Below, piece by piece: positions 1 through 45,699 of a stretch of 45,699 nucleotides of DNA. A program made the translations under genes and the position numbers. The stretch spans positions 1 to 45,699 of the forward strand of contig JAFXNQ010000008.1 of the NCBI GenBank assembly GCA_017529425.1, written 5' to 3'. The notes beneath the pieces are model-generated. The model did no database searches. It worked only from the letters and a program-made list of their open reading frames with translations, and was not told where the DNA came from. The number at the start of each line of letters is the position of its first letter. Position 1 is the first letter of the stretch. This DNA comes from Bacteroidales bacterium (GTDB taxonomy: Bacteria > Bacteroidota > Bacteroidia > Bacteroidales > UBA932).

Positions 1-223
1 CCTCGCCGCAGAAGGCGTAGTTGCTCCACCCAAACTCCTGCTTGGCAGAGGTCTCGCCCCAGGCAAAATAGTCGCCATACCCCTCCGGGGCATCCGCTCC
101 GAGATTGCACGAAGCCCACTTCACACTGAGGCCCAAATCCACCGCCTCTGGCTGCGCCTGCAGCGCGGCAGCCGGCAGGAATGCCAGCAGAATGGCAGCG
201 ACAGCAGCGACCGGCATCCTCAT
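1..223 (-). CDS. Secreted major-paralogous-domain protein, N-terminus only (partial)
   Basis: The minus-strand frame starts with ATG at 223 and stays open to the window edge, so only about 74 residues are visible. It begins with a Sec signal peptide (MRMPVAAVAAILLAFLPAAA, then LQAQ). The mature start reads EAVDLGLSVKWASCNLGA followed by GDYFAWGET, which I recognise as the opening of the Fibrobacter succinogenes major paralogous domain type (TIGR02145-like) common in Bacteroidota surface proteins. The start lies 2 bp after the stop of the ABM lipoprotein gene, so the two are probably co-transcribed. The same domain family forms the DGR target at the other end of this window. Its C-terminus, where a variable repeat would sit, is not in the window. 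The family call is firm; the function is unknown. Confidence 0.8.
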   Translation of the reverse strand, partial: MRMPVAAVAAILLAFLPAAALQAQPEAVDLGLSVKWASCNLGADAPEGYGDYFAWGETSAKQEFGWSNYAFCGE

Positions 224-225
224 GG

Positions 226-888
226 TTATTCTGCTTTATCAGTTGCCAGTTTAAAGCTCTCAACCTCCAGCGTACCGAGTTCCTGTATCTGGGGCACCAG
301 GCGGGTAAAGTGCTCTGCAGCGGAGTGTTTGTCCAGAGACTCGTGATCTTTCCAGGTCTCGAAGATGAGCATCTTGCAAGGGTCGCTGCAACTGATAAAG
401 AGATCGTACGCGATGTTGCCTTCGTCATTGAGAGAGCTGGCCACCAGTTCTTTGCAAAGCTCTATCACCGCCTCGCGGGTCTCTTCTGTCACGGTAGTGG
501 GGCAGTTGAGACGCAACACATATTCGCCCTCGGGCTCAGCGCCTGCCTGCATCTGTTGGAGCACCGTATTAGCCAGCTTAGAGGTTTGGGGAGCTATCTG
601 GGCAAAATGCTCGCTGGCAGCGTGTTTATCCAACGCTTCCTGGCTCTCCCAAGTCTCAAAAATGAGCAGTTTGGTGGAGTCTGTGGCGCTCTCCATCAGG
701 TCAAAGGCGATGTTGCCCTCGTCCTGCAGCGACGCCTCAACGTGCTGCATGCACAATTCGATGTACTGGTCGCGGTTTTCGGGGCTTACAGTTACGAGGC
801 AGTTGAGACGCAGAGGGCCTTCTGCCTTCTTGGGTGCACAGGATACCAGCGCTACAAGCGCGATGGTTGCAATGAGGATTCTTTTCAT
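226..888 (-). CDS. Lipoprotein with two tandem ABM (quinol-monooxygenase-like) domains
   Basis: A 220-residue protein. I place the start at ATG 888 because it gives a clean lipoprotein signal, MKRILIATIALVALVSC; the frame is open further upstream but that part lacks signal character. After the Cys come two homologous modules of about 95 residues, each with LRLNC, a long helix, DEGNIA(F/Y)DL, LIFETW and (S/A)AEHF. This is the pattern of the antibiotic biosynthesis monooxygenase (ABM, PF03992) dimeric ferredoxin-like fold, here fused in tandem so that one chain could form the usual dimer. Known relatives include YgiN-type quinone monooxygenases and heme-degrading enzymes; the substrate cannot be read from the sequence. 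It sits between a DUF4832-like lipoprotein gene and the paralogous-domain gene, all on the minus strand. Confidence 0.85.
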   Translation of the reverse strand: MKRILIATIALVALVSCAPKKAEGPLRLNCLVTVSPENRDQYIELCMQHVEASLQDEGNIAFDLMESATDSTKLLIFETWESQEALDKHAASEHFAQIAPQTSKLANTVLQQMQAGAEPEGEYVLRLNCPTTVTEETREAVIELCKELVASSLNDEGNIAYDLFISCSDPCKMLIFETWKDHESLDKHSAAEHFTRLVPQIQELGTLEVESFKLATDKAE

Positions 889-904
889 AGTTATGATTTT
901 TAGT

Positions 905-2242
905 TTATAAATCTGCATCAAACTGAATCTTTTGGGTTGGGAGGATGTAGTCCGACTCGATGGTAACGTCGGTGCCGTCGGTAGCCCTGCCAAAGCTCAT
1001 CGTTATCTCATCACCGGGCAGCAACCCCTTGAGCGACGTCTTGCTGCGTTCGCCACCCACCGTAAGATACGCATCACGGTATATGGGCGCAACACCGGTA
1101 TTGGTAATGCGGGCCACCGTCTCGTCCCCCTTGACGGCCAGGTATGTGAGGGCAAAGTTGTATCCGCAGAAGATGCTGGCCTGCTTGAAGCGCTCTGCCG
1201 TGCCGTATTTGCCCGCCGGGGCATCATTGGCTATCATGAATGTTATGTGATACTTTCCGGCAGCCTCCTCCAACGTGACGCCGTACATGCCGTCGGGGTT
1301 CAGGAAATTACGCTGGTCGGCAGATGTATAGTAGCTGATCTCGCCACCACAGGCACCCCTCTGCCAGCGTATGCCCTTCCCCAGTGCGTTCCAGCACTCC
1401 TCGTTGTAGCCGGTCTCGTGTTCTTTGTGCATGAAGCTGTCGTCAAACAGGCCAAATGTAAGCGCCATCAGCTGTTCGTCACGCGCTATAGGGGTATAGT
1501 TGCTGTCGGCGGCATCAATCGATATCAGCCAGGGGATCTCAAGGAAGCCGTCGATATAGGTCAGGAACTCCTTCTGATAGTCGTGCGAGGGGAAGTTGAT
1601 CCCCAGCTTGAGGGGTGTGCCATAGATGTGGTACTCGCCCCAGTGACCGAAACCGACCTCCAGGAAGGCGATACGCGGGTCTTTCTTGTATACCTCATTA
1701 AAGTCGTAATAGAACTGCTTGGTGAACCACTGCAGCTCAGCATTGCTCCAATCGGCATAGTAGGTTGCGCCGTCCTCGTTCTTGTTGTAGGTCTCGTTGT
1801 AATCTTCCATCGCCTTGATGTAGTCTGGAACGGCGGTGGTGCCGGACTTGCCGTCCACATCACGGGAGCCGGGGTATTCGTAGCGGAAGCGCACCACGGC
1901 CTGGTGGTTGCGTGATGCCACATCGTTCAACCAGCTGTCAAACGAACTCCAGTCATACTGCAGTTTGCCGTCAACCTTCCCTTTCACCACCTTGCAAGGG
2001 AGACAATAGGCATATTCCAGGCTGATGGATTCGCCATATTTAGAGTTGCGGCTGCGGGCATTGTCGCTCCAGAGCACGAGGCCGGTGGAGGGCTGTACGG
2101 CATCCACAGTGCTCTTTATGCTGACATTGGTGTATCCTCCGGGCAGTATATCATCGATGGGAGGATTGTCCGGATCCGGATTGTTACATGCGCATGCGGC
2201 ACATCCGACCGCTATAATCAGGAAATAAAGTATACTTTTCAT
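905..2242 (-). CDS. DUF4832-like lipoprotein, putative glycan-active
   Basis: A 445-residue lipoprotein. ATG 2242 is preferred over the TTG four codons upstream because it yields MKSILYFLIIAVGCAACAC, a signal peptide with a lipobox. The body contains VVRFRYEYPG, EVGFGHWGEYHIYG and a C-terminal beta-rich domain (ITNTGVAPIYRDAYLTV). I associate these with DUF4832 proteins, which have a TIM-barrel glycosidase-like N-terminal part and a beta-sandwich at the C-terminus. The acidic residue in HWGE is a candidate catalytic site by analogy with glycoside hydrolases, but this is inference. The gene is divergent from the sialate esterase at 2284 and 16 bp upstream of the ABM lipoprotein on the same strand. 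Confidence 0.65.
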   Translation of the reverse strand: MKSILYFLIIAVGCAACACNNPDPDNPPIDDILPGGYTNVSIKSTVDAVQPSTGLVLWSDNARSRNSKYGESISLEYAYCLPCKVVKGKVDGKLQYDWSSFDSWLNDVASRNHQAVVRFRYEYPGSRDVDGKSGTTAVPDYIKAMEDYNETYNKNEDGATYYADWSNAELQWFTKQFYYDFNEVYKKDPRIAFLEVGFGHWGEYHIYGTPLKLGINFPSHDYQKEFLTYIDGFLEIPWLISIDAADSNYTPIARDEQLMALTFGLFDDSFMHKEHETGYNEECWNALGKGIRWQRGACGGEISYYTSADQRNFLNPDGMYGVTLEEAAGKYHITFMIANDAPAGKYGTAERFKQASIFCGYNFALTYLAVKGDETVARITNTGVAPIYRDAYLTVGGERSKTSLKGLLPGDEITMSFGRATDGTDVTIESDYILPTQKIQFDADL

Positions 2243-2283
2243 AACGGAAGCCAAGTTAAGAATAATATAGCTAACTTTGAGGT

Positions 2284-3738
2284 ATGAAACGGATTATTCT
2301 CATTTTTTCCTGCCTTATGGCATTTCTGGCCGCCAGGGCAGACGGATTGCGTATGCCGGGGTTTTTTAGTGACAATATGGTGCTTCAGCAGAATGCTGAC
2401 GCCAATATCTGGGGTTGGGCCGACGCCGGTGCAACCGTAAAAGTAAAAGTTTCATGGAACAAGGCTGCCTACAAGGCCGTTGCCGGCAAAGATGGCTTGT
2501 GGAAGGTTGCGGTGGCTACACCCGCGGCTTCGTTTACCCCTCAGACGGTCACCGTCTCCTGCGGCAAAGAGAAGTTTTCGCTGGCAAACCTGCTCATCGG
2601 CGAGGTCTGGCTCTGCAGCGGACAGTCCAACATGGAGATGCCCATGAACGGCTGGAACTTCCAGCCCATCGAAAACGGCGGTGAGGATATGCGCGATGCA
2701 CGTCACTACCCCGGACTGAGAATGGTGATGATTAAAAAGGCGACCTCCGAGACCCCTATGGAAGATGCCTCCGGCGAGTGGTGGACCACCGACAGCGGCC
2801 GTATAGGCGAATTCAGCGCCACCGCGTATTACTTTGGCAGGGAGCTGACCCGCGAACTGGGCGTACCCGTAGGCCTGATTGTCCCTTGCTGGGGCGGCAC
2901 AATGATAGAGTGCTGGATGGACCGCGAGACCCTGACTAAGGGTGGGATCAAAGGTGAGGATGTGGACAAAGATATCCAGGAGAACAAAGACTCCACCCCC
3001 TGGTTTACCTGCACCCTGATGTACAACGCAATGATTTATCCGCTGCGCAACTACACAATAAACGGCTTTATCTGGTATCAGGGATGCTCCAACGTGGGCA
3101 GAATTAATGTACAGGACTATGCAAAGCTGCAGGCCGCTATGGTCACCAAATGGAGAGAACTCTTTGGCCGGGGCGACTTGCCTTTCTACTATGTGCAGAT
3201 TGCCCCCCACCCCTATTCTCCCAATGGCGATTCCGGTCTGGCACCGATCCTTCGCGACCGTCAGAAAGCTGCCGCCACCCTCGTGCCCAATAGTGCTATG
3301 ATAGGCACCAGCGACCTGGTGTACGAATTTGAGAAAGGGATAATCCATCCCCGCAAAAAAGCCGAGATTGGCGAGCGTTTGGCATATCTGGCTCTTGAAA
3401 AATGGTACGGCTTCAAGAACTACGGCAGCGACTGCCCCGATTTTGTCAAAGCCACCTTTGAGGGCCCCAACGCCATCGTGTACCTTAAAAACTGTGGCAG
3501 CGGATTGCATTCCGACATGGGCTGGGAGTTCAAAGGCGTTACCGGATTCGAGGTTGCCGGAGAGGACAAGGTGTGGTATCCCGCAACCATCACCGGCACC
3601 GACGGCACCAGCATCGGCTGCACCGCACCTGAGGTTCCCGAACCCAAATACGTCCGCTACCTCTGGCACGATTTCGCCCTCGGCCACATCTGGAACAGTT
3701 TCCGCCTCCCCCTGCTGCCGTTCACCACGGAGGAGTAA
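2284..3738 (+). CDS. Sialate O-acetylesterase, secreted
   Basis: A 484-residue SGNH-fold carbohydrate esterase with signal peptide MKRIILIFSCLMAFLAARAD. The family opening LRMPGFFSDNMVLQQ is present. The nucleophile motif GQSNM puts Ser at residue 115, and the downstream IHP places the likely catalytic His near residue 355. The block FIWYQGCSN matches the family consensus IWYQGESN except for Cys in place of Glu, a small oddity. Known relatives remove O-acetyl groups from sialic acids or plant glycans, allowing later glycosidases to act. It is divergent from the DUF4832-like lipoprotein gene. A TAACTTTG box at 2272-2279 lies just before the start but no good -33 element accompanies it. Confidence 0.93.
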   Translation: MKRIILIFSCLMAFLAARADGLRMPGFFSDNMVLQQNADANIWGWADAGATVKVKVSWNKAAYKAVAGKDGLWKVAVATPAASFTPQTVTVSCGKEKFSLANLLIGEVWLCSGQSNMEMPMNGWNFQPIENGGEDMRDARHYPGLRMVMIKKATSETPMEDASGEWWTTDSGRIGEFSATAYYFGRELTRELGVPVGLIVPCWGGTMIECWMDRETLTKGGIKGEDVDKDIQENKDSTPWFTCTLMYNAMIYPLRNYTINGFIWYQGCSNVGRINVQDYAKLQAAMVTKWRELFGRGDLPFYYVQIAPHPYSPNGDSGLAPILRDRQKAAATLVPNSAMIGTSDLVYEFEKGIIHPRKKAEIGERLAYLALEKWYGFKNYGSDCPDFVKATFEGPNAIVYLKNCGSGLHSDMGWEFKGVTGFEVAGEDKVWYPATITGTDGTSIGCTAPEVPEPKYVRYLWHDFALGHIWNSFRLPLLPFTTEE

Positions 3739-3847
3739 AGCGTGCGACAACTTAGGGTTGTTCCTTTTTAGCGCTCGTCACGGATGAGTCGCTTGCGAGG
3801 TCCCCCGTCTCTGGGTCGATCTTGCACGCTTATTTATGGCATCCGCT

Positions 3848-3967
3848 GGACGAGGTCCCATTGGGGATGGGGGGATCTCGTCCACCTTCTTTTTGCAACC
3901 GCCTGGTTTAGTGAGTGTTGCATTTTTGAGATGGACGAGGTGGCGGCCTTTTGAAGGGACCTCGTCC
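3848..3967. repeat. Two related inverted repeats in the esterase-serpin gap
   Basis: The 305-bp gap between the converging esterase and serpin genes holds no convincing gene. It contains four copies of GGACGAG or its complement. GGACGAGGTCCC at 3848-3859 faces GGGATCTCGTCC at 3872-3883 (one mismatch), and GGACGAGGT at 3933-3941 faces ACCTCGTCC at 3959-3967 (perfect). Each pair could form a hairpin. Either may serve as a terminator for the converging genes, though neither has a clear T-run, so a small dispersed palindromic repeat is equally possible. Confidence 0.6.
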
Positions 3968-4043
3968 ACTTTGACCATCCAATCCGAAATAGACCTGCCG
4001 AAACTTGCACCGACAAGGTCTTCTTCACTTTGATGGGTAGCCC

Positions 4044-5300
4044 CTAGAACGACTGCTTGATGCCGGCAAAAAGGATGGCGCCGGTAGAACGCTCGCTGAT
4101 AAAGTAGATAAACGGGCGGTCTGCCTTGAAATAGAAGGTGTCGCCGCCGGGGCCGACGCTGGTCACACGCATCCCTACATAAGTTACGGCAGCCGCCTCG
4201 GTACCCTCTTCATCAACTTTGATCTTTGCCTTGTGGCGGATCTCGTCTATGCAGAGCGGAGTGTAGCTCATTGCAGAGAAGTCCGCTGCGCCGGTGAAAG
4301 CTTTTTCCATGCCCATGTCCTTCAGAATATCTATGCAAAGCTTTTCGGCAGCGTATTCCTCCTCAAATTTGGGCATGGAGAAATATGTGCGGTAGGATTT
4401 GCCGCCATTGCGGTAATCGTACCAGGTATCGGCATCCAGGCCGGAGAGAACCTTCTCCGGAGTGACACCTGTACGGGGTACCACAATCGTCATTGCAAAG
4501 GCACCGTTGCCGTATGGCACACTCATCGCCTCAACATATTCATCGTTATAAACACGTGCATTGTCAAAGGTGTTGTTCATGAAGGTGGTGGTCACCTTCT
4601 TGCCGTCGCGGCAGGTGAATTTATCCTGAGTGTTCAGATCCTTGTCAAACGGATCTTCCCATATTCCCTTGAAATAGATGGCGTTCATAAGAGCCACCAC
4701 GGTGCTCTCGGACACTTCGTCCACTATTTTTTCAATCATTCCGTGAGTCTTGTCGTTGCACCATCCGTTGACATGGCCGGTGGCGGTTTTGACGTCATCG
4801 GGCAGGGTGCGCACCTCTGCGAAGAAGCTCGCCTTTATATCGTCTGTGTAACCATCCTTTATCTCAATTGGACTCTTTGACCAGAAAGAATTGGCAATTT
4901 CAAAGGTAGTAGTGTTGTCCACGTCCTGGAGGGCGGGAATCAGTGTCCGGTAAAAGCCGCCCACATCCTCTCCGGTGAAGGTGTCAAAACCCAGTGCGGA
5001 GTACATCTCCTTCTGGGTGTCGCCAGCCGCTCCGGCCGCAGTCATCGCCAGAACCATCTGTATGCTGAAGGGGGAGAGAAAGAGGCTCTTGCCCTCCGCC
5101 TCCTTTGCGCACGCCGCCTCAAGAAAGTCAAAAGTGAAGGAGTTTGCGTTGTATCCAATCTGCTGCTGCACCTTTGTCAGGGCGATATCCTCACGCTCCT
5201 TGGGGGTCTTGCCATTACCTCCACCCTCTTCCAGGCCGCATGCGGTAAAGAGAGTCGCTGCCATCATCAGTATATTGCAAATAATCATTGTCCTTTTCAT
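4044..5300 (-). CDS. Serpin family lipoprotein (serine/cysteine protease inhibitor)
   Basis: A 418-residue protein with lipobox signal MKRTMIICNILMMAATLFTAC. Serpin hallmarks run through it: SLFLSPFSIQMVLAMTAAGA, LMNAIYFKGIWEDPFD, MSVPYGNGAFAMTIVVP and the C-terminal DRPFIYFI. The hinge of the reactive-centre loop reads EEGTEAAAVT (about residues 364-373). Small residues there are typical of inhibitory serpins, which trap proteases by loop insertion. The scissile bond would lie about 15 residues further on, in the TSVGPGG area, but I cannot fix the target protease. As a surface or periplasmic lipoprotein it could protect the cell against host or competitor proteases. It is convergent with the sialate esterase and divergent from the AlbA gene at 5376. 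Confidence 0.95.
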   Translation of the reverse strand: MKRTMIICNILMMAATLFTACGLEEGGGNGKTPKEREDIALTKVQQQIGYNANSFTFDFLEAACAKEAEGKSLFLSPFSIQMVLAMTAAGAAGDTQKEMYSALGFDTFTGEDVGGFYRTLIPALQDVDNTTTFEIANSFWSKSPIEIKDGYTDDIKASFFAEVRTLPDDVKTATGHVNGWCNDKTHGMIEKIVDEVSESTVVALMNAIYFKGIWEDPFDKDLNTQDKFTCRDGKKVTTTFMNNTFDNARVYNDEYVEAMSVPYGNGAFAMTIVVPRTGVTPEKVLSGLDADTWYDYRNGGKSYRTYFSMPKFEEEYAAEKLCIDILKDMGMEKAFTGAADFSAMSYTPLCIDEIRHKAKIKVDEEGTEAAAVTYVGMRVTSVGPGGDTFYFKADRPFIYFISERSTGAILFAGIKQSF

Positions 5301-5375
5301 AGTGGTTCCGTTTCACGTAAAATGCAAAACTGTGCCAAAATTAACAATTTGCCGTTTATTTAGTACCTTAGCACT

Positions 5376-5981
5376 ATGCATCCGCTGGACGAAATGATTG
5401 CGGAGGGCGAACACCTCCACCAGGATTTCAAGTATTTCCTCTCCGATGCGCGCAAGATTGCACGCAGCGTGGCGGCTTTTGCCAATACCGACGGCGGGCG
5501 GTTGCTGATTGGCGTGAAGGACAACGGCAAGGTGGTGGGCATCAAGAACGATGAGGACATCCACATGATAGAGGCGGCGGCGCAGGTTTTCTGCAAGCCT
5601 GAAGTGGATTATGAACCGCGGATTTGGGAGTATGGCACACGGCGGGTGCTGGAGGTATGGATAGAGCCGAGTCCTCGCGCACCCCACACCGCCCCGGACG
5701 AGAACGGCAAGCCCACGGTATATATCCGCAAGGCGGATGAGAACAAGGTGGCAAGCGCGGTGGAACGGCGGTATCTGGAGCTCAAGTTTGCTCAGGAACC
5801 GGTAGCTCTGGTTGTCTCCAAACCGCAGCAGCGCATTTTGGATTACTTTGCAGCGCACAATCTCCCATTCGAGCCTGGATACCGCTACGATATCCCCCGC
5901 ATAGCCTTCAGCTGCCTGATGAGCGAACGGGAGTGCACAGATGCTATCTGCAAGGTAATATTATTGAATGAAACTATTTGA
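5376..5981 (+). CDS. AlbA_2 (Schlafen-type) domain protein
   Basis: A 201-residue protein starting at ATG 5376. Residues 9-120 form an AlbA_2 domain (PF04326) with the signature [21 protein letters not shown], where the AFANTDGG and GV.D.G elements are diagnostic. The C-terminal 60 residues (KPQQRILDYFAAH onward) look like a winged-helix segment. AlbA_2 proteins are usually nucleic-acid-associated regulators or nucleases, with functions mostly unproven. Its TGA stop lies 2 bp before the rhamnosidase ATG, so it is probably translationally coupled and may belong to that glycan-degradation unit. A diverged piece of this gene, or of a close paralogue, is embedded in the chimeric scar at about 9499-9725. 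Confidence 0.85.
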   Translation: MHPLDEMIAEGEHLHQDFKYFLSDARKIARSVAAFANTDGGRLLIGVKDNGKVVGIKNDEDIHMIEAAAQVFCKPEVDYEPRIWEYGTRRVLEVWIEPSPRAPHTAPDENGKPTVYIRKADENKVASAVERRYLELKFAQEPVALVVSKPQQRILDYFAAHNLPFEPGYRYDIPRIAFSCLMSERECTDAICKVILLNETI

Positions 5982-5983
5982 TT

Positions 5984-8209
5984 ATGAAAAAGATACTCTA
6001 TTTGATAGCCGCTACTGCCATTATCTGTACCGTTATACCATCCTGCGGTGCCCGCTCCGGATTATCCGGCTCTGCCATTGCCCCGTCTGCCTTGAGGACA
6101 GACTTGATGGAACATACAGAAAAGGACTTTGGTGAAGGGTGTGCTCTGATTGGGTCCAGCCGGCCTCAGTTTTCTTGGATTGTGCCCTCCATTGGAGATG
6201 GTACGCTGCAAGAGTCCTATAGGATTATCTTGAACAGACCTCTTGAGGCAAATGCAGAGGCCCCCGGGATCTCTGCAAAGCAGGTGTGGAACAGCGGCTG
6301 GGTTGAGAGCTCTGCCAGCGTGGCCGTCCCCTATGGCGGGCCGCAACTTGAACCCGGCAAAGATTATGAATGGTCGGTAGAATTGCGTCTGACAAATGCC
6401 TCCGGTAAACGTTTAAACACATCTAAAAGCGTTTATAAACGTTTTAAAACGGCTAGTGAGATGTCTGAGTATGCTACGCCAGCCTATCCACTTGTTGCAA
6501 AAGTGGATTCCTGCACATTAACCTTGAACGGCATCTGCGATTTTGGCAAAGCGGCGTTCGGAAAACTGCGGCTCACGCTGACTTCTGCCCGTGACGACAG
6601 CATTACCGTGATTATTGGCGAGCGGCTCAAGGATGGCCGCATAGAGCACACTCCCCGGGTAAGCTCCGTGGTTTATGACGAGATTGGCCTGAACGTGAAG
6701 GCGGGCACCCATACATATCTGGTAGAACCCAACCGCGACGTGCGCAACACCGGGCCGATGGCGGTGCCCCTGCCAGAATATGTCGGGGTAGTTGCGCCGT
6801 TCAGATACTGTTCCATAGATGGCGTTCCCGTCACAGAAGGCCAGTCCGGATCCTCTCCCTCAGGCGATCTTCCCGCCATCGTCAAGGCAGAGCGCATCAG
6901 CTACCACTATCCGTTCAACCAGGAGGCCGCCCATTTCCGCTGCAGCAACGATACGCTGAACGCTATCTGGGACCTCTGCCACTACAGCCTGGAGCCCTGT
7001 TCGTTCACCGGCATCTGGGTGGACGGCAACCGTGAGCGCATCCCCTATGAATATGACGCCCTCATAGCGCAGCTCTGCCATTACGCCGGCGATGCGGAGT
7101 ATTCCATAGACCGCCGCACATTGGAGTGGCTGCTGGCCAAGCCCACCTGGCCCACAGAGTGGATCCTCTACGCCGTGGAGATTGCATGGAACGATTTCCT
7201 CTGGACGGGCGACAGCCGCGCGCTAAAGGCCAATTACGATATTCTCAAGGCCCACAGCCTGGACGCCCTGCGCAGGGGCAACGGACTTATATCCACCAAG
7301 GCGGGGCAGACGCCAGCATTCCTGGCCAGCATCAACCGCACCGGAGATATCACCGATATAGTGGACTGGCCGCACAACGGCATCGAAGATGACGGGTTTG
7401 TCTATACCGACTTCAATGCCGTGGTAAATGCCCTCTACTATCGCACGCTGCTGCGTCTGGCAGATATCGCCCAGGTGCTCGCGAAAGAGAATTCAGAGGG
7501 GTACACCCAACTCACAGGCCCCTATGCCGCCGACGCAGCCCGCTTCCGCAGCGAGGCGGTGGAGACGCGCGCCGCGTTCCGCAAATTGTTCTACGATGCT
7601 GGCCGCGGAGTTGTCTGTGACGGCATCGGCATAGACCACGCATCGCTGCACTCCAACATGATGGCGATTCTCTGCGGCCTGCTGGAGCAAGAAGAGATTC
7701 CCGCTGCGGCCGATTTTGTGGAGTCGCGCGGACTGATGTGCAGCATCTTCGGGGCTCACAACATGCTGGAGGCGCTCTACGCCGCCGGCCGTGGCGACGC
7801 CGCCCTGCGACTGATGACCAACCCCAGCATGCGAGGCTGGTATAACGGCATCAGACTGGGTACGACCATCACCCTGGAGGCATGGGACGACAGCTTCAAG
7901 CCCAACCAGGACTGGAACCATATAGCCGGTGCAGCGCCCGGCAACGCCATCCCCTTTGGCCTGATGGGTATCCGCCCCGTAGAGCCGGGCTTCGCCAGGG
8001 CAGAGATCCGGCCCCAGATTGGTGACCTGGAATGGGCTGAGATGAGACTCCCCACCATCCGGGGCAACATAGAAATGCGTATCGACGGGAAATCCCTCAG
8101 GGTCACCATCCCCGCCAACATGACCGCCGACATCTGGCTCCCCAACAAACGGGGTACGATGACCCGCACCACCGTCGGCAGCGGCACCCACAAGTTCAAA
8201 ATGAAGTAA
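5984..8209 (+). CDS. Alpha-L-rhamnosidase (GH78-like) lipoprotein
   Basis: A 741-residue protein. ATG 5984 is chosen over the in-frame TTG at 5978, giving lipobox signal MKKILYLIAATAIICTVIPSC. The N-terminal part has beta-sandwich character (FSWIVPS; WNSGWVESSASVAVPYGGPQ; YEWSVEL). The (alpha/alpha)6 catalytic part includes FTGIWVDGNRERIPYEYDA, WPTEWILYAVEIAWNDFLWTG, VDWPHNGIEDDGFVYTDFNA and TTITLEAWDDSF followed by DWNHIAGAAP. The acidic residues in these blocks match the GH78 active-site regions, though the exact catalytic pair is not assigned here. The C-terminal jelly-roll ends near VTIPANMTADIWLP. It releases terminal alpha-L-rhamnose from plant polysaccharides or glycosides. It is followed 17 bp later by the patatin gene. 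Two pieces of a related rhamnosidase gene occur in the scar at 9728-9955. Confidence 0.9.
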   Translation: MKKILYLIAATAIICTVIPSCGARSGLSGSAIAPSALRTDLMEHTEKDFGEGCALIGSSRPQFSWIVPSIGDGTLQESYRIILNRPLEANAEAPGISAKQVWNSGWVESSASVAVPYGGPQLEPGKDYEWSVELRLTNASGKRLNTSKSVYKRFKTASEMSEYATPAYPLVAKVDSCTLTLNGICDFGKAAFGKLRLTLTSARDDSITVIIGERLKDGRIEHTPRVSSVVYDEIGLNVKAGTHTYLVEPNRDVRNTGPMAVPLPEYVGVVAPFRYCSIDGVPVTEGQSGSSPSGDLPAIVKAERISYHYPFNQEAAHFRCSNDTLNAIWDLCHYSLEPCSFTGIWVDGNRERIPYEYDALIAQLCHYAGDAEYSIDRRTLEWLLAKPTWPTEWILYAVEIAWNDFLWTGDSRALKANYDILKAHSLDALRRGNGLISTKAGQTPAFLASINRTGDITDIVDWPHNGIEDDGFVYTDFNAVVNALYYRTLLRLADIAQVLAKENSEGYTQLTGPYAADAARFRSEAVETRAAFRKLFYDAGRGVVCDGIGIDHASLHSNMMAILCGLLEQEEIPAAADFVESRGLMCSIFGAHNMLEALYAAGRGDAALRLMTNPSMRGWYNGIRLGTTITLEAWDDSFKPNQDWNHIAGAAPGNAIPFGLMGIRPVEPGFARAEIRPQIGDLEWAEMRLPTIRGNIEMRIDGKSLRVTIPANMTADIWLPNKRGTMTRTTVGSGTHKFKMK

Positions 8210-8226
8210 CAACAACGTTTGTCTAT

Positions 8227-9144
8227 ATGAAACAGTATAAGATAGGCTTTGCCTTCAGTGGCGGTGGCGCCAAGGGGGCGGCACATTGCGGAGCGCTTCA
8301 GGCGTTTCATGAGTACGGCATCAAGGCAGATGTGGTGGCCGGCACCAGCGCCGGCAGCATAGCCGCAACACTATATGCCTCCGGCGTGGCACCAATCGAC
8401 ATGGCCAACATGTTTGCCACGCTCGATTTCAAGGACCTGCTGGGGGTTCAGAAGCTGCGCGGCGGCATCTTTGACACCAAGCCGCTGGTCAAGCATCTAC
8501 GCTCCATAATCCCCTATCAGAATCTGGAAGAGTTGCCGATTCCCGCCACGGTAGTGGCCACCAGCCTGGAGAGGGGGTGCGTCAAGTTCTTCTCTGAAGG
8601 CGAAATTGCCCCCAGGGTTGCGGCATCATGCTCCATCCCCATAGTCTATCAGCCCCAGAAGCTGGAGGGCGAGCATTATGTCGACGGCGGCGTGCTCATG
8701 AACCTGCCCGTCACCCCGATCCGTGATTGCTGCGAGAAGGTCATCGCCCTCAACCTGCACCACGCCGAGGTCATACCATACAAAGACCGACTCACCGGGG
8801 TCGCCTTGCGCTGCAGCGCCCTGATGTTCCTTTCTAACGTGATGATGGAGGCCACGCGGGCCGACACCTTTATCAATATTGACACTTCTGCCTATAGTGC
8901 CTACGACCTGAGCAAGGTCGAGACGTTGTTCCACATAGGCTACAACACCGCAGTCAAGCAACTTGAAGAGGCGGGCTACACGCGTGTCCTGCCCGCCGAA
9001 AAGCTCACATTCGCCCACAAGGAGAAGAAGCCCGATGCCGTCGCCGAGCTCAAGCTCAAAGCCCAGGAGATGATTCAGAAGTCAGAAGCCCTGCGTGTGG
9101 CCGCCGCCGACCTGGTATCAAAGGCGACCGGCAAAAAGGCCTGA
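8227..9144 (+). CDS. Patatin-like phospholipase (RssA-type)
   Basis: A 305-residue cytoplasmic-type protein with no signal peptide. Patatin landmarks are all present: oxyanion loop SGGGAKG at residues 11-17, nucleophile elbow GTSAGS with Ser41, and the dyad DGG with Asp153 (YVDGGVLMNLPV). The family hydrolyses acyl esters of phospholipids; small bacterial members of this size are usually called RssA-like. The C-terminal tail is rich in Lys, Ala and Glu and probably helical (DAVAELKLKAQEM). It follows the rhamnosidase by 17 bp on the same strand and probably shares its transcript. The physiological substrate is not evident. Confidence 0.93.
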   Translation: MKQYKIGFAFSGGGAKGAAHCGALQAFHEYGIKADVVAGTSAGSIAATLYASGVAPIDMANMFATLDFKDLLGVQKLRGGIFDTKPLVKHLRSIIPYQNLEELPIPATVVATSLERGCVKFFSEGEIAPRVAASCSIPIVYQPQKLEGEHYVDGGVLMNLPVTPIRDCCEKVIALNLHHAEVIPYKDRLTGVALRCSALMFLSNVMMEATRADTFINIDTSAYSAYDLSKVETLFHIGYNTAVKQLEEAGYTRVLPAEKLTFAHKEKKPDAVAELKLKAQEMIQKSEALRVAAADLVSKATGKKA

Positions 9145-9175
9145 CTTCAGCCACTGTTATTGTTGGATAGCTGCC

Positions 9176-9502
9176 TAGAGCACCTTCTTAAGATACTGTC
9201 CGGTGTAGGATCCGGGACAGGCGGCAACTTGTTCCGGGGTGCCGGAGCAGATTATGGTTCCCTCCGGCAGCGCCGCCCTCCGGGCCCATGTCCACAAGGT
9301 AATCCACACTCTTGAGAACATCCAGGTTGTGTTCTATGATTACGACTGTATTCCCCTGGTCCACAATTTTCTGGAGCACCTCCATCAGCCGCTTGATATC
9401 GTCAAAATGGAGGCCGGTGGTGGGCTCGTCCAGCAGATAAAGGGTCTTGCCGGTACTCTTGCGGGAGAGCTCGTTTGCAAGTTTCACCCGCTGGCTTTCG
9501 CC
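9176..9502 (-). pseudogene. uvrA (fragment): Truncated duplicate of the uvrA 3' end
   Basis: This stretch aligns in the same orientation with the last 327 bp of uvrA (24330-24656), about 15 kb away. I count roughly 12 substitutions and one inserted T near 9260. The insertion shifts the frame after [10 protein letters not shown], so the tail no longer matches UvrA. It retains readable UvrA residues such as [16 protein letters not shown] and [13 protein letters not shown]. The homology stops inside the second ABC signature, at CTGGCTTTCGCC, and passes directly into AlbA sequence. It is a non-functional fragment, and the high identity suggests a fairly recent duplication or ongoing gene conversion. 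Confidence 0.92.
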
Positions 9503-9955
9503 AACACCGACGGCGGGAGGCTGCTGATTGGCGTGAAGGACAATGGCAAGGTGGTGGGCATCAAGAACGAAGAGGATATACACATGATAGAGGCAGCGGC
9601 ACAGGTCTTCTGCAAGCCGGAGGTCGATTACCGGTCGCGCATCTGGGAATACGGCTCGCGACGGGTGCTGGAGATAAGCATAGCGCCGAGTCCCCGCGCT
9701 CCCCATACTGCCCCGGACGAAGGCGGACGGCTCAAGGAAGGACACATAGAGCATACCCCACGGATAAGTTCAGTGGTATATGACGAGATAGCCCTTGCAG
9801 TTAAAGCCGGAACACATACGTATCTGGTTGAACCCAACCGCGACGGCCGCATGGAGGTCACAATCCCCGCCAACATGACCGCAGAGATATACCTTCCCGG
9901 ACGAAACGAACCGGTCGCTACAGTGGGCAGCGGCCGGCATACATTTAAGTATTAA
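9499..9955 (+). pseudogene. Chimeric remnant: AlbA piece joined to two rhamnosidase pieces
   Basis: Three homologous segments are fused in one open frame. About 9499-9725 matches AlbA gene positions 5478-5704 ([17 protein letters not shown] to APHTAPDE). 9728-9845 matches rhamnosidase positions 6623-6740 (the [13 protein letters not shown] and THTYLVEPNRD area). About 9857-9955 resembles the rhamnosidase 3' end at 8102-8209 (VTIPANMTAEIYLP, then VGSGRHTFK and a stop). The frame is open from within the uvrA fragment through to TAA 9955, but the product would lack any complete domain. The pieces diverge from the intact copies by more than the uvrA part does, so the source was probably a paralogous AlbA-rhamnosidase pair that was largely deleted. 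Confidence 0.88.
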
Positions 9956-10001
9956 AGAAAGCTTTACAGTACTGTACTGAACGGCAACAGAGGCATGCTG
10001 G

Positions 10002-11438
10002 TTATTGGAATAAATCCTCCAGCGTTATAACCCTTTGGAATTTACCGGAGTAATCGTTTCTCTGCAGACCATAAGTTGTAATCAGTACAGAGATTATCGG
10101 CTTTGCTTGTTTGGTCAATTCCATAGTGCGACTGATTCTTTGCTGGATCTTTGTTGCATAGTCGCGGTCTACGGAAAACATCCCTTGGCGGAATTTCATC
10201 TCGCACAGGCAAATCTTGCGGTCATCACGGTCTATGACAAGATCTATCTGCATTCCCTTGGAATTCTCACTTCCAGGAACTATCCATGATGACTCTCTGG
10301 TAATCACGTCCCCAATTCCTAAAGCCCTTTTGATTTGCCGGATATGCGCAAAGCAGACATCTTCAAAGGCATGTCCGGCCCAATTTGCTGCTGCAGGTGA
10401 ATTGTAGTAAGATTGCCAGTAGGTCGTGGCGTCACGGTTGTCTTTCACATGCTTAATATAAAACACACAGAACGGATCAGTAAGCCTGTATTTTACCACA
10501 TGTTCACCAAAAGGAATGTAGGGGGTAACTATTGTACTGTTGACCAGTGCATTCAACTGTCTCGTAAGCCCTCCACCAGAGGAATAATCCCCTTTGCAGA
10601 CAATCTCTTCTCTGGTATAGCCGGACCTTTTCCCTGCAAGGATTGTTACAATATCTTGCAGTTGCTCCGGATTGGCAAACTGCGATGCGAAGAGTTTGTC
10701 AAATTCGTCACGGAGCGGAGCCTGCCAGCCATACAGAATAGCATCGAAATTCTGAGGAACGCTGAGCCCCCTCCTGAACATATCCAGATAATAGGGTATG
10801 CCGCCGAAAGCCATATAAGCCTGTACTATGTCATACTCATCCATAGCATATCCGCCCACACGGAAGAATTCGCGACATTCCCAAAGCGTAAATGGCTCCA
10901 CTGCAATTGGCAGGGTCACACGGCCGTAGAGACCGCCTTTATTATTCAGCAGTTTATCGAGAATCCATGATGTCGCACTTCCACAAACGACCAACTTGGC
11001 GTTCTTATGCGCCAATACCCAGTCATTACAGAAGTGCTCGAAAGCCAGCATAAAATTGGACCTGGGCGTATCCATCCAAGGCAATTCATCAATAAAGATG
11101 ACCATATTGCTACCATCATCTTTGCTTTCCAACAACTGCTGCAACAGGTGAAAGGCCGACGACCAGTTGACAGGAACTTGTTCCTGAGAGGAAAGTCCAT
11201 AGCTACGCAGGGAATAGTGGAACTCTTGAAGTTGAGTTTTTAGTATGCCTCGCTTGGGATTGTTATTCTTGTCCAACGGTGAGACTGCAGTATGCTTAAA
11301 GGCATATTTATTCCGGAAGAACTCATTCACAAGGAACGTTTTTCCTACACGGCGTCTGCCGTAAACCGTTATTATCTGCGCCCTCTGCTTGTCAATGGCC
11401 TCTTGAAGTAACTCAAATTCTCTTTTTCTTCCTATCAT
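10002..11438 (-). CDS. AAA+ ATPase with C-terminal DUF234 nuclease-like domain
   Basis: A 478-residue protein of the archaeal-type ATPase family (PF01637) with a DUF234 tail. The N-terminus MIGRKREFELL precedes Walker A GRRRVGKT (Lys33, Thr34). Walker B is VIFIDELPW (Asp117, Glu118). A winged-helix-like middle (about residues 255-300, containing GYTREEIV) leads to a C-terminal segment with QIDLVIDRDD and ICLCEMKF, the D...(E)xK arrangement of PD-(D/E)XK nuclease-like folds. Such genes are scattered, often laterally acquired, and their biological role is unsettled; defence or mobile-element links have been suggested. The gene stands alone and its start lies just downstream of four TTTGGCCA-type palindromes, hinting at autoregulation. 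Confidence 0.88.
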   Translation of the reverse strand: MIGRKREFELLQEAIDKQRAQIITVYGRRRVGKTFLVNEFFRNKYAFKHTAVSPLDKNNNPKRGILKTQLQEFHYSLRSYGLSSQEQVPVNWSSAFHLLQQLLESKDDGSNMVIFIDELPWMDTPRSNFMLAFEHFCNDWVLAHKNAKLVVCGSATSWILDKLLNNKGGLYGRVTLPIAVEPFTLWECREFFRVGGYAMDEYDIVQAYMAFGGIPYYLDMFRRGLSVPQNFDAILYGWQAPLRDEFDKLFASQFANPEQLQDIVTILAGKRSGYTREEIVCKGDYSSGGGLTRQLNALVNSTIVTPYIPFGEHVVKYRLTDPFCVFYIKHVKDNRDATTYWQSYYNSPAAANWAGHAFEDVCFAHIRQIKRALGIGDVITRESSWIVPGSENSKGMQIDLVIDRDDRKICLCEMKFRQGMFSVDRDYATKIQQRISRTMELTKQAKPIISVLITTYGLQRNDYSGKFQRVITLEDLFQ

Positions 11439-11448
11439 AGTGTCATTA

Positions 11449-11541
11449 TTTGGCCATAAAGGTACACAATTGTTTGTGTTTGGCCAAACTATTATGCTTT
11501 ATTTGGCCAAATAGTGCTTCGAATGGCGACTTGTGGCCAAA
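11449..11541. promoter_or_regulatory. Array of four TTTGGCCAAA-type palindromes
   Basis: Four copies of a palindrome built on TTTGGCCAAA lie immediately upstream of the AAA+ ATPase start (ATG at 11438, minus). They read TTTGGCCA, TTTGGCCAAA, ATTTGGCCAAAT and TGTGGCCAAA. Their centres fall at about 11453, 11483, 11506 and 11536, giving spacings of 30, 23 and 30 bp. That regular arrangement at a promoter suggests an operator for a dimeric DNA-binding protein, possibly the ATPase itself through its winged-helix part. No protein has been assigned. Confidence 0.6.
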
Positions 11542-11723
11542 TATGGCGCTGCTGGGATTACGCTTATAAAGAGCTCCTCCGAGTTGTTACGCATATTCTC
11601 TATGCCGATCAGTATCAACACAAAGAAGGTAATGGACAAAAGCAACTCCACCGGAAACTTCAAAAGCTTCCCCGTGATATGCCTTAGTGCTTGCTGTAAT
11701 TTGAAGTGATCAGTCTCAGACAT
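11499..11723 (-). CDS. Small membrane protein fragment, unrecognised
   Basis: An open frame of 74 residues: a soluble start MSETDHFKLQQALRHITGKL, one strong transmembrane segment (FPVELLLSITFFVLILIGI) and a short tail that runs into the TTTGGCCAAA array. The beginning resembles the N-terminus of larger multi-pass Bacteroidota membrane proteins (DUF4153-like in my judgement), so this may be the 5' stump of a truncated gene. The last 20 residues overlap repeat sequence and are probably not original. It may not be expressed. Confidence 0.35.
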   Translation of the reverse strand: MSETDHFKLQQALRHITGKLLKFPVELLLSITFFVLILIGIENMRNNSEELFISVIPAAPYLATSRHSKHYLAK

Positions 11724-11973
11724 ATAGTAGTGTTTATCTATGCATATAGAGTCTTACCTTGGGCAAAATCTATCACGAAAGGCTATCGTGGCGTGTGCCA
11801 ACGACGCGATGTAAAAGGACAATAAACGCACCTCTGCCGACTGCAACTCGCAAATCAAACTGAAAGGCAACAAATACTATGTGAATGAAAGCAAAAAACG
11901 TTATCTTTGGCTAGCCCGCCACTTGGGCATACACACTGTGAGTATACGTCCACAGAAGAAACGTTATCAGAGT

Positions 11974-13482
11974 ATGGGAAAAGACGATATAGTGAAACTG
12001 TTGCTGAAAGGCGAGCGTATCACCTTGGAAGCAAAGTTAGCAGAGAGAGAGGTGCCTAAATCTATTTGGGGTACGTATTCGGCTTTTGCCAACACCATTG
12101 GAGGAACCATCCTGCTCGGTGTGGAGGAGCATCGACAGGAGAAAGACCCGGCAAAAAGGTATGAGATTCATGGTGTGGAGGATGCTGACAGAATCAAGAA
12201 GGACTTCTGGAATACAATCAACAGTAACAAGGTAAGCCAGAACATCCTGCAGGACGATGATTTGGAGGTGATGCAGATGGATGGCAAGGTTATCATCCGC
12301 ATCAGGGTCCCTCAGGCCAGTTGGCGGGTGAAGCCCGTCTATCTGAACGAAAATGTGTATAAGAACTCTTTCAAAAGGAACCACGAGGGCGACTATCATT
12401 GCACCATCGATCAGGTGAAGGCGATGATAAGGGATTCCAATGATGATGGTAACGACGGGCTGTTGATGGAGCATTATGGCATGGATGACATCGACCCTGA
12501 TTCGTTGCGGCAGTACCGTTCCGAATTTAGGGAAGAGAACCAAGACCACGTGTGGAACAAATATGACGACAAGACCTTCCTGAAGAGTTTTGGTGGCTAT
12601 GTCGTTGACAGGGAGACTGGCAAGGAGGGGCTGACGCTGGCCGGGCTGCTGATGTTCGGCACAGGGCTGGCAATCCGCGAACGGTTGTCCAACTTCAGGA
12701 TGGACTATGTGGACATGAGCCACCTGGTGGGTGACGAACGCTACCACGATCGCCTGACTTACGACGGCCGTTGGGAAAACAACCTCTATCAGTTCCTGCA
12801 TCTGGTCATCCCAAAACTCACACTGGACCTACCCCGTCCTTTCCGTATGCCGAAGCTGAAACGCGAGGATGACACTCCGCAGTTAAAAGCGGTGCGCGAG
12901 GCTTTTGCCAACGCCATCATTCATTCGGATGTATTCCTGTCTGGTGGTGTGCTGCGCATCGACAAATACGATGACAGGCTCTGTTTGCGGAATCCCGGTT
13001 CGCTAAAACTGCCCATCGAACAGATTTATGAGGGTGGCACATCAAGGGCGCGCAACCCCAGGATGCAGAATATGCTGCGCATGATAGGTTACGGCGAGAA
13101 CTTAGGATCGGGCTTCCCACTGATACTCACTGCCTGGAAGGATGCCGGATGGGGAGAGCCCGTGTTAAAAAACAAGGTGGAGATAGACGAAGTGGAGTTG
13201 GAATTGCCAATAAAAACAAAAAATGCACCTGTAAATGCACCTGTAAATGCACCTGTAAATGCACCTGTACAACTAAGTAAAACTCAAAAGATGATTCTGC
13301 CAATTATTCAAGCAAACAAGTATGTGACTTATGAAGAGTTAGCTAATACCATTGGGGTTGATAGAACGACTATAATGCGTAATATCGGTACAATGAAGAA
13401 GAAAGGTGTCATAGAGCGTGTTGGTGGCGACAAAAGTGGACATTGGGAAGTGTTGCTTGATATCAGTCATCTTAACTCGTAA
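11974..13482 (+). CDS. AlbA_2/HATPase_c_4 ATP-binding regulator with C-terminal winged helix
   Basis: A protein of about 502 residues. I choose ATG 11974 (MGKDDIVKLLLKGERITLE), the usual opening of this family; the GTG-initiated extension to 11881 looks like unrelated remnant sequence. The AlbA_2 domain contains STYSAFANT-like sequence (TYSAFANTIGGTILLGVEEH). A middle HATPase_c_4 region follows (LKAVREAFANAIIHSDVF; GTSRARNPRM; GYGENLGSGFP). The end is a winged helix (ILPIIQANKYVTYEELANTI, VDRTTIMRNIGTMKKKGVI). Between the ATPase part and the winged helix lies a run of NAPV repeats. The family is annotated as RecG-related or putative transcriptional regulators; targets are unknown. Decayed relatives follow downstream. 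Confidence 0.88.
   Translation: MGKDDIVKLLLKGERITLEAKLAEREVPKSIWGTYSAFANTIGGTILLGVEEHRQEKDPAKRYEIHGVEDADRIKKDFWNTINSNKVSQNILQDDDLEVMQMDGKVIIRIRVPQASWRVKPVYLNENVYKNSFKRNHEGDYHCTIDQVKAMIRDSNDDGNDGLLMEHYGMDDIDPDSLRQYRSEFREENQDHVWNKYDDKTFLKSFGGYVVDRETGKEGLTLAGLLMFGTGLAIRERLSNFRMDYVDMSHLVGDERYHDRLTYDGRWENNLYQFLHLVIPKLTLDLPRPFRMPKLKREDDTPQLKAVREAFANAIIHSDVFLSGGVLRIDKYDDRLCLRNPGSLKLPIEQIYEGGTSRARNPRMQNMLRMIGYGENLGSGFPLILTAWKDAGWGEPVLKNKVEIDEVELELPIKTKNAPVNAPVNAPVNAPVQLSKTQKMILPIIQANKYVTYEELANTIGVDRTTIMRNIGTMKKKGVIERVGGDKSGHWEVLLDISHLNS
13222..13269 (+). repeat. 12-bp coding tandem repeat, four copies (NAPV)4
   Basis: Four perfect tandem copies of AATGCACCTGTA encode (Asn-Ala-Pro-Val)4 in the linker before the winged-helix domain. 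A 12-bp unit keeps the reading frame whatever the copy number, so slippage would only alter linker length. The decayed relative at 13807 has a single imperfect version (GTAAATGCAACTGTA), showing the expansion is specific to this copy. Confidence 0.95.
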
Positions 13483-13806
13483 ATAACCTAACCAGTTGTC
13501 GGCCACAATCCGGGGCACAAGACACACTCAACGAAACACCACCAATCTTCTACGCATCGATGGCCGCATATCAGGCCGCTGGAAAGTCCTCATCAAGAAA
13601 TAGAGCCCCTCACCAGCGGTTCGACCTCAACGGCCTCAACGAAACTGTGAATACGATTGTCTCTCGTCCCCGGCAAAAAAGTCCACGGGAACACGTTCAC
13701 GCTCAGCAGCTGGAATTTGAATTCGCGATATAGCGATTAAAGAAATCCTCCGTTCTTATTCAACCGAATAAGGATATCCTTATTACAATGACTTCTCCAA
13801 GAAAGG

Positions 13807-14052
13807 CTGGAGATTGACGAAGTTAATCTGGAACTGCCTATAAAAACTGTAAATGCAACTGTAAAACTCAATAAGACTCAACAGAAGATTCTGCCCATCC
13901 TTCAAGCGAACAGGTATACTACTTATGAAGAGATTGCCAGGCAACTGGGTATTGAGAGGACTACGGTTTGGCGAAATCTTGATGCCATGAAAAAGAAAGG
14001 TGTTATCCAGCGTATTGGCGGCGACAAGGGCGGCGAGTGGGTAATCTTCTAA
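13807..14052 (+). pseudogene. C-terminal remnant of an AlbA/HATPase regulator (winged helix)
   Basis: The frame from about 13807 to TAA 14052 reads EIDEVNLELPIKT, then ILPILQANRYTTYEEIARQL, IERTTVWRNLDAMKKKGVI and GGDKGGEW. It is a clear homologue of the last 80 residues of the intact protein ending at 13482. Everything upstream of the EIDEV region (AlbA and ATPase parts) is missing; the frame is blocked by a TGA near 13786. The 13483-13806 interval between the two shows no gene. The layout suggests tandem duplication followed by decay. Confidence 0.85.
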
Positions 14053-14128
14053 GTTTCCATCATTCCTATCCCATCAACGAAAAGATTGCCGATGCCCTGC
14101 GCAAGGGCGCGGTAAGACTTAAGGTTGG

Positions 14129-14455
14129 GGACGTGGAATCCTCAACATGTTCAATACTGCAATGAAGCCGGTCTTCCAGAACCGGAATATGACTATATGA
14201 CGTATTTTGTATGCCTGTCAATTCGGTTCGAGTAACCGTTGGCCCCATATCTTTTCGATTAGGGAGTAAGCAATGGACAAGATGATAGGCTATACGATAT
14301 TATAAAAAAGACCTATCTGATTATCAAGGACCCTTCTTGCTTTCAGCGGAAAGAGTTGTCAGAGAGGATGGACAAGTGCATCCCTACCATAAATCGCCCA
14401 AGAAAAGGGATTCATCGTGCATGAAGGCTCCCGAAAAACAGTGGTTATCGCATAA
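14129..14455 (+). pseudogene. Second, more decayed AlbA/HATPase regulator remnant
   Basis: Readable pieces occur in order on the plus strand but in shifting frames. They are GRGIL at 14129-14143; NEAGLPEPEYDYMTYFVC from about 14159 in another frame, ending at a TAA near 14235; a winged-helix-like stretch (YDIIKKTYLIIKDPSC, QRKELSERMDKCIPTI); and KGFIVHEGSRKTVVIA ending at 14455. The GRGI...EAGLPEP.(Y/F) pattern is the usual end of the HATPase_c_4 domain, and the rest corresponds to its winged-helix tail. At least two frameshifts and a stop break it. Confidence 0.65.
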
Positions 14456-14893
14456 AATAACTGTTTCCATATGTTCCACCGCTTCCATTGCTTGATGGAA
14501 CAGATGGCAGCGAGGACAAGGGCGTGACATCTTGGGTGACAAACCAGTGTGATCTAAGTCATAGACCATTGTATCTCCCGCTTCAACTTCATCCTCTTCA
14601 TTCACAATGGGCCATGGGTATTCGGACGTAACTCGGTCGTATAGTTAGCTTTGAGTAGCCAACGTCTATCAATTGAAAAACACCTTTGGACTGGTACCAT
14701 CAGTGTTTCCACAATAAAAAGGAAATAGCCCTACTGCTATTATTGCTATAGCAATATACCTCTTATACTACGTTTTTGGTTTATCTTAAGTCCTCGATGT
14801 GATATACACTATCTTCTCTTTACGCAATAATTAAAGGAATTGACTGTGATCGATAACATCTTCTGGATCTAAATTCTCAAGATAGACAAATGA
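14456..14893. other. Non-coding interval
   Basis: No convincing gene. A minus-strand frame at 14384-14605 encodes 73 residues with a CPRC motif but no recognisable family. A perfect 16-bp palindrome, TATTGCTATAGCAATA, lies at 14741-14756. The sequence is AT-richer than the flanking genes and looks like decayed or foreign DNA. Confidence 0.4.
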
Positions 14894-15086
14894 TTACTTA
14901 CAAGAGGGGCATTCTTTTTTACAGGATGCAAAAACCTTTTGTCCCCATATGTAATAACTCCCCACACTCAGGACTTCTCAAAAAATAGTTTCCACAATTC
15001 TCGCAATACAGATAATAATCCACTTTAGAGATATTAGAAAAATCATAGTAGATAATTCGTCCAACTCTGATTGCGTCTAGAGCCAT
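14894..15086 (-). pseudogene. Broken small zinc-ribbon-like protein
   Basis: From ATG 15086 the frame reads MALDAIRVGRIIYYDFSN, then YYLYCENCGNYFLRSPECGE, and stops after GFCIL. A shift of one base inside the A/G-rich region restores KVFASCKKECPSCK and a stop at 14894. The combined product would hold CxxC, a single Cys, then CxxxCxxC, an arrangement expected for a zinc ribbon. I therefore read it as a short gene broken by one frameshift. No family is recognised. The 15087-15239 interval that separates it from the transglutaminase-like gene is empty. Confidence 0.4.
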
Positions 15087-15239
15087 ATTTGTAAGAAAAA
15101 CAGCCGGATTGGGATTAGCATATTTTTTTCAAGAAATGAAATACACCTTGCAGTTCTTGTCCGTCGGAAGAGAACAATGCACTATTACAACTGGGGTACA
15201 TGAACGTTCTTAAAAGTATGAATCATAATAATACCAGCC

Positions 15240-16736
15240 CTACAATTCTATAACCACTGCTTTTCCGTTATCCATTCCGGTCATTGTAATCCCAACAGGA
15301 GCTCCAGCGCCAATGATAGTAGGGTCGCATATCACGTACTTTTTTTCACGAACTGATAAATAGTCCCCATTAATATCTTCTTCAAAATGGACGGCAGTCG
15401 CCAAATGCCCAGGATAATATACAAGAACTACTTTCAAGCCAAGAATGTCTCTCACCAATCGAGAAAATAGAATTGCCCTATCCTCGCAGTCGCAGTATGG
15501 ATAATAGAGAGATTCGTCAGGGAAAAACGCTCTGTCCCGTCCCCAGACCATATCATCGTACTCATATACAAAGGCAGTTTGGACAAAGTTCAATAGGATG
15601 TTTGCTGCTTGCAGTTTATTCTTTCCCAATATTGCTTTCCTCAACGATGGATAAAGTGTTGATTGGGCTTCTTGACTCAAAGGAGCTTGTGCATAAAAAC
15701 GCCAACGGGTTTTGCTATCATTATTTACGAAAGACTCAGGGTACTCATTATAAAAGGCAATCAGATTTTCATTGCAAGAAACTGTGGCTCTTGCATCAGC
15801 ATATTTTACTGAAGAGAGAGAGCGGGATTTTGACTGCTTAGAGGCGAAATTGTTTTCATTCACAATTGCCAATCGCATTTTTCTCAGATTGTCGGGTAAC
15901 TCAGTCATAAAAAACATCCTGTTTACCTGGCTTCCATCAAGTAAGTAGAAATGCTCACCTTTAATGTCGTAGTACGGATATCCATACATATCTCCGTCTG
16001 CGGCCAGAAGCATGTGGATTGATGAATCTTCCGCCCGGCCCATCACAAGCTTGTAACCAGATTGTAGTAGTATAATTGACTGAAGGACAATGGCCTCCTT
16101 TTTCTTTGAAGGTCCATATGCCTTGGTTGCCAACGCTTCCGTCATTTTAACATATGCCCAATCACAAAGATTATAGTTCTTCCTAAGCGCAAGACAATCA
16201 TAGTACAAATTATCATATTCCCCTGAACATAGGTCATGCCACATATCTGCGATGGCGTCTTCGTTGCTGCTTTTCAGCAATGGCTTCGTAGAGGTGTCAA
16301 ACCTGACTTTGCAAGGGGTTCCATATATTGAAAACGAGAACCACTTTTCGGTTTTGACAGGGACCTCTTCAATCGGAGCCACTGGTTCCGGGGCAGGCTG
16401 AGGCGTTGGCTCTTCAATAATCTCATCGGGGATAATAGGATTATCCTTCGGCGTTCTATCAATGTCATCCGGTACTACCACAGGCTGGATATCTTCGTCC
16501 TTTATCTGCGGCTTAGGCTTAGGTGCCCGCTCCGGCATTTCTTTCCACACTTTACGAATATATGCCTCCATTTCGGCATTCTTCTGTGCCCTGTAAGCCT
16601 GGAACTCAGACAATTGTTTTTGCTTATAGCTTTGGAAATTCTCTTGCGCGCGGCGCCTATACTCGTCGAAAGATTGAGCTGATAAGATATGGCAACAGTG
16701 AATTAGAATTAAGCAATACAGTAACCGCCTAATCAT
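15240..16736 (-). CDS. Secreted transglutaminase-like cysteine protease-fold protein
   Basis: A 498-residue protein. ATG 16736 gives a signal peptide (MIRRLLYCLILIHCCHILSA) and overlaps the stop of the AbiH-like gene by 8 nt (ATGATTAG), which favours it over the upstream in-frame start. A charged helical region (EYRRRAQENFQSYKQKQLSE) and a Pro/Glu-rich linker with many PEP- and PAPEP-type segments follow. The C-terminal part has PYCDCEDRAILFSRLVRDI, then YYPGHLATAVHF and YVICDPT. These give the Cys, His and Asp of a transglutaminase-like triad (Cys about 415-417, His about 444 or 450). It is last in the five-gene operon. It probably acts in the periplasm, but its role is not evident. Confidence 0.75.
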   Translation of the reverse strand: MIRRLLYCLILIHCCHILSAQSFDEYRRRAQENFQSYKQKQLSEFQAYRAQKNAEMEAYIRKVWKEMPERAPKPKPQIKDEDIQPVVVPDDIDRTPKDNPIIPDEIIEEPTPQPAPEPVAPIEEVPVKTEKWFSFSIYGTPCKVRFDTSTKPLLKSSNEDAIADMWHDLCSGEYDNLYYDCLALRKNYNLCDWAYVKMTEALATKAYGPSKKKEAIVLQSIILLQSGYKLVMGRAEDSSIHMLLAADGDMYGYPYYDIKGEHFYLLDGSQVNRMFFMTELPDNLRKMRLAIVNENNFASKQSKSRSLSSVKYADARATVSCNENLIAFYNEYPESFVNNDSKTRWRFYAQAPLSQEAQSTLYPSLRKAILGKNKLQAANILLNFVQTAFVYEYDDMVWGRDRAFFPDESLYYPYCDCEDRAILFSRLVRDILGLKVVLVYYPGHLATAVHFEEDINGDYLSVREKKYVICDPTIIGAGAPVGITMTGMDNGKAVVIEL

Positions 16737-17643
16737 TAAAAAGATATGTGGGCTCATATGCTTGGCTATTATCATAAAACATTACATCGTTGTTCATTCG
16801 TAGCTTTGATAAATGATTGTTTGTTAGGACGTCCAATTCTGACATCAGTTTAAGTCTTTCTTTTTCCCCATAATAATAAAAGACAATTCTTTTTCTTCCT
16901 TGCTTCCCCAAAGACAACTCATGAAATAAGTTCTCAAAATAGTGATGATCTGGTTCTCCAAGTGAGAAGCCAAAGAATACGATAGCCTCAGCACAATTCA
17001 GTACAGAATCGCTAAAACCAGGCACATATGTTTTAGAAGTGGACTTTTTTAGAAAGATATAGTCCCCAACGTCATCGCTGTCACTAACACCGAATACGAT
17101 TTCATTATCCACGCTTCCGTGCGGATGTATCATTTGTAGATGACTTAGCCGTGATTGATATGATGAATCGAATAGGGACATTATATTTTCCAAGAAATTA
17201 ATAATTCTTCCTTCCCATCCCAAATAGGCTTTCAGTATTAGAGAGGCAGTGTTCGTATAATTGAAATTTATAATAAGAAGACTATCTGACGGTTTTTGCA
17301 TGCGAGGTATATAATTGGAGATCAAAACATCTGAAGCCATACAAGGCTTCACTACGCATTCCATACTTATCTTTAGATAATACTGCTTTATCGTATCTTT
17401 CAGCGAATTATACTCCTTCAAAAACAGATTAGAATCGGGGTGAATGTCCTGTGCGTACTGTGATAGTGACTTCTCCAACCCGTGCCATTTAGAGGGGGCA
17501 ATCTGGTTAATGTACTGGGCAAGTTGATTGCCAGAGTCTAGTAGCTTTTGAAACTCTGGGCTTTTGATTAATTCATTATAGGATGTTCGGAGATCTAAGT
17601 TCCTGTCAAATCCGTTTCCCAAGATAAGGATAGATAATGCCAT
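16729..17643 (-). CDS. AbiH-like protein (putative abortive-infection factor)
   Basis: A 304-residue soluble protein. The N-terminus LSILILGNGFDRNLDLRTSY is the diagnostic opening of the AbiH family (PF14253), with GNGFD and the following (T)SY. Further matches are LLIINFNYTNT, IHPHGSVDNEIVFGVSD and FFGFSLGEPDHHYF. AbiH proteins were described as phage abortive-infection factors in lactococci; their chemistry is not well established. Here the gene is unusually placed inside an operon of exported proteins, overlapping the next gene by 8 nt and starting 31 bp after the big surface lipoprotein. It could be a defence gene that inserted, or an AbiH-fold protein with another job. Confidence 0.85.
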   Translation of the reverse strand: MALSILILGNGFDRNLDLRTSYNELIKSPEFQKLLDSGNQLAQYINQIAPSKWHGLEKSLSQYAQDIHPDSNLFLKEYNSLKDTIKQYYLKISMECVVKPCMASDVLISNYIPRMQKPSDSLLIINFNYTNTASLILKAYLGWEGRIINFLENIMSLFDSSYQSRLSHLQMIHPHGSVDNEIVFGVSDSDDVGDYIFLKKSTSKTYVPGFSDSVLNCAEAIVFFGFSLGEPDHHYFENLFHELSLGKQGRKRIVFYYYGEKERLKLMSELDVLTNNHLSKLRMNNDVMFYDNSQAYEPTYLFND

Positions 17644-17674
17644 GATTATTCTTTAACAAAAAGGTACTGAGGGC

Positions 17675-20600
17675 TTAACGTTCAAACACAGGGACGGAAT
17701 AACCACCTACAGTTTCATATTTCCAATGAAGGAAAGAGGAGTCCGAAGTTGTTGCATTGTTGACCCAATTATTCAATAGGGATAATAGGTCGGTATTATT
17801 AAAGGAACATATTCCATTAGCTCGTATATACCATTTATAAGGATCTTCATAATCAGTCTTATTGGTTGAGCCAATGCCTTTTTCGTTTCCGATTTGACTA
17901 GAGATATCGTACAACCAATATGAATCGCCCACAGAGACATCGCCCCAATAACGCGATGAAGAGTATGCACATTGCGCGTGCCCTACCAACGCGCCACAAT
18001 TTGCGCCTTGTACCGTCGCATTATTTATGCTATTAATAATCATAACATATCCGATATAGGTTTCTTTACCATATGTTCTATTTGTGAAACTGCCGCTCGC
18101 TGAGGCATAACCACATATGCCGCCTGCATATGCTCCATTAACATGACCGTAATTTGCGCAATTCCTAATGTTACAATATACTTTGCGATACATATCGAAT
18201 TTGCTGGTCGTACCTCCATTAGAAGTACAAGATACCTTGCCTATAATTCCACCAGCAGAACCTGATGAAGCGAGCACTTCTCCATAGTTTGCACAATCAT
18301 CAAAATAATAGCTACAATTATCCTGACTAGCTTCTGACCAGTATGAGGTAATCCCACCAACGAGATCTTGTCCGGAAATTGCTCCATAGTTAACACAGTT
18401 ATGTAAATGGTTCCCTCCATATCCAGAAACACCACCGATAAATTTCTGCCCGCTCACATCACAGTAGTTTGAACAGTTTTGAATCATGCCGTCAATAGAG
18501 GCCCCGCATATTCCACCAACATAATTATATCCCGAGACATTGCCTTTCACTGATAAGTTATCAATTGTCCCAGACACTTTTCCGAATAAACCAGCATAAT
18601 CTGCATATATATGACAGTTTATTCCCGAAATGGTATGTCCATCACCCCAAAAGATTCCTGCGAATTCATTATTTGCACTACCTATCGGAGTCCATGATAG
18701 ACCACTCAAATCTATGTTGGAGGATAACTTGAAATGTACCCCAGAATACATAGACCCATTTCTTACATTTTTTGCTAATAGAGCTAAGTGGCTTCCCAAA
18801 CTAATAATAATAGGGTCATTCACCATACCAGATCCTCCCCCAAAAGAATCGGCAATTGTTCCATCCCACAAATCAAAGTCGGTATCGTTAGTGGAAAAAG
18901 AGGATGTTTCCCCATATGCAATCCCTTTCTCGTTTGCCGCATAAGCGCGGATATAAATAGTTGACAGTTCCGGTAAACCGATAATCTTCGCATTTAAACT
19001 GCCGAGTACTTCAACAGTTACTTTGTTATCATATACAGTAGGCGCAGGGGAAACCGACCAACAAAAACCCGCTTCATTAATATGGGCATTACCATCTGAA
19101 ATGATCGATGCACTGACATACGCAGTAGTGCGTCCGACATTATTGATGCTTACTCCTGACACCTCTGGCTTTGTTACGGCTTTGGTCTCAAATGATACGA
19201 CTCCGCTATATGCATATCCCATCGCATTCTTTGCAAAGGAACGTACGAAATATTTAGTCCCTTCTTTTAAAGAGGTGATATTCTTCCCCATCTCTTTCGA
19301 CTGAGGATCACAATTAACCTTATTATCGACAATCGTAGGCTTGGCGACATCTGACCAGCAGAAGCCACATTCAGTTATTTCGCTATTCCCGTCTGAAGTT
19401 ATGGTGCCAACAAAGGTCGCACTTGTCGTTTGAATATTGGAAATAGAAATTGCGGACAGCGTGGGTAGTTTAACTTCTTTAGTGGTCTTAAATGGCTTGT
19501 CCTCTCCATAAAAGACAGAATTATCTGATGTCTTTACATATGCACGGACATAGTACGTGGTTTCTTTATACAAGCCGGTTATGCGGCAGGAGAATGTGTT
19601 ATCCTTTTCAGATGTGGCCACTTGCCTGGAATCGCTAATAGTCGGCATGGCAGCCTTGCCATAGCATATTCCTTTTTCAATTATCGTGTGTCCGCCGGTA
19701 TCGTTGATGACACCGCCGCATGTGGCTGCGTTATGTACGACATCTGTTATCTCTGATGTTGAAACCTTCGCTTCTGTCTTAGATGTAACGAACGTAACAT
19801 CTTCTCCATAGGCCGTTCCCTTTTCATTTGTGGCGTATGCTCGTATGTAATACGTAGTGTGGGACGATAATCCGGTCACATCACTTACAAATGAGGATGT
19901 GGCGTTGGCTTCACCAAGATCAGTATGACCAGCGTTCTCGATAGTGGGTTTAGCCGATGTCCCCCAAACGTGCCCATAGTGAGTAATCTTGTCAACATTG
20001 CCAAGAGTTGTCAATGTGCCCTTAGCCCGGGCCGTAGTTGCAGTAACATTATCTACGGAACCCGTTGACACACCTGGTATAGAAGGAAGCCCGTTGGTCG
20101 TAAAAGAAAGAGTTTTCTCGCTATATGCCAATCCCACACTGTTCTCGGCGTATGCCCTGAAGTAGTACTTTGTCTCCGACTTTAAGTTATTGGCTATGCT
20201 CTCATAAGCTTCAGCTGTCGTACAGTCGCCAAGGTTGGAGAAATTGTCTTCTATTGTGGGCGTTGCATTTTCACTCCAGCAAAAACCGTATCTTGTAATT
20301 CTGTCACTGCCGACGGACATGACAGTCCCGTGAAGAAGCGCAGAATTGTATTTAATATCTGACACAGATTCGACGGTTACCGTAGGTGCCTCGTTAACGG
20401 CAACGTCCATTTTGACCGGAATGGATACTTCGCCGCCATTCGTGGCGAAGACAATACTTGCATCATAATGCCCTGCCGATAATCCTTCCCGTGAAACTAT
20501 CGCCGTGATGTAATCAGTTGTCGTAATTGAACCGTCACTCTTTGACAATGTCAGCCAGTTCTTACTTGATGACGCCGTATAGCGAAGAGAACCGGTGGCC

Positions 20601-21286
20601 GTATTGGTGAGTAATAGCTGCTTGGAGTTTATCAGTGTTCCAAAGTCCAATTCTGAAGGTTCTACGGAAAGCTTTATTCCGTTTACGGAAATTGAGACGA
20701 CAATGGTTGCGCTTCCTCCGTTGGAACCTATCACAAACGACTCGGAATAGTTTCCTTGCTCAAGCTTTGAACGGTCAGCAGTAACAACCAACGTGGACTT
20801 TCCTTTCTCAGTCTCGCCCTTGTCAGGTGAGCATGTTATCCATTCAATATTCTCGCTTACTGTCCATTTAAGGACCCCTTTCCCTGAGTTGTTTATATCA
20901 ATTGCTAGCGTGCTAGTTTCACTACCGAAGCTCAACACATTTGTACTGACAGAAAGAATAGGCTGAATGGGGTTAAGAGCGATTTGAACATTTGAACACA
21001 TGTTCGCTCGAACCATAACCTTCTGAGTTTCGCTCTCATAGTTATCTTTTGTAAAAGAAAGAGTATACTCTTGTGACTCTAGTTCCTCGAAAGAAAAACT
21101 GCCGTCTTTCCCTGTCAGTTGCGAAGATCCGCCTGGTGTCAATGTTACTTTTACTCCGGGAATGGCTTCTTTAGATGTTCCATCCACTACAACTCCGGCG
21201 ATGCTCCCGAGAGTTGATATTTCCGGTTCGCTGCAAGACAAACATAATGAGATAATAGCGAAATAGACGAATGAAAAATGTTTCAT
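17675..21286 (-). CDS. Large modular surface lipoprotein (CarboxypepD_reg, BACON, FN3-like, GLUG)
   Basis: A 1203-residue lipoprotein with signal MKHFSFVYFAIISLCLSC. Modules in order are a carboxypeptidase regulatory-like domain (about 26-100: GSIAGVVVDG, GKDGSFSFEEL), then two BACON-like domains (about 108-300: VSTNVLSFGSETST, IEWITCSPDKGE; VEPSELDFGTL, NWLTLSKSDG). Five fibronectin-III-like modules of about 95 residues follow (about 303-800), each with (G)FCW or similar, PT..DN, TTYYIRAYA and AYGE...F.T. The end is a GLUG-type repeat region (about 830-1150: FKLSSNIDLSGLSWTPIG, YAGLFGKVSGTIDNLSV, NYVGGICG). Such proteins are cell-surface adhesins or glycan binders. Its start is 3 bp from the stop of the DUF5683 gene. 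Confidence 0.85.
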   Translation of the reverse strand: MKHFSFVYFAIISLCLSCSEPEISTLGSIAGVVVDGTSKEAIPGVKVTLTPGGSSQLTGKDGSFSFEELESQEYTLSFTKDNYESETQKVMVRANMCSNVQIALNPIQPILSVSTNVLSFGSETSTLAIDINNSGKGVLKWTVSENIEWITCSPDKGETEKGKSTLVVTADRSKLEQGNYSESFVIGSNGGSATIVVSISVNGIKLSVEPSELDFGTLINSKQLLLTNTATGSLRYTASSSKNWLTLSKSDGSITTTDYITAIVSREGLSAGHYDASIVFATNGGEVSIPVKMDVAVNEAPTVTVESVSDIKYNSALLHGTVMSVGSDRITRYGFCWSENATPTIEDNFSNLGDCTTAEAYESIANNLKSETKYYFRAYAENSVGLAYSEKTLSFTTNGLPSIPGVSTGSVDNVTATTARAKGTLTTLGNVDKITHYGHVWGTSAKPTIENAGHTDLGEANATSSFVSDVTGLSSHTTYYIRAYATNEKGTAYGEDVTFVTSKTEAKVSTSEITDVVHNAATCGGVINDTGGHTIIEKGICYGKAAMPTISDSRQVATSEKDNTFSCRITGLYKETTYYVRAYVKTSDNSVFYGEDKPFKTTKEVKLPTLSAISISNIQTTSATFVGTITSDGNSEITECGFCWSDVAKPTIVDNKVNCDPQSKEMGKNITSLKEGTKYFVRSFAKNAMGYAYSGVVSFETKAVTKPEVSGVSINNVGRTTAYVSASIISDGNAHINEAGFCWSVSPAPTVYDNKVTVEVLGSLNAKIIGLPELSTIYIRAYAANEKGIAYGETSSFSTNDTDFDLWDGTIADSFGGGSGMVNDPIIISLGSHLALLAKNVRNGSMYSGVHFKLSSNIDLSGLSWTPIGSANNEFAGIFWGDGHTISGINCHIYADYAGLFGKVSGTIDNLSVKGNVSGYNYVGGICGASIDGMIQNCSNYCDVSGQKFIGGVSGYGGNHLHNCVNYGAISGQDLVGGITSYWSEASQDNCSYYFDDCANYGEVLASSGSAGGIIGKVSCTSNGGTTSKFDMYRKVYCNIRNCANYGHVNGAYAGGICGYASASGSFTNRTYGKETYIGYVMIINSINNATVQGANCGALVGHAQCAYSSSRYWGDVSVGDSYWLYDISSQIGNEKGIGSTNKTDYEDPYKWYIRANGICSFNNTDLLSLLNNWVNNATTSDSSFLHWKYETVGGYSVPVFER

Positions 21287-21289
21287 TAG

Positions 21290-22162
21290 CTAGAAAGAAT
21301 AAGTTGCAGAAATCCCTACGCCGCCATTGTAATATGTTATAGGTGACATTGAAATTCGGTTGTTCCTAATAATAATATAACTCGCACCCGGGGCGGCCAG
21401 AGCGTCGACTAAATTCCATATATACACTGCCGCAGTACTCCCAATGCAGATATTACGTACAGTTGCGAATTGATTCGCTTTCGCCTGATAAAAACGTATG
21501 ATGTTTGCATCATGCGTCTGACTCATGTATTTCACGTAATCCCTTCTTTGAGTCTCGGCATATACCATTCCTACAGCAGCAACCAGTGTTCCCCCCATCA
21601 TAAAACCGCCTTTTGTATATGACCCTTTGTACATTTGTCCCCAACCAGGAACAATGCAGGATCGCCACATTGACTGGATGCCATAGTTATTCGATACTTC
21701 GATAACCGAAAAATCTGATCTCGTTCCGACTCTTTCTACCGCGTATAAGGCGTAATAATCAAGATTCTGTTTTCCGGATATGCTGACAGTTTTCCAGTAT
21801 TCATCCACGCGTCTCGAATGAATTGGAGCCGCAGAGCCCTCAACTAGTAATTCTATCGAATATTCATCATATCCTGAATAATCTACATGCCCGTCGGAAT
21901 CGTATTTCTGCTTACTCTTATCAGAATACACCTCATTTATGCTTACTTTATCAGTGCGTTCGACATTAGATGCAAGTTCTTTCAATGAATAAGCTCTGGC
22001 ACCGTCAAGAGTAGATGAGGCATCAGTGTGGACAACAACGAAATACATCGTTTGATTACCGGAAGGTGGACTTCCTATCCATTTTGCTCGTGGTGGATTC
22101 CCTGCTGTCGCTGGAATCGTAACAAGCAATACTAGTATAAGGGAACAAAGATAGTTTCTCAT
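21290..22162 (-). CDS. DUF5683-type exported membrane protein
   Basis: A 290-residue protein with signal peptide MRNYLCSLILVLLVTIPATA. The N-terminal 130 residues are a soluble domain (FVVVHTDASSTLDGARAYSL; YDEYSIELLVEG). The C-terminal part has the DUF5683 hallmark SCIVPGWGQMYKGSYTKGG, a hydrophobic hairpin (GGFMMGGTLVAAVGMVYA), a second segment (ICIGSTAAVYIWNLVDALAAP) and a C-terminal beta strand ending in SATYSF. Such proteins are widespread and uncharacterised in Bacteroidota. It lies 4 bp after the LPP20-like lipoprotein gene and 3 bp before the large lipoprotein gene, so the three are tightly coupled and probably form one envelope unit. Confidence 0.75.
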   Translation of the reverse strand: MRNYLCSLILVLLVTIPATAGNPPRAKWIGSPPSGNQTMYFVVVHTDASSTLDGARAYSLKELASNVERTDKVSINEVYSDKSKQKYDSDGHVDYSGYDEYSIELLVEGSAAPIHSRRVDEYWKTVSISGKQNLDYYALYAVERVGTRSDFSVIEVSNNYGIQSMWRSCIVPGWGQMYKGSYTKGGFMMGGTLVAAVGMVYAETQRRDYVKYMSQTHDANIIRFYQAKANQFATVRNICIGSTAAVYIWNLVDALAAPGASYIIIRNNRISMSPITYYNGGVGISATYSF

Positions 22163-22166
22163 CTTG

Positions 22167-22763
22167 CTACTGTTGACCTAAAACCGAAAGTATTCTTTCA
22201 CGGAATTTATCATGGCGCTGGTCAATTCTCGCTCTATCTTCCTGAGAAATGCACTCTTTGACACTTGATTCAATCTGACTTGCAAGTTCTGAATCGGTTC
22301 CCTTATACTCCATACAGACGTAAACAGTGAATTGTCGATTATCTCCGAAATACCTTGAAGTCTCAATTGTATGAGTATTATGCAAAACTTGCTGGGCAAT
22401 CGTAGTGCCATAAGTGTTACCCTCAGCAGATTGATCTGAAACAGATTGACCATCAGCAATACCACCGGCATACTGTTCTAAGGAAACTGCAACTTCTTCC
22501 GTCGCAGCCAGAACTGCCGCCTCAATTTTTCTGGCAAACATCGCTCTTGCTTGAGCTTCTGCCAAACTCGTTGCGGCTGATTCTTTGAAATGCGTGGCCA
22601 TTCCATAAGCTCTGATGGTCGGCTTCTTTTTATAAAGAGAAATACATGTCTCTTCTTCGAGTTTTTGTCCGTAAGGTGTTGTGTTCGATACCTTTTTTGT
22701 AGAACCACAGGAAGTCGCCATAATTAATACAGCCAACAAGGAGAAGATTTTAATGAGTTTCAT
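22167..22763 (-). CDS. LPP20-like lipoprotein, first gene of the envelope operon
   Basis: A 198-residue protein starting at ATG 22763 (MKLIKIFSLLAVLIMATSC, a clear lipobox); the ATG two codons upstream is less likely. The body has IRAYGMATHFKESAATSLAEAQARAM, resembling the LPP20 lipoprotein fold, where Ala/Glu-rich helices pack on a sheet. It ends with a Lys/Arg-rich helix. The gene opens a run of five minus-strand genes with gaps of 4, 3 and 31 bp and a final 8-nt overlap. It lies about 40 nt after the U-tract of the structured RNA described next, so that RNA could be its leader. Confidence 0.75.
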   Translation of the reverse strand: MKLIKIFSLLAVLIMATSCGSTKKVSNTTPYGQKLEEETCISLYKKKPTIRAYGMATHFKESAATSLAEAQARAMFARKIEAAVLAATEEVAVSLEQYAGGIADGQSVSDQSAEGNTYGTTIAQQVLHNTHTIETSRYFGDNRQFTVYVCMEYKGTDSELASQIESSVKECISQEDRARIDQRHDKFRERILSVLGQQ

Positions 22764-22804
22764 CACCATAAACGATTTAAAGTATTCGGCAGGCTCGTAA
22801 TCCG

Positions 22805-22992
22805 AAAAAAAATAAAGAAAGTGCGGGCCTCCATTAACTCTTACTCTCTAACTGGGCTCTGGACTGCCTCTGAATGAATAAGAATGGAAAATGCTCACAC
22901 TTTCTGCTATAAGGTGAGCACAAGCTCATTCTATAGCCAAGTGAGAGCGCTTCACTCTTCCCATTCAGTTGAATTGTCCAGATTCAGTTAGA
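22805..22992 (-). ncRNA. Candidate structured RNA or leader attenuator upstream of the envelope operon
   Basis: On the minus strand, helices abut one another. Positions 22985-22992 and 22976-22982 are perfectly complementary to 22847-22854 and 22858-22864 (8 and 7 bp). 22940-22944 pairs with 22952-22956. 22932-22937 pairs with 22906-22911, enclosing a second 5-bp stem. 22876-22905 pairs with 22816-22846 in a long imperfect hairpin (8 bp at the base, then 5 and 7 bp), followed at once by a T-rich stretch with eight Ts. The first pairing uses the apical loop of the last hairpin, so the two form a pseudoknot or alternative states. It could be a free ncRNA of about 180 nt or an attenuator for the lipoprotein gene 40 nt on. 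No known family is recognised. Confidence 0.5.
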
Positions 22993-23218
22993 AGGAATCG
23001 TTAAACGCTTTCTATATGTAATACTGCGCAAAGTAGCGATGCAAATTTAATCTTTTTTTGTTATCAATGGTGTACACTTAATATTTATATATTGTTCTTT
23101 AATAATGTCGACAAAGAGATGATTGGATGGTATTTAAAACATCCGTTGCGGCTGGTATAAGGGTAAAAGACAACATCTTGTTACGCGACACATCGAGCCG
23201 GAAGGCGGTGCTGATGCT

Positions 23219-24322
23219 ATGATAACTTTGTCTATGCCGATGCAGGCCTTGGCAGATTCTGCTCTCCGTGCCGGGATAGGCGAAGACATGGATATCGCAT
23301 CCGGTTGTGTTGTGGTGATGGAAGTTGCCACCGGTGCTATCAGGGCCATGGTAAACCTTTCCAGAGGGACGATGCCTTATGATTCTGACCGGCTCTGGGA
23401 GCGTTACAACGATGCGATTGCACATTCTTATGAGCCGGGAGAGGTTCTTCAGACCATGACTCTGGCCTCTGTGTTCCGCGACGGGCACCTCCATTCCCTG
23501 AGTACAAAGATGCCAACCAGCCACGGGATTATACCTTATATGAGCCAAGACGCCCGACTGACAAATTATGAGCGTCAATTCAAGACCGACAGCATCTCCG
23601 TTTTGGATGCATTTGCCATATCGTCACACTATAGCATGGCCCGCCTGGCCACAGATGCTTATGAAGAGTCCACAAAGTATTATGCGACAGGCCTCCGGCA
23701 CTTCTGTCTGCCTGCTAAAACTGACATTGGCATTGAGGGACTCGGGGAAGTGGATATTACCAATCCGGAAGGTGCTTACTGGACCGACAGCACTTTGTCT
23801 TGCATGGCTAATGGTAAATGTATCTCTATGGTCCCGATGGACATCTTGTCGTTCTACAACACCATTGCGAACAAGGGACAGATGGTGCAGCCGTACTTAC
23901 TTGAAAAGTATTGGAATAACGGCGACACGACCCTTTGCCACTCCAATGGAGGGGACATCTTGAGACGAGATGTGCTTTCTGGCGGAGTAGCGGATTCGCT
24001 GACCCGGGCCCTGGTGGCCGTCACTGAATCCGGGACCGGATCCGTGCTCAAGGAGGCCCGCTGCACGGTGGCGGGAAAGACCGGGACTTCAAAGCAGGTT
24101 ATGCGAGTTTCTACCGATGAAACAGGACATCCACTGGACCCCTATTGCGATGAGGAAGGCAGATTCCAGACCGCTGCGACATACGCCGGATTCTTCCCTG
24201 CAGAAAGCCCCCGGTACAGCATCATCTGCGTGCTATACTCCCGCCCCTGCAATAAGACTTACTTTGGCGGGACTCTTCCTGCACTTATAGTAAAAGACAT
24301 TGTTGACGGAATAGAACTATAG
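23219..24322 (+). CDS. Degenerate, N-terminally truncated penicillin-binding protein
   Basis: A 367-residue frame covering only the transpeptidase domain of an FtsI/PBP2-type class B protein. The transmembrane anchor and dimerisation domain are missing; homologous sequence (HIEPEGGADAMITL) begins only shortly before the start, and a stop lies near 23132. The KTG motif survives (VAGKTGTSKQ, Lys287). The SxxK serine motif, expected in YEPGS.FK, reads YEPGEVLQ, so the nucleophile Ser and the Lys are replaced by Glu75 and Gln78. The SxN motif reads SSH. It therefore cannot acylate in the normal way. The intact frame over 1.1 kb argues for either recent decay or a retained non-catalytic role. It is convergent with uvrA. 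Confidence 0.75.
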   Translation: MITLSMPMQALADSALRAGIGEDMDIASGCVVVMEVATGAIRAMVNLSRGTMPYDSDRLWERYNDAIAHSYEPGEVLQTMTLASVFRDGHLHSLSTKMPTSHGIIPYMSQDARLTNYERQFKTDSISVLDAFAISSHYSMARLATDAYEESTKYYATGLRHFCLPAKTDIGIEGLGEVDITNPEGAYWTDSTLSCMANGKCISMVPMDILSFYNTIANKGQMVQPYLLEKYWNNGDTTLCHSNGGDILRRDVLSGGVADSLTRALVAVTESGTGSVLKEARCTVAGKTGTSKQVMRVSTDETGHPLDPYCDEEGRFQTAATYAGFFPAESPRYSIICVLYSRPCNKTYFGGTLPALIVKDIVDGIEL

Positions 24323-24329
24323 TTGACCG

Positions 24330-27125
24330 TTACAGCACCTTCTTAAGATACTGTCCGGTGTACGATTCGGGGCAGGCGGCGACTTGTTCCGGGGTGCCGG
24401 AGCAGATTATGGTCCCTCCGGCAGCTCCGCCCTCCGGGCCCATATCCACAAGATAATCCACACTCTTGAGGACATCTAGGTTGTGTTCTATGATTACGAC
24501 TGTATTCCCCTGGTCCACAATTTTCTGGAGCACCTCCATCAGCCGCTTGATATCGTCAAAATGGAGGCCGGTAGTGGGCTCGTCCAGCAGGTAAAGGGTC
24601 TTGCCGGTGCTCTTGCGGGAGAGCTCGTTTGCAAGTTTCACCCGCTGGCTTTCGCCGCCGGACAGGGTGGTTGAGGGCTGCCCCAGTTTGACATATCCGA
24701 GCCCGACATCTTCCATCGCCTTCAGGCGTGGATATATGAACGGATGGGATTTGAAAAATTCGCACGCCTGCGATACCGTCATTTCCAGCACGTCGTTTAT
24801 GTTTTTCCCTTTGTAGCGGACTGCCAGGGTGTCCGGTTTGTAGCGCTTGCCTCCGCACTCCTTGCAGGTGACGTGAGCCGGCGGCAAGAACCGCATCTCT
24901 ATCTCCTGCACGCCCGCCCCCTTGCACGACTCGCAACGGCCTCCGACGGTATTGAAAGAGAACCTGCCCGCCTTGAAACCGCGGATTTTGGCATCCGGAG
25001 TTGAGCCGAACAACTCGCGTATTGCGGTAAAGACATTTATATATGTTGCCGGATTGCTGCGTGGGGTGCGCCCGATGGGCTGCTGATCCACCTCTATCAC
25101 CTTGTCTATGTGCTCCAGCCCCTCCAAAGAATCGTATGGCAGCACCGGATACATAGAGCGGTTCAGTTTATTGCTTAGGATGGGCATCAGCGTCTCGCTC
25201 ACCAGCGAACTCTTTCCGCTCCCGGAGACGCCGCTCACCCCAATCAGGCAGCCGAGCGGCAGCGACAGGGTTACATCCTTCAGGTTGTTGCCGCGCGCCC
25301 CCTTGAGCACCAGAAAGTTTCCGTTTCCGGGACGCCGCACTGCCGGTACCTCTATCGATTTGCGGCCCAGCAGATAGTCCAGCGTGCTTGTAGGCGGGGC
25401 TGACGCGATGTCGGCCGGAGAGCCGTTGTAGAGCAGTTCTCCGCCCAGCTCGCCCGCTCCGGGGCCCAGGTCCACCAGCCAGTCGGCCTGCTCCATTATC
25501 TCGCGGTCGTGCTCCACCACCATCACGCTGTTCCCCTCGTCGCGGAGCTTTTTCAGAGAATCGATAAGTTTATCATTATCCCGCTGGTGCAGCCCTATGC
25601 TGGGCTCATCCAGGATATAGAGTACGTTGACCAGCTTGCTGCCTATCTGTGTCGCCAGCCGGATGCGCTGGCTCTCCCCGCCGGAGAGGGTTGCCGTGGG
25701 GCGGTCCAGCGAGAGATATCCCAGCCCTACCTCCTTCAGGAACCCGACCCTGTCGCCAATCTCTTTCAAAAGCGACGCAGCAATCAGGTTCTGACGCTCT
25801 GAAAGCCGCGCCGGCAGGCCGCGCACCCAGTCATACAGGGTATCGATATCCATAGCCGCCACCTGGGCGATATTAAGACCGTCTATCTTGAAGCATAGCG
25901 ACTCGCTGCGAAGACGCGTACCGCCGCACACGGGGCACACTTTCTCTTCCAGAAAGCGCTCCTTGCGCGCCATCACCTCCTCACTGTCACTATCGGTATT
26001 CATCGTGCGGGCGATAACTCCCTCAAAACTAACCATCTGCTGATTAGACCCCGTTCCTACCCTGAAAAGCTCTTCAGAGCCGTAAAGCAGCACCGACATC
26101 GCCTCCTCGGGGATATCTTCTATGGGAATATTCAGCGAAAAGCCATACTTCTTTGCCACCGCCTCCACCACCTCGAACAGGGAGTTCTTGCGATAGGGCC
26201 CGAGAGGCGCGATTCCTCCCGCCATTATGGAGATATGTGGATTGGGGATAATTTTGTCTGGATCCATGCTGGCCACCTTGCCCAAACCGCCGCAGTGCGG
26301 ACACGCCCCCTGCGGAGAGTTGAAAGAGAAGGTGTGCGGAGCCGGAACGCTGAGCGACATCCCGGTATCGGGACAGACATAATTCTTGCTCAGGAAGCGC
26401 AAGGGACCGCCCCCGTATTCCATTATGGCAATGCTTCCTTTGCCCTGGTTCAAAGCCGTCAGTACCGACGATGAAACCCTGTTACGGCTCCCCTCGTCGG
26501 GGAGCAATTTATCCACCACAAGATATATGAAGTGGGTTTTGTAGCGGTCCAGCGGCTCTATACCGGCCAGGTCGCAGATTTCGCCATCCACAAGCACCTG
26601 AGTATAGCCCTTCTTGACGAGATGGTCAAAAAGGTCCTTATAGTGCCCCTTGCGGCCCGATACCAGCGGTGCCATCAGCAGTATCTTCTGCCCGGCGTAC
26701 TGATTCAGAATCATATCCACAATCATCGCGTCGGAATAGCGCACCATCTCCTTGCCGGTCGCGGGCGAGAAGGCCTGCGAGGCCCGGGCATACAGCAGGC
26801 GGAAAAAGTCGTATATCTCCGTCACCGTGCCGATGGTGGAGCGGGGGTTGCGCCCGGTTGTCTTCTGCTCGATGGCCAGGATGGGACTCAGGCCACGAAT
26901 GTCATCTACATCGGGCCTCTCCAGCATCCCCATGAACTGACGCGCATAGGTGTTGAGGGTATCGACATAACGCCTCTGCCCCTCTGCATAAACGGTGTCA
27001 AACGCCAGCGAACTTTTGCCGCTGCCGCTCACTCCCGTGACCACAACCAGCGCATCCCGCGGTATCGACAGCGAAATGTTCTTGAGGTTGTGCGAACGCG
27101 CACCTATGATTTCAATATGATCCAT
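24330..27125 (-). CDS. uvrA: Excinuclease ABC subunit A
   Basis: A 931-residue protein of full family length that recognises bulky DNA damage with UvrB in nucleotide excision repair. It starts with [19 protein letters not shown]. Two ABC modules are present: Walker [10 protein letters not shown] in each half, LSGGESQR signatures in both ([16 protein letters not shown] and [16 protein letters not shown]), and Walker B LYILDEPS and LYLLDEPT. Zinc-binding motifs are CPHCGG, CPVCGG and the CESCKG...CKECGG pair. It follows the MBL hydrolase by 15 bp on the same strand. A 327-bp copy of its 3' end lies at 9176-9502, which could recombine with it. Confidence 0.98.
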
Positions 27126-27140
27126 AGTGGATGTAATACG

Positions 27141-27767
27141 CTATAAAAAAGGATTGTGGAGCTTCTCCTCCTCAATCGTGGTGTCGTGGCCGTGGCCCGG
27201 CAGAAGCCTTGTCGCGGGGGGCATCGGCAGTATCTCGCGCCGAATGCTCTCTATCATCTGGTCGTGGTCGCCTCCGGGGTGGTCGGTACGGCCCACGGAA
27301 CCGCAAAATATGGTATCGCCACAGAACATCAGCCCGTCCGCCGCCAGATACAGGCACACGCACCCCTGGGTGTGGCCAGGGGTCTCAATCACCTCAAACT
27401 GGAGACCTTCCGGGAGGCCAGCGCACTGCGTGATGTCAAGTATCGGCCCGGTATAAGGCTCATACGGGAGTCCCAGCATCTTGCTGAACCCATCCGCCCC
27501 TTCAAAGACCGACTGGTCCTTGGGATGCATAAACACAGGCACCTGATAACGCTGCGCTGCGTCTTGCAACCCGAATATGTGGTCAAAATGGCCGTGTGTG
27601 AGCAATATCGCCTCAACCTGAAGCCCTTCCTGTTCTATGAAACCGGCCAGGCGTTCCTGCTCACGGGAAGTTATTGCACCCGGATCTATTATCACGCACT
27701 GCCGGTTTTCGTTCCAAACGACATACGTGCACTCCCTCAACGGGTTGAAGTAAAAAACCTTGTACAT
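27141..27767 (-). CDS. MBL-fold metallo-hydrolase (glyoxalase II-like)
   Basis: A 208-residue protein. The metal-binding motif THGHFDH lies at residues 57-63, followed by the later ligands in ETPGHTQG, FCGDTIF and the C-terminal LPGHGHDT. This is the hydroxyacylglutathione-hydrolase-like subgroup, with the GDTIF.GS.GR.D signature (GDTIFCGSVGRTDHPGG). The physiological thioester is unknown; such proteins in Bacteroidota are generic thioesterases. It is upstream of uvrA on the same strand and divergent from the deoxynucleoside kinase. A TAATTTTG box (complement at 27772-27779) sits so close to the ATG that a nearly leaderless transcript is possible. Confidence 0.92.
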   Translation of the reverse strand: MYKVFYFNPLRECTYVVWNENRQCVIIDPGAITSREQERLAGFIEQEGLQVEAILLTHGHFDHIFGLQDAAQRYQVPVFMHPKDQSVFEGADGFSKMLGLPYEPYTGPILDITQCAGLPEGLQFEVIETPGHTQGCVCLYLAADGLMFCGDTIFCGSVGRTDHPGGDHDQMIESIRREILPMPPATRLLPGHGHDTTIEEEKLHNPFL

Positions 27768-27827
27768 ACCACAAAATTACAAACTCTTTTGCTAAATTTG
27801 TATGGTAATCAAAAAACAGGGTGCATT

Positions 27828-28442
27828 ATGCATATAGCGATAGCAGGCAATATTGGCAGCGGCAAGACTACCCTCACCCGCTTACTCTGCCAACACTTCA
27901 AATGGACTCCCCGCTTTGAACCAGTTGACCATAACCCCTATCTCGCAGATTTTTACGAGGATATGGAGCGATGGGCGTTCAACTTGCAGATCTATTTCCT
28001 GAACAAGCGCTTCCGCGACATAGTTGAGATCAGCCGGAGCGACGATGTAATTGTACAGGACCGCACGATATACGAAGATGCCAACATATTTGCCCCCAAC
28101 CTGCACGATATGGGGCTTATGAGCAGCCGCGATTATGACAACTACCGCGACCTGTTTAACCTGATGATATCCCTGGTGGATGCTCCCGACCTGATGATTT
28201 ACCTGCGCAGTTCCATCCCCAACGTGGTGGGAAAAATCCAGAAACGTGGACGCGAATACGAGAGCAGCATCCGTATCGACTACCTCAAAGGGCTGCACGA
28301 CCGTTACGAGAAGTGGATTGAGAATTACACAGATGGCAAACTGCTAATACTGGACGTGGACAAACTCAACTTTGAAGAGAATCCCGCCGACTTCAGCACC
28401 GTCTGCGACCTTATAGAGGCCCAGCTGAACGGCCTCTTTTAA
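27828..28442 (+). CDS. Deoxynucleoside kinase
   Basis: A 204-residue P-loop kinase. ATG 27828 places the P-loop GNIGSGKTT at residues 7-15, the right distance from the N-terminus; the much longer open frame upstream is antisense to the MBL gene. Other family features are EPVDHNPYLADFYED (substrate-binding Glu), the DRT motif in VIVQDRTIYEDANIF and the Arg-rich lid KRGREYESSIRIDYL. It phosphorylates deoxynucleosides for the salvage pathway (dGK/dAK type). A TAAATTTG box at 27793-27800 is a plausible -7 element. It converges on the DUF6850 gene with a 3-bp gap. Confidence 0.92.
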   Translation: MHIAIAGNIGSGKTTLTRLLCQHFKWTPRFEPVDHNPYLADFYEDMERWAFNLQIYFLNKRFRDIVEISRSDDVIVQDRTIYEDANIFAPNLHDMGLMSSRDYDNYRDLFNLMISLVDAPDLMIYLRSSIPNVVGKIQKRGREYESSIRIDYLKGLHDRYEKWIENYTDGKLLILDVDKLNFEENPADFSTVCDLIEAQLNGLF

Positions 28443-28445
28443 CCG

Positions 28446-29927
28446 TTAGAACATCACGCCCACAGCAATAGAGGCGCAGAGCCTGCCGCCCTTGATAGTC
28501 ATCGGCATCATATGGACGAGGCTGAGTTTTGCGTAGGTAGAGAGCAGGCTGTTCATGTGGAAAGAGTACTCCAGATCGGCGGAATTCCTGTAGAAAAACC
28601 GGCCCAGATATTCCGCTTCATCTTCATACATCTTCTTAAATAGTGCGTCGCCATCTAACTCATAGCGGGGCTTTCCCGTATAGTTGTTCCCCATGCTGAC
28701 CCTGGCCAACAGGGTGCTTTCATTCGCAATCTGGATATTCTTGCCAACGAACACATACGGCAAGAAAGAAAGGCTGGAAAACCGGCCCTCAAGACCGGCG
28801 ACCCGTTTGGCAGAAGTAGAAGTCATGTCTATTCCGGCGCCGAATTCAAAGTCGTAGCTGCTATCCTTAGCATCGGTATAGAGGGTATAGTCTGTATGCA
28901 GATTCATGATGCCGCCACGGCCAATGATATCCGCCATCCCTTCTCTCCAGCGATAGCGATTGAAATCTATATCAAAGTTGAACTTGCGGTTGCGATTTTC
29001 ACCAAAAAGGCCCTGCACATCCATGCCGATTACATATTTGTTCACAATACCCAAGGTGAAATCCCCCTCGTCAACCCGGGTAGCACCAGTGTCAAACGAC
29101 AGCTCCATCAGCCACTGCCTGTTTCCCCACATGCGGTTATACTGGAGGTCCACCCCAAAACGGTTTGAGATATAGTCCAGGCGTTCAGCTCCTATGGCAC
29201 CACTCACCCAGCGAGGGGTGGAATCGCCCAGTCCCTTCATGAAGGCCAACCTGACGGGGCTCTCAGAGTCAGAAGTCAGCGTGGTTTTTGCCGGATTTAA
29301 GCGATACCGGAGCGTCATCCCCACAAGATTGTCATCGTCTATGAGATAAGTAGCGCTGGGGGCCAGCTCCATATCAAAAGAGCCGTAACGGCTTCGCGGA
29401 TCGACGCTCTTGACGGCGGAGCGACCCTGTGTGTGGAGGGCCATACCCACAGAAAGCTGGCCGTCAAGCATCAGCGGAGCTGCTGCAGATACTTCAATAT
29501 CAGCCTCATTGTGCCTCCATGAGAAGGACTCAGAGGTGTTCTGGGCCAAAAAGAAGGGCATATCCCAAGTCACTTCGTAGAGCGATGTATTGTAATTGCA
29601 CTTGCGCAGACGGTCGCGGGACAACGACACTTTTGCTGCGACCGTGAACCCCTCGATATCCATCAGCATATCGCCGCCAAGGTTGAAGCCGGAAATCGTA
29701 CGCGCCCCCCACGAATCGGTAAAATTACCGGTCTGAAGGTCGTAGCCGAGCGATACATAGCGCCACAGCAACATCTCATCACGGGCAAGTCCGGCGGCGT
29801 TGCCGCTATTGTACCAAAGGGCCCGTTTCTGGTTCAGATTATACTCTGCACGGTCCTTGATCTCCTGGGAGAAAACCAGACCCAGCGTCATAAACATACA
29901 AAAGGCCGTCAAGAGAATTCTTTTCAT
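28446..29927 (-). CDS. DUF6850-type outer-membrane beta-barrel protein
   Basis: A 493-residue protein with signal peptide MKRILLTAFCMFMTLGLVFS. The rest is almost continuous amphipathic beta strands with aromatic girdles (GFTVAAKVSLSRDRLRKC; NRKFNFDIDFNRYRW; FGAGIDMTSTSAKRVAG). It ends in SIAVGVMF, with the C-terminal Phe expected for BAM-dependent insertion. The opening (AEYNLNQKRALWYNSGNAAGLARD) resembles the DUF6850 family of Bacteroidota barrels, which accompany surface proteins and have no defined transport substrate. It stands between the kinase and the ribosomal operon terminator, with no obvious partner gene. Confidence 0.7.
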   Translation of the reverse strand: MKRILLTAFCMFMTLGLVFSQEIKDRAEYNLNQKRALWYNSGNAAGLARDEMLLWRYVSLGYDLQTGNFTDSWGARTISGFNLGGDMLMDIEGFTVAAKVSLSRDRLRKCNYNTSLYEVTWDMPFFLAQNTSESFSWRHNEADIEVSAAAPLMLDGQLSVGMALHTQGRSAVKSVDPRSRYGSFDMELAPSATYLIDDDNLVGMTLRYRLNPAKTTLTSDSESPVRLAFMKGLGDSTPRWVSGAIGAERLDYISNRFGVDLQYNRMWGNRQWLMELSFDTGATRVDEGDFTLGIVNKYVIGMDVQGLFGENRNRKFNFDIDFNRYRWREGMADIIGRGGIMNLHTDYTLYTDAKDSSYDFEFGAGIDMTSTSAKRVAGLEGRFSSLSFLPYVFVGKNIQIANESTLLARVSMGNNYTGKPRYELDGDALFKKMYEDEAEYLGRFFYRNSADLEYSFHMNSLLSTYAKLSLVHMMPMTIKGGRLCASIAVGVMF

Positions 29928-29980
29928 CGCTTAATTAATTGTCTTGATATGCTAATTTATGCAAATTCCTTCTCATAACA

Positions 29981-30022
29981 AAACATGACGCACGTCAGGA
30001 GGTCCTGACGTGCGTCATGTTT
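29981..30022. terminator. Perfect 20-bp hairpin terminator after rplQ
   Basis: AAACATGACGCACGTCAGGA at 29981-30000 is followed by GG and its exact reverse complement at 30003-30022. It begins 14 bp after the rplQ stop. Read on the minus strand, the stem ends in TTTTGTTATG, a usable U-tract, so it should terminate the ribosomal operon. It could also insulate the DUF6850 gene that starts about 55 bp downstream. Confidence 0.88.
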
Positions 30023-30036
30023 CTGCCTAAGACAGA

Positions 30037-30522
30037 TTATTCTGCCTTGGGTGCCTCCTCTGCGGGAGCCTCTGCAGCAGCCTCTGCCTTGGGAGCAGAT
30101 TTGCGGCTACGGCGGGTAGCGGGCTTCTTGGCAGCCTTCTTCTCGGTAGCTGCGAGTGCAGCCTCGTTGAAGTCAACCAGCTCGATGATAGCCATATCGG
30201 CTGCATCACCCTCGCGGAAACCGGTCTTCACGATGCGGGTGTATCCGCCCGGACGGTCGCCAATCTTCGGAGCCACTACGCGGAACAACTCGCTGACAGC
30301 CTCTTTTTGTTTGAGATAGCTGAAAACAGTGCGGCGGGAGTGGGTCGAATCGTCTTTGGATTTGGTGATCAGCGGCTCGACATACATCCTCAGAGCCTTT
30401 GCCTTTGCCAAAGTGGTCTCGATCTGCTTGTGCATGATCAGAGAGCAAGCCATATTGGAAAGCATAGCTTTGCGGTGACCGCTTTTGCGTCCCAGATGGT
30501 TAATTGACCTATTGTGTCTCAT
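30037..30522 (-). CDS. rplQ: Ribosomal protein L17
   Basis: A 161-residue large-subunit protein. The N-terminal 115 residues are the standard L17 fold ([20 protein letters not shown]). The last 45 residues are a Lys/Ala/Glu-rich extension ([20 protein letters not shown] and on), longer than the core family but common in Bacteroidota. It is the last gene of the operon, 6 bp after rpoA, and is followed by the perfect hairpin at 29981-30022. Confidence 0.98.
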
Positions 30523-30528
30523 ATTCTG

Positions 30529-31527
30529 TTATTCTTTTTTATCAATGTTGTACTTAGATACATCCATCCCAAAGTTGAGCTTGAGTTTCTGCTCTACCAG
30601 GAATACCACCTCGGTGAGTGACTTCTTGCCAAAGTTGCGCAGTTTCATCAGCTCCTCCTTCTTATGCGAAACCAGGTCGGCGATGGTCTCGATATCAACG
30701 GCCTTGAGGCAGTTGAGAGCGCGGACGGATATTTCCAGATCCTGAAGCTTGGTCATAAGATGGTGGCGGGTGCGGAGCGACTCCTCGTCAAGATTCTTGC
30801 TCTCGGGGGCCACATTCTCTTCAAGGGTGATCTTGTCGTCGGAGAACAGCATGAAGTGATAGATAAGTATCTTAGCCGCCTCTTTGAGTGCATCCTTGGG
30901 AGAGATGGAACCATCGGTGGTGATTTCAAGAATCAGGCACTCGTAGTCGGTCTTCTGCTCTACTCGGCAGTCTTCCCTGCGGTAGTTGACATTCTTGATG
31001 GGGGTGAATATCGAGTCAATTGCTATAGTATCAACCGGAGCTTTGTCGTCTTTGTTCTCGTCGGCAGGTACATAACCGCGACCCTTACCCACGGTGAAGT
31101 CCATAACGATTTTCACGCTGGGCTCCATGGTGCAGATGTGCAGGTCGGGGTTGAGTACTGCGAACGAAGAGAGACTCTTCGCCAGGTCAGAAGCAGTGAA
31201 TTCGGTCTTTCCACTAACAGTCACGGTAGCAGTTTCGCCCTCTTCAGTCTCAATCATTCTCTTCAGACGAATTTGCTTGAGGTTGAGGATGATGTCCACC
31301 ACATTCTCTACCACACCGGGGATAGTGTCAAACTCGTGCTTGACACCCTCAATGCGGATGGATGTAATGGCAAAACCCTCCAGCGACGAGAGCAATATGC
31401 GGCGAAGCGCGTTACCCACGGTGGTTGCGTATCCCGGCTCCAGAGGGCGGAATTCGAAACGGCCGAAAGTATCGGTAGCTTCAAGCATTATGACCTTGTC
31501 AGGTTTTTGGAATGCTAAAATTGCCAT
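30529..31527 (-). CDS. rpoA: RNA polymerase alpha subunit
   Basis: A 332-residue protein. The N-terminal assembly domain carries [22 protein letters not shown] and the interface sequence [14 protein letters not shown]. The C-terminal domain has the helix-hairpin-helix pair ([32 protein letters not shown]) that contacts UP elements and activators. It sits between rpsD and rplQ, the usual alpha-operon order. Confidence 0.99.
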
Positions 31528-31568
31528 AAGTTGTTTGTGTTATTTGGTGTTAGTGTTAATTCACGCTA

Positions 31569-32174
31569 CTACTTGGAGTACAACTCGACGATAAGCTGCT
31601 CGTTGATTGTTTCGGGGATCTCGCTGCGCTCGGGAACGTTGAGGAACTTGCCGGCACATTTGTCTGCATCCCATTCAATCCATGAGTACTTGCCAGTACC
31701 GCGGCTGAGACTGTCCTGAATAACTTCAAGGCTCTTGGAACGCTCGCGTACGGCAACCACGTCGCCGGGGCGGATGATAGTTGAAGGAATGCTGCAAACC
31801 TCACCGTTGCGGGTGATGTGGCAGTGGCTTACCAGCTGACGTGCGGCAGCCCTGGTGGGAGCGATGCCCATACGGTAAACCAGATTGTCGATGCGGGACT
31901 CGAGCAGTATGATGAGGTTCTCACCAGTACGGCCTTTCATCCTTGCAGCCTTCTCGTACATTGAACTGAACTGACGCTCCAGCAGACCGTAGGTATATTT
32001 AACTTTCTGCTTCTCTGCCAGCTGGGTACCGTACTCAGAAGTTTTTTTGCGCTTCTTGGCCAGGCCATGCTGTCCCGGAGGATAGTTCTTCTTGTCCAGA
32101 TATTTGTCCGGTCCGTAGATCGGCTCTCCAAATTTACGGGCTATTTTGGTCTTGGGCCCTGTATATCTTGCCAT
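31569..32174 (-). CDS. rpsD: Ribosomal protein S4
   Basis: A 201-residue primary 16S rRNA-binding protein. It starts [17 protein letters not shown] and has the S4 RNA-binding module ([33 protein letters not shown]). The N-terminal zinc-type cysteines are absent, as in the Cys-less S4 form. In many bacteria S4 autoregulates this operon; no regulatory structure was identified here. Confidence 0.98.
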
Positions 32175-32195
32175 ATTCTGATTCGATTTTAGAGA

Positions 32196-32585
32196 TTAAA
32201 CTTTACGACGACCTTTGGGACGGCAACCATTGTGCGGCAGAGGAGTAACATCGATGATCTCAGTGACCTCGATACCCTCGGTGTGCACGGTGCGGATAGC
32301 CGACTCACGGCCTGAACCGGGACCTTTAACATAAGCTTTGACCTTGCGAAGACCCAGATCGTAAGCGACCTTCGCAGCGTCCTGAGCTGCTACCTGAGCT
32401 GCATAGGGAGTGTTCTTCTTGGAACCCCTGAAGCCCATCTTACCAGCAGAAGACCAGCTGATAACCTGACCTGTACTGTTGGTGATAGTAACGATAACAT
32501 TGTTGAAAGTTGAAGAGACATGAAGTTGTCCGTAAGCATCAACCTTAACAACTCTCTTTTTGTTTGTTGTTGTCTTTTTAGCCAT
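32196..32585 (-). CDS. rpsK: Ribosomal protein S11
   Basis: A 129-residue protein of the 30S platform. It reads [20 protein letters not shown], then [20 protein letters not shown] and ends in [10 protein letters not shown], all typical. The N-terminus is short and basic ([15 protein letters not shown]). It is 12 bp after rpsM and 21 bp before rpsD. Confidence 0.98.
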
Positions 32586-32597
32586 AATTCAAGTCTC

Positions 32598-32975
32598 CTA
32601 TTTAGTAGCTTTCTTCTTGTTGGCGACAGTTTTCTTGCGGCCCTTGCGGGTACGTGCATTGTTTTTGGTGCTCTGTCCGCGAACGGGAAGACCGACACGG
32701 TGGCGGATGCCGCGATAGCAACCGATATCCATCAGTCGTTTAATGTTCATCTGAACCGAAGAGCGAAGCTCGCCCTCGATCTTGTATTCCTCAGCAATCT
32801 TAGAGCGGATTGCTGCAATCTGATCGTCGTTCCAGTCCTTTACCTTGATGTTCTCGTCGATGTTGAGCTCAGAGAGAATCTTGGTAGAAGAGCTGCGACC
32901 GATACCGTAGATATAGGTCAAACCTATAACTCCGCGCTTGTTTTTTGGTAAGTCAACTCCGGCTATACGTGCCAT
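32598..32975 (-). CDS. rpsM: Ribosomal protein S13
   Basis: A 125-residue 30S head protein that contacts the P-site tRNA. Characteristic stretches are [32 protein letters not shown] and [20 protein letters not shown]. The C-terminal tail is Lys-rich. It starts 34 bp after rpmJ. Confidence 0.98.
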
Positions 32976-33009
32976 AATTTATGTTACTTTATTGATTATT
33001 CGTTAAAAA

Positions 33010-33126
33010 TTATGCTTGACGCATTTTGAATTTCGGATTCTTCTTGCAAATAACATACAAGCGGCCTTTACGCTTAACGATCTTGCAATCGTCACTACGC
33101 TTTTTGATGGAAGTTTTAACTTTCAT
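33010..33126 (-). CDS. rpmJ: Ribosomal protein L36
   Basis: A 38-residue gene from ATG 33126 to TAA 33010. The protein begins [19 protein letters not shown] and ends NPKFKMRQA. Of the zinc ligands C-x2-C...C...H of classic L36, only two Cys remain: the first is replaced in SDDC and the His is Phe in NPKFK. This is the zinc-less type that Bacteroidota commonly use. It lies 19 bp after infA and 34 bp before rpsM. Confidence 0.97.
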
Positions 33127-33145
33127 TGTGTTGAAGTATTTAATG

Positions 33146-33364
33146 TTATTTATATCTGAAGGAAATTCTTCCTTTGGTCAAATCATACGGAGACATCTCT
33201 ACTTTAACCTTGTCACCAGGCAATATCTTGATGTAGTGCATGCGCATCTTGCCCGAAATGTGGGCGATTATCACGTGGCCGTTGTCGAGCTCTACGCGGA
33301 ACATAGCGTTTGACAGCGCCTCTATGATTGTTCCATCTTTCTCTATTGCTGACTGTTTTGGCAT
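33146..33364 (-). CDS. infA: Translation initiation factor IF-1
   Basis: A 72-residue OB-fold protein that occupies the ribosomal A site during initiation. It reads [29 protein letters not shown] and [20 protein letters not shown], matching the family over its full length. It is placed between map and rpmJ, standard for the spc operon. Confidence 0.98.
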
Positions 33365-33393
33365 AAATACTTGTTATCCGTTGATTTTGATTA

Positions 33394-34161
33394 TTATTTA
33401 TTATTCTCTATAAAGTCAAAGGTGGTCAATCGCTCGGCAGCGCCTTTGCGCACCACTACTGTCATCTCAAAGTGAGCCGACTTCTTGCGGTCTGCAGTAT
33501 AAACACCCCAGCCGTCGTCGTCAAGATATACATCTTTCACACCTTGATTGATCATGGGCTCTATGCAGATTACAGAACCTTCAGGGAGCTTTACTCCGTG
33601 TCCGCGGCGTCCGTAGTTGGGCACCTCGGGGCTCTCGTGCATATTGCGCCCGATGCCGTGACCCACAAGTTCCCGGACCACCGAATAACCGCGCTCTTCG
33701 CAATAGCTCTGAACGGCGAATCCGATGTCTCCGGTGCGTGAGCCCGCCCTGGCGGCCTCAATACCTTTGAACAGTGAAGCCTTAGTAGTATCCAGAAGTG
33801 CCTGGTCAGCCGCACTAAGTTCTCCACATCCAAATGTATAGGCCGAGTCTCCGTAATATCCCTTGTAAACCGTGCCGCAGTCCACCGAGACTATGTCGCC
33901 CTCTTTGAGCTCATAGTCAGAGGGGAAACCGTGCACCACATACTCGTTGACCGATATGCAAAGGGAGTACGGATATCCGCCATAACCCAAAAAGCCGGGC
34001 TGTGCACCGTTGTCGCGGATAAACTCCGCTGCCAGTGCGTCAAGATCCTTGGTCTTGACCCCGGGCGCGATGCTGCGGCCCACCTCGGCGAGCGTACGGG
34101 AGACGATAAGTGCGTTCTCCCTGAGCAGCGCTATTTCTTCTTCGGTTCTGACTTTGATCAT
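33394..34161 (-). CDS. map: Methionine aminopeptidase type I
   Basis: A 255-residue enzyme that removes the initiator Met. The pita-bread fold markers are VNEYVVHGFPSDYELKEGDI, the metal-ligand regions VDCGTVYKGYYGDSAYTF (two Asp), GHGIGRNMHESPEVPNYG (His) and ICIEPMINQG (Glu), and the last Glu in FEMTVVV. It is 27 bp after secY; no adk intervenes, unlike in many other phyla. Confidence 0.98.
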   Translation of the reverse strand: MIKVRTEEEIALLRENALIVSRTLAEVGRSIAPGVKTKDLDALAAEFIRDNGAQPGFLGYGGYPYSLCISVNEYVVHGFPSDYELKEGDIVSVDCGTVYKGYYGDSAYTFGCGELSAADQALLDTTKASLFKGIEAARAGSRTGDIGFAVQSYCEERGYSVVRELVGHGIGRNMHESPEVPNYGRRGHGVKLPEGSVICIEPMINQGVKDVYLDDDGWGVYTADRKKSAHFEMTVVVRKGAAERLTTFDFIENNK

Positions 34162-34188
34162 TTCTACCTTACGTACCTTATAAGAATG

Positions 34189-35514
34189 TTACATTCCAGA
34201 ACGACCCTGGAGACGGCCAGTCTTCATAAGTCCGTCGTAGTGACGCATAAGCAGGTGGCTCTCGATATGCTGGAGGGTATCCAGGATAACGCCCACAAGA
34301 ATCAGCAGCGAGGTGCCGCCGTAGAAGTGTGCGAACTGGTTGTTGACTCCGAGCAGCTGGGCAAATGCAGGCAGGATAGCCACAAGTGCCAGGAATATGG
34401 AACCGGGGAGCGTAATGCGTGACATAATGGTGTCAAGATAGTCGGCTGTCTTCCTGCCTGGCTTAACGCCGGGGATGAAACCACCGTTCTTCTTGAGATC
34501 TTCTGCCATGTTGGTGGGGTTGATGGTCACCGCCGTGTAGAAGTAGGTGAAGATAATCACCATCAGGGCGAAGATGAAGTTATACCAGAATCCAACGGAG
34601 TTGTTGAGCACAGCTGCAAGGCCCTTGGTCACGTTGAAACGGGTAAACAGCAGGGGGATCAGCATCATAGCCTGTGCAAAGATGATGGGCATAACACCTG
34701 CCGCATTCACCTTCAGGGGGATGTTGTTCTTGACGCCGCCGTACATCTTGCCGCCGACTACGCGCTTAGCATACTGTACGGGCACCTTGCGGACAGCCTG
34801 TACCAGAGCGATGGTAGCCACAAACACGAAGAAGAGTACCACGATCTCAACGATGAACATCAGGATACCGCCGGTGGTGTTGGTGAACTTCTCCATAAGC
34901 TCCAGGTAGAGAGCCTGAGGGAGACGGGCCACGATACCGATCATGATGATCAGGGATATACCGTTACCCACGCCGCGGTCGGTGATGCGCTCACCCAGCC
35001 ACATTACAAACATGGAACCGCCCAGCAGGATGAGGGTAGCCAGGAAGGCGTACCAGCCGCTGCCCATCTCCACCAGAAACGCACTTGCGGGAAGCTGTGC
35101 GCGCATGTTGGCGATGTAAGCGGGACCCTGGATGGCGAGAATCACGATTGTAAGATATCTGGTATACTGGTTCATTTTTCTGCGGCCGCTCTCACCCTCG
35201 CGCTGCAGGCGCTGGAAGAACGGGAACATCACACCCAGAAGCTGGATGACGATGGACGCAGAAATGTACGGCATAACGCCCAGCGCAAACACCGAGGCGT
35301 TGCCGAAAGCACCACCCGAGAACATGTTCATAAGGCCGAGCAGGCCCTCGGATGATTGTCGCTGGAGGTTGGAGAGCTGGGAAGCGTCGATTCCGGGAAT
35401 CACGATGTAGCAACCCAGTCGATAGACTGCTATCAGCGCGATGGTATAGAGAATCCTCTTGCGCAGCTCCTCAATCTTCCAGATATTCTTTAATGTCTGA
35501 GTAAAACTTGCCAT
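34189..35514 (-). CDS. secY: Protein translocase subunit SecY
   Basis: A 441-residue inner-membrane channel protein with about ten hydrophobic segments. The plug and first periplasmic region read PGIDASQLSNLQ, and FSGGAFGNASVFALGVMPYI is the classic TM2 signature. GVGNGISLIIMIGI and the C-terminal helix ending GMKT-like (HYDGLMKTGRLQGRSGM) are also present. It starts 5 bp after rplO. Confidence 0.98.
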   Translation of the reverse strand: MASFTQTLKNIWKIEELRKRILYTIALIAVYRLGCYIVIPGIDASQLSNLQRQSSEGLLGLMNMFSGGAFGNASVFALGVMPYISASIVIQLLGVMFPFFQRLQREGESGRRKMNQYTRYLTIVILAIQGPAYIANMRAQLPASAFLVEMGSGWYAFLATLILLGGSMFVMWLGERITDRGVGNGISLIIMIGIVARLPQALYLELMEKFTNTTGGILMFIVEIVVLFFVFVATIALVQAVRKVPVQYAKRVVGGKMYGGVKNNIPLKVNAAGVMPIIFAQAMMLIPLLFTRFNVTKGLAAVLNNSVGFWYNFIFALMVIIFTYFYTAVTINPTNMAEDLKKNGGFIPGVKPGRKTADYLDTIMSRITLPGSIFLALVAILPAFAQLLGVNNQFAHFYGGTSLLILVGVILDTLQHIESHLLMRHYDGLMKTGRLQGRSGM

Positions 35515-35519
35515 AGTCT

Positions 35520-35966
35520 TTAAAGAACTGTTGTTGTACCCTCTTTAGCCTCAATCTTGGCAATCGCACTCTTGCTGAATGCGTGGGCGGTGACATCCAA
35601 CTTTGCAGTCAGGTCGCCGTTGCCCAGCACCTTGACCAGGTCGGTGGGACGAACCAGCCCTGCTACTACCATATCGTCGATGGTGATGGTAGCGGAACCG
35701 ATCTTCTCACTGAGAGCCTGGAGAGCCGATACGTTGACTACTGCAAATTCTACTCGTGTAGGGTTCTTGAATCCGTATTTGGGAAGACGACGCTGGATAG
35801 GCATCTGACCGCCTTCGAATCCGATTTTGTGGGAATAACCGCTACGTGCCTGGGCGCCTTTGTTACCACGGGTGGCTGTTCCGCCATGTCCCGAACCTTC
35901 GCCGCGGCCGATACGTTTGTTCTTCTTGGTAGAACCTTCTGCCGGTTTAAGATTGCTTAATTTCAT
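35520..35966 (-). CDS. rplO: Ribosomal protein L15
   Basis: A 148-residue 50S protein. The basic Gly-rich N-terminus is typical (KRIGRGEGSGHGGTATRGNK, then GFEGGQMPIQRRLPKYGF). It is 13 bp after rpmD and 5 bp before secY. Confidence 0.98.
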   Translation of the reverse strand: MKLSNLKPAEGSTKKNKRIGRGEGSGHGGTATRGNKGAQARSGYSHKIGFEGGQMPIQRRLPKYGFKNPTRVEFAVVNVSALQALSEKIGSATITIDDMVVAGLVRPTDLVKVLGNGDLTAKLDVTAHAFSKSAIAKIEAKEGTTTVL

Positions 35967-35979
35967 TATTGTCTTCTCC

Positions 35980-36162
35980 CTATTTTACTTCTTCAACTTT
36001 TACAAGATGACGAACCTTTTCAATCATGCCAGCGGTTACAGGGGTAAGCTCAACCTCTACAGTCTGATGCATCCTGTGAATGCCCAGGCACTGCATATTG
36101 GCCTGCTGACGCTTGGTTGCACTGGCGGTACTTTTAATTTGGGTAACTTTTACTTTTGCCAT
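35980..36162 (-). CDS. rpmD: Ribosomal protein L30
   Basis: A 60-residue protein. I place the start at ATG 36162 (MAKVKVTQIKSTASATKRQQ); the open frame extends upstream into rpsE but only in the wrong frame for that gene. The core LGIHRMHQTVEVELTP matches L30. It is 13 bp after rpsE. Confidence 0.97.
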   Translation of the reverse strand: MAKVKVTQIKSTASATKRQQANMQCLGIHRMHQTVEVELTPVTAGMIEKVRHLVKVEEVK

Positions 36163-36175
36163 GGTTTGGATCTCC

Positions 36176-36694
36176 TTAACCGTTAAATACCCTTTCCATA
36201 GGAATGCCGCGCAGACCTGCAACAGTGTAGGCGTCGCGCATCTCGCAGAGAGCGGCAACAGTGGCCTTCACCAGGTTGTGAGGGTTGGATGAACCTTTAC
36301 TTTTTGCAATGACATCATGAACGCCTACAGCCTCGAATACGGCACGCATCGCACCACCGGCCTTTACACCGGTACCGGGCGCAGCGGGTTTCATGAATAC
36401 GCGGGCACCGCCAAACTTGGCTTCCTGCTCGTGGGGGATAGTCTTCTTGCTCAGAGGGATCTTAACCAGATTCTTCTTAGCATCTTCGATACCCTTAGAA
36501 ATAGCTGTCGTTACCTCGTTGGCTTTTCCAAGGCCATAGCCTACGACACCGTTTTCATCGCCGACAACGACGATGGCTGCAAAGCTGAAGTGACGACCAC
36601 CCTTGGTGACCTTGGTCACTCTCTGAACCGCTACCAGTCTGTCTTTAAGTTCCAGATCGACGGTTTTAACCTTTTTAGTATTGATATCTGCCAT
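36176..36694 (-). CDS. rpsE: Ribosomal protein S5
   Basis: A 172-residue 30S protein involved in decoding fidelity. It shows [39 protein letters not shown] and [19 protein letters not shown]. It begins 5 bp after rplR. Confidence 0.98.
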
Positions 36695-36699
36695 AGCGC

Positions 36700-37059
36700 T
36701 TAGAATTTAAGACCACCCTCGCGGGCAGCGTCTGCCAAACTTTTAACTCTTCCGTGATAGAGATAGCCTCCGCGGTCGAAAGAGACCGTGCTGATGCCTT
36801 TCTCAAGAGCGCGCTGCGCGATGCAGCCACCCACTACCTTGGCAGCCTCGATGCCGGATTTGCCCTTGCACTGCTCTGCGAGAGCCTTCTCGAGCGAAGA
36901 TGCCGATGCGAGAGTGATGCCCTTGGTGTCGTCTACCACCTGAACATAAATCTGCTTATTGCTTCTGAACACTACCATACGGGGGCGCTCGGGAGTGCCA
37001 TTAACCACTTTACGGATGCGGTAGTGAACTCTTTGTCTTCTTTCTTGTTTAGTCATCAT
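36700..37059 (-). CDS. rplR: Ribosomal protein L18
   Basis: A 119-residue 5S rRNA-binding protein. It reads [38 protein letters not shown] and [20 protein letters not shown]. Two tandem ATG codons (37059 and 37056) both fit; a GGAGGA stretch upstream is compatible with either. Confidence 0.98.
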
Positions 37060-37074
37060 AATTCATTCCTCCTG

Positions 37075-37635
37075 TTATTTAGCGGCAGCAGACTTGCCGG
37101 CTTTGCGACGCAGCTGTTCTCCGACGAACTTGATACCCTTGCCCTTATAAGGTTCGGGCTTGCGGAACGAACGTACCTTGTGAGCAACCTGACCAAGCAA
37201 TTGCTTATCGCAACTTTTGAGAATCAAAACCGGGTTTGCACCCTTCTTAACAGCCTCAGCCTCGGCCTTGACCTCCTTGGGAAGCTGGAACTGGATATCG
37301 TGAGAATAACCAAGGCTGAAAGTAAGCATCTGGCCCTGGACGTCAACACGATAACCAACACCCACCAATTCCTGTTTGATGGTAAACATCTCGTGGCAAC
37401 CAGTCACCATATTCGCAATCAGTGCGCGGTACAGACCGTGCATAGAGCGGTGGCGGGGCTGGTCTGTCGGACGAGACAGAGTAATTTCATTTCCCTCTAC
37501 CTTGACTTCGATGTCGGGATCCACTTTCTGGGACATCTCGCCGTGAGGGCCTTTAACCTTAACCACGTTGTCCTTTGTAACCTCAACGGATACGCCGGCG
37601 GGAAGGTGTACAGGTAATTTTCCTATTCGTGACAT
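37075..37635 (-). CDS. rplF: Ribosomal protein L6
   Basis: A 186-residue protein near the factor-binding site. It has the two L6 repeats, with MSRIGKLPVHLPAGVSVEVT at the start and the C-terminal KPEPYKGKGIKFVGEQLRRK. It is 15 bp before rplR. Confidence 0.98.
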   Translation of the reverse strand: MSRIGKLPVHLPAGVSVEVTKDNVVKVKGPHGEMSQKVDPDIEVKVEGNEITLSRPTDQPRHRSMHGLYRALIANMVTGCHEMFTIKQELVGVGYRVDVQGQMLTFSLGYSHDIQFQLPKEVKAEAEAVKKGANPVLILKSCDKQLLGQVAHKVRSFRKPEPYKGKGIKFVGEQLRRKAGKSAAAK

Positions 37636-37651
37636 TATTGTAAGATTTTAA

Positions 37652-38047
37652 TTAATAAACATAGCAGAGAACTTCACCGCCCACGTTCATATCCTTAGCC
37701 TCCTTGTCGGTGACAACACCCTTGGAGGTGGAGATGATGGCGATACCCATTCCGTTAAGTACCCTCGGCATATCGTCAGCGCCGGTGTAGCGGCGAAGAC
37801 CGGGACGGCTTACGCGTACAATCTTCTTGATAGCGGCCTTCTTGGTCTGGGGATGATACTTGAGAGCGATCTTGATGGTGTTTGAAGGGGTGCCTTCAAC
37901 AACCTTGTACGCGAGAACGTAACCTTTCTCGTGTAATACGCGAACGATCTCGCATTTGAGCTTAGAAGAGGGGATCTCCACAGTCTTGTGGCCCGCTGCG
38001 TAAGCGTTGCGAATTCTCGTCAGCAAATCTGCAATTGGATCAGTCAT
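37652..38047 (-). CDS. rpsH: Ribosomal protein S8
   Basis: A 131-residue 16S-binding protein, starting MTDPIADLLTRIRNAYAAGH and ending GGEVLCYVY with the conserved ISTSKGVVTDKEA block. In several bacteria S8 represses the spc operon by binding its leader. Upstream lies a 93-bp gap to rpsN, much wider than other gaps here, with a CGGGCGCCCG palindrome near 38094. Confidence 0.98.
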   Translation of the reverse strand: MTDPIADLLTRIRNAYAAGHKTVEIPSSKLKCEIVRVLHEKGYVLAYKVVEGTPSNTIKIALKYHPQTKKAAIKKIVRVSRPGLRRYTGADDMPRVLNGMGIAIISTSKGVVTDKEAKDMNVGGEVLCYVY

Positions 38048-38140
38048 GTCTTTTCTTTTTTTCTTAACCGCGACGCCCTATTATTATATATTGGCGGGCG
38101 CCCGATATCCTAATTGTTAATTATATTGAATTCTATCTGT

Positions 38141-38410
38141 TTACCAACTTGCTTTCTTCACTCCCGGGATGAGGCCTTTGGAAGCCATCTCGCGGAACTG
38201 AATACGGCTGATACCAAACTGGCGCATATATCCTTTCGGACGGCCGGTAAGAGAACAACGGTTATGCATGCGGCAAGCGCAGGAGTTCTTCGGCAGTTTG
38301 TCGAGAGCAGCCCAGTCACCGGCAGCCTTGAGAGCTGCACGTTTCTCTGCATATTTGGCAACTAATTTCGCGCGCTTTACCTCGCGGGCTTTCATTGATT
38401 CTTTTGCCAT
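38141..38410 (-). CDS. rpsN: Ribosomal protein S14
   Basis: An 89-residue protein of the long, zinc-independent S14 type ([40 protein letters not shown]). It is 6 bp after rplE and followed by the wide gap to rpsH. Confidence 0.98.
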
Positions 38411-38416
38411 ACTCTG

Positions 38417-39046
38417 TTATTTCTTGATGTTTTTAAACGGTAATCCAAATTCTTTGAGGAGAGCGTAAGCCTCTTCGTCGGTGTTGGCGGTGGTAACGAA
38501 AGTGATTTCGAGACCCATTACCTTGACAATCTTGTCGATGTCAATCTCCGGGAAGATGATCTGCTCCTTGACGCCGAGGGTATAGTTGCCACGTCCGTCA
38601 AAATTCTCTGCGATACCCTTGAAGTCACGGATACGGGGCAGGGAAACAGCGATGAGCCTCTCGAGGAACTCGTACATCTTGTCGCCACGGAGGGTAACCT
38701 TGGCGCCGATGGGCATTCCACGACGGAGCTTGAAGTTGGAGATATCTTTACGGGATACAGTCTGAACTGCCTTCTGACCAGTAATCGTGGTGAGCTCCTG
38801 CTGAGCGACCTCAACCAGCTTGCGGTCCTGGGTAGCCTGGCCGACACCCTCGTTGAGAGTGATCTTGACAAGCTTGGGGACCTGCATTACGGTAGTGTAA
38901 GAGAATTGCTTCATCAGATTAGCAACAATCTCTTCGCGATATTTCTTCTGCATGGAAGGGACGTAACCCTTTGCTTTGGGAGTCTCTGCTGCAGGTTTAG
39001 CGGCTTTCTTGGGTGCAGTCTTTGCTGCCTTTGCTTCAGTTGCCAT
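38417..39046 (-). CDS. rplE: Ribosomal protein L5 with N-terminal Ala/Lys extension
   Basis: A 209-residue 5S rRNA-binding protein. The canonical L5 sequence begins around residue 31 ([20 protein letters not shown]). Before it comes an extension of about 28 residues rich in Ala, Lys and Pro ([20 protein letters not shown]), longer than most L5 proteins. The rest is standard ([19 protein letters not shown]). Its ATG overlaps the rplX stop by one base (TAATG). Confidence 0.97.
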
Positions 39047-39366
39047 TATTTAATCTCCTCTCCTGATTTTTTAGCATAGCGTACAAGTTTGCCGTCCTTG
39101 CCAGCGCGGCGACCGATTCTTGTGGGACCGCCCTTGACGGGATCAACAACCTGAAGATTGGAAATATGTATGCCAGCTTCCTGTTTAATAATACCACCCT
39201 GAGGGTGCTGTGCATTGGGTTTGGTGTGTTTGCTTACCATATTGATACCTTCCACGATCGCACGGTCCTTATCTTTGAGAACCTCGAGCACCTGACCGGT
39301 TTTGCCCTTGTCGTTGCCGGCGTTTACGTAAACCGTATCACCTTTTTTAATATGTAACTTTTTCAT
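39046..39366 (-). CDS. rplX: Ribosomal protein L24
   Basis: A 106-residue KOW-domain protein that initiates 50S assembly. It reads [40 protein letters not shown] and [20 protein letters not shown]. It is 12 bp after rplN and overlaps rplE by one base. Confidence 0.98.
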
Positions 39367-39378
39367 AATCGCGCCTAA

Positions 39379-39744
39379 TTAGATTACCTCGGGGGCAAGT
39401 GAAACGATTTTCATATAATTCTCACGCAACTCACGGGCAACGGGGCCGAAGATACGGGTACCTACAACCTCACCTGCTTTTGTGAGCAGTACACAAGCAT
39501 TGTCGTCGAAACGGATATAAGAACCGTCGGGACGGCGGATTTCCTTCTTTGTACGGACTACGACTGCGTTGGAAACGGTACCCTTCTTGGTGTTACCGCC
39601 GGGGATAGCGCTCTTTACAGCCACAACAATCTTGTCGCCGACAGTTGCATAACGATGGCGTGTACCACCAAGCACGCGGATGCAGAGAACCTCTTTTGCA
39701 CCGCTGTTGTCAGCCACTAATAAACGTGTTTCCTGTTGTATCAT
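39379..39744 (-). CDS. rplN: Ribosomal protein L14
   Basis: A 121-residue protein, one of the most conserved in the 50S subunit. It reads [20 protein letters not shown] and ends [12 protein letters not shown]-like ([17 protein letters not shown]). It is 2 bp after rpsQ. Confidence 0.99.
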
Positions 39745-39746
39745 GA

Positions 39747-40001
39747 TTACTTAACTTTTTCTACGATTTCTACTAATCTCCAGCGTTTGGTCTTGCTGAG
39801 GGGACGGGTCTCCATAATGCGGACCTTATCGCCTTCGCTGCACTCGTTCTTGTCGTCCTGTGCGACGAACTTGGTGGTTTTATTTACGAACTTGCCGTAA
39901 ATGGGATGTTTCTCTTTGGTCTTGACAGCAACGACAATAGACTTGTCCATTTTGTTGCTTACCACGATCCCGACTCTTTCTTTACGAAGATTTCTTTCCA
40001 T
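39747..40001 (-). CDS. rpsQ: Ribosomal protein S17
   Basis: An 84-residue OB-fold protein ([58 protein letters not shown]). It is 12 bp after rpmC. Confidence 0.98.
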
Positions 40002-40013
40002 AAGTCAAATCTA

Positions 40014-40214
40014 TTATTTGTTTTCTGCCTTCTTTCTCTCTTCGAGAATAGTAATCATACGAGCAATGTCGCGGCGTGACTTAGCGATAACCGAAGTGTT
40101 GTCCAGAGGAGAGATCACGTGATTCATCTTTGTTACAGAAAGGTTGTGCTTTTCAGCCTCGATCCTTTCTTCGAGATCCTTGATGGACATCTCGCGAATT
40201 TCTTTAGCTTTCAT
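40014..40214 (-). CDS. rpmC: Ribosomal protein L29
   Basis: A 66-residue helical hairpin at the peptide exit (MKAKEIREMSIKDLEERIEA; then SRRDIARMITILEERKK). It is 11 bp after rplP. Confidence 0.97.
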   Translation of the reverse strand: MKAKEIREMSIKDLEERIEAEKHNLSVTKMNHVISPLDNTSVIAKSRRDIARMITILEERKKAENK

Positions 40215-40225
40215 TTCTATTCTCT

Positions 40226-40654
40226 TTAATTCATTGATTCAACATAATCCCTTCTTACAATGAACTTGCAAGAAACAGGAAGTTTCTGAGCGCCGAGCTC
40301 CAGAGCCTCTTTTGCGATCTGTGCAGGAACACCTTCTGCCTCGAAGATGATGCGACCGGGAGTGATGGGGGCAACGAAGCCTTCAGGGTTACCTTTACCT
40401 TTACCCATACGTACCTCAGCGGGCTTCTTGGTGTAAGGCTTGTCGGGGAACACGCGGATCCACAGATTACCCTCACGTTTCATATGACGGGCTATTGCCT
40501 GACGGGCAGCCTCGATCTGTTGACCGGTGAGCCAGCAGCTTTCCATTGTCTTGAGACCAAATGAACCGAAAGCGAGTTGGTTGCCCCTGCCCGCGTTACC
40601 TTTCATACGGCCTTTCTGCTGCCTTCTAAATTTGGTTTTCTTAGGTTGTAACAT
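40226..40654 (-). CDS. rplP: Ribosomal protein L16, first gene of the truncated cluster
   Basis: A 142-residue protein. It reads [40 protein letters not shown] and [20 protein letters not shown], matching L16 throughout. Normally rpsC and the rest of the S10 cluster lie immediately upstream. Here the upstream DNA is a short leader, a strong promoter and then repeat sequence. The gene is therefore the operon's first member in this genome segment. Confidence 0.98.
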
Positions 40655-40730
40655 TGTCTTGTTATTTAAATAATTGCTAATTATCTGTATATCAGCCCCT
40701 TAATAACGCTGGTGGCGGAATTAGGGACTG

Positions 40731-40761
40731 CAAAGGTATACAAATTCTCCAAACCGGCAAA
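40731..40761 (-). promoter_or_regulatory. Bacteroidota sigma-ABfr-type promoter for the rplP-rplQ operon
   Basis: On the minus strand TTTG (complement at 40758-40761) is separated by exactly 19 bp from TACCTTTG (complement at 40731-40738). This matches the Bacteroidota consensus TTTG-N19-21-TAnnTTTG. Transcription should start near 40725, leaving a leader of about 70 nt before the rplP ATG at 40654. Confidence 0.88.
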
Positions 40762-40974
40762 CTTTTTTACAATATTTTTGAAGATTTTCGACCAAATTTT
40801 TTAACACTGATTACGCTTAATTTCAGTTCGTTACAAACCTGCATCCGCTCGCCGTTTTGTCAGTTTGCGACAAAATGCGCACGACAAAAAGAGGGTATTG
40901 AATTGGGGAGACAAAATTGACATTTACCTGCCACGGGGAGGGGCGACAGGGACGGCTATGAGGCGTGGCACTGT

Positions 40975-41302
40975 GGTCAGTCGGGACAATTTGCCCCGAC
41001 CGGCCACTGATATCGAGGGAAGACCACATTCATCGACACACTAACGTGGCCGGTGATTGTCGTGGCGGGGCGCTTCGCGGTTGTCGACGGAAAGGTTGAG
41101 GCGGTGTGTGAGCGGTTATCCCTCGGCGGAGCCACCGTCAACATGTCGCGAGTGATGCCGGCTGCTGTTGTTCTTGGCGTGTCGTGGCGGGGATCTTCGC
41201 GTTGCCGCCGGCAAGGTTGGGGCGGTGTGTGAGCGGTTATCCTCGGCGGAGCGAAGAGGGCCTGCGGTAGAGCCCCCCGCAGCTCCGACGGGAGATAACC
41301 GC
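40975..41302. repeat. Long GC-rich direct repeat, copy A
   Basis: Begins GGTCAGTCGGGACAATTTGC and runs about 328 bp to ATAACCGC. It matches copy B at 41401-41716 throughout, with many substitutions and small indels. It contains one complete palindromic element at 41233-41302 and a half-copy from about 41112. No convincing gene is visible anywhere in 40800-42440; open frames there fall inside the repeats. Confidence 0.85.
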
Positions 41303-41400
41303 TTACCTCCCAGGCAGCCCTTTTCACGAGCAAACCTCTCTCCTGACAATCACCTGCCACAATAATGACTGGCTGAGACCACTCAAAAGCATGGCGCCGC

Positions 41401-41716
41401 GGTCAGTCGGGACAATTTGCCCCGACCGGCCACAGGAATCTGGGAAAGATCACACCCATCGACACACTATCGTGGCCGGTGAATGTCATGGCGAAGCGTC
41501 AAGATTGAGAGCTGCGGCAGTATGCAGGCAGTTATCCCCGGCGGAGCCGCCGTCAACATGTAGCGAGTGATGCCGGCTGCTATTGTTCTTGGCGTGCTGG
41601 GGCGGGGCGGTCGTGGTTGTCGCCGGCAAGGGTGAGGCGGTATACGGGCGGTTATCCTCGACGGAGCGAGGAGGGCCTCCGGTAGAGCCCCCGCAGCGCC
41701 GACGGGAGATAACCGC
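41401..41716. repeat. Long GC-rich direct repeat, copy B
   Basis: Begins GGTCAGTCGGGACAATTTGC, identical to copy A for its first 35 bp, and ends with the palindromic element at 41648-41716. A further 60 bp after it (CTCTCCGTAAC to CACGGGCAGAAGC) are shared with the sequence that follows the third palindrome at 42126-42195, but not with copy A. Confidence 0.85.
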
Positions 41717-41986
41717 CGCCCTCTCCGTAACACGTCCATTAGCAGCCGTATCTTTCACTGAGACGCACGGGCAGAAGCCTTAAGCTTGCAAAGGGTGCTT
41801 CGCTCTGTCGCCAGCAGTCCGGCCAAAGCGCCCCTACGTTTTGGCAGGGGCTCCACGAAACTTTGGCGGGAGCGCAACCTTTTTCTTTCCTAATGTCTTA
41901 GGCGCCTCCACTGCCGCGGGGACGGGTGTGACCGCCGCGTATTTCCTGGCGCTTTGGCAGGACAGGGCAAACATCTCCCTACTGCT

Positions 41987-42102
41987 GGCCACAAGATGAA
42001 TCTGGGTGCTGTCTCGTTCATCATGTGTCCATTAATCCCGACAAAAGCGGAAAAGCGAAACCTCTCGATGAACCAGAAGGCCCCGCCATTCATCTTGTGG
42101 CC
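41987..42102. repeat. 15-bp perfect inverted repeat pair
   Basis: GGCCACAAGATGAAT at 41987-42001 faces its exact complement ATTCATCTTGTGGCC at 42088-42102, enclosing 86 bp. No transposase or gene is visible inside. It may be the ends of a small non-autonomous element or a large hairpin. Confidence 0.7.
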
Positions 42103-42267
42103 CAGAAACCGGAGAGAGCAGTGAGGCGGTTATTCTCGGCGGGGCGAGGAGGGCCTTCGGTAGTGCCCCCCGCAGCGCCGACGGGAGATAACCGCCTCCC
42201 TCTCCGTAACGTCCATTAACAGCTGGCAGCCGTAATCTTTCACTGAGCCGCACGGGCAGAAGCTTCC

Positions 42268-42445
42268 GCTTGCAAATGGTTTGTTGCTAACTCTGCGTTC
42301 GGCTCCCCTCCATTCAAAAACGCCTATGCTCGGGGACTCGCTTCGCTCAGACATCCCTCGCATGGCCGGCGTTTTTTTCGATACGGGCCGCTTCGCTTTC
42401 GCTCAGCAACGCCTCACTCCGAAAATCGCACAAACCATTTCAAGC
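42268..42445. repeat. Element of about 178 bp with imperfect terminal inverted repeats
   Basis: GCTTGCAAATGGTTTG at 42268-42283 matches the complement of CAAACCATTTCAAGC at 42431-42445 apart from one extra C. The right arm overlaps the last base of the reverse transcriptase gene. The terminator-like hairpin listed next lies inside. Confidence 0.55.
42316..42376. terminator. Likely bidirectional terminator downstream of the DGR
   Basis: AAAAACGCC at 42316-42324 pairs perfectly with GGCGTTTTT at 42368-42376, with inner ATGC/GCAT pairing. On the plus strand it is followed by two more Ts, and on the minus strand the stem ends in five Us. It lies about 70 bp after the reverse transcriptase stop and would end the DGR transcript. 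Confidence 0.65.
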
Positions 42446-43914
42446 TACGGCCTTTTCTGCCCGGCAAATGAGTCTCCGCACTGATTCGAGGAATACCTTG
42501 GCCGATATATTAACGTGTGTCTGGTGTAGTAGCCTGTGCTCAGTGTCGGGCGGAGGGGGCCGGCAAGCCAGCGGCGGCGGATGTTGTAGGAGCGGTAGTG
42601 GGATGTGATGCCGAGGAAGGAGTTGATGGACTGCTCCGGATGCGCCGGGGGATAATGACTCCACGATGCCATCTTACCCTCCATTCGCCTCAGGCAGCGG
42701 CTGCCGACGTACCGGCGGAACGGCTTAAGGTAAGCCCCCAGGAATTCTACGCCACGGTAGGCGGAGAAGATCGCTATCTTGTTACGGCTCAGCGACAGGC
42801 CGAGGCGGCTCTGCAGAAAGGCGTCCGCCATGGGGATGATTCTCCTGAGTTCCTTTGGCGAGCTGCCTACGACATACGCATCGTCTACGTATCGGCCATA
42901 CCGGCATCCTCTCGCAAGGTTACCAGATGAGTCGCCGACTACGTAACGGCCATAGCGGGCTCCGTTCGCAAATTCCTCCTGTAAGTCACCTATAACACAA
43001 GTGTCACCCACATTACGGCCTCCTTGCATATTCTCCTCCGATGAGCCATCTACGGCATATGTGTCATCTCCAAAATATCCATTCCGGCAGCCTCGCACAA
43101 GTTCCCCAGATGATTCTCCTGCTACGTTCGCCTCAGCTACATACCTTCCCTCTCCCACAAGGGACACCATATACTTGTCAAAGACATCCATATACACGTT
43201 GCTGAACAGCTGCGATGTAAGGTTGCCGATGGGGAGTCCGCAGCCCGGAGGGGAATGGAACAGGCTCTTGCTATCCGGCAGACCCTCCCAATCGGCTATC
43301 GAGCCGCGCCGGTGGCAGTTCTTCGTGGGATCGTCTTGTATGATGACCTCCATCAGGTACTTTACGAGGGGGTAGTCTATCTGCGCGCGGAACGGCTCAA
43401 TTGCCTCCAGGCTGAGTTCGAACAACCGCTGCCTGTTTATGTGCATGAAGTATCCCTGGATATCCAGCTTGAGGATATAACAAGGTTGTGAATAATTGCA
43501 GGACTCCCTGCGGATGCTCTCCTCCAATCTGTATATCCCGTCGTGGGTTCCGCGGCCGGGAATGCAGGAATAGCTGTCGCGGATAAAGGTCGGTATCAGC
43601 AGCGGGGCGATATAGTTGTACAGCAGGTGATGCACCACCCTGTCCCTGAACTGCGCGGCGAACACCTCCCTCATCTTGGGGTCGTGAATGATGAAGCAGG
43701 TCGATGGACCGGGATGATACCTCCCTGCGAGAATCGTATCCCGCAGGCGGACCAGTTCCACATCCAGGTCGCGTTCAAACCGGAGCTGGTAGTCGCGGCG
43801 GCGCTTGTGCCGGCGGGCATCCCGGTATGCCCGGTACAGATCCAGCAGCAGTTGCTGAGGCGGCGTTTCAAAGGCAGGAGCAACTGGCTGGAGATGTTTC
43901 ACTATTTCACTCAT
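42445..43914 (-). CDS. DGR reverse transcriptase with expanded catalytic region
   Basis: A 489-residue enzyme that copies the TR RNA into mutagenised cDNA. Motifs are in the right order: RDSYSCIPGRGTHDGI (about 112-127), motif A LKLDIQGYF with Asp151, motif B GLPIGNLTSQLFSNVYM (about 226-242, the DGR-type form), motif C RYVDDAYVV with Asp344 and Asp345, then LGLSLSRNKI and VEFLGAYLKPFRR. Between motif B and motif C, where relatives have about 15-20 residues, there are about 80 extra residues (256-338) made of degenerate copies of the motif C segment. All catalytic residues remain, so activity is plausible. The start is 168 nt downstream of TR. After the thumb it ends with about 80 residues that I do not recognise. 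Confidence 0.95.
   Translation of the reverse strand: MSEIVKHLQPVAPAFETPPQQLLLDLYRAYRDARRHKRRRDYQLRFERDLDVELVRLRDTILAGRYHPGPSTCFIIHDPKMREVFAAQFRDRVVHHLLYNYIAPLLIPTFIRDSYSCIPGRGTHDGIYRLEESIRRESCNYSQPCYILKLDIQGYFMHINRQRLFELSLEAIEPFRAQIDYPLVKYLMEVIIQDDPTKNCHRRGSIADWEGLPDSKSLFHSPPGCGLPIGNLTSQLFSNVYMDVFDKYMVSLVGEGRYVAEANVAGESSGELVRGCRNGYFGDDTYAVDGSSEENMQGGRNVGDTCVIGDLQEEFANGARYGRYVVGDSSGNLARGCRYGRYVDDAYVVGSSPKELRRIIPMADAFLQSRLGLSLSRNKIAIFSAYRGVEFLGAYLKPFRRYVGSRCLRRMEGKMASWSHYPPAHPEQSINSFLGITSHYRSYNIRRRWLAGPLRPTLSTGYYTRHTLIYRPRYSSNQCGDSFAGQKRP
42895..43149 (-). repeat. Degenerate tandem repeat of the YVDD segment inside the reverse transcriptase gene
   Basis: Four inserted units precede the true catalytic unit. 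In protein they start GRYVAEANVAGESSGEL, GYFGDDTYAVDGSSEEN, VGDTCVIGDLQEEF and GRYVVGDSSGNLARGCR; the genuine one is GRYVDDAYVVGSSPKEL. Unit lengths in DNA are 69, 69, 60, 54 and about 60 nt, all multiples of three. Shared DNA words include GGCCGTTACGTAG/GGCCGATACGTAG and GGATGCCGGTATGGCCG/GGCTGCCGGAATGG. Only the second inserted unit keeps a DD pair. Confidence 0.88.
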
Positions 43915-44081
43915 CGAAGGAATGACACATGCTTGTCAAAGACAAGAACTGTCGGCTGGCTGCGTTTAAGAATCTCGTTCATTTCAGAAATGATACATAC
44001 GAGCGGAAGGCAGAATCCCGCTCATTTCTGATGCGACGCATACGTGTCAAAGATGGGAGCGGAGCCCTTCAAGCGTAAATA

Positions 44082-44269
44082 CTGAAACAGCGCGGACTGA
44101 TTGCCCGTTGTAGCGGTTGTTGTTGTTCCTGTTGACTTCATCCGAATTGAAGTTCACGTTCCACGCGTTGTTCGGGTTGTCCGTATTGAGGGAAGAAGAC
44201 CAGTAGTTGCCGTTGGAGGCCGCATTGTTGAGGTTGGTATTGTTCCGGTTGCCAGCGGCGGGCAGGAAT
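44082..44269 (-). other. DGR template repeat (TR)
   Basis: 188 nt, aligned without gaps to the VR at 45282-45469 (constant offset 1200). On the coding strand it reads as an Asn-rich version of the target C-terminus, with many AAC and AAT codons (GNRNNTNLNN at the start, NRNNNNRYNGQSVRAVS at the end). AAC codons are the hallmark of DGR templates because adenine mutagenesis then gives many residues but no stop codons. It lies between avd and the reverse transcriptase gene and would be the core of the structured DGR RNA. Two perfect hairpins (6-bp stems at 44286-44301 and 44300-44317) sit just upstream, towards avd. Confidence 0.97.
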
Positions 44270-44428
44270 CCTCTTACCCCTTATGCCGGCCGCCTGGCCG
44301 GGGGCCTCGCAGCCCCCGCTATCGTTTTCCGAAGGGCGGGACTCCCGATTCTTTGGGAATGAAACCCGCTGACCCCGGACGGGCCGGACTTCATTGAATT
44401 TACTTGCGCGCTCTGCCGCCAGCGCCCA

Positions 44429-44782
44429 TTATGGCGGTGACGGCACTCCGGCGCCTTCCTTGTTCTTTGACAGGCTCCGCTCCCAGTTTGACAGTTGTCT
44501 TATTATATCTTCAGCCATTTCGAGGAAATAAACGTATCGTTTGTCGGGCAGGACTTTGAGGTCACTCAACAGTCGCAGGCTCAGCTCCACGTCCATCATG
44601 GCGAGCCTTGCCTTGCGTACATTCAACTCCCTGTCTTCGCCCTTCCCGGCGAGGGTCACCGACAGCAGCGCTCTCTTTGTTACGAGCCGGATATCCTCCC
44701 CCAGCGAGTAACGGTAATTCCGCCCGAGCCTTGAGGCCATCTCGGTTGCCTCCACCGCTATCCGATACACTGCCCCGTACAC
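44429..44782 (-). CDS. avd: Avd-like DGR accessory protein
   Basis: 117 residues from a GTG at 44782, predicted to be almost entirely helical (EATEMASRLGRNYRYSLGED, LNVRKARLAMMDVELSLRLL, KRYVYFLEMAEDIIRQLSNW), as in the four-helix-bundle Avd family that forms a pentamer and binds the reverse transcriptase and RNA. The frame has no ATG before Met15 of this version. Upstream it stays open to the G7 tract at 44900-44906 and reads YKQLIFNELIDFAPYEEWRK, then SFNSLPVYGAVYRI, so the true product may begin further upstream or by frameshift from the preceding ORF. It is followed by TR. Confidence 0.88.
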   Translation of the reverse strand: MYGAVYRIAVEATEMASRLGRNYRYSLGEDIRLVTKRALLSVTLAGKGEDRELNVRKARLAMMDVELSLRLLSDLKVLPDKRYVYFLEMAEDIIRQLSNWERSLSKNKEGAGVPSPP

Positions 44783-44894
44783 CGGCAGGCTGTTGAAAGA
44801 TGTATCCCTGCCCGATGCACGGGGCTGCGCTACAAACCCTTTTCGCCATTCCTCGTATGGCGCAAAGTCTATTAACTCATTGAATATAAGCTGT

Positions 44895-45149
44895 TTATAC
44901 CCCCCCAGACGTGTTTTCCGCCACCTGGTATCCGGCGGAAAACTTGTCTAACGATGACTGGGGGAACCCGACGCTCAGCAGCGGTCCTTCCAGACCCTTG
45001 AGTTCTCGAGCGCTCACCTTGAACGGATGAACCCTTGTGCACAGGAGCCACGCGCTCTTCTGGTACGCCTTATAGAAGGCACCCTCCGGGTATAGGTAAA
45101 CCCTACCCGGATTGGCGTCTTCCATTGTGCATATTTCAAGTTTAGTCAT
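44895..45149 (-). CDS. MutS-domain-I-like DGR accessory ORF, probably frameshifted
   Basis: 84 residues: MTKLEICTMEDANPGRVYLY, then PEGAFYKAYQKSAWLLCTRV, FKVSARELKG and LSVGFPQSSLDKF. The GxFYKAYxxSA block resembles the N-terminal mismatch-recognition domain of MutS (GDFYELF..DA). Short MutS-like ORFs are known beside DGRs, including in Bacteroidota. The frame ends at TAA 44895, right after a run of seven Gs. A slip of one base enters the avd frame at YKQLIFNELIDFAPYEEW, whose sequence looks like the natural end of this protein family. The 84-residue product is therefore likely incomplete. It starts about 100 bp after the target-gene hairpin. Confidence 0.7.
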   Translation of the reverse strand: MTKLEICTMEDANPGRVYLYPEGAFYKAYQKSAWLLCTRVHPFKVSARELKGLEGPLLSVGFPQSSLDKFSAGYQVAENTSGGV

Positions 45150-45245
45150 CCGAAAATTATTTTGACGGCCTTACGGCCGTTTGGGTCGAGGGGCTGCCGC
45201 CCCAATGACAAGAGTTTTTGATGATGCACGCATGCGCATGCATCT

Positions 45246-45274
45246 GACTCGCTGGGCTTACGCCCTTGCGAGTC
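45246..45274 (-). promoter_or_regulatory. DGR hairpin with GNRA loop after the VR
   Basis: GACTCGC (45246-45252) pairs with GCGAGTC (45268-45274). Inside, GGGC pairs with GCCC around a tetraloop that reads GTAA on the coding strand, a GNRA type. It begins 2 bp after the target stop. Bordetella phage and other DGRs carry a similar hairpin or cruciform shortly after the VR that raises homing efficiency. A second palindrome, GCATGCGCATGC, follows at 45230-45241. Confidence 0.85.
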
Positions 45275-45276
45275 TT

Positions 45277-45699
45277 TTATTCTGAAACAGCGCGGACTGA
45301 TCGCCCGTTGCAGCGGTCGTTGTAGTACCTGCCGACTCCATCCGAACTGAAGTCCACGAACCACGCGCGGTCCGGGTCGCCCGTATAGAGGGAAGAAGAC
45401 CAGTAGGAACCGTAGGAGGCCGCACCGTCGAGGCCGGTATAGTACCGGTAGCCAGCGGCGGGCAGGAATATGCTGTTTTGATTTGTACCAGTTACCAGAT
45501 AACCGTTTATTCCGTTCTGTGTTGTCCATGTCCAGTTACACTCGGTTCTTAACTCTGTCCACTCTGCATCGGTAGGCATACGCCATGTACCGCCCCAATT
45601 GACTGCTGCTGCGTCATCCTCGGGATCTAATACGGTGTTGTTGTCAACGTTACCATAGGAAGAGTTTGTGCAATACTTCGTCTGTGTGTCGTAAGAACC
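45277..45699 (-). CDS. DGR target protein, C-terminal part (partial)
   Basis: 140 residues are visible, open to the window edge at the N-terminal side. WGGTWRMPTDAEWTELRTE, IFLPAAGYRYYTG, YWSSSLYTGD and SVRAVSE match the formylglycine-enzyme/C-type-lectin-like major paralogous domain (TIGR02145-like), a usual DGR target fold in Bacteroidota. The final 63 residues are encoded by the VR, so the surface loops around GYRYYTG and the SSDGVGRYYND area are variable. The N-terminal part, probably with a signal peptide, lies outside the window. The likely role is variable ligand binding at the cell surface. Confidence 0.93.
   Translation of the reverse strand, partial: GSYDTQTKYCTNSSYGNVDNNTVLDPEDDAAAVNWGGTWRMPTDAEWTELRTECNWTWTTQNGINGYLVTGTNQNSIFLPAAGYRYYTGLDGAASYGSYWSSSLYTGDPDRAWFVDFSSDGVGRYYNDRCNGRSVRAVSE
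45282..45469 (-). other. DGR variable repeat (VR)
   Basis: 188 nt at the 3' end of the target gene. Compared with TR on the coding strand there are 30 differences, of which 29 are at TR adenines: 17 A to G, 10 A to T and 2 A to C. About 56 adenines are present in TR, so roughly half are changed. The remaining difference is a silent C to T in a Gly codon. The GC-rich 3' end (GGGCGATCAGTCCGCGCTG) has only one change and corresponds to the initiation-of-homing region. Confidence 0.97.

Follow-up and report, generated by a model that had tools for sequence, protein, structure and literature searches.

The window, a 45,699-base contig (C55) of a Bacteroidales bacterium, carries a diversity-generating retroelement (DGR) that is functional on evolutionary evidence and whose reverse transcriptase (RT) holds 81 additional residues separating motif 4 from the YVDD motif. 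Features by which DGRs are recognized are present: a template repeat (TR) and variable repeat (VR) that differ at template adenines, an RT of the DGR clade, an Avd or other accessory protein (its frame broken in the window assembly), and a target of ligand-binding type whose gene carries the VR at its 3′ end, with a hairpin downstream. We consider it probable, at roughly 80%, that this is a working DGR in which the motif-5 segment of the RT was duplicated in tandem, with the last copy catalytic and the upstream copies a tolerated, near-neutral loop. The components of the element are as follows.

42445..43914, minus strand: DGR reverse transcriptase, 489 aa (open reading frame, profile and structure matches, tree)
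42880..42891, minus strand: last, intact YVDD of the RT, residues 342-345, the presumed catalytic copy
42901..43155, minus strand: RT insert, residues 254-338 (81 beyond the normal spacing), built of degenerate YVDD-segment copies in tandem
43192..43221, minus strand: RT motif 4, LTSQLFSNVY, residues 232-241
44082..44269, minus strand: TR (direct-repeat search, TR/VR alignment)
44429..44893, minus strand: linker and Avd reading frame; the sole ORF with a start codon inside it begins at a GTG (44782-44429)
44895..45149, minus strand: MutS-like (MSL) accessory portion of a fused msl-avd gene, its N-terminal half; 84 aa in the assembly
44900..44906, minus strand: G7 tract at which the reading frame changes between msl and avd (G9 in L023, G10 in L024)
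45223..45244, minus strand: second hairpin after the VR, 9-bp stem and 4-nt loop
45246..45274, minus strand: first of the two hairpins behind the VR, with a GTAA loop, a 7-bp stem and a 4-bp inner stem
45277..45699, minus strand: C-terminal part of the target, an Lcl_C/FISUMP (C-type-lectin-like) protein, its 5′ part lost at the contig end
45282..45469, minus strand: VR (direct-repeat search, TR/VR alignment, VRs of relatives)

Template repeat, variable repeats and their hairpins

An independent repeat search within positions 42000-45699 returned the TR/VR pair as its top direct repeat, at the positions given by an earlier sequence-only reading of this DNA. Our recount likewise agrees with its tally of 30 differences per 188 nt, 29 at template adenines and one silent. 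These 29 fall among 56 template adenines of the coding (minus) strand (Fisher test for A versus non-A sites, p = 1.8e-17) and comprise 17 A>G, 10 A>T and 2 A>C changes from TR to VR, with 18 of 29 at codon position 1, 11 of 29 at position 2 and none at position 3. The sole non-A difference within the 188 nt is a C>T change in a third codon position (GGC>GGT), and the repeat extends 3 nt further, adding one mismatch (T>A). A comparison among strains had been proposed as a check; in the same-genus relative L023, the orthologous VR carries 26 of 29 differences at TR adenines (Fisher p = 2.9e-13). At informative non-A sites the cis VR matches its own TR in 10/10, 9/10 and 10/10 cases in three related genomes, while A sites differ. 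The claim that the element has diversified its target is supported by these data, which describe a DGR that rewrote its target gene.

The window target is truncated at its 5′ side by the end of the contig, and the related cassette of L023 has an entire target of 528 aa. The earlier description of a lectin-like target is right as to kind (Lcl_C, FISUMP), but the window fragment scores under the curated cut-offs (33.1 versus 34.9 bits and 22.7 versus 33.9 bits, respectively). Signal sequences, as judged by eye, suggest that the targets are exported as lipoproteins.

A search of the genome for further VRs, also proposed earlier, gave seven matches to the TR, the TR itself included. That on contig C17 (C17:5198-5388) is a fresh VR in trans and terminates a 1315-aa protein carrying a DUF4988 domain. 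Older-looking copies lie on C6 (15 non-A differences from the TR) and C68 (two copies, with 13 and 20); these are either older copies or targets of another TR. A match on C38 was rejected as a VR (17 A and 35 non-A differences, 16 gap columns). The genome G025 has 23 matches to the TR, and its cis VR is the sole fresh one among the eleven non-TR matches scored. It is possible, though we doubt it, that the remote VRs are ordinary FISUMP paralogues rather than DGR targets: the remote copies on C6, on C68 and in G025 have at least 13 non-A differences from the TR, and those on C6 and C68 fit the local TR no better than the other TR. However, the C17 VR differs at 28 adenines and at one non-A site, located at its boundary, A sites in the C6 copy are still enriched for differences (34/57 versus 15/134 for non-A sites), and hairpin pairs stand behind the C17 copy, the C6 copy and one of the two C68 copies.

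Two such hairpins follow 10 of the 11 VRs examined, the exception being the inner C68 copy, and none of the three TRs examined; a short inverted repeat lies farther downstream in two of these TRs. In an alignment of ten hairpin sites, nine of them distinct (alignment A3), 92.2% of cells are paired, and in 7 of 20 pairs both partners have changed; every slid control scores lower. Across 26 genus genomes, a covariance model recovers eight sites in the window's genome (four of which were in its training set, and one of which, on C8, is weak), two in G020, five in G025 and one in G015. We do not claim the matches at C17:2183 and on C21, C19 and C8 as targets, and a regular expression for a neighbouring FISUMP-type protein found none there. 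Rfam returned below-threshold matches only (RT-7, 26.4 versus 116.8 bits; GlsR9, 22.5 versus 95). The single G015 site (G015:C32:5733-5802, L201) occurs in a genome that lacks a related RT match at E 1e-20, and is possibly the relic of a lost DGR.

MSL-like ORFs occur right after the hairpins at remote sites on C6 (L066 5742-6000, plus strand), C68 (L065, minus strand, after VRb) and C19 (L207 231-480), as if cassette parts had been duplicated. None of these three ORFs has an Avd match, and the C17 site has no MSL-like ORF.

A fused msl-avd gene interrupted by a poly-G tract

The order target, accessory ORF, avd, TR and RT given by the sequence-only reading stands, on the minus strand, but its description of the element as complete goes too far: the contig ends within the target, and msl and avd do not share a reading frame in the assembly. 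Rather than a separate accessory ORF and avd, as had been proposed, we read one fused gene split at the G7 tract. L023 encodes a single 240-aa protein consisting of MSL and Avd. Among 29 loci examined, nine are fused (L023 and eight relatives), 12 are split and eight have msl only. The two parts lie 241-334 nt apart in 10 of the 12 split loci, as true separate genes would, and 94 nt apart in the window and L024, like fused loci. Profile matches are weak: the window accessory ORF matches MutS_I at 17.6 bits (cut-off 20.6), the window avd matches bAvd at 17.8 bits (cut-off 40), with position and size that fit, and the L023 fusion matches DivGenRetAVD with an E value of 3.2e-5, below the cut-off.

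The fused frame is attained only with the G9 of L023, versus the G7 of the window and the G10 of L024. A G or C run of at least 6 is missing from eight of the fused loci. The G7 tract is alone among G or C runs of at least 7 in the window; the sequence of other loci (60,954 bases) holds five, two of which are the G9 and G10 tracts. Between the window and L024, both of them frame-broken, the Avd part 3′ of the tract has a dN of 0.053 and a dS of 0.578, and the linker a dN of 0.05 and a dS of 0.205. Because both segments are thus still constrained between frame-broken genomes, the fused frame has evidently been used for most of the time. A coding homopolymer whose length shifts the frame among related genomes is characteristic of phase-variable loci, and the tract is on sequence grounds a candidate phase-variable switch of msl-avd; slippage, phase variation, translation restarting at GTG 44782 and sequencing error may each play a part. 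Our partial coverage of the literature yielded no report of poly-G runs within the accessory gene of a DGR.

Tandem motif-5 copies in the reverse transcriptase

The RT ORF has the coordinates reported earlier (42445-43914). The best solved match of its product, by sequence and by model, is the RT of the BPP-1 DGR, and in a tree it groups with RTs of other such cassettes. The insert, which the sequence-only reading missed, departs from the standard RT layout, though motif 4 to YxDD spacing is not a DGR-defining feature. From the SQ of motif 4 to YxDD, the distance is 24-27 residues in 137 of 137 measurable RTs outside the trio of window, L023 and L024. (The set comprised 64 ORFs from genomes and 74 from IMG/VR, one truncated; the count leaves out L114, a piece of L132 and L091, with no motif-4 match, and the truncated RT L132.) In two RTs of normal spacing, another, loose match lies farther along the sequence, at 102 in L119 and at 49 in L190. 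The intact YVDD lies 106 residues after the SQ in both the window RT and L023. The L024 RT has a YVDD at 25 and again at 68, and hence 43 extra residues and two intact copies.

The insert consists of degenerate copies of RYGRYVDDxYVVGSSPxEL, with a five-unit array common to the window and L023 and a different in-frame array in L024. It is not a perfect tandem array, and TRF found none. At the DNA level, the unit pairs W4-W5, W1-W4, W1-W5, W2-L1, W5-L1 and L1-L3 score above all 300 codon shuffles. Other pairs are not significant on their own, with shuffles scoring as high in 39 (W2-W5), 113 (W3-W5), 199 (W2-W4) and 294 (L2-L3) of 300 cases, and the link of units 2 and 3 to the array runs solely by way of L024. 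The three RTs form one clade with support of 100/100, which points to one origin of the insert. Alignment A2 took 50 of 55 usable IMG/VR rows, 7 of the 62 listed rows being unusable (six with stops, one out of length).

In the search for the insert RT elsewhere, IMG/VR queried with the window RT gave no confirmed relative, a DNA pattern for GCRYGRYVDD had 0 matches, and tblastn returned phage and plasmid matches all below 60% identity among the best 20 of 86 and best 20 of 57 records. In the literature, covered in part, we found no description of a DGR RT with motif 5 repeated in tandem.

Rates of substitution (Nei-Gojobori) between the window and L024 are a dN of 0.044 and a dS of 0.426 for RT residues 1-250, and a dN of 0.061 and a dS of 0.555 from the last YVDD onward. 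By comparison, insert unit W2 versus L1, over only 24 codons, has a dN of 0.41 and a dS of 0.43, and the RT core is thus under constraint, the insert almost free of it. L1 versus L3 within L024 (19 codons; dN 0.26, dS 1.6) suggests that both L024 YVDD copies have long been kept. AlphaFold models have a confident core and a confident last-copy hairpin and leave the insert disordered, with predicted disorder spanning residues 257-331 in the window RT and 256-298 in L024, the latter holding its first YVDD. The models are consistent with the last YVDD being the catalytic copy, as we infer it to be; they are not an independent test, because the AF2 alignments already pair this YVDD with those of other RTs. 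Within the cassettes, blocks of near identity are interspersed with divergent ones in mosaic fashion, so recombination blurs the timing of events.

We propose that the RT, together with MSL-Avd acting as a cofactor in a BPP-1-like manner, would copy the TR RNA, erring at adenines, and that the cDNA would be written into one VR in cis and at least one in trans, all of them located at the 3′ ends of genes for surface lipoproteins and marked by a downstream hairpin pair. In an ancestor of the three same-genus genomes, the motif-5 (YVDD) segment of the RT would have been duplicated in frame and in tandem. The catalytic copy would be the last one, which is connected to the helix that comes next in all DGR RTs. 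The upstream copies would now form a flexible loop, evolving almost neutrally, variable in copy number and tolerated by the enzyme. Adenine bias, VR-TR tracking, the insert, homology of its repeats and the pattern of constraint are established at the sequence level; we infer RT activity, tolerance of the loop and the role of MSL-Avd.

Because 81 extra residues adjoin the active site and avd is frameshifted in the window, one might suppose that the insert wrecked the RT, leaving a recent fossil whose VRs were the final output of a still intact forerunner of the enzyme. We regard this as very unlikely: purifying selection acts strongly on the RT core and on the last YVDD, the VR follows its own TR in each of the two lineages with the insert, and the RT ORF is open in all three genomes. 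The persistence of an open array in these genomes, the near identity of units 2-4 between the window and L023 (1 of 183 nt differs) and the two intact YVDD copies of L024 would also fit an insert with a function of its own, such as a loop with a regulatory role, or one binding Avd or RNA, by which error rate or processivity would be tuned. This too seems unlikely to us, as the testable unit has a near-neutral dN/dS (24 codons), copy number differs between relatives, disorder is predicted, and the near-identical stretch lies among other nearly identical blocks and so need not reflect selection.

Assembly or sequencing errors in the insert and the poly-G length are a natural concern with three draft assemblies, L023 and L024 being metagenome-assembled genomes, and with error-prone homopolymers. 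Nonetheless, the five-unit insert occurs in two separately deposited genomes, a third has a different in-frame array, and TRF finds no near-identical array liable to collapse; we consider such errors highly improbable as an explanation, with the poly-G lengths less secure. Rather speculative is a phase-variable mutator, in which hypermutation would come under two mutable controls, the poly-G tract turning the MSL-Avd fusion on and off through slippage and the RT motif-copy array, variable in copy number, maybe tuning the enzyme; the RT could then bear more than one copy of its active-site hairpin. We favor the tandem duplication with a catalytic last copy. If the enzyme works in this way, in-frame duplication of the most conserved catalytic segment is open to an RT, with one copy retained and the others decaying next to the active site, providing a natural test of palm-domain tolerance and, in L024, of which YVDD is used when two are intact. 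The length-variable G tract in a fused accessory gene makes it testable whether targeted hypermutation is switched by phase variation, and the fresh C17 VR and covarying hairpin pair offer a handle for listing DGR targets genome-wide.

Known systems and genomic setting

DGRs, remote targets, MSL and Avd are already described in earlier reports (PMC6642488, PMC10053308, PMC4891356, PMC12875486, PMC8144416). The BPP-1 DGR of Bordetella phage (bRT, Avd, TR, VR and hairpin) resembles the window element in RT fold and sequence, in its Avd-like protein, in adenine-specific TR/VR differences and in the hairpin after the VR (PMC3240598 for the hairpin). Unlike BPP-1, the window RT contains the motif-5 repeat insert, MSL is fused to Avd, and several FISUMP lipoprotein targets reside on a bacterial chromosome. 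The parts consulted of PMC3240598 describe one hairpin with a GRNA loop downstream of phage VRs, whereas the window VR has two, the first with a GTAA loop. Like the multi-target DGR of Treponema denticola, as described in the parts consulted of PMC4891356, the window system has one TR and RT serving several remote lipoprotein target genes, and older remote VRs that fit another TR have a counterpart there; the Treponema accessory protein is HRDC rather than MSL-Avd, and those parts of the paper mention no RT insert. An MSL (MutS_I, PF01624) accessory of DGRs, to which the window ORF is weakly similar, is described in the parts consulted of PMC10053308. Unlike the MSL described there, that of the window lineage is interrupted by poly-G, and those of L023 and eight relatives are fused to Avd.

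The S10/spc ribosomal operon is divided between rpsC (on C16, L214 2472-3227) and the window's rplP (40226-40654), which at first suggested a chimeric contig. In the flanks of rplP (up to 1.5 kb, some shorter, and surveyed without a positive control), rpsC was not found at 20 of 20 genus loci, 6 of the 26 genomes having no rplP match; the division therefore resembles a trait of the lineage, and we rejected the misjoin.

The C-terminal end of the RT and the sequence 3′ of it (42445-42480 and downstream) differ completely among the window, L023 and L024, the rest being 88-97% identical, which places the cassette edge at about 42445-42480. Between rplP and the RT, positions 40900-42400 are low in coding content and contain imperfect repeats, such as 42120-42133, inverted relative to 42188-42201, and similar GGCGG/AACCGCC blocks around 41100-41720; part of this stretch also adjoins the RT in L024.
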